IMG/VR virus record: IMGVR_UViG_3300035179_000052
Span: 1-29,041 of that record
DNA: 29,041 nt
Source: a virus
Strand: one strand, 5' to 3'
Shown: in pieces, positions 1 to 29,041 of the stretch
Position numbering within the stretch: the first letter of the stretch is position 1
Layout: the number at the start of each line of letters is the position of its first letter
Notes under the pieces: generated by a model
Told to the model about the DNA's origin: nothing
Databases searched by the model: none
The model's input: the letters and a program-made list of their open reading frames with translations, nothing else
Made by a program: the position numbers and the translations under genes

Positions 1-262
1 CATCATAGTAAACTTTCATATGACGACCAGCCATTGCAGAGGTAAAGGTTGTCCCATATCCTGTTACGACACCAGCTGGGGTGATCGAGACCGTCCCTGT
101 TGAATATGGAATAACGGTGTAGATTTGACGAGTGAGTTTGAGACGATTCCAATCTCTGAGGAAGAGCAGACGATAGCTATCCTGGATGGAGGATTTGATG
201 AGATCAAGATTCAATCCTGGGGCAAATCTTAAAATATTATTTGACATAGTTGCAAGAGTCAT
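1..262 (-). CDS. Phage structural protein, N-terminal part (cut by window edge)
   Basis: The gene runs off the left edge, leaving about 87 N-terminal residues. The ATG at 262 forms a TAATG overlap with the stop of the upstream gene and has GGGGTGGG in front of it, so I prefer it to the in-frame ATG at 247. The N-terminus reads MTLATMSNNILRFAPGLN. Later there is a TGTVSI..GVVTGYGTTFT..MAGR stretch, a pattern I know from many phage virion or tail proteins. Its place after the lysis genes in the late operon fits a head or tail structural role. The exact function cannot be given from this fragment. Confidence 0.65.
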   Translation of the reverse strand, partial: MTLATMSNNILRFAPGLNLDLIKSSIQDSYRLLFLRDWNRLKLTRQIYTVIPYSTGTVSITPAGVVTGYGTTFTSAMAGRHMKVYYD

Positions 263-588
263 TATTCCCACCCCATCCTTTTTAGAGCATCCTGTACTCT
301 CTGCCAGGTTGCTTGCATTGGTTGCTCATTGTAGGTGGATTGGATGTTTCTTCCAATCTTTCTCAGATTCTCAATCCTTCCTTCCATTGTTTGAGAAATA
401 GGTTTACCACCTTTAAGGATTGCTCCATGTTGAAGAATCCTTCCACCAGTTTTTGCTGCTGTTCTTGCTGCAAGTTTATTAAGCAAGCCACCAACTCCCC
501 CTCCAACATAGGTGAGAGGGTCGAGAAGGATGTTTGGATCTTGCAAGCCAGGTTCATCTGGGCGGTTCCATTTTAGAAAGTCAGCCAT
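262..588 (-). CDS. Hypothetical protein with Gly-rich hydrophobic segment
   Basis: 108 aa, not recognised. It starts MADFLKWNRPDEPG behind a clear GGGAGGTGAGAG ribosome binding site. Residues about 22-48 carry a Gly-rich stretch (TYVGGGVGGLLNKL, then an Ala/Thr/Gly run) resembling a glycine-zipper membrane-active segment. The C-terminal half is charged and rich in Gln and Arg. It lies between the spanin-like genes and the structural gene at the left edge and is translationally coupled to the latter. A minor virion protein or a membrane-interacting lysis accessory are both possible. Confidence 0.6.
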   Translation of the reverse strand: MADFLKWNRPDEPGLQDPNILLDPLTYVGGGVGGLLNKLAARTAAKTGGRILQHGAILKGGKPISQTMEGRIENLRKIGRNIQSTYNEQPMQATWQRVQDALKRMGWE

Positions 589-591
589 CTC

Positions 592-1020
592 TCACCTCCC
601 TGCTATAAATCCTACCAGAAACAAAGCCATCCCAATCAATCCCAACATCTCCCAGTTACTCTTTGGTTTACTGATCTCAGCCAATTTAATTGCCCTGTCA
701 GTAAGTTCTTTCTCTCTGTCAAAGGCTGTCTTGTAAATCTCAACTTCCTTCTTATACAGTTCAGCAAGTTTATTTTGAATTTCAATCTGTTGTTCGAGGT
801 TAGCAATTTGTTGCTCCTTTAATGCCAACTGTTGCTTGAGTAATTCATAATCCTGCAATCTTCGATCTTGTTCACGGGCATCAAGAACACTTCTACAGAT
901 GTATCCTGGCTCAGTTTTTTCTGTAATGTTCTGAGGAAAAGCCCATCTTGTGAAGGTCACTGATGATGCCAGCAGGATCATTAGGGACAACAATATTCTC
1001 ACGCCTACTCTGAATCTCAT
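592..1020 (-). CDS. Spanin-like protein: signal segment, coiled coil, C-terminal TM
   Basis: 142 aa. There is a basic start and a hydrophobic segment at residues about 7-22, a long Gln/Glu/Lys coiled coil at about 50-115, and a C-terminal hydrophobic helix ending VGFIAGR. No lipobox cysteine follows the signal-like segment. The ORF starts inside the 3' end of the upstream spanin-like gene in another frame (110-nt overlap), the usual layout of Rz/Rz1 pairs. An N-terminal export signal plus a C-terminal membrane helix is also the topology of a unimolecular spanin. I infer it helps disrupt the outer membrane at lysis. A GGAAGGTGA site precedes the ATG. Confidence 0.6.
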   Translation of the reverse strand: MRFRVGVRILLSLMILLASSVTFTRWAFPQNITEKTEPGYICRSVLDAREQDRRLQDYELLKQQLALKEQQIANLEQQIEIQNKLAELYKKEVEIYKTAFDREKELTDRAIKLAEISKPKSNWEMLGLIGMALFLVGFIAGR

Positions 1021-1267
1021 TCACCTTCCCCTTCAACCTCTGATTCTCAGCAACAACAGAAACTAACTTGGTTTGAAGATTGGAGATTTCTTTCTCACAA
1101 TCTGAAATCCATTTATCTTTCTCCTTAATGATGTTAGATTGATCGGTTTGGATTTGATTAACCAGCATATTACAGAGTTTCCCTGATAAGGACCACCCAG
1201 AGATGGTCTGCCAAACTAAGATGATTATAATTGCTGCTGCAACCCAAATCCACCATTTCTTCCACAT
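911..1267 (-). CDS. Inner-membrane spanin-like protein (Rz-like)
   Basis: 118 aa from the ATG at 1267, chosen because GTGAGGATC lies directly upstream; an upstream start at 1291 would run back through the preceding mini-gene. Residues about 5-23 form one membrane helix (WIWVAAAIIIILVWQ). The rest is a Lys/Glu/Gln coiled-coil periplasmic domain ending NEIQSRRENIV and a short tail. This is the standard i-spanin design: N-in, one TM, coiled-coil ectodomain. Its 3' end overlaps the next spanin-like gene. Size and context (after holin and lysozyme) fit the family; there is no sequence-level proof. Confidence 0.7.
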   Translation of the reverse strand: MWKKWWIWVAAAIIIILVWQTISGWSLSGKLCNMLVNQIQTDQSNIIKEKDKWISDCEKEISNLQTKLVSVVAENQRLKGKVNEIQSRRENIVVPNDPAGIISDLHKMGFSSEHYRKN

Positions 1268-1274
1268 CTGATCC

Positions 1275-1373
1275 TCACATCTTAAACACAAACCATTTTT
1301 TAGTAAGCAATCTTGCCATCAAGACTGCTCCAGCCACCAAGCTAACCCCAGCAATAATAAGATACCAAGCCAT
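1275..1373 (-). CDS. 32-aa single-TM peptide in the lysis cassette
   Basis: The ORF has an AGAGGTGG site five bases before its ATG and a stop just upstream of the i-spanin start. The peptide begins MAWYLIIAGVSLVAGAVL and ends with a basic tail (residues 21-32 include R, K, K, K). It is one membrane helix with small residues (A/G) on one face and a positive end, as in pinholins, antiholins and other regulators of lysis. Function is inferred only from topology and position. Confidence 0.5.
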   Translation of the reverse strand: MAWYLIIAGVSLVAGAVLMARLLTKKWFVFKM

Positions 1374-1390
1374 TTAGGCCACCTCTTCTT

Positions 1391-1462
1391 TTACATTAAT
1401 AAGACAATAATTTCTGCTATAAATAAAAGAATAAGTACAATTAGAGGAGAGAACTCATCCAT
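1391..1462 (-). CDS. 23-aa hydrophobic peptide in the lysis cassette
   Basis: A tiny ORF starting one base after the lysozyme stop. It encodes MDEFSPLIVL followed by an unbroken Leu/Ile/Val helix to the end. AAGGAAA lies about 10 bases before the ATG and overlaps the 3' end of the lysozyme gene, so translation could be coupled. Acidic start plus one membrane helix; too short for any family call. It may be a lysis regulator or chance; the tight packing and site favour a real gene modestly. Confidence 0.4.
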   Translation of the reverse strand: MDEFSPLIVLILLFIAEIIVLLM

Positions 1463-1463
1463 T

Positions 1464-2006
1464 TTAAAGAATTTCCTTTATATGATAAATTCTCTTAACA
1501 TACCCAATGGTTTCAGTTGAATGTTTGCCTGTAACCTTCTCTAAACACAAAGCTACTTTATCCCAGAATGGTGAATTTGCAATCTTTTTTGCTTTGATGA
1601 TATTCCCTGGTCCAGCATTGTAACCAGCAAACATGAATTTTCTTCTCTCAGGCTGACTAATCATCTTAAAGATTCCATCCACCTGTTTGTCATACTTAAC
1701 TCCGCCCTGAATGGATTCCTCTGCATCCCATCTATTCTTCACTCCTAACCCTGTTGCAGTGGCTGGCATGATCTGCATCAAACCTACCGCACCACACCAT
1801 GAGATTGCATTAGCGTCAAGATTACTCTCTGCAGTCCCTTGTGACTTGAACCACTTCCAATCATCAAAAGGAAAATAAAACTCTCCCCATCGTTTGAAGG
1901 AGAGGTCATATTTTATGGTGTATGCTGCACTCTCGCTGGCAAAATTAAGCAAAAGCAAGAGCAAGAATAAAGCCAGCAAGAATAATCGCAACTGCGACTG
2001 GGTCAT
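1464..2006 (-). CDS. Secreted SLT-type lytic transglycosylase (endolysin)
   Basis: 180 aa. Residues 1-28 are a signal peptide: a short polar start, a Leu-rich core at 7-20, then SESAA as a likely cleavage site. The soluble lytic transglycosylase fold follows: catalytic Glu60 in TAESNLD, the conserved GLMQIMP at 75-81 and AGYNAGPGNI at 127-136. It should cleave the glycan chain of peptidoglycan, forming 1,6-anhydro-muramic ends. Sec export would put it in the periplasm without holin help; a SAR-type retained signal is possible but the core is very Leu-rich. The start is supported by GAGGTAATC. It begins inside the holin-like gene (62-nt overlap). Confidence 0.88.
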   Translation of the reverse strand: MTQSQLRLFLLALFLLLLLLNFASESAAYTIKYDLSFKRWGEFYFPFDDWKWFKSQGTAESNLDANAISWCGAVGLMQIMPATATGLGVKNRWDAEESIQGGVKYDKQVDGIFKMISQPERRKFMFAGYNAGPGNIIKAKKIANSPFWDKVALCLEKVTGKHSTETIGYVKRIYHIKEIL

Positions 2007-2130
2007 TTTTGATTACCTCATCTGTGTCAAAAGCTTTGAAGTAGAAATAATCTATAAATCTCCATCCTGCAAAAAGGATAATCATAAATACGATTTTTCT
2101 TGCAATTGCTGTTAGAATAGTTTCAATCAT
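1945..2130 (-). CDS. Holin-like small membrane protein, two TM helices
   Basis: 61 aa with two hydrophobic helices: residues about 10-26 (ARKIVFMIILFAGWRF) and about 43-61 (DPVAVAIILAGFILALAFA), joined by a charged linker containing FDTDEVIKND. Size, helix number and the position directly upstream of the lysozyme, with which it overlaps in another frame, fit a class II holin. A GGAG site lies before the ATG. Holins are too diverse for motif proof, so the call rests on topology and context. Confidence 0.65.
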   Translation of the reverse strand: MIETILTAIARKIVFMIILFAGWRFIDYFYFKAFDTDEVIKNDPVAVAIILAGFILALAFA

Positions 2131-2143
2131 ATTGGCTCCATAG

Positions 2144-2557
2144 TTAAATTAGTTTTGAAGTTATTTTTCCATCTGAAAGATGTTCAATTTCTCTTCCCTG
2201 TCCAATAACTTCAATGTCATTCTTATCAAAATGACGAGTTCTTATAAACCTTATTCTTTCATCAGGAAAGATTTCTTTAGGGTAGTATTCCCACTCTATC
2301 CTCTCAGAACCAACCTTGTTCCCCATCAAATCTCTTAGCTCTGAAACCCTCAGCACTTGTCCATTTGGATTATCCTTACTTTCAACTTGAACCTCTTCCT
2401 GATAGTTCAAATCCTCAACGATTAGGTCTCTAAGATGCCAGACAAACTCCTTGAGCCTTCTCTCTGACATTGTAGAGAGTTTGTTTGTGATAGCATTGAT
2501 GATTTGCTTCTTGGTTGCCATTATCAATTGCTTTTGGGTTAAATCAAGAAATGACAT
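2144..2557 (-). CDS. Hypothetical protein
   Basis: 137 aa, not recognised. The ATG at 2557 is preceded by GAGGAGGC; an internal ATG at 2521 has no such site. The N-terminal half is basic and helical (MATKKQIINAITNKL, ERRLKEFVWHLRDLI). The C-terminal half has aromatic and acidic residues (ERIEWEYYPKEIFPDERI). It sits between the receptor-binding candidate and the holin, so it may be a tail accessory or a lysis-linked protein. No catalytic motif is visible. Confidence 0.6.
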   Translation of the reverse strand: MSFLDLTQKQLIMATKKQIINAITNKLSTMSERRLKEFVWHLRDLIVEDLNYQEEVQVESKDNPNGQVLRVSELRDLMGNKVGSERIEWEYYPKEIFPDERIRFIRTRHFDKNDIEVIGQGREIEHLSDGKITSKLI

Positions 2558-2558
2558 T

Positions 2559-3659
2559 TTAGTTGCCTCCTCGGACTAAAGCAACGACATAGCAGCTATT
2601 CTTAAAGGTGTAGTACAACTTGCCAGAGTAGAAATGCACGAGTATGACCTGAGTAACTTCATCGGGCCGTGTAGTAGACGACCAAGAATAATCACTGGTC
2701 GGCCAACTTGGAAATGCTGTCGCATTGGGCGCTGCGTCGGGTTGCTCCATATCTCTCAAATTTGCAAGTTCCAGATCATAAGGAATCCCCCAATCTCCAT
2801 ATCCCCCTAACAGTGCAACATTTATTCCCGACAAATAAGACCAAATGGATTGGCAGACGATCTTGATAGTTCTCGATCCACCTGCCACCTCAGCAATTAG
2901 CGTTTGATTCCCTGAATTAACCACGATATCAGTGTTGCCACCCGTGAAACTAACCGATTTGACCGCTAATCCAGGTAAATTGTTGACTGCACTTGCAAAT
3001 CCACTATTGACCAGAACCTGTCCTGCAAAGTATCGAGAGGATTCATCACTGCCCGTTATCCTTAAAATATTCCCTGCAACCATCGCCAAATCAGCAGCAG
3101 CGGGATGAAGAGTATAACATTTGGTTGCGTCATACCAATTTAACTTCCCATCTGACGTAGGCCCAACTTTGCCAGTCTGAACATATCTGGCCCATTCCAA
3201 TCTCTTTCTGGAATTGAGATCAATTACGGTATTACTAGAATGGGTTGCCCTCTTACAGATTGTGATGTATGCACCAGCAGCCTCAGCCACAGTCGCCTCA
3301 GTTGTCCTGATTGTCCCAGCAGCACCACCTGTTGAGATGGTATAGATACCATCATTCAGGCCTGATCCACGAATTCTTATTGTATCTCCAGTCAGAAATG
3401 TCGCCAGGAGATTCGCTGTGTCAGTAATCGTCCCTGGGGTTGTAGCAGCAAAGGCAATGGTCGCAGCGGCATATTCAGGTTCATCAACATTAACAGTGCC
3501 TGCATATTGCCCTGTAGTATTGATCTGATACCTCTTAGCAATACCAGTCTGTCTGTCCCCATCATCTCCAATGACATAACAAGTAAGTTGTCCTGTCTTA
3601 TACAGATTTCCCTTTGGAGGAATTCCTACCCTTATCCAACCCCCACCATGATCACGCAT
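2559..3659 (-). CDS. Lcl/DUF1566-domain virion protein, receptor-binding candidate
   Basis: 366 aa. The N-terminal third is a beta-rich module with FLTGDTIRIRGSGLNDGIYTI at its centre, seen in many phage tail proteins. From about residue 145 an Lcl/DUF1566 domain begins (VIDLNSRKRLEW, KLNWYDATKCY). It is interrupted by a beta insertion of about 100 residues and resumes with GGYGDWGIPYDLELANL, YSWSSTT, VHFYSGKLYY and a terminal VVALVRGG. This C-type-lectin-like fold is used by phages for cell binding and is a known target class of diversity-generating retroelements. No reverse transcriptase lies in the window. The 3' third looks more GC-rich than its surroundings. AGAGGTGAATC precedes the ATG. 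Confidence 0.75.
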   Translation of the reverse strand: MRDHGGGWIRVGIPPKGNLYKTGQLTCYVIGDDGDRQTGIAKRYQINTTGQYAGTVNVDEPEYAAATIAFAATTPGTITDTANLLATFLTGDTIRIRGSGLNDGIYTISTGGAAGTIRTTEATVAEAAGAYITICKRATHSSNTVIDLNSRKRLEWARYVQTGKVGPTSDGKLNWYDATKCYTLHPAAADLAMVAGNILRITGSDESSRYFAGQVLVNSGFASAVNNLPGLAVKSVSFTGGNTDIVVNSGNQTLIAEVAGGSRTIKIVCQSIWSYLSGINVALLGGYGDWGIPYDLELANLRDMEQPDAAPNATAFPSWPTSDYSWSSTTRPDEVTQVILVHFYSGKLYYTFKNSCYVVALVRGGN

Positions 3660-3669
3660 GATTCACCTC

Positions 3670-4047
3670 TTACAGTCTTGTCCAGAAATAAGTTACACCA
3701 TCCCCACTCACCATACTGTCCAGCCAAATCAGGGAGAGATCACTTACATTTAACGATATACTATCTCCTGCCTCCAACCCAATCCCTCTTCTGGTTGCAA
3801 GAGCAGCTACCACTGTAATCCCACCTACGACAACAACCCCAGTGTTATCAAGTTCGGCTTGGATTACAACATTGAGAGTTGAAGTGGAAGAAGATGAAAG
3901 TTGTTCACGAGTCCCTGCAGTTGTCACAATCTTTCTACCATCCCCAACAACACTCCCAATATCTGGTGTAATGGGTTCCCAATTTCCAGAAGCAGGATTT
4001 TTACGATAGCCAAATCTTGCTTGAGGTTCTTTTATCTTCTGTGCCAT
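3670..4047 (-). CDS. Small virion-type protein
   Basis: 125 aa. The second half (TREQLSSSSTST..VVIQAELDNTG, VVVVGGITVVAALATRRGI, GDSISLNVSDLSLIWLD) resembles a phage protein type I know from many structural operons, probably a small beta-sandwich virion or decoration protein. The exact role is unknown. GGGAGGGATGAAAG precedes the ATG. It sits between two other small structural genes in the late operon. Confidence 0.6.
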   Translation of the reverse strand: MAQKIKEPQARFGYRKNPASGNWEPITPDIGSVVGDGRKIVTTAGTREQLSSSSTSTLNVVIQAELDNTGVVVVGGITVVAALATRRGIGLEAGDSISLNVSDLSLIWLDSMVSGDGVTYFWTRL

Positions 4048-4061
4048 CTTTCATCCCTCCC

Positions 4062-4349
4062 TTAGACTCTTGCAACCAATAAGTAACCACTATCCAAGAT
4101 GGAGACAGTAAAGGGACCTTCAAACACCTGCCCCTTCCCACCAAAATGCTTAAACTGATTCTTTCCTGGGACATCACATCTGAAATCACAAATGACTGCT
4201 CCAAGGTTATCAACAGCATAGGCTCGATCCTCAGTTGCCTCTGGCCCAACCCATTCAACTGTTTTAAAGATGTTGGTAGTCCTTCCTGTTGAATAGGGGC
4301 CACCTGCAGTATCAATAAACATTGGATCTCTTTCAGGATGATTTGCCAT
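4062..4349 (-). CDS. Small virion-type protein, hypothetical
   Basis: 95 aa. It begins MANHPERDPMFIDTAGGP after a strong GGAGGAGAGAG site. The body is beta-rich and ends GPFTVSILDSGYLLVARV. No enzymatic motif. Its start overlaps the 3' end of the glycosyltransferase gene by 17 nt. Small size and a hydrophobic beta C-terminus match the neighbouring structural proteins; a head-fibre or tail accessory is plausible, not shown. Confidence 0.55.
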   Translation of the reverse strand: MANHPERDPMFIDTAGGPYSTGRTTNIFKTVEWVGPEATEDRAYAVDNLGAVICDFRCDVPGKNQFKHFGGKGQVFEGPFTVSILDSGYLLVARV

Positions 4350-5085
4350 CTCTCTCCTCCATTCTTTTCAATGCCTCTGATTGGGTGATTTGAATAAAAT
4401 TATCCAACTGTTGATTAAAGTCTTTTGTATACTCATCATAAGAAACTCTTGAGATCTCCTCACCAACAATCCTAACTTGGCACCCACATTTCTTTGCCTC
4501 TTCAATGATTAGCGAAAAATTATCATAGGTGATAAGGATCGTAGAAGTTTTAAGGGTATGCGCAACTTCCTCTCGATTCATCCCTATGATCTCTTTCATC
4601 TCCTCAGTCTCAGGGATTCTTGGTACGGAGATACCCTTTCCTACAAAGAAGCATCCTCCCTTTCTTGGCAGACCTTCATCCTTGAAAAAGTCTTCGATGA
4701 GAGGGATGCAAAGGATATGCCCATCAGGAACATATTTACCTAATGTCTCAGCATTACAGGTAAAAAGGATATCTTCAGTGGGGTATTCTTTATCCCCTCC
4801 TGACCACCCAAGATGATTTAAGATATAACGAACAATGATCTTTCCATTGAGGGGATTCCCCTTCACCACCTCTGGGTAGATAATAATTCCCTCATTAGCA
4901 AAACGGGGGTAATCTTCAGGATAACAGGTTTCCTCATTCCAATCCAAGTTTATGCAATCGGTGTTTACATAAGCCTCATATCCTTCTTCTCTTAGATAAT
5001 GACAAAGCCTATGCAACATCCGTATCCCTGCAGAGTAATGACGATAGAAAGGAGTTACAATTAAATATGGAACTTTAATAGGCAT
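4333..5085 (-). CDS. Putative GT-B-like glycosyltransferase
   Basis: 250 aa from the ATG at 5085, which gives an 11-nt overlap with the upstream glycosyltransferase and has TTGGATC before it; an ATG at 5139 would overlap by 65 nt. The start PIKVPYLIVTPFYRHYSAGI followed by a helix (MLHRLCHYLREEGYEAYV) looks like the N-terminal Rossmann half of GT4-like enzymes, with the small-residue loop for the acceptor or donor. A second half with GGCFFVGKG and FSLIIEEAKKCGCQVRIVG resembles the nucleotide-sugar-binding half. I infer sugar transfer to a virion protein or host glycan. No substrate can be assigned. Confidence 0.65.
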   Translation of the reverse strand: MPIKVPYLIVTPFYRHYSAGIRMLHRLCHYLREEGYEAYVNTDCINLDWNEETCYPEDYPRFANEGIIIYPEVVKGNPLNGKIIVRYILNHLGWSGGDKEYPTEDILFTCNAETLGKYVPDGHILCIPLIEDFFKDEGLPRKGGCFFVGKGISVPRIPETEEMKEIIGMNREEVAHTLKTSTILITYDNFSLIIEEAKKCGCQVRIVGEEISRVSYDEYTKDFNQQLDNFIQITQSEALKRMEERDGKSS

Positions 5086-5683
5086 ATGATCCAATATGTC
5101 CAACTTTGACGGTGGGATCGCACCACACCTCCATCCCACCCATTCTCACTTTCTCACAGAAATGAACACTTGCCTCAGTAAACACCTTCCCTCTCCAAAT
5201 GTTAATAAAATATGGGAACTCAATACGATCAAACACCTTCATGTCAATCAATGCAAAACCTAATGGGATGGAATATACAGGAGACAAAAAATCTGGAAGT
5301 TCCTCCATAGTAATATTTCTCGGATCACCATTCTCATCCCAAAGTTTAATAAGGGGAGCAACCCCCACCTCCTTACAACCTGGAGGTGTTAAAGTCTTGA
5401 AATTATAGTTCGCTCCCACTACCATCTTATCAGATTCTACCAATTGTTCAATTCCCCAAGGAGGAAAAACATTATCTGTTTCAATAAGCATCAGATGAGT
5501 TGCTTTAAGTTCTCTCGCAAGTTCAACCAACTTCATCTGATTGTGATCAATGTAAGGACCAGTCATCGTTTTAAGGATAGTTGGCCAGGGAAATCCCTCC
5601 CTCTGAGCATTAAAGATTCCTTCAACGGTTCCATCTTTGATTGAGCCACTTGAGGGAAGACCAATCATGATTAGTTTATCCAT
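5075..5683 (-). CDS. GT2-like (GT-A fold) glycosyltransferase
   Basis: 202 aa. The layout matches phage GT-A enzymes: an N-terminal Rossmann strand, HLMLIETDNVFPPWGIEQL with ETDN (68-71) where the DxD metal motif sits (usually DSDM), VVGANYNFK, an aromatic acceptor region (SPVYSIPLGFALIDMKVF) and a C-terminal VGHIGSY with conserved His196. ETDN instead of DxD is slightly degenerate but keeps one acidic position. It probably transfers a sugar from a nucleotide donor, together with the following glycosyltransferase gene. Both lie in the virion gene operon, so the target may be a capsid or tail protein. Confidence 0.75.
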   Translation of the reverse strand: MDKLIMIGLPSSGSIKDGTVEGIFNAQREGFPWPTILKTMTGPYIDHNQMKLVELARELKATHLMLIETDNVFPPWGIEQLVESDKMVVGANYNFKTLTPPGCKEVGVAPLIKLWDENGDPRNITMEELPDFLSPVYSIPLGFALIDMKVFDRIEFPYFINIWRGKVFTEASVHFCEKVRMGGMEVWCDPTVKVGHIGSYAY

Positions 5684-5692
5684 TACCCATAC

Positions 5693-5758
5693 TCACCAAA
5701 ATAAAATTGGATTGACAGGACTTTCCACCATTACTGGTGGAAGGCCACATCCTGCCAT
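5693..5758 (-). CDS. Possible 21-aa peptide
   Basis: A short ORF in the 141-nt gap between a structural gene and the glycosyltransferase. The peptide starts MAGCGLPPVMVESPVNP and ends ILFW. Its ribosome binding site is poor (AAGG directly at the ATG; GGGGATGGG is about 12 bases away). Its middle coincides with the hairpin listed separately, so the segment may be an RNA element instead. Confidence 0.25.
   Translation of the reverse strand: MAGCGLPPVMVESPVNPILFW
5723..5742 (-). other. Perfect hairpin with GNRA-type loop
   Basis: TTCCACCA and TGGTGGAA form a perfect 8-bp stem. On the minus-strand transcript the loop is GTAA (GUAA, a GNRA tetraloop). No T-run follows on that strand, so it is not a standard terminator. 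It lies between a structural gene and the glycosyltransferase pair and could be a processing or stability element. Confidence 0.45.
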
Positions 5759-5824
5759 CCTTATAAGCCCATCCCCATGTTGGTGGTGGTTCACCTCAGT
5801 TAACTTTGAGATGGGATTTGTTGT

Positions 5825-6568
5825 TTATCTCTCCCACCAGCATAATTCAAACTCCCAGGTGGAAGCTGCAGCACATGCCACTCCCCACAGACTGAGAACC
5901 ATCTGTTGCTGTGGGCCAATGATGATTGGAGGTGTCGGAACTACAATCCTTGACAGGACGCCAGCTGCTGCTCCATAGCTGCCACCCAGTTCAATCGGAC
6001 CACTGACAATGATAAATTCATCACGAACAACAGGAATGGATGGTCGAATCATCCCTCTTGACACCAACCTTCTGTTAGTCGCTGCAGCAGTTACAACTGC
6101 TCCAAAATATCCTGTTACAATGGAAACAACACTGCTATCTGCATTAGGGTTGATCGGAACGAGTGCTGTTCCTCCAGATGTGTATCTTGCAGCAGCATCA
6201 TCGGTATGAATCGCATACTGCCATTCTGTTGCAGAAGTTGGAGCACCAACGCAAGTCATCTTGATATAATCAAAATAGACTCTTTTTGCAGAAGCGTTTG
6301 TTCTCAACTCACTATTCTTCATGAAGAGTGCTGAAGAAGAGGTTGCTCCTGAATCTGCCCAGGTTGTGATGCTGGTTGTTAAAGCAATCGCAGTGTTTAG
6401 GGTAGGGTTCGTTGCAACAAAGTACGATCCCTCATCTGCCAGGTTGTGCTTCTTCCCATGAAACATCTGAACATAATTTTCACCATATCTGTTCCCACGG
6501 TTTGAGGCCTCAATAGCGTCAGCGAGTGCTTGTGGTTTTTCTCGACTTACCCTATTTGTAGATGCCAT
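5825..6568 (-). CDS. Phage structural protein
   Basis: 247 aa. It starts MASTNRVSREKPQALADAI behind AAAAGGAGG. The N-terminal 50 residues are charged (EASNRGNRYGENYVQMFHG). The rest is beta-rich with many Ala/Thr/Ser, LVSRGMIRPSIPVVRDEFI, an Ile/Pro-rich strand, and a C-terminus ending ELCWWER. This composition, the size and its place a little downstream of the major capsid gene fit a head-associated or head-fibre protein. I do not recognise a named family. Confidence 0.6.
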   Translation of the reverse strand: MASTNRVSREKPQALADAIEASNRGNRYGENYVQMFHGKKHNLADEGSYFVATNPTLNTAIALTTSITTWADSGATSSSALFMKNSELRTNASAKRVYFDYIKMTCVGAPTSATEWQYAIHTDDAAARYTSGGTALVPINPNADSSVVSIVTGYFGAVVTAAATNRRLVSRGMIRPSIPVVRDEFIIVSGPIELGGSYGAAAGVLSRIVVPTPPIIIGPQQQMVLSLWGVACAAASTWEFELCWWER

Positions 6569-6596
6569 TTTTTAATCCTCCTTTTTTCAATTCTGT

Positions 6597-6923
6597 TTAC
6601 ACCCCGATCACCAGAAGATAGATCAGGATGGCGTCTGAGTTGAGATCAGTATCGTTTGCAATAGAGCCCCCTGCTTTATTGTAAAGATACACAATGTCGG
6701 TTGAAGGGATATAGGTTCCTACAGATGGGTTTTCAGCCTCATCTGACAATCCTGTAAAGAAGACAATTACAGCCTCAGCCACACCTATCCCTGCACTTGC
6801 TTTGACTGTAGGGATTCCTGTTGAGTAGTAGTTGGTAATATCCACCTTCAACAGTGCTACCTTCTTATTCCCCATCACCGTATTGAAAATAATCGTTGAT
6901 GTTCCTGCATATGCACCAGCCAT
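6597..6923 (-). CDS. Small structural protein, hypothetical
   Basis: 108 aa behind an AAAGGAGGTGC site. Hydrophobic, Gly/Ala/Thr-rich beta sequence (MAGAYAGTSTIIFNTVMGNK, VGTYIPSTDIVYLYNKAGG) ending ILIYLLVIGV. No charged active-site cluster. It lies between two beta-rich structural genes with short gaps, which suggests a decoration or fibre component. The specific role is unknown. Confidence 0.55.
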   Translation of the reverse strand: MAGAYAGTSTIIFNTVMGNKKVALLKVDITNYYSTGIPTVKASAGIGVAEAVIVFFTGLSDEAENPSVGTYIPSTDIVYLYNKAGGSIANDTDLNSDAILIYLLVIGV

Positions 6924-6936
6924 GTCTGCACCTCCT

Positions 6937-7686
6937 TTATGCTGAAATTTTTAAGAAGATGAGAGAAAACTCTGTCGAAGCGTTAACCTGAATCACCTCA
7001 CCAATGGTTGGTGCTGTGTAAGCAGTTTTTGGACCAACCGAACCTGCAGCAGTACCACCAGGACCAACACTGTTTCCTACAACTAATGTTCCCTGTCCTA
7101 ACACCGCACAGGGGCCAGCGATCTGAGCCCAGAAGTAATAACTGGCAGTAACATCAATGATGGGGACTCCAATGATTTTTGATGTTGGTGTACCTGTAGA
7201 TGGTAGGACAACCACACAGTCATGAGGCTCTTTAGTAAGAGTCCAATAACTTGTCGTGATTGTTGCAGCCTTCCAAAGAGGATCATAAAGGTTAACCCAA
7301 AAAGCAGTACTCGCAGTGATTGCAAGATGGGATTTCACCTTATAATAGGTTCCTTCTGGTGCTGCCTCGTTAAAGTGAAGATATCCTTCTGCGTAATAGT
7401 TTGCAGCGGCTCCTGTTGCTCCAGGGGTAAGAGATACCCTCGTCGCACCAATTGCTGCTGTAGCAGCAACCGTCTGGTTAAGGTGGAGAGGAATAGGAAC
7501 TGCTCCCTGAACCACCAATCCATCTGTCAAAGCTACTGCACCATTTTTGCAGTAAGCAAAGATTCTCCCACCTGGGAGTGCACAACAATCTCCGAGAGAG
7601 TGAAGTGCTACCGATGATTCCTCATAGATTGATTGTTTAGGAATCACAAACCGACTTCTCATCGTCCTAACTTGTTCGCCTGCCAT
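6937..7686 (-). CDS. Structural protein downstream of the major capsid gene
   Basis: 249 aa behind AAAGGAGGTAAATC. The N-terminus is basic (MAGEQVRTMRSRFVIPKQS). The body is Ala/Thr/Gly-rich beta sequence with repeated small strands (TVAATAAIGATRVSLTPGA, GTLVVGNSVGPGG). Directly following the major capsid gene is where many phages keep decoration or head-completion proteins. No named family recognised. An RNA structure lies in the gap before it. Confidence 0.55.
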   Translation of the reverse strand: MAGEQVRTMRSRFVIPKQSIYEESSVALHSLGDCCALPGGRIFAYCKNGAVALTDGLVVQGAVPIPLHLNQTVAATAAIGATRVSLTPGATGAAANYYAEGYLHFNEAAPEGTYYKVKSHLAITASTAFWVNLYDPLWKAATITTSYWTLTKEPHDCVVVLPSTGTPTSKIIGVPIIDVTASYYFWAQIAGPCAVLGQGTLVVGNSVGPGGTAAGSVGPKTAYTAPTIGEVIQVNASTEFSLIFLKISA

Positions 7687-7755
7687 TTGATTTACCTCCT
7701 TTGGTTTTGATCAACCTCATCCCTCTGTTGTCTCAGAAGGCGGAGTTGAAATGTT

Positions 7756-7827
7756 GCACCCCTCTTCTTTTACCAGTCAGGGGTGCTTGACTGGTGGAGG
7801 CCAGGGAGGAAAGGAAAAGCGCCCTGG
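7756..7827 (-). other. Predicted H-type RNA pseudoknot plus hairpin after the capsid gene
   Basis: On the minus-strand transcript, just after the capsid stop, CCAGGG (7822-7827) pairs with CCCTGG (7801-7806). Next, CCAGTCA (7788-7794) pairs with TGACTGG (7773-7779) around an 8-nt loop. That loop holds GCACCCC (7780-7786), which is perfectly complementary to downstream GGGGTGC (7756-7762). Two 7-bp stems in this order make an H-type pseudoknot with a one-base first loop and a 10-base A-rich last loop. No T-run, so it is not a typical terminator. Confidence 0.55.
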
Positions 7828-7841
7828 GGACATTCTCCACT

Positions 7842-7921
7842 TTATGTTAACCCTGAAAGGATAAAACTGGTTCTTGGTTGGATGCAAATGAGATTTCCCA
7901 TCGTTAACATCTGTCTGACAT
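7842..7921 (-). CDS. Major capsid protein exon 3
   Basis: 26 codons including the stop, too short to show as a free ORF. The frame gives VRQMLTMGNLICIQP and ends ILSGLT before TAA. This is the usual C-terminal sequence of HK97-type capsid proteins, and it is missing from the exon 2 ORF, which runs instead into an intron stop. Splicing at 8607/7921 joins GCC-T to AT-GTC in frame. Confidence 0.75.
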
Positions 7922-10161
7922 CCTTTTGTTAACTGCATATTACTATGCAGAGCAGACTATATCATCACCTTCCACATCTAAAAGGGCACTGCGTATAGTC
8001 GTTGAGGGGATATCATATCTTCCTTCTTGCTTTAGTTCATGCAGCTTTTTTATTTGTGTTAGAATAAATTCATCATAGGTAAGAGATAAGCCTCTTTTAC
8101 CATTCGTCTTTTCTCCAAGTGTTACTTTTCTATACACAATCGCCAATAGAGAGATTGCTTGATCCTTCTTTATTACCAAATAAGGAAGCAACCGAGGAAT
8201 AATTGTTGATAAATTATAATTCCCTCGGATAGATAAACTACCAACCCAGAACTTTCTGTTCTCTCTCTTACCCATAATAAGATGGCTTTTTACACCAATA
8301 GATTCGTAAATTTGCTGTGCTTTTTCCAAAGCCAATTTATTTGAGTTTGAAACAACCAAAGAGCAAATAAGAGTTTTAGGTCTGGTAGGAGCTTTCTTAT
8401 CATTCCAAAAATGAGTAGTTAAGCAACCTTCTCCATCAATTAAACCTGCAAGCCAAGCAAGATCTAACTCTAATTGGATATCTTCCCTGCGAATTGTCCC
8501 AGCTTCAGAATTTTTACCATTCTGGGTATCTGAAGGTTTAAGGAGTTCCTCGCATATAGCAGTGTTATTCATTGATAAGTTTCCTCATCATGGCCCTAAT
8601 TCATTAAGGCATCAGCATCAACAGGGTTCTTCTCCGCAGTCCAATAGAAATTTCTCTTCCTATTGAGAACCAACTTCCAGTAATCAGTATTGAAACCGAG
8701 CATGTAACCTGAAGGGATATGGTTATCAACGATGATCTCCATATGACCATTAAAATTAATCCCTGTAAAACCAACCTCAGCAAGCTTGCTCTTACTATCA
8801 AGAAATCTCTGTTGAGGTTGGACCCTTGCCCAGAGCTTATCATAGATTGACTGTGTGGTGAAAGCAAGATCACATTTCTTCTGAGCAATCGTAGTCGATC
8901 CGATGGTTTGGTTGATAAGGTCAAGGGTGGCTGCTCCACCTGTTGAGTTCACATAACCCTTCCACCAGACATTACTCGCTCTGGAGATTCCACCATAGGA
9001 ATCGTAGATGGTACCATCATCAGATCCATTAAGAGCACCATCGAAGTCCTTAGATGAGTTCCCTGTCCCATCACCAACAAACATGGTCACGAAGTCATCA
9101 TGTGCGGTGAGGGTAGCATTTTCCATCCTAACCTGAAGGAGACCAATGATCTTCTCATCACCTTCTGTTTTAGCAAGATCGTCACCAGCGATGGTGACAT
9201 TGACATACACTTTGTTACCGCTTTGGCTCTTTATCCAAAGCATCTTCATATTACTATGAAGGTCGGACTATCTCATCCCTTACGGGCTGGGCACTCGTGT
9301 CGCTGTTATTGGTAGGTTCCTCAAGCGTTAGTCTCTGCACCTTCTCCTCTACATATTTACCATTCAAGGAGCTTGGCTCAGGGTTATCCTTCATCCTTAC
9401 GGTATGAGTCGGACCTTCCCTGAATTCACCCAGTTTTTCAAGAAAGTCTTGACTGAGTTTATGATTAAGGTTTCTCATCACAAACATGATTGAATCATAT
9501 AGAGTCTTCTCATCTTCACTTAATCGAACTCGTGAGGATCGTCCCTTTCGGAGATCCTGAAAAGCAAGAGCCAACTCTACTTGATCATTTTTAACCTTAA
9601 CGTAAGACTGAATTTTTCGGAGAAAATTCTCAGCTTGATTGTTCTGAAGGATCAATCTATAAACACCACTCTTTCCAGATGTCTGTGAATACATACCACC
9701 ACCAAACTCTTGATGCATCAACTGAAGTACAGGAAGATGCTGATTTGAAATGGTGATCCTTAAACTCCACAGAGGAGATGGATTTGGTCTGAATTTAGAT
9801 CGATCACTCTTAGCAATCAAGATACTTCCTTCTCCATCAAAAAATCCAGCAATATAAGCATAGTCAAGATCAATCATGCCACTATCCTCTAATTTAAGAG
9901 TTGATGGTTCTTCCAATTCCACTCAGCCAAGGTTGCAATCTTCTTGTAACCAATATCAAAAGTATCCATTCCTGAGTAAGAACCGCTTGCCAGCTTTCCA
10001 TAAATGACAGGCTGAGCAATCTTCGATCCACTATCAAAGACAACTTGACTCTTGGCTAAGAGTTTTGTCAAGATAGCATTACCTATAAAGATCTGCTCAA
10101 TAGCCTTTGGAAGATACTTTTTCTTAACAGCAGCATCCAAATCATCATAAGTTAAAGCCAT
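7842..10161 (-). CDS. Major capsid protein, gene in three exons (group I introns)
   Basis: Joined product 315 aa from exons 10161-9897, 9209-8607 and 7921-7842 (265+603+80 nt, in frame). It builds the HK97-type shell. Exon 1 reads MALTYDDLDAAVKKKYLPKA to AEWNWKNHQLL. Exon 2 continues with YVNVTIAGDDLAKTEGDEK, where LL/YVN is the inferred junction. Exon 3 restores the family ending (MGNLICIQP ... ILSGLT). Predicted 5' splice sites both have U before the cut in a P1 helix (CU|UAA), and both introns end in G. Splice sites come from reading frame, RNA pairing and the family ending, so each could be off by a few bases. AAGGAGGAAAT precedes the start. Confidence 0.82.
7922..8606 (-). ncRNA. Group I intron 2 in the capsid gene
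   Basis: 685 nt. Core helices visible on the minus strand: P1 CCTTA/TAGGG with a U·G pair at the cut; P3 CACTGC (8559-8564) with GCAGTG (7987-7992); P4 TGCGA (8550-8554) with TCGCA (8488-8492); P5 CCCAG/CTGGG (8522-8526, 8498-8502); P6 GATATC plus GGG (8477-8487) with GATATCCCC (8006-8014); P7 GACTATA (7994-8000) with TATAGTC (7955-7961); P9 CTGCATA-GTAA-TATGCAG (7933-7950). The order P3-P4-P5-P6-P7-P3-P7-P9 is the group I order. The endonuclease ORF fills the P6 loop and runs through the core on both sides. Confidence 0.85.
7943..8572 (-). CDS. LAGLIDADG homing endonuclease of intron 2
   Basis: 209 aa. One LAGLIDADG motif (LAGLIDGEG at 41-49), so it probably acts as a homodimer that cuts intronless capsid alleles to spread the intron. 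GAGGAAA precedes the ATG. The first ~35 codons (ICEELLKPSDTQNGKNSEAG region) are the P3-P6 core read as protein. The last ~30 codons cover P7 and P8, and the stop TAG is in P9. The middle (VKSHLIMGKRENRKFWVGSL, LPYLVIKKDQAISLLAI) matches the single-motif LAGLIDADG fold. No in-frame Met precedes the motif, so the start in the core seems real. Confidence 0.88.
   Translation of the reverse strand: MNNTAICEELLKPSDTQNGKNSEAGTIRREDIQLELDLAWLAGLIDGEGCLTTHFWNDKKAPTRPKTLICSLVVSNSNKLALEKAQQIYESIGVKSHLIMGKRENRKFWVGSLSIRGNYNLSTIIPRLLPYLVIKKDQAISLLAIVYRKVTLGEKTNGKRGLSLTYDEFILTQIKKLHELKQEGRYDIPSTTIRSALLDVEGDDIVCSA
8607..9209 (-). CDS. Major capsid protein exon 2
   Basis: Encodes about 200 residues, including VTIAGDDLAKTEGDEKIIGL, LLQVRMENATLTAHDDFVTM, a DGALNGSDDGTIYDSYGG loop, and FNGHMEIIVDNHIPSGYML near the 3' end, all typical of the central and P-domain parts of HK97-type capsid proteins. 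The open frame extends upstream into the intron 1 terminus (from 9249) and downstream to an intron 2 stop at 8596, so a simple ORF call would overstate both ends. Confidence 0.82.
9210..9896 (-). ncRNA. Group I intron 1 in the capsid gene
   Basis: 687 nt. Core elements on the minus strand: P4 TCAGGG (9418-9423) with CCCTGA (9378-9383) in the familiar CCCTGAGCCAAGC context; P6 CTCCT/AGGAG; the GGTGCAGAGACTA element with P7 GACTA (9329-9333) pairing with TAGTC (9266-9270) in GAGATAGTCCG; P9 CTTCATA-GTAA-TATGAAG (9244-9261); an extra hairpin GCTTTGG/CCAAAGC (9235-9241, 9220-9226). P3 was not clearly found. The 3' end TAACAAAG resembles TAACAAAAGG of intron 2, and the 5' end CT|TAAATTAGAGG resembles CT|TAATGAATTAGGG. 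Here the endonuclease gene lies 5' of the core. Confidence 0.82.
9254..9877 (-). CDS. LAGLIDADG homing endonuclease of intron 1
   Basis: 207 aa from the ATG at 9877, with AGAGGATA before it. An open GTG at 9922 lies inside exon 1 and is not needed. The motif IAGFFDGEG at residues 9-17 is a LAGLIDADG variant ending in the catalytic acidic residue. SLRITISNQHLPVLQLMHQEF and GVYRLILQNNQAENFLRKI follow the single-motif fold, likely a homodimer. The last ~65 codons (from about LNHKLSQDFLEKLGEFREG) run through P4 to P7, and the stop TAG lies in P9, as in the other intron ORF. Sequence identity with that ORF looks low by eye. Confidence 0.88.
   Translation of the reverse strand: MIDLDYAYIAGFFDGEGSILIAKSDRSKFRPNPSPLWSLRITISNQHLPVLQLMHQEFGGGMYSQTSGKSGVYRLILQNNQAENFLRKIQSYVKVKNDQVELALAFQDLRKGRSSRVRLSEDEKTLYDSIMFVMRNLNHKLSQDFLEKLGEFREGPTHTVRMKDNPEPSSLNGKYVEEKVQRLTLEEPTNNSDTSAQPVRDEIVRPS
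9897..10161 (-). CDS. Major capsid protein exon 1
   Basis: 88 codons plus one base. MALTYDDLDAAVKKKYLPKA opens the capsid protein, and GKLASGSYSGMDTFDIGYKK and ATLAEWNWK are typical of the N-arm and E-loop region. The reading frame meets a TAG at 9889, two codons after the predicted splice site, so without splicing only a 90-aa fragment would be made. AAGGAGGAAATAAA gives a very strong start, as expected for the most abundant virion protein. Confidence 0.82.
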
Positions 10162-10249
10162 TTTATTTCCTCCTTCTTAGAGTTCTCGTTTCTAAAAAGG
10201 TTGCTTTCAAGGTTTATGCCTCTGCTTTATTAACCATCAAAGTTAAAGG

Positions 10250-11062
10250 TTAAGGCTTGGCTGCCTCTGCAGCTCTCTCTTTAAGAAACTCTTGTCCAGC
10301 ATCAACCCAAGTTTTTGGGGTCTCTTTTGGGATTTCAAATTTGAGTGGAGTTGCTCCAGAACCAGTTTCAACTTGAGTCTGACGTTTCTGAAGCTCTTCC
10401 TCCAATCTTGGTGTTAGTCGTGTCTCCACCTCTTTGTTGAGGATCTCATCATGGTAGACATCATTATAAGCACGAGTGAGATCTGTCTCTCCACCCTTCA
10501 AAGCAGCGTCCAAAACCTTCTCACCATCCATTTGAGGATTCTTCCTATAAAGGTCATTCAGTTGCATTGAAAGGGAAAGCATTCTTCCTTGATGAATAAG
10601 TCTCTTCTCAATCTGAGTCCCCACTTGGTTGATATTTTGAACAAGTTGGTTGAATTTTTTCTCCCACATTCCTTCATCTCCTTCCCCACCTTTTCCCTTC
10701 CCTTTAGTTAGGTCTGGGTTGGTTCGGCTGATCACTGCAGCATCAATAGCATCTTTATGCTGGCTGTACATGTTCTCCCACTCCTGCAATCCCCCATCCA
10801 ATTCACCAACTTGTGATTGGAGGGATTCGATTGTTTTCAAGAGTTTCTTTTCATTCTCAGCACGTTCCTGGAACTTTTTGTTTGCTCCAGAGATGACTGC
10901 TTTATATGCTTTGAGAAGTTGTGGGTTTGCATTGATGATTTCCAGATCTTCCTTGGTTGCGAAGTCTGGATCGCCCTCGCCAAACTCGGTTTTGAAACGT
11001 AGACCAGATGGCGTTTCACCGAGAAGTGTAAATGGGTTCCAATTAAAATTTTCTTTTATCAT
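10250..11062 (-). CDS. Probable capsid scaffolding protein
   Basis: 270 aa from the ATG at 11062, directly behind AAAGGAGAC; the open frame reaches further upstream without a site. Highly charged and helical: a coiled coil at about 75-115 (FQERAENEKKLLKTIESLQ), a Gly/Lys-rich linker (LTKGKGKGGEGDEG), further helices and an Ala/Lys-rich C-terminus. This composition and the position immediately upstream of the major capsid gene are the classic scaffold setting. No protease motif is visible in it or beside it. Role inferred, not shown. Confidence 0.7.
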   Translation of the reverse strand: MIKENFNWNPFTLLGETPSGLRFKTEFGEGDPDFATKEDLEIINANPQLLKAYKAVISGANKKFQERAENEKKLLKTIESLQSQVGELDGGLQEWENMYSQHKDAIDAAVISRTNPDLTKGKGKGGEGDEGMWEKKFNQLVQNINQVGTQIEKRLIHQGRMLSLSMQLNDLYRKNPQMDGEKVLDAALKGGETDLTRAYNDVYHDEILNKEVETRLTPRLEEELQKRQTQVETGSGATPLKFEIPKETPKTWVDAGQEFLKERAAEAAKP

Positions 11063-11147
11063 GGTTGTCTCCTTTGTTCCTCTCGCCTTTCCCTCTGTAT
11101 CTAAGTAAGGGTTGGGGTTTAGAGAAGAGGGAGGGTTAGTTGTGATC

Positions 11148-11588
11148 TTAATAACCCACTCCTGCTCCCATTGATTCATCTTCTAGTGCCTCGGCTGTTG
11201 GAGGTCGCATCCTCTTTCGCTTTTTGGGTTTCTTTTCTGGCTCTTCAGATAAGCCACCCATCTCTTCCTCTCCCCCAACACCTGCTCCTGCACCTCCGCT
11301 CATCTCATCCACACCACTCTTCAACACCGCTAACGCCCTTTCAATCATGGGTCGAATTTGTGGATGGAGTTGAGCTGCTTGCATGAGTTGCTGGGCCGCT
11401 GATATTACCAACTGAGCTGCTTGTTCCTCTCCTCCAGTATCTGATTCCATCCCCATCCCTGCAAGTTGCCCTAACTTACCATAAGCCCCACCACCACCTC
11501 TACCACCAGCATCCTCTCGCATATCAGGGGAGGTTCTTGCTCCTCTCAAAGGAGGAGGCAATCCTTCACCCCTTTCATCTCTTGGCAT
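11148..11588 (-). CDS. Gly/Ala-rich charged protein, hypothetical
   Basis: 146 aa from the ATG at 11588, chosen for the AAAGGAGGTG site; an ATG at 11618 lacks one. It starts MPRDERGEGLPPPLRGARTS and contains a Gly run, a helical QAAQLVISAAQQLMQAAQLH stretch, then acidic and Lys/Arg-rich tracts (EKKPKKRKRMRPP). Low-complexity, likely partly disordered. Between portal and scaffold it may be a head-assembly factor. Not recognised. Confidence 0.6.
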   Translation of the reverse strand: MPRDERGEGLPPPLRGARTSPDMREDAGGRGGGGAYGKLGQLAGMGMESDTGGEEQAAQLVISAAQQLMQAAQLHPQIRPMIERALAVLKSGVDEMSGGAGAGVGGEEEMGGLSEEPEKKPKKRKRMRPPTAEALEDESMGAGVGY

Positions 11589-11629
11589 TTTTACACCTCC
11601 TTTGCTTTCATCTTTCACCTTTCATCAAG

Positions 11630-11689
11630 TTAGGCAATCACCCCTTTCTTCCCACCAGGCTTTCTTGTCTTTCCACCTTTCTTTGGCAT
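11630..11689 (-). CDS. 19-aa basic peptide
   Basis: A tiny ORF with the best ribosome binding site in the region (AAGGAGGTGATAAGAG, seven bases from the ATG). The peptide begins MPKKGGKTRKPGGKK: eight Lys/Arg in 19 residues, no acidic residue. Similar short Lys/Gly-rich peptides occur in head operons of other phages. DNA or RNA binding, or a role in packaging, is inference from charge alone. Confidence 0.55.
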   Translation of the reverse strand: MPKKGGKTRKPGGKKGVIA

Positions 11690-11713
11690 CTCTTATCACC
11701 TCCTTCTTTTCAT

Positions 11714-11968
11714 CTATTTATAAATTAATTGATACACAAGATAAATTACACCAAGGGCAAATACAGCACCACCACTAATTGCTGAGGCCAATTTTAACAT
11801 GCCAGCTTTTTTCCGCTTCCTCGCATATTCACATCCTTTTTCATCAATGTCATTTACACAAGCTCGAATCAAACTCACACCTTGAAAAAGAATCCAATTT
11901 TGTTCCCCTTGAGGTTTTGCCTTAAATTCAGATTCTGAAATTTTAATCTCAAATCCATTTCTCATCAT
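11714..11968 (-). CDS. Small membrane protein, hypothetical
   Basis: 84 aa; AGGAG lies five bases before the ATG at 11968 (an in-frame GTG sits one codon upstream). A soluble N-terminal part (FEIKISESEFKAKPQGEQNW) leads through a basic CEYARKRKKAG turn to a C-terminal membrane helix (AISGGAVFALGVIYLVYQLI). It follows the portal gene with a five-base gap. No family recognised. Confidence 0.55.
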   Translation of the reverse strand: MMRNGFEIKISESEFKAKPQGEQNWILFQGVSLIRACVNDIDEKGCEYARKRKKAGMLKLASAISGGAVFALGVIYLVYQLIYK

Positions 11969-11976
11969 CACATCTC

Positions 11977-14808
11977 CTATTTCCCAATCTGAGGTTCTTG
12001 GAGCCCAGTTTCCCTGTGAACCCCTCTGAGTAAGTTTGAAGGAAGCTTTGCTGGTGCTCCCTTACCACCACCTTGCTTTCCCTTCCCTTGAAGCTTCTGC
12101 ATCACCTGAGCAATTCGCTGCATGACATTTTGACTGTTTGGGTCACCCTGAAGGGCTGCTACAATTGCCTCCATTGGGATCATCTGGCTCTTAGATTCCA
12201 TCCTCTCCATAATCTCCTCTCTCTGTTGAAATTCAATTGCCTCGAGAAGGGCTTCTTGATCAATCGCTCCCATCTGGAATAGCTGAGTTGCAATCAACCC
12301 TTTCTGCCATTTGGTCATTGCAAGGGAGGAGGCAGGGACAACCCTAAACTGATAATCTTGAAATATTCCCAATCCTCGACTATCAGCTTTAACTGCCTGC
12401 CTAATTACCTCTCTATCAAAAATATATTGTTGAAATCCTCCCTTTTCCCCAACCAGATTGAATATTCTATTTTCAGTATAATAAGCAAAGATGCGAGGAA
12501 TGAGTTTCTGACCAATCCTTTGAATGAGGGATTCAATCTGTCTTGCTTTCAACCTAATAGTGGTCTGGGCCATGATCGCAAGGCTCTCAATGGCAACACC
12601 TGAGGTATTTCCAGTGAGGTAGGTGATACCATTTCTTCTTGCAATCCATGTCCCAGTTAAGGTTTGAGGGCACCAAACCTTTCCTTGATAGTGTTGTATC
12701 TCTCGGTGTTTTAAAAGAGTCCGCCATTTATTTTGATCTTCTCTTCGACAACTTACTTTATTAATAATGCCATAGTAAGATTTCTTATGAGATTCCACTC
12801 GTAGATCAGCCTTTCCTTCTCTCTGATTTGTAGCCTTACCAAGTAATGTAGCTATCATCTGAAACTGATTACTTAATTCCACATCCGAAGAAAAATAAAT
12901 ATCCTGAGACTTTACATTGGTTGGATCAAACCGAGAACCATCACCTCTCAACATAGTATCATAGAGAAGTTCAAGTTGAGAGACTGAGAGGAGATTGATG
13001 AGATTATAAGTTAATTTTTTTTCAGGAAGCCATTCCATCAATAACCTTGCAGGTTCACCGTGGATAGTAAAGTCAATAACACCACTCCCTCGCTTATCCT
13101 CATACATAGAAAAATTAAATGGCGCCTGTTTTAAACACCTATAAATACGTTTACAATTATCCTCATTGCTCTTTCTCGATTGTGAAATAATAACTCGATA
13201 TCTTAACTTTCCATTTTCTTTTCTTATTCCAATATTGAAACAACCTTCTGTAACAATCCACCCAACTAACTCAACAAAGGCATCATGGAGTTTTGGAAGG
13301 ACAGCATCATCTACTAACCTTACTTTATTTGGAATAAAATGACCTGTATGAATATCTTTCATCTCCACACGGACATACCCTGGAACAGAAGTATTTCCAA
13401 CACACCATCCATGATTAGGAGTGACAAGGCAATCCATCCTGTCCGTTTTAACAGAATACATCTCATCATCCCAGTCATAAATAGCCAGGCCAATCAAAGG
13501 AGACCACATTCCAACTTCTGTTCTTTGATCAAAGCAATAGATTTCATCTTTTTCTAAAAGTTCATTATACTTTTTCCAGCCTCTCTTTGTCAGACATTCC
13601 GTCTGCGGATCAACACAAACCTGCCCAGGGCGTCTCCCCTCTGTCACCTCCGTAATCCCTGAGAGTTTCTCCAATCCATTGATCATCATCTCTGCAGCTG
13701 ACATGATGTAAGTAGGAAGTGAAGGAGGAGCATCTCTTCTCAACTGCTTACCTGGTCTCACCCTTACATGACTTCCAGGTTCATTACTCAGCTTCCTCCA
13801 ACCTTCTTCTGTAAGAGCATCCCTATCTCCAATCCAAATCCCATTACTCATCAGGATGGCATTCTCAAGGATCGAAGCCAGCACCTTGTTGAACATAACC
13901 TGAGGATTTTCAAGCTGATCAATCTCATTTGTTCCATATGCTGAATCAACATTAAATCCCCATTCCATTCCATCGAAGGGGAGGTTGCCATCGAGATAAG
14001 GGTTGACTCCATCAGCAACAGGAACACCGCCAGCGATGAGGATATGTCTCCAATTTGGGAAGGCTAATCCTTCACCCTTCTTTGTAGTACGATCTCTCAC
14101 CCACCAATCCCTTACGATTGAGCGTGGGATTACAGAAGTTTTCTGATTGGGAGAATCCTTATCAAATTGGAAGAGTTGTCTAAGCTTATGCACAAGAGAG
14201 TCGGGTTTTGTTGTGCCTGTTGAGATGTCTGCTTTGATATCATCCCTTCTCTCTTTGTAAGTTTCACAGAGAAGCTCTGTCGGCCTTACCGTCTCTAAAC
14301 AACAATATTCTCCGTGCTGAAGGTTCCAGCTTCTCGTGACAAAGGGATCGAAGATGAAGCAACGAGGATCGATCACCACCAAATCAATATCCCCTTTTCC
14401 ATAATCAAGGTTCTGATCAAAGCAAGTATTAAAAAGGGCGAACCCAAAGTATTCCTCAAGCATGACAAACTCGGTGATCTTTTGCTCAAAGTTCTTCTCC
14501 TCAAGGATACCTCCAATCGTCTTTTGAAGAAGGTCACAGATGGGGTCATCCTTAGCCTTACGAGAAGTGACAGAGATGGTTGGTCTGCTATCTGTAAGGA
14601 GAGCTGCTTTCCTTTCTACAATCTGTCCAAGGAAGTTCATAACAGCACTGATCTTATACTTTGGTCTCTTACTTGGCCAGGTCTCTCCTTTGATCACCTT
14701 GATTGCATTCTCCCAGTTCTTACTGGCAACAGCTCTGCTTGCTGCTCCTTCTACATAGAGAGAGTCAAGGTAGCGACTGAGTTTAGTCTCTTGTTCAGAT
14801 AGAGCCAT
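11977..14808 (-). CDS. Portal protein with an in-frame intein
   Basis: 943 aa precursor; after intein removal the mature portal would be 606 aa (397+209). N-extein: VMNFLGQIVERKAALLTDSR, DIDLVVIDPRCFIFDPF and the RDWWVRDRT segment are typical of phage portals. C-extein: a long helical TSGVAIESLAIMAQTTIRLK region, IFDREVIRQAV and a Gln/Gly/Lys-rich tail. Twelve copies should form the DNA gate at the capsid vertex and bind terminase. The intein interrupts the conserved GRRPGQV/TSGVAIE site. TAATG overlap with the upstream membrane protein gene. Confidence 0.9.
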   Translation of the reverse strand: MALSEQETKLSRYLDSLYVEGAASRAVASKNWENAIKVIKGETWPSKRPKYKISAVMNFLGQIVERKAALLTDSRPTISVTSRKAKDDPICDLLQKTIGGILEEKNFEQKITEFVMLEEYFGFALFNTCFDQNLDYGKGDIDLVVIDPRCFIFDPFVTRSWNLQHGEYCCLETVRPTELLCETYKERRDDIKADISTGTTKPDSLVHKLRQLFQFDKDSPNQKTSVIPRSIVRDWWVRDRTTKKGEGLAFPNWRHILIAGGVPVADGVNPYLDGNLPFDGMEWGFNVDSAYGTNEIDQLENPQVMFNKVLASILENAILMSNGIWIGDRDALTEEGWRKLSNEPGSHVRVRPGKQLRRDAPPSLPTYIMSAAEMMINGLEKLSGITEVTEGRRPGQVCVDPQTECLTKRGWKKYNELLEKDEIYCFDQRTEVGMWSPLIGLAIYDWDDEMYSVKTDRMDCLVTPNHGWCVGNTSVPGYVRVEMKDIHTGHFIPNKVRLVDDAVLPKLHDAFVELVGWIVTEGCFNIGIRKENGKLRYRVIISQSRKSNEDNCKRIYRCLKQAPFNFSMYEDKRGSGVIDFTIHGEPARLLMEWLPEKKLTYNLINLLSVSQLELLYDTMLRGDGSRFDPTNVKSQDIYFSSDVELSNQFQMIATLLGKATNQREGKADLRVESHKKSYYGIINKVSCRREDQNKWRTLLKHREIQHYQGKVWCPQTLTGTWIARRNGITYLTGNTSGVAIESLAIMAQTTIRLKARQIESLIQRIGQKLIPRIFAYYTENRIFNLVGEKGGFQQYIFDREVIRQAVKADSRGLGIFQDYQFRVVPASSLAMTKWQKGLIATQLFQMGAIDQEALLEAIEFQQREEIMERMESKSQMIPMEAIVAALQGDPNSQNVMQRIAQVMQKLQGKGKQGGGKGAPAKLPSNLLRGVHRETGLQEPQIGK
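12607..13617 (-). mobile_element. Intein with LAGLIDADG endonuclease in the portal
   Basis: 337 aa (residues 398-734 of the precursor). Block A starts with catalytic Cys398 (CVDPQTECLTKRGWKKYNEL). Block B is CLVTPNHGWC at about 460 with the conserved Thr/His. The middle holds two degenerate LAGLIDADG motifs: LVGWIVTEG (514-522, acidic end Glu521) and LYDTMLRGDG (615-624, Asp623). Blocks F and G are VWCPQTLTGTWIARRNGITY and LTGN, ending at Asn734, with Thr735 as the +1 extein nucleophile. The residue before the terminal Asn is Gly rather than His, a known variant of phage-type inteins. All splicing residues appear present, so it is probably active. Confidence 0.92.
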
Positions 14809-15149
14809 TACTTACCTCTTCCCTTCCTCTGCTGTCGGATCTTTTCTTCTTCCTGCCATTCTCTTTCCTCAACAGTTTCTTCAATCCCTTCTCCTTCCTC
14901 TCTCTCCATCTCAATCTCAAATCCCCTCACCACCTCACCATCTAACTCCTCTTCAATATCCTTGATTGCTTGCCCAAATGGGGTAAGAAGAGTATTATGA
15001 GTAAGATTTGGATTTTGAGGAAGAAGATCAGGAATTCTAAGTTGTTTCCTAATCTTTCCTCTTATAATCAGCAATCTCATCCATCGAATGAATAAGATGG
15101 TGGAAAGGATAGCTGAATAAAGAGAAAGGAATAAGAGAAAAGTCATCAT
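14808..15149 (-). CDS. Membrane-anchored acidic protein, hypothetical
   Basis: 113 aa. An N-terminal hydrophobic helix (FLLFLSLYSAILSTILF) is followed by a basic stop (RWMRLLIIRGKIRKQL), a middle LTPFGQAIKDIEEEL region and a highly charged Glu/Arg coiled tail. It overlaps the upstream gene (ATGATGA) and joins the portal by TAATG. Proximity to the portal suggests a head-assembly helper held at the membrane; no known family. Confidence 0.55.
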   Translation of the reverse strand: MMTFLLFLSLYSAILSTILFIRWMRLLIIRGKIRKQLRIPDLLPQNPNLTHNTLLTPFGQAIKDIEEELDGEVVRGFEIEMEREEGEGIEETVEEREWQEEEKIRQQRKGRGK

Positions 15150-15697
15150 GCTGTAACAGTCTCTCCTTTTTCTATTGCTTCAATCCTTCTTCTTAACTTA
15201 AGCTCATCAGCCTTCTTCTGATTGATCTCATCAATCTGTCTCTTCCTCGCCTTATTCCCACAATCAGGAGAACAAAACATTTCTCCATATCTCTGAGGTG
15301 TGAAAGGTCTTTTACATCCATCAAGAGTACCTTTTCCACAGATTGATGATCCACTTACCACCTCGATCTGTCTCCAGCTTGGATCAATCTCAGGTGCTTG
15401 CAGGTTGCCACTGCTATATTGGGAGAGGACAGATCCCAACACCAACTGCCATCTGGGAATTTTAAGGGTGATGTCTGCCAGTTCAAAAGCATAATCCCTC
15501 ACAGATGGGACAAGCTGACGAAGGAGGAGAGATGCAGCATCATCAAGAGACCCTGAATAGGAGTCATTGATTGGGTTAAAGGGTTCAGGGCCAGAAGCTG
15601 TCTGTGGTTGCGAGGAGGGTGAGCTTGATGACTCCTGCATTCTCTCCTCTAAGCTTTCAATAACCTCACTGGGAAGAATAGTTTCTTTCTGTTTCAT
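15146..15697 (-). CDS. Zinc-binding-type hypothetical protein
   Basis: 183 aa behind AAAGGAGATCG. A Ser/Pro-rich N-terminal stretch (residues 20-40) precedes a hydrophobic helical middle (AASLLLRQLVPSVRDYAFEL). Near the C-terminus CGKGTLDGCKRPFTP, YGEMFCSPDCG and a basic helix form a C-x7-C-x14-C-x3-C arrangement, like a treble-clef or zinc ribbon. It lies between TerL and the portal gene, so a packaging accessory binding DNA is possible. Not recognised further. Confidence 0.6.
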   Translation of the reverse strand: MKQKETILPSEVIESLEERMQESSSSPSSQPQTASGPEPFNPINDSYSGSLDDAASLLLRQLVPSVRDYAFELADITLKIPRWQLVLGSVLSQYSSGNLQAPEIDPSWRQIEVVSGSSICGKGTLDGCKRPFTPQRYGEMFCSPDCGNKARKRQIDEINQKKADELKLRRRIEAIEKGETVTA

Positions 15698-15723
15698 AAT
15701 CGATCTCCTTTCCTTTCTGAGTT

Positions 15724-15742
15724 TAGGTCGCTTTTCGACCTA
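15724..15742. promoter_or_regulatory. TAGGTCG-N5-CGACCTA palindrome (site 1)
   Basis: Perfect 7-bp inverted repeat with a five-base spacer, in the 53-nt gap between TerL and the next gene. The same palindrome with the same spacing occurs at 19829-19853 and, with two mismatches, at 23928-23946. No T-run follows, so it looks like a protein-binding site rather than a terminator. Confidence 0.5.
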
Positions 15743-15750
15743 TTCCAACT

Positions 15751-17559
15751 TTAATAATTCAACCAACTTCTATCTCCACTCTCGACCATTCCATCATCAT
15801 CAAACACCCTTCCACTTATTAAATCCATATCCCTCTTAGTTGGATCATTCCTTTTCATCCTCTCAATCACCTTATCAATATTCTCCTGACTGGAAAGTTC
15901 TTGAATCTGTTCCTCTTGAAACTTTCCCAGTTGCTGAAGGAGACTTCCTGATTGATGGGTGTGTGCCAGTGTAAACACCCCAATCATATAAGCCATCACC
16001 AGGTCATCATGACAGTTGTAATCTGCTTCACCACTGTTTGTAAGGTTTCTGACAAAGGAAAGCATCTCATCGATGAGAGATTGAGAGTGAATGATAAGGA
16101 TGTCTGCATTGAGACATGAGGCTGTATAACTACATAAAAGGGGCTTGGTTGCAATGCTGGTTTGCCATCCTAACTTTTCAGTCTCATAATGTTTGTATCT
16201 GTCAAAATATTGCCATCTGTAAATGTTCCAATAAATCTGTTTGATCTCATTCAGGGTGGTAAAACCATGATTGTTTGTTTCTGGGACGATCATTGCATCA
16301 TTATACCATTTCGCCATTTCAACCAACTTACCACCAAATTGGACAGGGTCGATCCACCCTTTCCATTCAGCAACTTGTTCAATAAGAGGGTTGGTTTTTG
16401 GGACTTTAAGGACTTGAATTGTTGAAGGGTCTCCTCCCTCTAACCCTTCCCCAACATCTGCTGGAATCACATATTCAAACTCCTTTACTGGACGTTCCCA
16501 GATAGAAAGGGGACCATCTTCATTCTCCACAAACCCTACCCCAGAAATGTCTCCTCTTTCCTTTGGTTCACTACATCTATTTCTAAGCTCTAAAAGCTTC
16601 TTCTTCGAGAAATAAGGAGTCCCCTTAGCGATGAATGCTTCCTCATCATCACAAGGGTACTCTTGGTGAAACTTCTCAGTAGCATCTGTTTCAACAATTG
16701 AACAAAAATCAAGGATCTTTCCTCTTCTCCAGTTTAACTGTTCAAGAGTTGCTTTGAATTTTTGTTGGATGTATTTCTCTTCCTCATCCATCGTAGCGAT
16801 GAAGGTTAGCCTATCATTAACATTTTGGAAAGGAGTTAAATAATCAGGAAATTCCAACCAGGAAAAGAAGATGGGATAAAATTTAGAGAGTTTTCTTTGA
16901 GATTTAAGGGAGAGTTTTGCTTTCTGCCAGTGTTCATAGAAGTAACCAGATCGACCATTTCCTGTCGTTTCATTTACAATAATGGTGCCAGGGAGGTCTT
17001 GAATGGAAGGGACTGTTGAAGTAATAAGGATCTCAGCATTTTCCCAAAATGCAACTTCAGAATTGTGTCCAATTGCATAACCACCACTTCGAGAGGCTGT
17101 AACAGTATTTGCTGAGAATACTTCAATTGCTGATCGTAATCCTGGATTAATAAAACCAGCTTTTTCATTTGGATTCTCGAAAACTAATTCTGTCTTATTT
17201 GAATATTTTTTCATCGGGCGAAAGGCAGGAGGAAGTTCTTTCCAGAATAATTTACTCATGTCAAAAATTTTAGAGAGGGAAGGTTTATCATGGGTGATGA
17301 TGAAAGCTCCTGTATTGGGAATTGTAACTGTTTGATGAAAAAGTCTTCCCTCAACATAAGTTGAAAGCCCTTCTCGTCTTGCTTTAAGGATGTCAATCCT
17401 AACCATCCCTGTAGTACGGAGTTGCCACTCCCAGACCTTATGTAATTTTTGTTGGATTGGGTTGAAGATGAAAGGGACGACCTGCCTTCTCTCAGTTTTG
17501 ATCTTGAGTAGGTTGGGGGCATAATAATCAAAATATTTCAATCTGGTGATGTCGATCAA
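15751..17559 (-). CDS. Terminase large subunit (TerL)
   Basis: 602 aa. The ATPase domain has a deviant Walker A (KARREGLST, Lys59-Thr67), Walker B-like SEVAFWE with catalytic Glu173, and coupling motif NETTGNG at 196-202. The nuclease domain carries Asp368 (IPADVGEGLEGGDPST), Glu427 (VPETNNHG) and Asp518-Asp519 (NCHDDLVMAYMIG), the RNase H-like acidic set. It pumps DNA into the prohead and cuts concatemers. The start is TTG at 17559, overlapping the TerS stop by four bases (TTGA), with AGGAGGAG before it; no ATG lies near. Length is slightly above the family norm, with a ~60-residue charged tail. Confidence 0.93.
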   Translation of the reverse strand: MIDITRLKYFDYYAPNLLKIKTERRQVVPFIFNPIQQKLHKVWEWQLRTTGMVRIDILKARREGLSTYVEGRLFHQTVTIPNTGAFIITHDKPSLSKIFDMSKLFWKELPPAFRPMKKYSNKTELVFENPNEKAGFINPGLRSAIEVFSANTVTASRSGGYAIGHNSEVAFWENAEILITSTVPSIQDLPGTIIVNETTGNGRSGYFYEHWQKAKLSLKSQRKLSKFYPIFFSWLEFPDYLTPFQNVNDRLTFIATMDEEEKYIQQKFKATLEQLNWRRGKILDFCSIVETDATEKFHQEYPCDDEEAFIAKGTPYFSKKKLLELRNRCSEPKERGDISGVGFVENEDGPLSIWERPVKEFEYVIPADVGEGLEGGDPSTIQVLKVPKTNPLIEQVAEWKGWIDPVQFGGKLVEMAKWYNDAMIVPETNNHGFTTLNEIKQIYWNIYRWQYFDRYKHYETEKLGWQTSIATKPLLCSYTASCLNADILIIHSQSLIDEMLSFVRNLTNSGEADYNCHDDLVMAYMIGVFTLAHTHQSGSLLQQLGKFQEEQIQELSSQENIDKVIERMKRNDPTKRDMDLISGRVFDDDGMVESGDRSWLNY

Positions 17560-18197
17560 GTTTTCTCTCCTCCTGCTCGAGCGAGAGTTTCTTCAATTTT
17601 AACAGGTGGGTTGAAGATGTCATCTTCCACTTCACTCTCTCCAAAAAGGATATCTTCTTCATTCCCTAATTCTAACTCAGAGGAAGGAGGATAGTCTCCT
17701 GCGAGTAAGGTATCAATCTCAATAGGATCAATCTCCTGAGGTTGAGGGTGAGTCACAGTCCTAATACTTTCCTCAATCGTCACTCTTTTCAATCTCTCTT
17801 CGTAGCTCAGCCCACTTTCATTTAAATCACCATTCCCATTTGATGGCTGTCCTGGTCGAAGGAGGCGAGATGCAAGCACCGTCATTGTTGTTGCAGCTTT
17901 CAGCTTCTGCTCAATTGTATGAGTCCCTGGCTGTGACTCTAACACCTCCTTCTGAAACTTCACTCCTAACTCAGCCGCATCGAGAAAGTTATCTTGAATA
18001 CTGTAAAGCTTCTCCTCTCTCTTTGCCATCATCTTATTCAATTCAATCTGAAAGAGGGGGGAGTGCTTGATGATAGAGAAGCGATTTTGAGAGATTCCCA
18101 TATCCTCATAGATCGTCTTATCCTTCTCTCCTCTCAGCAACCTAAGCATCATCTCTCTATGTCTCGGAGTCAACTTTTGCAGTTCGTTTGAAGGCAT
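17556..18197 (-). CDS. Terminase small subunit-like protein (TerS)
   Basis: 213 aa. The N-terminal LTPRHREMMLRLLRGEKDKT, EDMGISQNRFSIIKHSPLF stretch is a helix-turn-helix such as TerS proteins use to bind packaging sites. A helical middle (NFLDAAELGVKFQKEVL, ATTMTVLASRLL) may form the oligomer core. The acidic C-terminal third (EEDILFGESEVEDDIF) may contact TerL. It is the first gene after the late promoter and is coupled to TerL. Identification rests on the HTH and adjacency. Confidence 0.75.
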   Translation of the reverse strand: MPSNELQKLTPRHREMMLRLLRGEKDKTIYEDMGISQNRFSIIKHSPLFQIELNKMMAKREEKLYSIQDNFLDAAELGVKFQKEVLESQPGTHTIEQKLKAATTMTVLASRLLRPGQPSNGNGDLNESGLSYEERLKRVTIEESIRTVTHPQPQEIDPIEIDTLLAGDYPPSSELELGNEEDILFGESEVEDDIFNPPVKIEETLARAGGEKT

Positions 18198-18228
18198 GAA
18201 TGTTTAGACCTCTCCCTTTTCTACCCCC

Positions 18229-18256
18229 ACTATAACATAATAAAGGCACTTGTCAA
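18229..18256 (-). promoter_or_regulatory. Sigma70-like promoter of the structural operon
   Basis: On the minus strand TTGACA (18251-18256) and TATAGT (18229-18234) are 16 bases apart. Transcription would start about 25 bases before the TerS ATG, with GGGAGAGG as ribosome binding site. The -35 box lies in the palindrome CACTTG-T-CAAGTG (18247-18259), a likely operator. Confidence 0.75.
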
Positions 18257-18259
18257 GTG
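18247..18259. promoter_or_regulatory. Palindrome over the -35 box (candidate operator, late)
   Basis: CACTTG and CAAGTG form a perfect 6-bp inverted repeat around one base, centred on the -35 element of the structural promoter. The same CTTG-N-CAAG core covers the -35 boxes at 19425-19430 and 20049-20054. A shared regulator of late and early promoters is inferred. Confidence 0.5.
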
Positions 18260-18581
18260 TTATTTTTAGAAAGAAGGGGATAGGGAAGGGGGGAGGCGAA
18301 GAAAGAGTGTAAACCTTATCACTTTCTATCACAAAATAGCTAAGGTTAGCCATTCTTACATCACAGGTCATAGGCCAAAAAATTTATGGATGAGGTCTGT
18401 TTCTGTTTTTTCGCCCCTAAACTTGCCACCTTGGTACTATAGAGGTATGTTTGGGAGTGCAAGTAGCAGATGGGATGTTTGGAAGAGACAACAGGGTGGG
18501 TTGAAGGAATGAAAGAATGAAGGAACAAAAAAGGGAAGTCTAAATTAGCACTCCCCTTGTTTAATATGTTAAACTTTTTGT
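18260..18581. other. Gene-free gap with AT-rich small hairpins
   Basis: No convincing gene on either strand. At the right end, downstream of the leftward 65-aa gene, TTAAAC/GTTTAA around A5 (18569-18585) and GTTTAA-TATG-TTAAAC (18559-18574) give alternative small hairpins without a following T-run, at best a weak terminator. The rest shows nothing I can name. Confidence 0.4.
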
Positions 18582-18779
18582 TTAAAAGTCTGTTACAATT
18601 AATTCTTTCTGTTCTATGCCTTGCTTAAACTTTGGAAAGCCTTCTGTTTCATTCCAACACTTTTGACAGAGGTCAACTTTTGTGTTGTCTTTAACATACT
18701 GAATAGTCTTAATAGGCTTTACTGTAGCACCGCAAAGTGAACATCCATAAATCTTTTTCAATCCTGCCCAAATGTCCAT
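18582..18779 (-). CDS. 65-aa double-CxxC zinc-finger-like protein
   Basis: AAAGGAG precedes the ATG. The sequence has CSLCGATVKPIKTI and, about 20 residues on, DLCQKCWNETEGF, i.e. two CxxC pairs as in a small zinc ribbon or treble clef. It lies leftward between the late operon and the control region, in an apparent two-gene unit with the 152-aa gene and the promoter at 19.4 kb. A DNA-binding or adaptor role is plausible. Confidence 0.6.
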   Translation of the reverse strand: MDIWAGLKKIYGCSLCGATVKPIKTIQYVKDNTKVDLCQKCWNETEGFPKFKQGIEQKELIVTDF

Positions 18780-18839
18780 TGTAAAAACTCCTTTCCTTCG
18801 ATGTTGTATTGAAGAGACAAATGTTTAGGGATTGCTTGT

Positions 18840-19298
18840 TTACATGGCTTGAAGCTTCTTTAAGTAACCAGCCATGAATTTCTTCTCGTCAAGAGTTAGC
18901 TTAACATCGGCATTGACTTTCTTTCTTAAAGCCATAAATTGTTTGTCTTCGGAGTTAAGTCCGCTTCCACCAATTTGTTCGGCGTCCCAAGAGATCCGTT
19001 TTCCCTTAATGTAATTGGAATGGACTTCTTCAAATCCCAATTTGTCAAGTGCTTCCTTTGTTAAAGGAAGAGACAGGTCGCCTAAGACAATTTTAACATT
19101 ATTGCTACGTTTGAAGAGACGACGTTCAACATACATTTGGCCATCATCCTTGACAACTCCCCGTTTCAAATTCAAACCCCCATCATCGTCAAGTTTCAAA
19201 TTGGGAAAATCCTTGTCTGTCAAAGTCAACAGATTTTTCATAGAACCCTCATTCATTTCAATTTCCACATCTGCGATTTTCTTGCTTGCTTTTTCCAT
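18840..19298 (-). CDS. Hypothetical protein, first gene leftward of the control region
   Basis: 152 aa, not recognised. GGAAGGAAAGGAAA leads directly into the ATG. Charged, no Cys, no membrane helix: MEKASKKIADVEIEMNEGS, a KLDDDGGLNLKRGVVKDDGQ turn region, KIVLGDLSLPLTKEALDKLG and a helical Lys-rich C-terminus (LTLDEKKFMAGYLKKLQ). It has its own promoter with the CTTGACAAG core, so it is probably expressed together with the main switches. A regulator or an early inhibitor are possibilities only. Confidence 0.6.
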   Translation of the reverse strand: MEKASKKIADVEIEMNEGSMKNLLTLTDKDFPNLKLDDDGGLNLKRGVVKDDGQMYVERRLFKRSNNVKIVLGDLSLPLTKEALDKLGFEEVHSNYIKGKRISWDAEQIGGSGLNSEDKQFMALRKKVNADVKLTLDEKKFMAGYLKKLQAM

Positions 19299-19401
19299 TT
19301 TCCTTTCCTTCCATTTTAGAATTTGTGTTTTGGCCAGACTTTGAATGTTTCATTTCTCATACAAGAAATTTTCAAGGTCTGCGCTATTCAATTATGCTTT
19401 C

Positions 19402-19430
19402 AATGTATCATATTCTAAAATGCTTGTCAA
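19402..19430 (-). promoter_or_regulatory. Leftward promoter for the 152-aa and 65-aa genes
   Basis: On the minus strand TTGACA (19425-19430), 17 bases, then TACATT (19402-19407). The -35 box sits in CTTGTCAAG, the core of the palindromes over the late and early promoters. The leader is about 95 nt. Confidence 0.65.
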
Positions 19431-19557
19431 GTCTTTTTTTGGGATGAGATAAGTTTTTCTTTTCACAAACTTGAGCCAATTTTTGTCACCTTGTATCAGC
19501 TTTCATCCCCTCTTCTTCCAACAGGTAAGATTGCAAGGGGAAATCAGGTGAGAAAAG

Positions 19558-19573
19558 GGATGAGTATAGGTCG
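19558..19573 (+). repeat. Direct repeat unit 1 in the control region
   Basis: GGATGAGTATAGGTCG, repeated exactly at 19823-19838. It ends in TATAGGTCG, a half site of the TAGGTCG-N5-CGACCTA palindrome. A second shared word, GAGAGATGGTAAG, follows at 19585-19597 and recurs at 19895-19907. Confidence 0.6.
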
Positions 19574-19611
19574 AATAGGGTAAAGAGAGATGGTAAGCCC
19601 CTTTTACTATT

Positions 19612-19968
19612 CTAAACTTTCTATAATAACTCATTGAATTTAAAAGGGAATTACTATTTTTACCTTACTTACTTACTTACTGCCCCCTTTCCCTTTTCCC
19701 CTTCTCTCTTTTCTTAATTCCTACTATTCCTACTGTTTTACTTCTTCTATCTCTTATCTTATTATATATATTATTTATATATATATAGATGAGAGAAGAA
19801 GAAGGATCAGAAGAGGATGAGAGGATGAGTATAGGTCGGGATTCGACCTATACAAAAATAGAAGGGGAAGGGAGAAGAAGGAAGGAAGGGGGGGGAGAGA
19901 TGGTAAGTAAGTAAGGTAAAAAAATACTTTTCCTCAATGATTTCAAGTATTTAAGTTAGAAAGTTTAG
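19612..19968. repeat. Long imperfect inverted repeat with AT-rich core: candidate origin
   Basis: Within the ~600-nt divergent intergenic region, the arms match as CTAAACTTTCTA (19612-19623) with its complement at 19957-19968, CATTGA on the left with TCAATG on the right, and a perfect 18-bp block TTTACCTTACTTACTTAC (19659-19676) with 19903-19920. The left arm is pyrimidine-rich and the right arm purine-rich on the plus strand. At the centre TTCTTCTATCTCTTATC pairs imperfectly with GATGAGAGAAGAAGAA around a run of TATATA. An easily melted AT core between repeats and divergent promoters is typical of a phage replication origin. No gene fits in 19431-20048. Confidence 0.55.
19829..19853. promoter_or_regulatory. 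Perfect palindrome GTATAGGTCG / CGACCTATAC (site 2)
   Basis: Ten-base perfect arms (19829-19838 and 19844-19853) with a five-base spacer, inside the candidate origin. It is the longest copy of the TAGGTCG-N5-CGACCTA element. An initiator or regulator binding site is inferred. Confidence 0.6.
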
Positions 19969-20045
19969 AAAGATGAAAAGACAAGAAAGATAATAAATCA
20001 TTTTTCTTTAATAATTTCAATTAGTTATAACAATAATTAACAAAT

Positions 20046-20058
20046 AACTTGACAAGTT
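20046..20058. promoter_or_regulatory. Palindrome over the -35 box (candidate operator, early)
   Basis: AACTTG-A-CAAGTT, a perfect 6-bp inverted repeat centred on the -35 box of the first early promoter. It matches the structural-promoter palindrome in all but one position per arm. Confidence 0.5.
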
Positions 20059-20077
20059 TTAAAGATTGTGTTATACT
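20049..20077 (+). promoter_or_regulatory. Early rightward promoter
   Basis: TTGACA (20049-20054), 17 bases, TATACT (20072-20077). Transcription should start near 20084, about 27 bases before the first early gene. It excludes an in-frame ORF start at 20066, which falls inside the promoter. Confidence 0.8.
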
Positions 20078-20110
20078 TTAGTTATATTACTCATAGAAGG
20101 GAGTCTTATT

Positions 20111-20620
20111 ATGATAAAGATGAATAAAACAGAATTAACAGTTGCAGAGAAGTATAGGAAAGAAGGGTTCACGGTGATAAAACCCTCATGGCCAGATCTT
20201 TTTGCAGTGAAGGAAGGAAAGATCATCTTGATTGAAGTGAAGGATTGTAGGGATGAACTGTCTGGAAGTCAGATTAAAAGTTTTGAGGTCTTAGAAAAGG
20301 CAGGGTTGGAGGTAAGATGTGCAAAGTTTATAACAGCTTCACTTGAAACATTCAATGATCTTTTATTTGATGATAAGATTATAAGTTTAGTCAGGAAAAA
20401 GTATATTCATTGGAGACACAGTAGGATTGTTGAGAAGAAAACAGTTTTGGTCAAAAAAGAGGAAAAGGATAAATGGGAGGGTTTTCTTAAACCAACCAAA
20501 TCCGACATTACATTAAAAGATCAAGATTTCACAGAGGAAGAAGATGAAGAAATTGATAACTGGTTACATATATTCCCAAAATCTCCTCCCAACCAAGAGG
20601 AAGAGGAAGGATCGAAATAA
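20111..20620 (+). CDS. PD-(D/E)XK superfamily nuclease-like protein
   Basis: 169 aa from the ATG at 20111, which follows GGGAG and the promoter start. The N-terminal half has AEKYRKEGFTVIKPSWPDLF, then GKIILIEVKDCRDELS: the P-D ... E-x-K core of restriction-endonuclease-like folds, as in VRR-NUC and Holliday-junction-resolvase-like proteins. The following GSQIKSFEVLEKAGLEVRCA helix-strand also fits. The C-terminal third is Lys/Glu-rich and probably disordered. As the first early gene, it may act on DNA recombination or host DNA. A weak terminator follows it. Confidence 0.7.
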   Translation: MIKMNKTELTVAEKYRKEGFTVIKPSWPDLFAVKEGKIILIEVKDCRDELSGSQIKSFEVLEKAGLEVRCAKFITASLETFNDLLFDDKIISLVRKKYIHWRHSRIVEKKTVLVKKEEKDKWEGFLKPTKSDITLKDQDFTEEEDEEIDNWLHIFPKSPPNQEEEEGSK

Positions 20621-20684
20621 ATTGTTTCCTTTTCAATACAATTTTAATTATTTTTGGAAATCTTCTAAGTCTTTGAAAGTATAG

Positions 20685-20705
20685 GCATTTTCAATGCATT
20701 TTTTT
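20685..20705 (+). terminator. Weak intrinsic terminator
   Basis: GCATT-TTC-AATGC, a 5-bp stem with a three-base loop, then A and seven T. It lies between the PD-(D/E)XK gene and the next promoter, so it may limit read-through from the first early promoter. Confidence 0.5.
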
Positions 20706-20706
20706 C

Positions 20707-20735
20707 TTGACATTCCTTTTTCTTTGTGCTATATT
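20707..20735 (+). promoter_or_regulatory. Second early rightward promoter
   Basis: TTGACA (20707-20712), 17 bases, TATATT (20730-20735). It keeps CTTGACA but not the right arm (CAAG) of the palindrome at the first early promoter. It should drive the long run of small genes from 20786. Confidence 0.75.
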
Positions 20736-20785
20736 TAAGGTGTCAAGATGGAAAAATAAGCCAGTTAGGAAAGGTGGTGAATAAG

Positions 20786-20962
20786 ATGACAAAGTTAGAA
20801 CTTCAAGAAGAACTTAAACTGTTTGATGATTCAATTGAAATCTATATTCATGGTGAAAGTGGAATACATCCACTTCTTCTGGAGGTAGAATACCACCAAA
20901 AAGAAGGTACTGGCTTTTTGGTCTTTGTCTCTGCTCAATCATGGTCGATTAAAGATGAATGA
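20786..20962 (+). CDS. Small hypothetical protein
   Basis: 58 aa from the ATG at 20786 (AAAGGTGGTG before it); an upstream in-frame start at 20726 overlaps the -10 box. It starts MTKLELQEELKLFDDSIEIY and contains HGESGIHPLLLEVEYHQKEG and FLVFVSAQSW, a compact alpha/beta layout. Not recognised. Confidence 0.6.
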   Translation: MTKLELQEELKLFDDSIEIYIHGESGIHPLLLEVEYHQKEGTGFLVFVSAQSWSIKDE

Positions 20963-20984
20963 TTTTGAATAGAAGGAGACACAG

Positions 20985-21338
20985 ATGAAAGACTACACCA
21001 TCTCTGGACCACCCCCTCACATCTCAACTCGCCTACCTTACATTAAAGAGTTTCAACGTCATGGTCACAAGGTTGATAAGAAGTTATTATATGAATGTGC
21101 TTACTATCCAAGACAGGGATGTGAATACTGCAGATGGGACTGGCCATATCCCAAATGCTCATTTGCACACATCCTTGTAGATACAAGAGGGGCAGGGGTG
21201 AGAGGATGGAAGGCAGATCCTTCGACAAGGAGACAATCTAAGGGTAAGGGAAAGAAACAAACAAAAAAAGAGAAGTTTTGGGAGAGTTTGCCAATAGAGT
21301 TACAAGAAGAATTAAAACAGATGATGGAAGGGGGGTGA
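20985..21338 (+). CDS. Cys-containing small protein, hypothetical
   Basis: 117 aa behind AGAAGGAGACAC. After KDYTISGPPPHISTRLPYIK there are four cysteines in CAYYPRQGCEYCRWDWPYP followed by KCSF, spaced as a possible metal site. The second half is basic (STRRQSKGKGKKQTKKEKF) with a short helical tail (LPIELQEELKQMMEGG). It may bind nucleic acid; function unknown. Confidence 0.6.
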   Translation: MKDYTISGPPPHISTRLPYIKEFQRHGHKVDKKLLYECAYYPRQGCEYCRWDWPYPKCSFAHILVDTRGAGVRGWKADPSTRRQSKGKGKKQTKKEKFWESLPIELQEELKQMMEGG

Positions 21339-21344
21339 GATAGT

Positions 21345-21536
21345 ATGCAGAACATCAATCTGGTTGTAGTTAAGGAGAATGATGGGAGTGAGAATCTTAT
21401 CATTACTATCAATCTGACAAAGGAATTTGATCGTTCAAAATCAGGGAAGTCAGCAATCATCGCAACCACAGCAGGGAATGTTTCAATCCCAGATCATTCA
21501 GACATCCATTTAGGGTTGAACCTTTACAGAAAATAA
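21345..21536 (+). CDS. Small hypothetical protein
   Basis: 63 aa with GGAAGGGGGGTGAG before the ATG, seven bases after the previous stop. It begins MQNINLVVVKENDGSENLII and continues LTKEFDRSKSGKSAIIATTA. A beta-rich small protein, no family known to me. Confidence 0.55.
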   Translation: MQNINLVVVKENDGSENLIITINLTKEFDRSKSGKSAIIATTAGNVSIPDHSDIHLGLNLYRK

Positions 21537-21552
21537 GAAAGGAGGGAGAAAG

Positions 21553-21759
21553 ATGGGATTCAAACTTGGAGTTAAGACAGCAGGTGACACCGAATTTATC
21601 TCTAATGCACTCTGTTTTGAGACAGAGAAAGAGGCAGAGGATTATGGGAACGATCTCTCCTCAAGGTGGATGGCAGTGAAGGAGACAAAGGTGCTTCCAT
21701 CAGAGGAGACAGTTAATTATAGATTCACCAATGGAAGAGCAGAAAGGCTTCCAGATTGA
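21553..21759 (+). CDS. Small hypothetical protein of a phage-common type
   Basis: 68 aa behind AAAGGAGGGAG. It reads MGFKLGVKTAGDTEFISNAL, then ALCFETEKEAEDYGNDLSSR, WMAVKETKVLPSEETVNYRF. Proteins with an 'F.TEKEAE.YG.DL..RW' pattern are common among small phage genes; their role is unknown. Its 3' end carries the sequence discussed as a repeated boundary motif. Confidence 0.6.
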   Translation: MGFKLGVKTAGDTEFISNALCFETEKEAEDYGNDLSSRWMAVKETKVLPSEETVNYRFTNGRAERLPD

Positions 21760-21809
21760 GGAAGTTAAGATGAAACCAAAAAGGATAGGATGGAAGGGGG
21801 GGTGAAATC

Positions 21810-22013
21810 ATGTATACAGAAACCAATTTCAAGACCAAGAAGGCTCTTAAAGAGGCTGTCCAAAAAGGAGATAAAGTTAGACTTTATGCTCCAGGATTAG
21901 GACAGCCACAAGAAAATGGAAGAGAATTTGTGGAAGGTCCACACTATCCAGCACCTCACACATGGTACGCACAGGTTGAGATGAAGGATGGGGTTGTTGT
22001 CTCTGTTAAGTAG
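21810..22013 (+). CDS. Small conserved-type phage protein
   Basis: 67 aa. It reads MYTETNFKTKKALKEAVQKG, then GDKVRLYAPGLGQPQENG, VEGPHYPAPHTWYAQVEM and KDGVVVSVK. I know this layout (NFKTKKALKEAV ... EGPHYP.PH.WYA.V) from many phages as a protein of unknown function. GGGGGGTGAAATC sits before the ATG. Confidence 0.7.
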   Translation: MYTETNFKTKKALKEAVQKGDKVRLYAPGLGQPQENGREFVEGPHYPAPHTWYAQVEMKDGVVVSVK

Positions 22014-22054
22014 GAGGTAAGATGAAAAAGCAGATTGGTTGGGGGGTGAGATTA

Positions 22055-22204
22055 ATGTCAATCGATGATTATTTTAGAAGAATTCGAGATATTGCTCAGA
22101 ACTATTTAGATTCAACTTATCCTGCTGCACCTGATCCAGACCTTATAATGGAAGCGATTGCAACAGTAATAGATTTATATAATAATGATGAAGAGAAAGG
22201 ATAA
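22055..22204 (+). CDS. Small helical protein, hypothetical
   Basis: 49 aa from the ATG at 22055, with GGGGGGTGAG before it; the upstream ATG at 22022 in the same frame would add only the repeated MKKQIGWG leader. It starts MSIDDYFRRIRDIAQNYLDS, with DPDLIMEAIATVIDLYNND as a second helix. No family recognised. Confidence 0.5.
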   Translation: MSIDDYFRRIRDIAQNYLDSTYPAAPDPDLIMEAIATVIDLYNNDEEKG

Positions 22205-22205
22205 G

Positions 22206-22391
22206 ATGAAACCCAAAACCATCGGATGGAAGTACCAACATGAAGACCTTTATACAGCGTCATTGATACTGACAGAGAAGAAAGAGAGAGTTACAATAGA
22301 AGTCACCATCGAACCTCTCAAACCTTGGAGACCTGTGGAGAAGGTGAGTGAGAAGGTGGTGAGGAGGAGGAGAGATGGGTCACATCACTGA
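22206..22391 (+). CDS. Small basic protein, hypothetical
   Basis: 61 aa, ATG preceded by GAAAGGATAAG. MKPKTIGWKYQHEDLYTASL, a beta segment (KKERVTIEVTIEPLKPWRPV) and an Arg/Lys-rich end (EKVSEKVVRRRRDGSHH). Possibly nucleic-acid binding. It overlaps the next small gene. Confidence 0.5.
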   Translation: MKPKTIGWKYQHEDLYTASLILTEKKERVTIEVTIEPLKPWRPVEKVSEKVVRRRRDGSHH

Positions 22392-22506
22392 TGTTAAAAA
22401 TATGATTGCAGGTTTAATCAGGTGTCCCAGATGTCATCAATGGGTGGAAGCAAGATACATAATTTGGGATGAAGGGATAGCAGAATGTTGTATTTACTGT
22501 GATTAA
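22375..22506 (+). CDS. 43-aa zinc-ribbon-like peptide
   Basis: A short ORF with GAGGAGGAGGAG before the ATG. The peptide contains IRCPRCHQWVEAR and, about 20 residues later, AECCIYCD, i.e. CPRC and CIYC pairs, a minimal zinc ribbon. It overlaps the end of the previous gene in another frame. It fills an otherwise empty stretch. Confidence 0.6.
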   Translation: MGHITDVKNMIAGLIRCPRCHQWVEARYIIWDEGIAECCIYCD

Positions 22507-22524
22507 AATTGAAAGGAGGTTAAT

Positions 22525-22740
22525 ATGTCAACCAGAAAAATGCTTTTACCCTATGAAAAAAGATTTACTTTACTATATCTTTTTATTCACCGACAAGCAT
22601 CCCTTAATGTTATATCGAAATTTGAGGCTGTTCAAATGTTAAGTGTGCTTTGCCCGATCTGTTCTGCAAGAAATACTACTTGCAATTCAGATTTTAGATT
22701 CTTGGAGGAAGGAGAGGAGATCAAAGATGGATCGCTTTAA
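22525..22740 (+). CDS. Small Cys-containing protein, hypothetical
   Basis: 71 aa behind AAAGGAGGTTAAT. The N-terminus is basic and hydrophobic (MLLPYEKRFTLLYLFIHRQA). CPICSARNTTC near residue 43 gives a CxxC plus a third Cys, a partial metal site. Acidic end (EEGEEIKDGSL). Overlaps the next gene by 14 nt. Not recognised. Confidence 0.55.
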   Translation: MSTRKMLLPYEKRFTLLYLFIHRQASLNVISKFEAVQMLSVLCPICSARNTTCNSDFRFLEEGEEIKDGSL

Positions 22741-22867
22741 AGACTGTCCCAATCCTAAGTGTAAAGGGAGACAGAGTATGATTGTCTCAATCAGAGGATG
22801 GCTGTGCATCCTTTGCTTTCTTCTGATCCCATTTGAGAAAGGAGAGGAGGTGAATCATAATGTTTAA
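22727..22867 (+). CDS. 46-aa protein with paired cysteines
   Basis: ATG at 22727 follows GGAAGGAGAGGAG; an upstream in-frame ATG at 22643 would lie wholly inside the previous gene. It reads MDRFKDCPNPKCKGRQSMIV, then GWLCILCFLLIPF. CPNPKC and CILC pairs suggest zinc, or a short membrane-near segment. Confidence 0.5.
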   Translation: MDRFKDCPNPKCKGRQSMIVSIRGWLCILCFLLIPFEKGEEVNHNV

Positions 22868-22943
22868 AGTAGTTGAGAGAACGACTTGGTTTTGTGTTGG
22901 GTTGACAGTTGCATTTGCCCTCATCTGGATTCTTGGGAGGTGA
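22860..22943 (+). CDS. 27-aa single-TM peptide
   Basis: ATG eight bases before the end of the previous gene, with GAGGAGGTGAATC upstream. It starts MFKVVERTTWFCVGLTVAFA and continues as one hydrophobic helix. Its stop TGA is part of the GGGAGGTGAATATG start signal of the next gene, suggesting coupling. Confidence 0.45.
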   Translation: MFKVVERTTWFCVGLTVAFALIWILGR

Positions 22944-22945
22944 AT

Positions 22946-23152
22946 ATGAAACAACTCTCTTTGATAAGTTATGAATATCCCAATCTGATTAAGGTCAAGG
23001 TTGGAGGGGTTGATTACACCTATTACAGCTCACATTTCTGGTGTCAGAAGTTTCTCTCTGCTTATACTCAGGGAGGGAGATTTAACTCACTCAACTGGTT
23101 TAAGAGGGTGAGTAAGGTGGTAAGGAAGGAAACAAAAGGAAATGAAAACTGA
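22946..23152 (+). CDS. Small basic aromatic protein, hypothetical
   Basis: 68 aa from the ATG at 22946 (GGGAGGTGAAT). It reads MKQLSLISYEYPNLIKVKVG, VDYTYYSSHFWCQKFLSAY, RFNSLNWFKRVSKVVRKE. Rich in Tyr, Phe and Trp with a basic C-terminus. No family recognised. Confidence 0.5.
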   Translation: MKQLSLISYEYPNLIKVKVGGVDYTYYSSHFWCQKFLSAYTQGGRFNSLNWFKRVSKVVRKETKGNEN

Positions 23153-23255
23153 AGTAAAACAAGAGTTTTGTCTTTCTTGTAAAGATCATCCTTGTGAAGA
23201 GATTGAAGATGAGGATACGTTGATCTTAGGATGTGATTATAAGAGGGAGATATAA
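23142..23255 (+). CDS. 37-aa Cys-rich acidic peptide
   Basis: AAAAGGAA directly before the ATG, overlapping the previous gene by 11 nt. The peptide has FCLSCKDHPC and, further on, LILGCDYKRE: four cysteines in a small acidic frame, a possible zinc site. It joins directly to the HNH gene two bases later. Confidence 0.5.
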   Translation: MKTEVKQEFCLSCKDHPCEEIEDEDTLILGCDYKREI

Positions 23256-23257
23256 AG

Positions 23258-23662
23258 ATGTCAAAAAGAGATTATACAAGTGTTACATTTGAAATAGAAA
23301 AAGAAGCCATGATTCCATTGGATATTATACCTATTTGTCCAATTTGTAAAAAACAATTTTTATCTAATTCAAAATCTCGTAAATATTGCTCACCCAAATG
23401 TGCAGAAAAGGCAACTAAAAAAGTTAGAGATGGTTTCATTCCTACTTTTTTAATTTTTGCAAGAGATGGATTCCGATGTCATTATTGTGGAAAGTCACCA
23501 CATACAGATCCAAATGTTTCCCTTATTGTTGATCACATCATTCCTCTTAGCAAAGGAGGAACTTCAACAGAAGAGAATCTAATTTCTTGTTGCCATCAAT
23601 GTAATGCAGAAAAAGGGCATCTTTTGTTAGAGCCAAAGATTGTTGAATTTTTAAAACATTAA
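23258..23662 (+). CDS. HNH endonuclease
   Basis: 134 aa behind GAGGGAGATATAAAG. An N-terminal zinc knuckle (ICPICKKQF, KYCSPKC) is followed by the HNH domain: FRCHYCGKSP, LIVDHIIPLSKGGTSTEENL, and ISCCHQCNAEKG. Catalytic His is in VDHIIP, with Asn in EENL and the second zinc pair CxxC. It may be a freestanding homing endonuclease or a phage nuclease for DNA processing. It is more AT-rich than its neighbours and is followed by a non-coding stretch, which fits an inserted gene. Confidence 0.85.
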   Translation: MSKRDYTSVTFEIEKEAMIPLDIIPICPICKKQFLSNSKSRKYCSPKCAEKATKKVRDGFIPTFLIFARDGFRCHYCGKSPHTDPNVSLIVDHIIPLSKGGTSTEENLISCCHQCNAEKGHLLLEPKIVEFLKH

Positions 23663-23744
23663 TAAAAGGAAATGGCTAAAGTTATCATTCTTAAAAAACC
23701 TTTTAACTTATTGAAATTAAAGGGAAATCTTACACATTTTTTTC

Positions 23745-23774
23745 TTGACAAAAGGAATAAGTCCATGTTAATAT
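23745..23774 (+). promoter_or_regulatory. Third early rightward promoter
   Basis: TTGACA (23745-23750) with TAATAT (23769-23774), 18 bases apart; the -10 box is weaker than in the other early promoters. The upstream half CTTGACAAA keeps part of the CTTGACAAG core. The transcript would begin just before the folded leader. Confidence 0.55.
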
Positions 23775-23817
23775 TAAAGTTATAAATGGCGGACTTTATC
23801 ATTTATTATCCTACTTT

Positions 23818-23913
23818 GATCTGAGAGGGATGACAAGATTAAAGACCATACGAGAATGATTATTGTACGGTGGTAATCAATCTCAGCGTCACTCTTCACA
23901 TTCCTCTCAGGTC
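23818..23913 (+). ncRNA. Candidate structured leader RNA
   Basis: In the 364-nt gene-free stretch after the HNH gene. GATCTGAGAGG (23818-23828) pairs with CCTCTCAGGTC (23903-23913) over 11 bp with one G·U. Inside it TGAC (23831-23834) pairs with GTCA (23888-23891), GATT (23837-23840) with AATC (23875-23878), and ACCAT (23845-23849) with GTGGT (23870-23874). The four nested helices lie just after a promoter. It resembles no riboswitch class I can name. Confidence 0.4.
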
Positions 23914-23927
23914 TGTTTTGCTGAGTA

Positions 23928-23946
23928 AAGGTCACACTTCGACCTA
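23928..23946. promoter_or_regulatory. AGGTC-type palindrome (site 3)
   Basis: AAGGTCA-CACTT-CGACCTA matches TAGGTCG-N5-CGACCTA with two mismatches in the left arm and the same five-base spacer, between the folded leader and the next gene. Confidence 0.35.
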
Positions 23947-24026
23947 TAGATTGGTTGCAGGTGAGTATGCAATCCAATCTAAGGTTCCATATGGTTGTAA
24001 CACACTTGTCACAGGATGGAGGGGAA

Positions 24027-24227
24027 ATGAAACTGAAAAAGATCACAGCATACACCCAGACTGATGGACCAGCAGGGGTGGTTATTACGATCATTCCTTC
24101 TGGGTGCAAAGGGGTTTGGATCTGGGCATCAGAGGATCATGGATACAATCTTGGTATTGCTTATCCAGATAGTGATGGAAATCAAGCGATAATTGAAGCA
24201 GTTAAGGAGGCTGAGATAGATGGATAA
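24027..24227 (+). CDS. Small hypothetical protein
   Basis: 66 aa from the ATG at 24027, which has GGAGGGG before it; an in-frame ATG at 23967 has its AGGTG too close. It reads MKLKKITAYTQTDGPAGVVI, then GCKGVWIWASEDHGYNLGIA and acidic end. Beta-rich, not recognised. It overlaps the next gene by eight bases. Confidence 0.5.
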   Translation: MKLKKITAYTQTDGPAGVVITIIPSGCKGVWIWASEDHGYNLGIAYPDSDGNQAIIEAVKEAEIDG

Positions 24228-24408
24228 ACCAAAGAAGGTGAGAATTCAACCAGGTGATTATGACCTTGCCCTTAAAAAGTTAAGGATAAGGTATGATGGG
24301 AAAGCTGTTCTCTATTATGTAATTACAACAGGAGAGATGAAAGGGACAATGATGAAGACCATTCTGCAGAGGAAACCAACCACCAGTCAGAAGGGGAATC
24401 CAAAATGA
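24220..24408 (+). CDS. Small basic hypothetical protein
   Basis: 62 aa. Basic (MDKPKKVRIQPGDYDLALKK, LRIRYDGKAVLYYV, MKTILQRKPTTSQKGNPK). GGAGGCTGAG lies before the ATG. Ends by an ATGA overlap with the next membrane protein. Not recognised. Confidence 0.5.
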   Translation: MDKPKKVRIQPGDYDLALKKLRIRYDGKAVLYYVITTGEMKGTMMKTILQRKPTTSQKGNPK

Positions 24409-24626
24409 ATCAAAGATATAAATGGTGGGTAATTAAGATGAAAATTAAGATGTGGCTAATCAAGCTTAAGTATTGGGGGATTGGTTTTTTAATAGTAATT
24501 ATCATTATTGGCTTTCTCACTCTCTGGGTTATTGTTTCCTATAAAGTTGTCTCTGCCGTAAGTCAGGTAGGAATTAAAACAATTGCAGAAAGAGTCTGGT
24601 ATGGAGAGAAAGGGAATCCTAAATAA
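24405..24626 (+). CDS. Single-TM hypothetical protein
   Basis: 73 aa: a basic N-terminus (KWWVIKMKIKMWLIKLKYWG), a strong membrane helix (IGFLIVIIIIGFLTLWVIV) and a short outer tail. The start could also be the ATG for MKIKMWLIKL 11 codons later. The tail ending GEKGNPK copies the end (KGNPK) of the previous gene's product, perhaps by local duplication. Confidence 0.55.
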   Translation: MNQRYKWWVIKMKIKMWLIKLKYWGIGFLIVIIIIGFLTLWVIVSYKVVSAVSQVGIKTIAERVWYGEKGNPK

Positions 24627-24650
24627 ATATCTCAAGGAAAGGAGATTATT

Positions 24651-25061
24651 ATGTGCTTAGATAAGGTTGATCCAACTCCATCTATTAATACTGACATTGG
24701 TTATAAGTTGGTAGCAGTAAAGGGTGAAGGAGAGAAGAGAAGATATTTCTGCTGGGATTGCACGCATAGACAATGGATGGTAGAATATCTAAAAGACTGT
24801 TGGATTAAAGATCAATCAAATGAAACAATTGGTAGGGGGGATAAATATACAACAGGATTCCACTGTGCTTTAAATAAGGAACCAATCCTTAGATGGCTTC
24901 AAATGAATAGTTCAGAAGAATCTACCAAATATAGTCTTGTTTGTATAAAGGTCCAATTTAAAGATGTTGTTGCTACAGGTGATGATTTCTTTGGTCGAAT
25001 AGCAGTAGCAAGAGAGATCAAAAATCTGGGGGAGATTGGGTTGGAGGAGACTCCAAAATGA
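24651..25061 (+). CDS. 'MCLDKVD' small phage protein, unknown role
   Basis: 136 aa behind AAAGGAGATTATT. It starts MCLDKVDPTPSINTDIGYKL. I know proteins starting 'MCL.KV' followed by 'GYK' from many phages without a function. YFCWDCTHRQWM gives a CxxC, and GFHCALNKEPILRW another Cys. Beta-rich with an acidic end. ATGA overlap with the next gene. Confidence 0.6.
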   Translation: MCLDKVDPTPSINTDIGYKLVAVKGEGEKRRYFCWDCTHRQWMVEYLKDCWIKDQSNETIGRGDKYTTGFHCALNKEPILRWLQMNSSEESTKYSLVCIKVQFKDVVATGDDFFGRIAVAREIKNLGEIGLEETPK

Positions 25062-25306
25062 CCTTACAGGAAGTCATCTTAGAGATGAGCAATCACTTTT
25101 TGGTTAATTTTAGATGCTCAGAATGTTCAACAATCTTTATGACCTTGAAAGATTCACAGTTGGAATTCATTAGACCATGCTCCTGCCTCAATCTTGAAGG
25201 AGAGATTGAAGTTGAGGATGAAAGGTGGGTTGGGGGAAATTGTGGTGCGTTGGTTACAATTAAACAGAAAGATGTAAGGGAATTGGTTAGTGAATCAGGA
25301 ACTTAA
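25058..25306 (+). CDS. Zinc-ribbon-like small protein
   Basis: 82 aa, ATGA-coupled. LVNFRCSECSTIFMTLKDSQ and PCSCLNLEGEIEVED with later WVGGNCGALVTIKQ give CxxC, CxC and a further Cys, plausible metal ligands. The C-terminus is helical. No family name. Confidence 0.55.
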   Translation: MTLQEVILEMSNHFLVNFRCSECSTIFMTLKDSQLEFIRPCSCLNLEGEIEVEDERWVGGNCGALVTIKQKDVRELVSESGT

Positions 25307-25649
25307 AAAAGGATGTCTCATCTTTCTCATCACCCCTCTCGCAGACCTTCTCTATGTTGTGAAAGAGGTGGGTGAGAAAGAGGTGATCGCAAAGAAGTTA
25401 GATGCCCCTCCCAAACAGTGGGAGAAGCTTCCTCTTTCAGACTGTGTCAAACTCGCAGATGAACAGGAGAAACTTCTCCCATCCCTCCTTATTCAGGTGG
25501 TTAATGAACAGAGACAAATCGTATTTGCACAGCCAAAGAGAAAGAAGAAGTCTCTTGATGCGTTGCTGAAAGGTCGCAGTAAAGAGACACTGGAGGAGAT
25601 GTTTAATATATTATCGGAGGCAGGTCTGGCAGAAGGAAAGGAAGATTAA
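25290..25649 (+). CDS. Hypothetical protein with GTG start
   Basis: 119 aa; the start is GTG at 25290, with AGGGAA nine bases upstream and a 17-nt overlap with the previous gene. LIFLITPLADLLYVVKEVGE, a basic AQPKRKKKSLDALLKGRSKE block and a helical acidic end (FNILSEAGLAEGKED). Not recognised. The next small gene begins three bases on. Confidence 0.5.
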   Translation: MNQELKKGCLIFLITPLADLLYVVKEVGEKEVIAKKLDAPPKQWEKLPLSDCVKLADEQEKLLPSLLIQVVNEQRQIVFAQPKRKKKSLDALLKGRSKETLEEMFNILSEAGLAEGKED

Positions 25650-25651
25650 CT

Positions 25652-25810
25652 ATGGAGGATGACTCTAAATACTGCCCTCTTTGTGGTGCTCATGAATTTG
25701 AATGGCATGAGGGTGAAGCTGATAAGGAAACAACTTCAGAGTTTAAAAAAGAGATTGAAGAACTTTATGGAAAGATGAAAGAGGGATGGTTGGCAGAGGA
25801 GGAAAGATGA
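25652..25810 (+). CDS. 52-aa protein with CxxCG
   Basis: ATG at 25652 after AAGGAAG. It starts MEDDSKYCPLCGAHEFEWHE, one zinc-type CxxC plus nearby His residues, then a charged helix (FKKEIEELYGKMKEGWLA). ATGA overlap with the next gene. Fills the gap between two larger ORFs. Confidence 0.5.
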   Translation: MEDDSKYCPLCGAHEFEWHEGEADKETTSEFKKEIEELYGKMKEGWLAEEER

Positions 25811-26073
25811 AACATACACCACTACCTTGGTTTATTGGAAGTTGGGAAGGTAGATGTCATATCAAATCACATGAGATGCATCATCCAGGACCACCAGAAT
25901 GCCAGTATGATTACGAACTGTTTCATGGAGAATACTGTGATCAATTTGTAAGTGCAGGAAGTAAAGATAACCCAATTACTGTTATTGGATCAGATGAGAC
26001 TGGTGCTATCCTCTCAGAAGAAGATGCTGAATTTATTGTTAAGGCTGTCAATAATTATAAGGAGGAAGAATGA
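25807..26073 (+). CDS. 'KHTPLPW' small phage protein
   Basis: 88 aa from the ATG at 25807 (GAGGAGGAAAG before it). MKHTPLPWFIGSWEG at the start and SEEDAEFIVKAVNNYKEEE at the end are the signature of a common phage protein (KHTPLPW ... DAEFIVKAVN) of unknown function. The middle is His/Cys-rich (CHIKSHEMHHPGPPEC), longer than usual. ATGA overlap with the Cas4-like gene. Confidence 0.7.
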   Translation: MKHTPLPWFIGSWEGRCHIKSHEMHHPGPPECQYDYELFHGEYCDQFVSAGSKDNPITVIGSDETGAILSEEDAEFIVKAVNNYKEEE

Positions 26074-27011
26074 ATCAAGTTGCTATTGGGTTAGAATCAA
26101 AGACCTGGGATAATTATGCTCTTGACTGCTACCGTAACTGCGAGGAATACTACCACTATCGAATAGCTAAACAGATCATCAAAGCAGGTGATATTAAGGT
26201 CGCAGCTGACTTTGGCTCTTGCATCCATCAATCACTGGAACATTACTATAAGGAAGGGATGACCGACCAAGCTATTGTAGAAGCTCTTGAGATATTCACC
26301 AACAACTACAAACATGATATGGATGAGAAGAGAACGGTTGGGAAAGGGTTGGAGATACTTTCAAACTACTTTCTTAGATATCGTCATGAGCCTTTTAACG
26401 TAATTGATCCAGAAGTTGGTGGTGCCTGTGAGATTGGAGAGTACCTTTATACTGTTAGATTAGATTTAGTTGTTGAATGGGCAAACCCAAAAGGGGTTTA
26501 TGGATTTGATCATAAGACTACCTCTTCCCTTCACCGCCTACTCGTTAAACCAAACAATCAGATCACTGGGTACATCTACTATCTCAATCAAGTCTATGAG
26601 AATATCCTGGGATATATGATCAATGGGATTGGGGTGTATGCTACGGATGAAGAGATTGATAAATCGGTGCCAAAGGTTATGGGAAAGTCAGGAAAGCTGG
26701 TGTATGCAAAGAAACAGAGAGAGACTTTTGTCAGGATGCCAACCTCTCGGTCACCAATCGAATTGGAACAGTGGAAGAAGGAAGTGTTGCAGACAATTCA
26801 TCAGATTGAGGATTCCACCTCTCGCAACATATGGGTGAAACATAGTCCTCACTATTGTACAGCATACAGGGGGAAATGTCAGTATCTCGACCTTTGCCTT
26901 GCACAAGATCCAGAGAGCATATTGCAACCTCTCCTGGCAGCAGGGATTTATGAGGTAAAGGCATGGGTGCCCTACGTTGGAGTGGGGGAGGAGAAGGAGG
27001 AGGATGAATGA
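26070..27011 (+). CDS. Cas4/RecB-like PD-(D/E)XK nuclease with Fe-S cysteines
   Basis: 313 aa. The nuclease core: conserved His53 (FGSCIHQSLEHYY), Asp132 (RLDLVVEW), Asp147-x-Lys149 (VYGFDHKTTS) and Gln/Tyr of NNQITGYIYYL. Cys20/Cys24 at the start and Cys263, Cys270, Cys276 (HYCTAYRGKCQYLDLC) near the end fit the 4Fe-4S clamp of Cas4 and AddB-type nucleases. It probably resects DNA ends. A Walker A ATPase gene follows 1.5 kb on, and such nucleases often pair with phage recombinases. Acidic C-terminal tail. Confidence 0.82.
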   Translation: MNQVAIGLESKTWDNYALDCYRNCEEYYHYRIAKQIIKAGDIKVAADFGSCIHQSLEHYYKEGMTDQAIVEALEIFTNNYKHDMDEKRTVGKGLEILSNYFLRYRHEPFNVIDPEVGGACEIGEYLYTVRLDLVVEWANPKGVYGFDHKTTSSLHRLLVKPNNQITGYIYYLNQVYENILGYMINGIGVYATDEEIDKSVPKVMGKSGKLVYAKKQRETFVRMPTSRSPIELEQWKKEVLQTIHQIEDSTSRNIWVKHSPHYCTAYRGKCQYLDLCLAQDPESILQPLLAAGIYEVKAWVPYVGVGEEKEEDE

Positions 27012-27232
27012 TAATTAAATTAAGGGATGAAAGAAGAGGTCCTCACATCCATACAAGAGTCTTTATAGGTGAGGATGAAGATCATCTTAAACTAACAGGA
27101 ACTCTAATCATGGATGTTGGAGAATGGCAACTGTTTGGGGCTGCTCTCTTAATGGGGGCACAACAGACCAAGGGGAATCTGATTGTTCAGCACCCAGATG
27201 ATCAAAAGATTGTGGAGGTACAAGATGACTGA
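27008..27232 (+). CDS. Small hypothetical protein
   Basis: 74 aa, ATGA-coupled to the Cas4-like gene. MIIKLRDERRGPHIHTRVFI, DHLKLTGTLIMDVGEWQLFG and GNLIVQHPDDQKIVEVQDD. Compact alpha/beta composition; not recognised. The next gene starts inside its 3' end. Confidence 0.55.
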   Translation: MIIKLRDERRGPHIHTRVFIGEDEDHLKLTGTLIMDVGEWQLFGAALLMGAQQTKGNLIVQHPDDQKIVEVQDD

Positions 27233-27683
27233 TATGACCAAGAGACGTAGAGAGATGTGGATCGATCTCGTTACTACCTTCATTGGGGAGGAATGTATAA
27301 AGGATGTCATGGCACATCCATCTGAACCAGGGCATGAGATGCAAACTGGGGATGTCATTCTGGGAGATACCCTCAGTGAGGAAGAGAGATTCCTCTACCA
27401 ACTCATCCCAACAGATAAGAATTGTACGAAGGTGTTGGCATCATCATGCCCATCGATAATAATGCTCTGGGATCTCTGGTGGAATCTGGTTGCGATCAAC
27501 CATCATATCTTTGGGTCACTGGGGGTGAGGAAGGGATGGATGTTAGTGCAGCCAAAACAAAAGAATACCCTCGATGAGTTTGCAGAGGAGTTGAGACGGT
27601 CATTGGGATTGGAAGAGGGAAAGGTGATGGAAGGAAGGTTTGAATTCAAAGATCCCAACTCAGAGAAGCCTTTTCTTAGTTAG
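27225..27683 (+). CDS. Hypothetical protein
   Basis: 152 aa from the ATG at 27225 with GGAGGTACAAG before it; an in-frame start at 27183 would only add codons from the previous gene. Helical: RRREMWIDLVTTFIGEECIK, LSEEERFLYQLIPTDKN, MLWDLWWNLVAINHHIFGSL, FAEELRRSLGLEEGK. Trp-rich; no motif recognised. Confidence 0.55.
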   Translation: MTDMTKRRREMWIDLVTTFIGEECIKDVMAHPSEPGHEMQTGDVILGDTLSEEERFLYQLIPTDKNCTKVLASSCPSIIMLWDLWWNLVAINHHIFGSLGVRKGWMLVQPKQKNTLDEFAEELRRSLGLEEGKVMEGRFEFKDPNSEKPFLS

Positions 27684-27696
27684 GAAGGAGAAAGAG

Positions 27697-27891
27697 ATGA
27701 AATACCTAAGAACGATCATCAAGTTTGAAGGTGATTTTAAGACGACCCTTGCAAGAATGATCAAGGAATTTCTCACTAAAGACTTTCTTGCTCATGAACC
27801 AACAGGGAAAAAGAAATCAGTTTATTGGACAGACTCCCATGAGTTGACGGTGATCCATAAGGAGGGAAGGAAGAAAGGAGAAAGCAAATGA
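27697..27891 (+). CDS. Small basic hypothetical protein
   Basis: 64 aa from the ATG at 27697 (GGAAGGAGAAAGAG). MKYLRTIIKFEGDFKTTLAR, MIKEFLTKDFLAHEPTGKKK and a Lys-rich tail. Not recognised. ATGA overlap with the next gene. Confidence 0.5.
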   Translation: MKYLRTIIKFEGDFKTTLARMIKEFLTKDFLAHEPTGKKKSVYWTDSHELTVIHKEGRKKGESK

Positions 27892-28139
27892 CATTTAAAG
27901 AGGCAAAGGATGAGTTAAAGAAGTTAGCAAAAGGAAAGTATCATGCAATCAGATACGAACTGGTAGAATATTCATCTGGAAAAATAGAGACTGAATGTTG
28001 GATTTATATAGATCCAAGAATCTCGGTCTCCACAACTAACTGGAAAGATGCCTTAACAAAAATGGAAATGATCTTAGAACCATTAAAAGCAGATCCATCA
28101 GAGATACCAGGAGAGGAGTTGGAAGATGCCCCTCTATGA
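27888..28139 (+). CDS. Small hypothetical protein
   Basis: 83 aa, ATGA-coupled. MTFKEAKDELKKLAKGKYHA then beta strands (IRYELVEYSSGKIETECWIY) and a helical NWKDALTKMEMILEPLKADP end. Not recognised. Overlaps the FmdB-type gene by 14 nt. Confidence 0.55.
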   Translation: MTFKEAKDELKKLAKGKYHAIRYELVEYSSGKIETECWIYIDPRISVSTTNWKDALTKMEMILEPLKADPSEIPGEELEDAPL

Positions 28140-28341
28140 TTGGGAATGTGAAAGTTGTCATCATCAATTTGAAGAAGTTACATCATCAACAGAAACAGTA
28201 TGCCAATGCCCAAACTGTGGGATGGGTGCGTTTAAGATCATAACCAAGATACCCCTCATGTCATACTCAAACAGACCAAAGGAAAGACCTTGGGGATCTG
28301 CACATTGGCGATCAGATAAGAAGAAAGGAGGAGAGAAATGA
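28126..28341 (+). CDS. FmdB-type zinc ribbon protein
   Basis: 71 aa. MPLYDWECESCHHQFEEV and VCQCPNCGMGAFKIIT follow the FmdB/CxxC_CxxC_SSSS pattern (MPxYxxxCxxCxxxF ... CPxCG). Members are putative regulatory or metal-binding proteins; some phages carry them. The tail is basic (RSDKKKGGEK) and ends in an ATGA overlap. Confidence 0.75.
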   Translation: MPLYDWECESCHHQFEEVTSSTETVCQCPNCGMGAFKIITKIPLMSYSNRPKERPWGSAHWRSDKKKGGEK

Positions 28342-28556
28342 AAAAGACAATTAAACAGTTAGAGGATCAAATTGCTTATTTAAAAACACAAGCATTTATA
28401 GCAGAGCAAGAGATGGTAAAACTTAAAGCAGTAAATGATGCTTACAAAATAATCAGTCAGTACATCCCTGCTACTACAATTGCTCTTGAAAGAATCACAG
28501 ATGCGGTAGCTCATGTTCTTGCTGATCTATCAAGACATTGGGAGGTAAAAAGATGA
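28338..28556 (+). CDS. Coiled-coil small protein
   Basis: 72 aa. MKKTIKQLEDQIAYLKTQAF, then EQEMVKLKAVNDAYKII is a coiled coil with regular heptads. The rest is a hydrophobic helix (TIALERITDAVAHVLADLSR). ATGA-coupled to the ATPase gene, so it may oligomerise or act with that protein. Confidence 0.55.
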   Translation: MKKTIKQLEDQIAYLKTQAFIAEQEMVKLKAVNDAYKIISQYIPATTIALERITDAVAHVLADLSRHWEVKR

Positions 28557-29041
28557 GTAAAAAAAATATAGTTCTGATTGGTGAGCCAGGAGGTGGCAAA
28601 ACCACAAGTTTTGAGACATTATCAGGAGGTCTAATAGATTTCAATTTTGACTCTGGGGGTTGGAAATGTTTAGAGAGGGAAGGAGATGCCTTACTCAAAG
28701 CACAGAAAGTTGGAAGGAGACCGAAGAAGCTTAAACATTACAAAACATCCAGAGAGTGGTTTGCACAGAAGGATGACATCTTGAAGAAGGATGAGATTTT
28801 GGTTATTGACTACTCTGAATATGCAACCCCTCTCAACGTTGGAATGCTTACCTCTTTTGATTCTAAAATCTTCTTTGATTTTGCACAGGACATTAATGAT
28901 ATGGAAAGTAAGGTGGCAGCGTATAAGGAGAGAGGGGTGTGCCACTTTGCAGCGGATTCCCTTACTGGGTTACAATGGTATGTTTTACACGGAGAGGTCA
29001 ACCTTGCAGGACATACAGGGAAAGGAACCAGCCAATATACT
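28553..29041 (+). CDS. RecA/Sak4-like (AAA_24) ATPase, N-terminal part
   Basis: 163 residues to the window edge, no stop. Walker A at 10-17 (GEPGGGKT). A hydrophobic strand ending in Asp, CHFAADSLTGLQ at 130-141, is Walker B-like, and EILVIDYSEY at 81-90 is a further acidic strand. The arrangement fits phage AAA_24/Sak4 ATPases that help single-strand annealing and recombination. With the Cas4-like nuclease upstream it suggests a recombination/repair module. GGGAGGTAAAAAG precedes the ATG. Confidence 0.78.
   Translation, partial: MSKKNIVLIGEPGGGKTTSFETLSGGLIDFNFDSGGWKCLEREGDALLKAQKVGRRPKKLKHYKTSREWFAQKDDILKKDEILVIDYSEYATPLNVGMLTSFDSKIFFDFAQDINDMESKVAAYKERGVCHFAADSLTGLQWYVLHGEVNLAGHTGKGTSQYT

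Follow-up and report, generated by a model that had tools for sequence, protein, structure and literature searches.

The sequence analysed here, which we call the window, covers positions 1-29,041 of IMGVR_UViG_3300035179_000052, a metagenomic contig from an environmental tailed phage. Its capsid gene, on the minus strand (10161-7842), is broken into three reading frames by two inserts, each with a LAGLIDADG ORF; a first-pass annotation had described the three capsid fragments, the two inserts and the two ORFs, and all of them are found. The capsid ORF fragments, also on the minus strand, are 90 aa (10161-9889) and 217 aa (9249-8596) in length, plus a short 3' piece. As that annotation foresaw, a description made from ORFs only would report the 90-aa and 217-aa fragments and miss the final 26 residues.

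The exon borders are fixed because two intronless relatives, L002 and L003, encode a capsid protein of 312 aa to which the exons align without gaps. Exon 1 (9904-10161, minus strand) has 86 codons, ends in AACCAT, and is ungapped to residues 1-86 of L002 and L003; the intron-bearing relative L007 is 79% identical to it in amino acids. Exon 2 (8607-9207, minus strand) starts with TATGTC, ends with GATGCCT, and is also ungapped to intronless relatives. Exon 3 with the stop codon (7842-7921, minus strand) encodes the last 25-26 residues, which are 100% identical in L005 and ungapped to the C-termini of L002, L003 and L007. Joining 10161-9904, 9207-8607 and 7921-7842 gives a capsid protein of 312 aa, and over this whole joined protein L002 and L003 are ungapped, with identities of 85% and 83%. 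Intronless relatives without the joined sequence had been named in advance as evidence against a split gene; L002 and L003 both encode it. The second junction (8607/7921) is the one originally proposed, and its product ...DADAYVRQ... matches the relatives. The first junction had been placed at 9897/9209, and the border is at 9904|9903 ... 9208|9207, a shift of 7 and 2 nt. The joins 9897/9209 and 8607/7921 do yield one open frame of 315 aa, the product first reported, but we rejected 9897/9209: it leaves just 1-3 bp of P1, and it adds three residues (Gln-Leu-Leu) found in no relative. The inserts had both been given as ~686 nt, which holds for intron 2 (685 nt) but not for intron 1 (696 nt).

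The joined protein matches the PHROG 9953 major head protein (2.6e-46), its relatives include annotated major capsid proteins, and the gene order in the window (portal, hypothetical, capsid) is that of MW202803. Homology and gene order together identify the predicted product of the split gene as a phage major capsid protein. An AlphaFold2 model of the L002 capsid has a mean pLDDT of 32.6, too poor for a comparison with the HK97 fold. An interpretation of the inserts in the major capsid gene as two group I introns that carry LAGLIDADG genes accounts for all the evidence, and splicing itself is what RNA structure and comparison would predict.

Intron 1 (9208-9903, minus strand, 696 nt) sits between codons 86 (CAT) and 87 (TAT), follows a U and ends in G 9208. 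A search with the Rfam group I covariance model (RF00028, Intron_gpI), one of the checks originally suggested, gives a match at 9506-9244 of 83.5 bits (E 4.2e-20), above the gathering score of 50 bits. Exon CCAU and intron GUGG form P1, whose U.G pair marks the 5' splice site, and P10 pairs exon 2 UAU with an AUA just ahead of the guide. Homologs of intron 1 in L007/L008, L018, L024 and L025 have Rfam scores of 72-87 bits, and in this family P1 and P10 covary with the flanking exon sequence, P10 as UAU/AUA in the window, UAC/GUA in L007 and AUAC/GUAU in L018. A U before the intron and a terminal G are present in six of the six introns examined. P3, previously called clear for intron 2, is clear there, and it is clear in intron 1 too (CUGGG/CCCAG), with double compensatory changes. 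In an alignment of five homologous cores (window, L007, L018, L024 and L025), compensatory changes keep 28 of 50 predicted core pairs. With P7 added, 95.3% of the cells in the five-core alignment pair, compared to 33-44% for shifted partners. The covariation score is 0.580 versus 0.236 in shuffles, and 0/500 shuffles score as high, although the relatedness of the five sequences somewhat inflates these shuffle statistics. The Rfam score, the compensated P3-P9 helices, and P1, P10 and the terminal G identify intron 1 at the sequence level as a group I intron.

The ORF of intron 1 (9254-9877, minus strand, 207 aa, ATG at 9877) is I-CreI-like. Towards its 3' end it extends into the ribozyme core, and its stop codon lies in the P9 loop. 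It is open at the same length of 207 aa in the window and L007, and between the two its first 121 codons (the LAGLIDADG part) have a dN of 0.149 for a dS of 0.81; therefore the ORF has been maintained for its protein product.

Introns occupy site 1 in the window, in L005 (a 57-kb contig of the same phage), in L007/L008, and, one nucleotide off, in L018. Site 2 is filled only in the window and L005, which has the same split capsid gene at 99.96% identity. Both sites are empty in L002, L003, L004 and L014-L017, and the L006 fragment spans only site 1, which is empty. The window capsid is nearer to that of intronless L002 (85% aa) than to that of intron-bearing L007 (75%). Between the window and L007, identity is 84.7% for the intron 1 DNA and 76.4% for exon 1, against 70.7% over the whole capsid coding sequence, while dS is 1.70 for the capsid and 0.81 for the endonuclease. 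An intron less diverged than its capsid gene, in a capsid nearer to an intronless relative, is as lateral spread predicts, and lateral homing of intron 1 appears to be the simplest reading of these comparisons. Synonymous sites are almost saturated, however, and the ribozyme core is itself under constraint, so the same pattern may instead come from repeated intron loss. A scan of bacterial genomes for a host prophage found no relative.

Intron 2 (7922-8606, minus strand, 685 nt) has a P1 formed by GCCU/GGGC, a U at the exon end, and a terminal G (G7922). The letters of its helices were checked individually. A P2 hairpin GAUGAG-GAAA-CUUAUC occupies 8574-8589, and the P3 5' strand CACUGC (8559-8564) has its partner GCAGUG at 7992-7987. 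P7 (7955-8000) pairs GACUAU at 8000-7995 with AUAGUC at 7960-7955, with the P3 3' strand and P8 in between, and P9 (CUGCAU/AUGCAG, 7933-7950), which is within the Rfam match, contains the TAG stop of the endonuclease; all of these are on the minus strand. The core helices of a group I intron are thus recognisable in the predicted fold (P1 with its U.G pair, the terminal G, P3, P7 and P9). The ORF of intron 2 (7943-8572, minus strand, 209 aa, I-MsoI-like) covers P3 to P9, and its stop codon lies in the P9 loop. The RF00028 search that had been suggested for this insert gives a match at 8161-7933 with an E of 1.3e-9 over 859 nt, but at 43.4 bits it stays below the gathering score of 50. The score falls under the cut-off because the ORF separates P1-P6 from P7-P9; it lowers the certainty that intron 2 is a group I intron and does not contradict it. 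We looked for a P10 at the intron 2 junction and saw none, and the relatives searched contain no diverged homolog of intron 2. Such a low score, with P10 and a diverged relative both missing, is what one would expect if intron 1 splices while intron 2 is a decayed or non-splicing insertion, leaving a virion capsid truncated after about residue 290. We consider this improbable: P1, P2, P3, P7 and P9 are intact, the ORF does no more than space the core helices apart and is itself full length, and the C-terminus encoded by exon 3 is preserved in the capsid family.

Both ORFs score above the Pfam PF00961 cut-off of 23.1 bits (30.8 bits for intron 1 and 23.4 bits for intron 2), and they include the motifs AGFFDGEGS and AGLIDGEGC. 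The first is nearest to I-CreI, with I-CreI family matches from 1e-12 to 1e-5, and the second to I-MsoI (1.2e-17), and the two are 24% identical to each other. Family match and motif make both of them putative members of the LAGLIDADG homing endonucleases. Annotated phage records contain no relative of the second one. Such inserts could also be free-standing endonuclease genes that break the capsid gene, with an intact capsid copy elsewhere, and L004 does have a free-standing LAGLIDADG gene directly before an intact capsid gene. That is very improbable here, since the inserts have group I cores whose splice signals are exact, and the 57-kb L005 has the same split gene, with no second capsid copy returned by our scans there. 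Finally, an assembly artefact joining unrelated pieces, conceivable for any metagenomic contig such as the window, has a negligible probability, as the same structure is on the longer contig L005 (which may not be independent of the window) and intron 1 is also in L007 and L008, contigs with different sample numbers.

Comparison establishes, at the level of sequence, where the introns begin and end, their group I architecture, which families the ORFs belong to, and which relatives have or lack each intron. With high confidence, we propose that self-splicing group I introns with homing endonucleases have invaded this capsid gene at two sites, and that a 312-aa capsid protein is nevertheless made. 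In this model, group I introns would have entered the major capsid gene of a tailed phage at two sites, and each intron RNA would fold into a ribozyme and excise itself in a guanosine-initiated two-step reaction. Splicing would join codon 86 to codon 87 and complete codon 287, which would result in the normal capsid protein of 312 residues. The LAGLIDADG enzymes, of the single-motif (homodimer) type, would act on a related phage in the same cell by cutting its intronless allele, and repair of the cut allele would copy the intron in (homing). We infer that both introns splice and home and that their endonucleases are active.

The window and L007/L008 share the intron 1 position 86|87, and other members of the family are at 75|76 (L024), within codon 78 (L025), and within codon 86 (L018). 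These four slightly different capsid positions between codons 75 and 86 suggest repeated invasion. In more distant capsid genes (L048, L057, L061 and L086), LAGLIDADG inserts are found near codon 53. It seems to us about an even question whether codons 75-86 are a recurrent landing zone, used at shifted points by one I-CreI-like intron lineage, with distant capsids hit at about codon 53. In L057 and L059, at about 1800-3550, the distant capsid gene is apparently interrupted twice, by an HNH-bearing insert after ~16 codons and by a LAGLIDADG insert near codon 53, so that L057 probably has a second doubly split capsid gene. We do not classify the codon-53 insert of L057 as a group I intron, only as a probable insert: it has no convincing Rfam match, and a weak one (23.6 bits) belongs to the separate upstream insert. 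Separately, L125 (1-760) has an HNH ORF with a group-I-like tail, not above the Rfam cut-off, just before a distant-capsid part that matches residue 83, near site 1. In the viral contig L107 (3446-4343), there are three Rfam group I intron matches of 80-90 bits within 900 nt.

The window portal gene (14808-11977, minus strand) includes an in-frame insert of 337 aa (13617-12607, minus strand) with a LAGLIDADG domain, intein-like, which begins with Cys and ends with Gly-Asn before a Thr. L004 is uninterrupted there (RPGQV|TSGVAIES). The insert has no match to an intein (Hint) family, and by its pattern and the empty site in L004 it looks like an intein. In L014, which has an intronless capsid, the portal, at 3-1907, bears a LAGLIDADG insert ~7 residues further on, after TSGVAIE, at another point of insertion within this one motif. 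The LAGLIDADG gene of L004 (3506-4000) is directly between a scaffold-like gene and the intronless capsid gene; it has no Rfam group I match around it, and we treat it as free-standing and not as intron-borne. The window also has an HNH endonuclease gene at 23258-23662 on the plus strand (PF01844, 46.6 bits).

I-CreI and I-MsoI are located in introns of algal chloroplast 23S rRNA. By sequence, the window ORFs are single-motif LAGLIDADG proteins as well, but their putative target is a capsid gene. The locus is a clean example, backed by comparison, of a virion gene with high expression that could be annotated correctly only by allowing for RNA splicing and that a plain ORF caller would misreport. 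As the related capsid genes have empty, single and double sites, phage intron gain, loss and position shift become testable. The intron endonuclease of phage PhiPA3 has been shown to hinder intronless rivals (PMC11620839), and the capsid-gene relatives would allow the same to be tested here.

Two introns in a capsid gene had been called unusual. The two introns are real, but their rarity was overstated, because multiply split capsid genes have been published (PMC7886860), a single capsid intron is known (PMC3706429), and L057 is apparently doubly split. Among open-licence papers we found no published twin of the window capsid locus. The nearest proven case is the capsid intron of mycobacteriophage LittleE, where splicing was established by RT-PCR and the N-terminal sequence of the capsid (PMC3706429). 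It also is in the major capsid gene, with a U before it, a G at its end, and an I-CreI-related LAGLIDADG ORF (PMC3706429), but LittleE has one intron with its ORF on the opposite strand, whereas the window has two, whose ORFs lie on the coding strand and extend through the ribozyme core. Two or three group I introns per essential gene are found in Twort and the Bastillevirinae (PMC11878797 and its references), which have in common with the window the multiple introns within one essential phage gene, but there the genes are those of DNA polymerase, terminase and reductase, and the endonucleases are mostly HNH (PMC11878797). Several group I introns in a major capsid gene, as here, are present in the crAss-like Zeta group, where the capsid gene of cMAG OLRF01000054 is in five fragments and shows group I intron domains, and related groups combine introns and inteins (PMC7886860). 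Those phages have much larger genomes and belong to a different group; in the window there are two introns with a LAGLIDADG ORF in each, at sites checked against intronless relatives. The doubly split capsid gene belongs to an already known type, a well-supported assignment, and all of its parts are known; the value added here is the exact proof of the junctions, together with a set of insertion points that lie close to one another.
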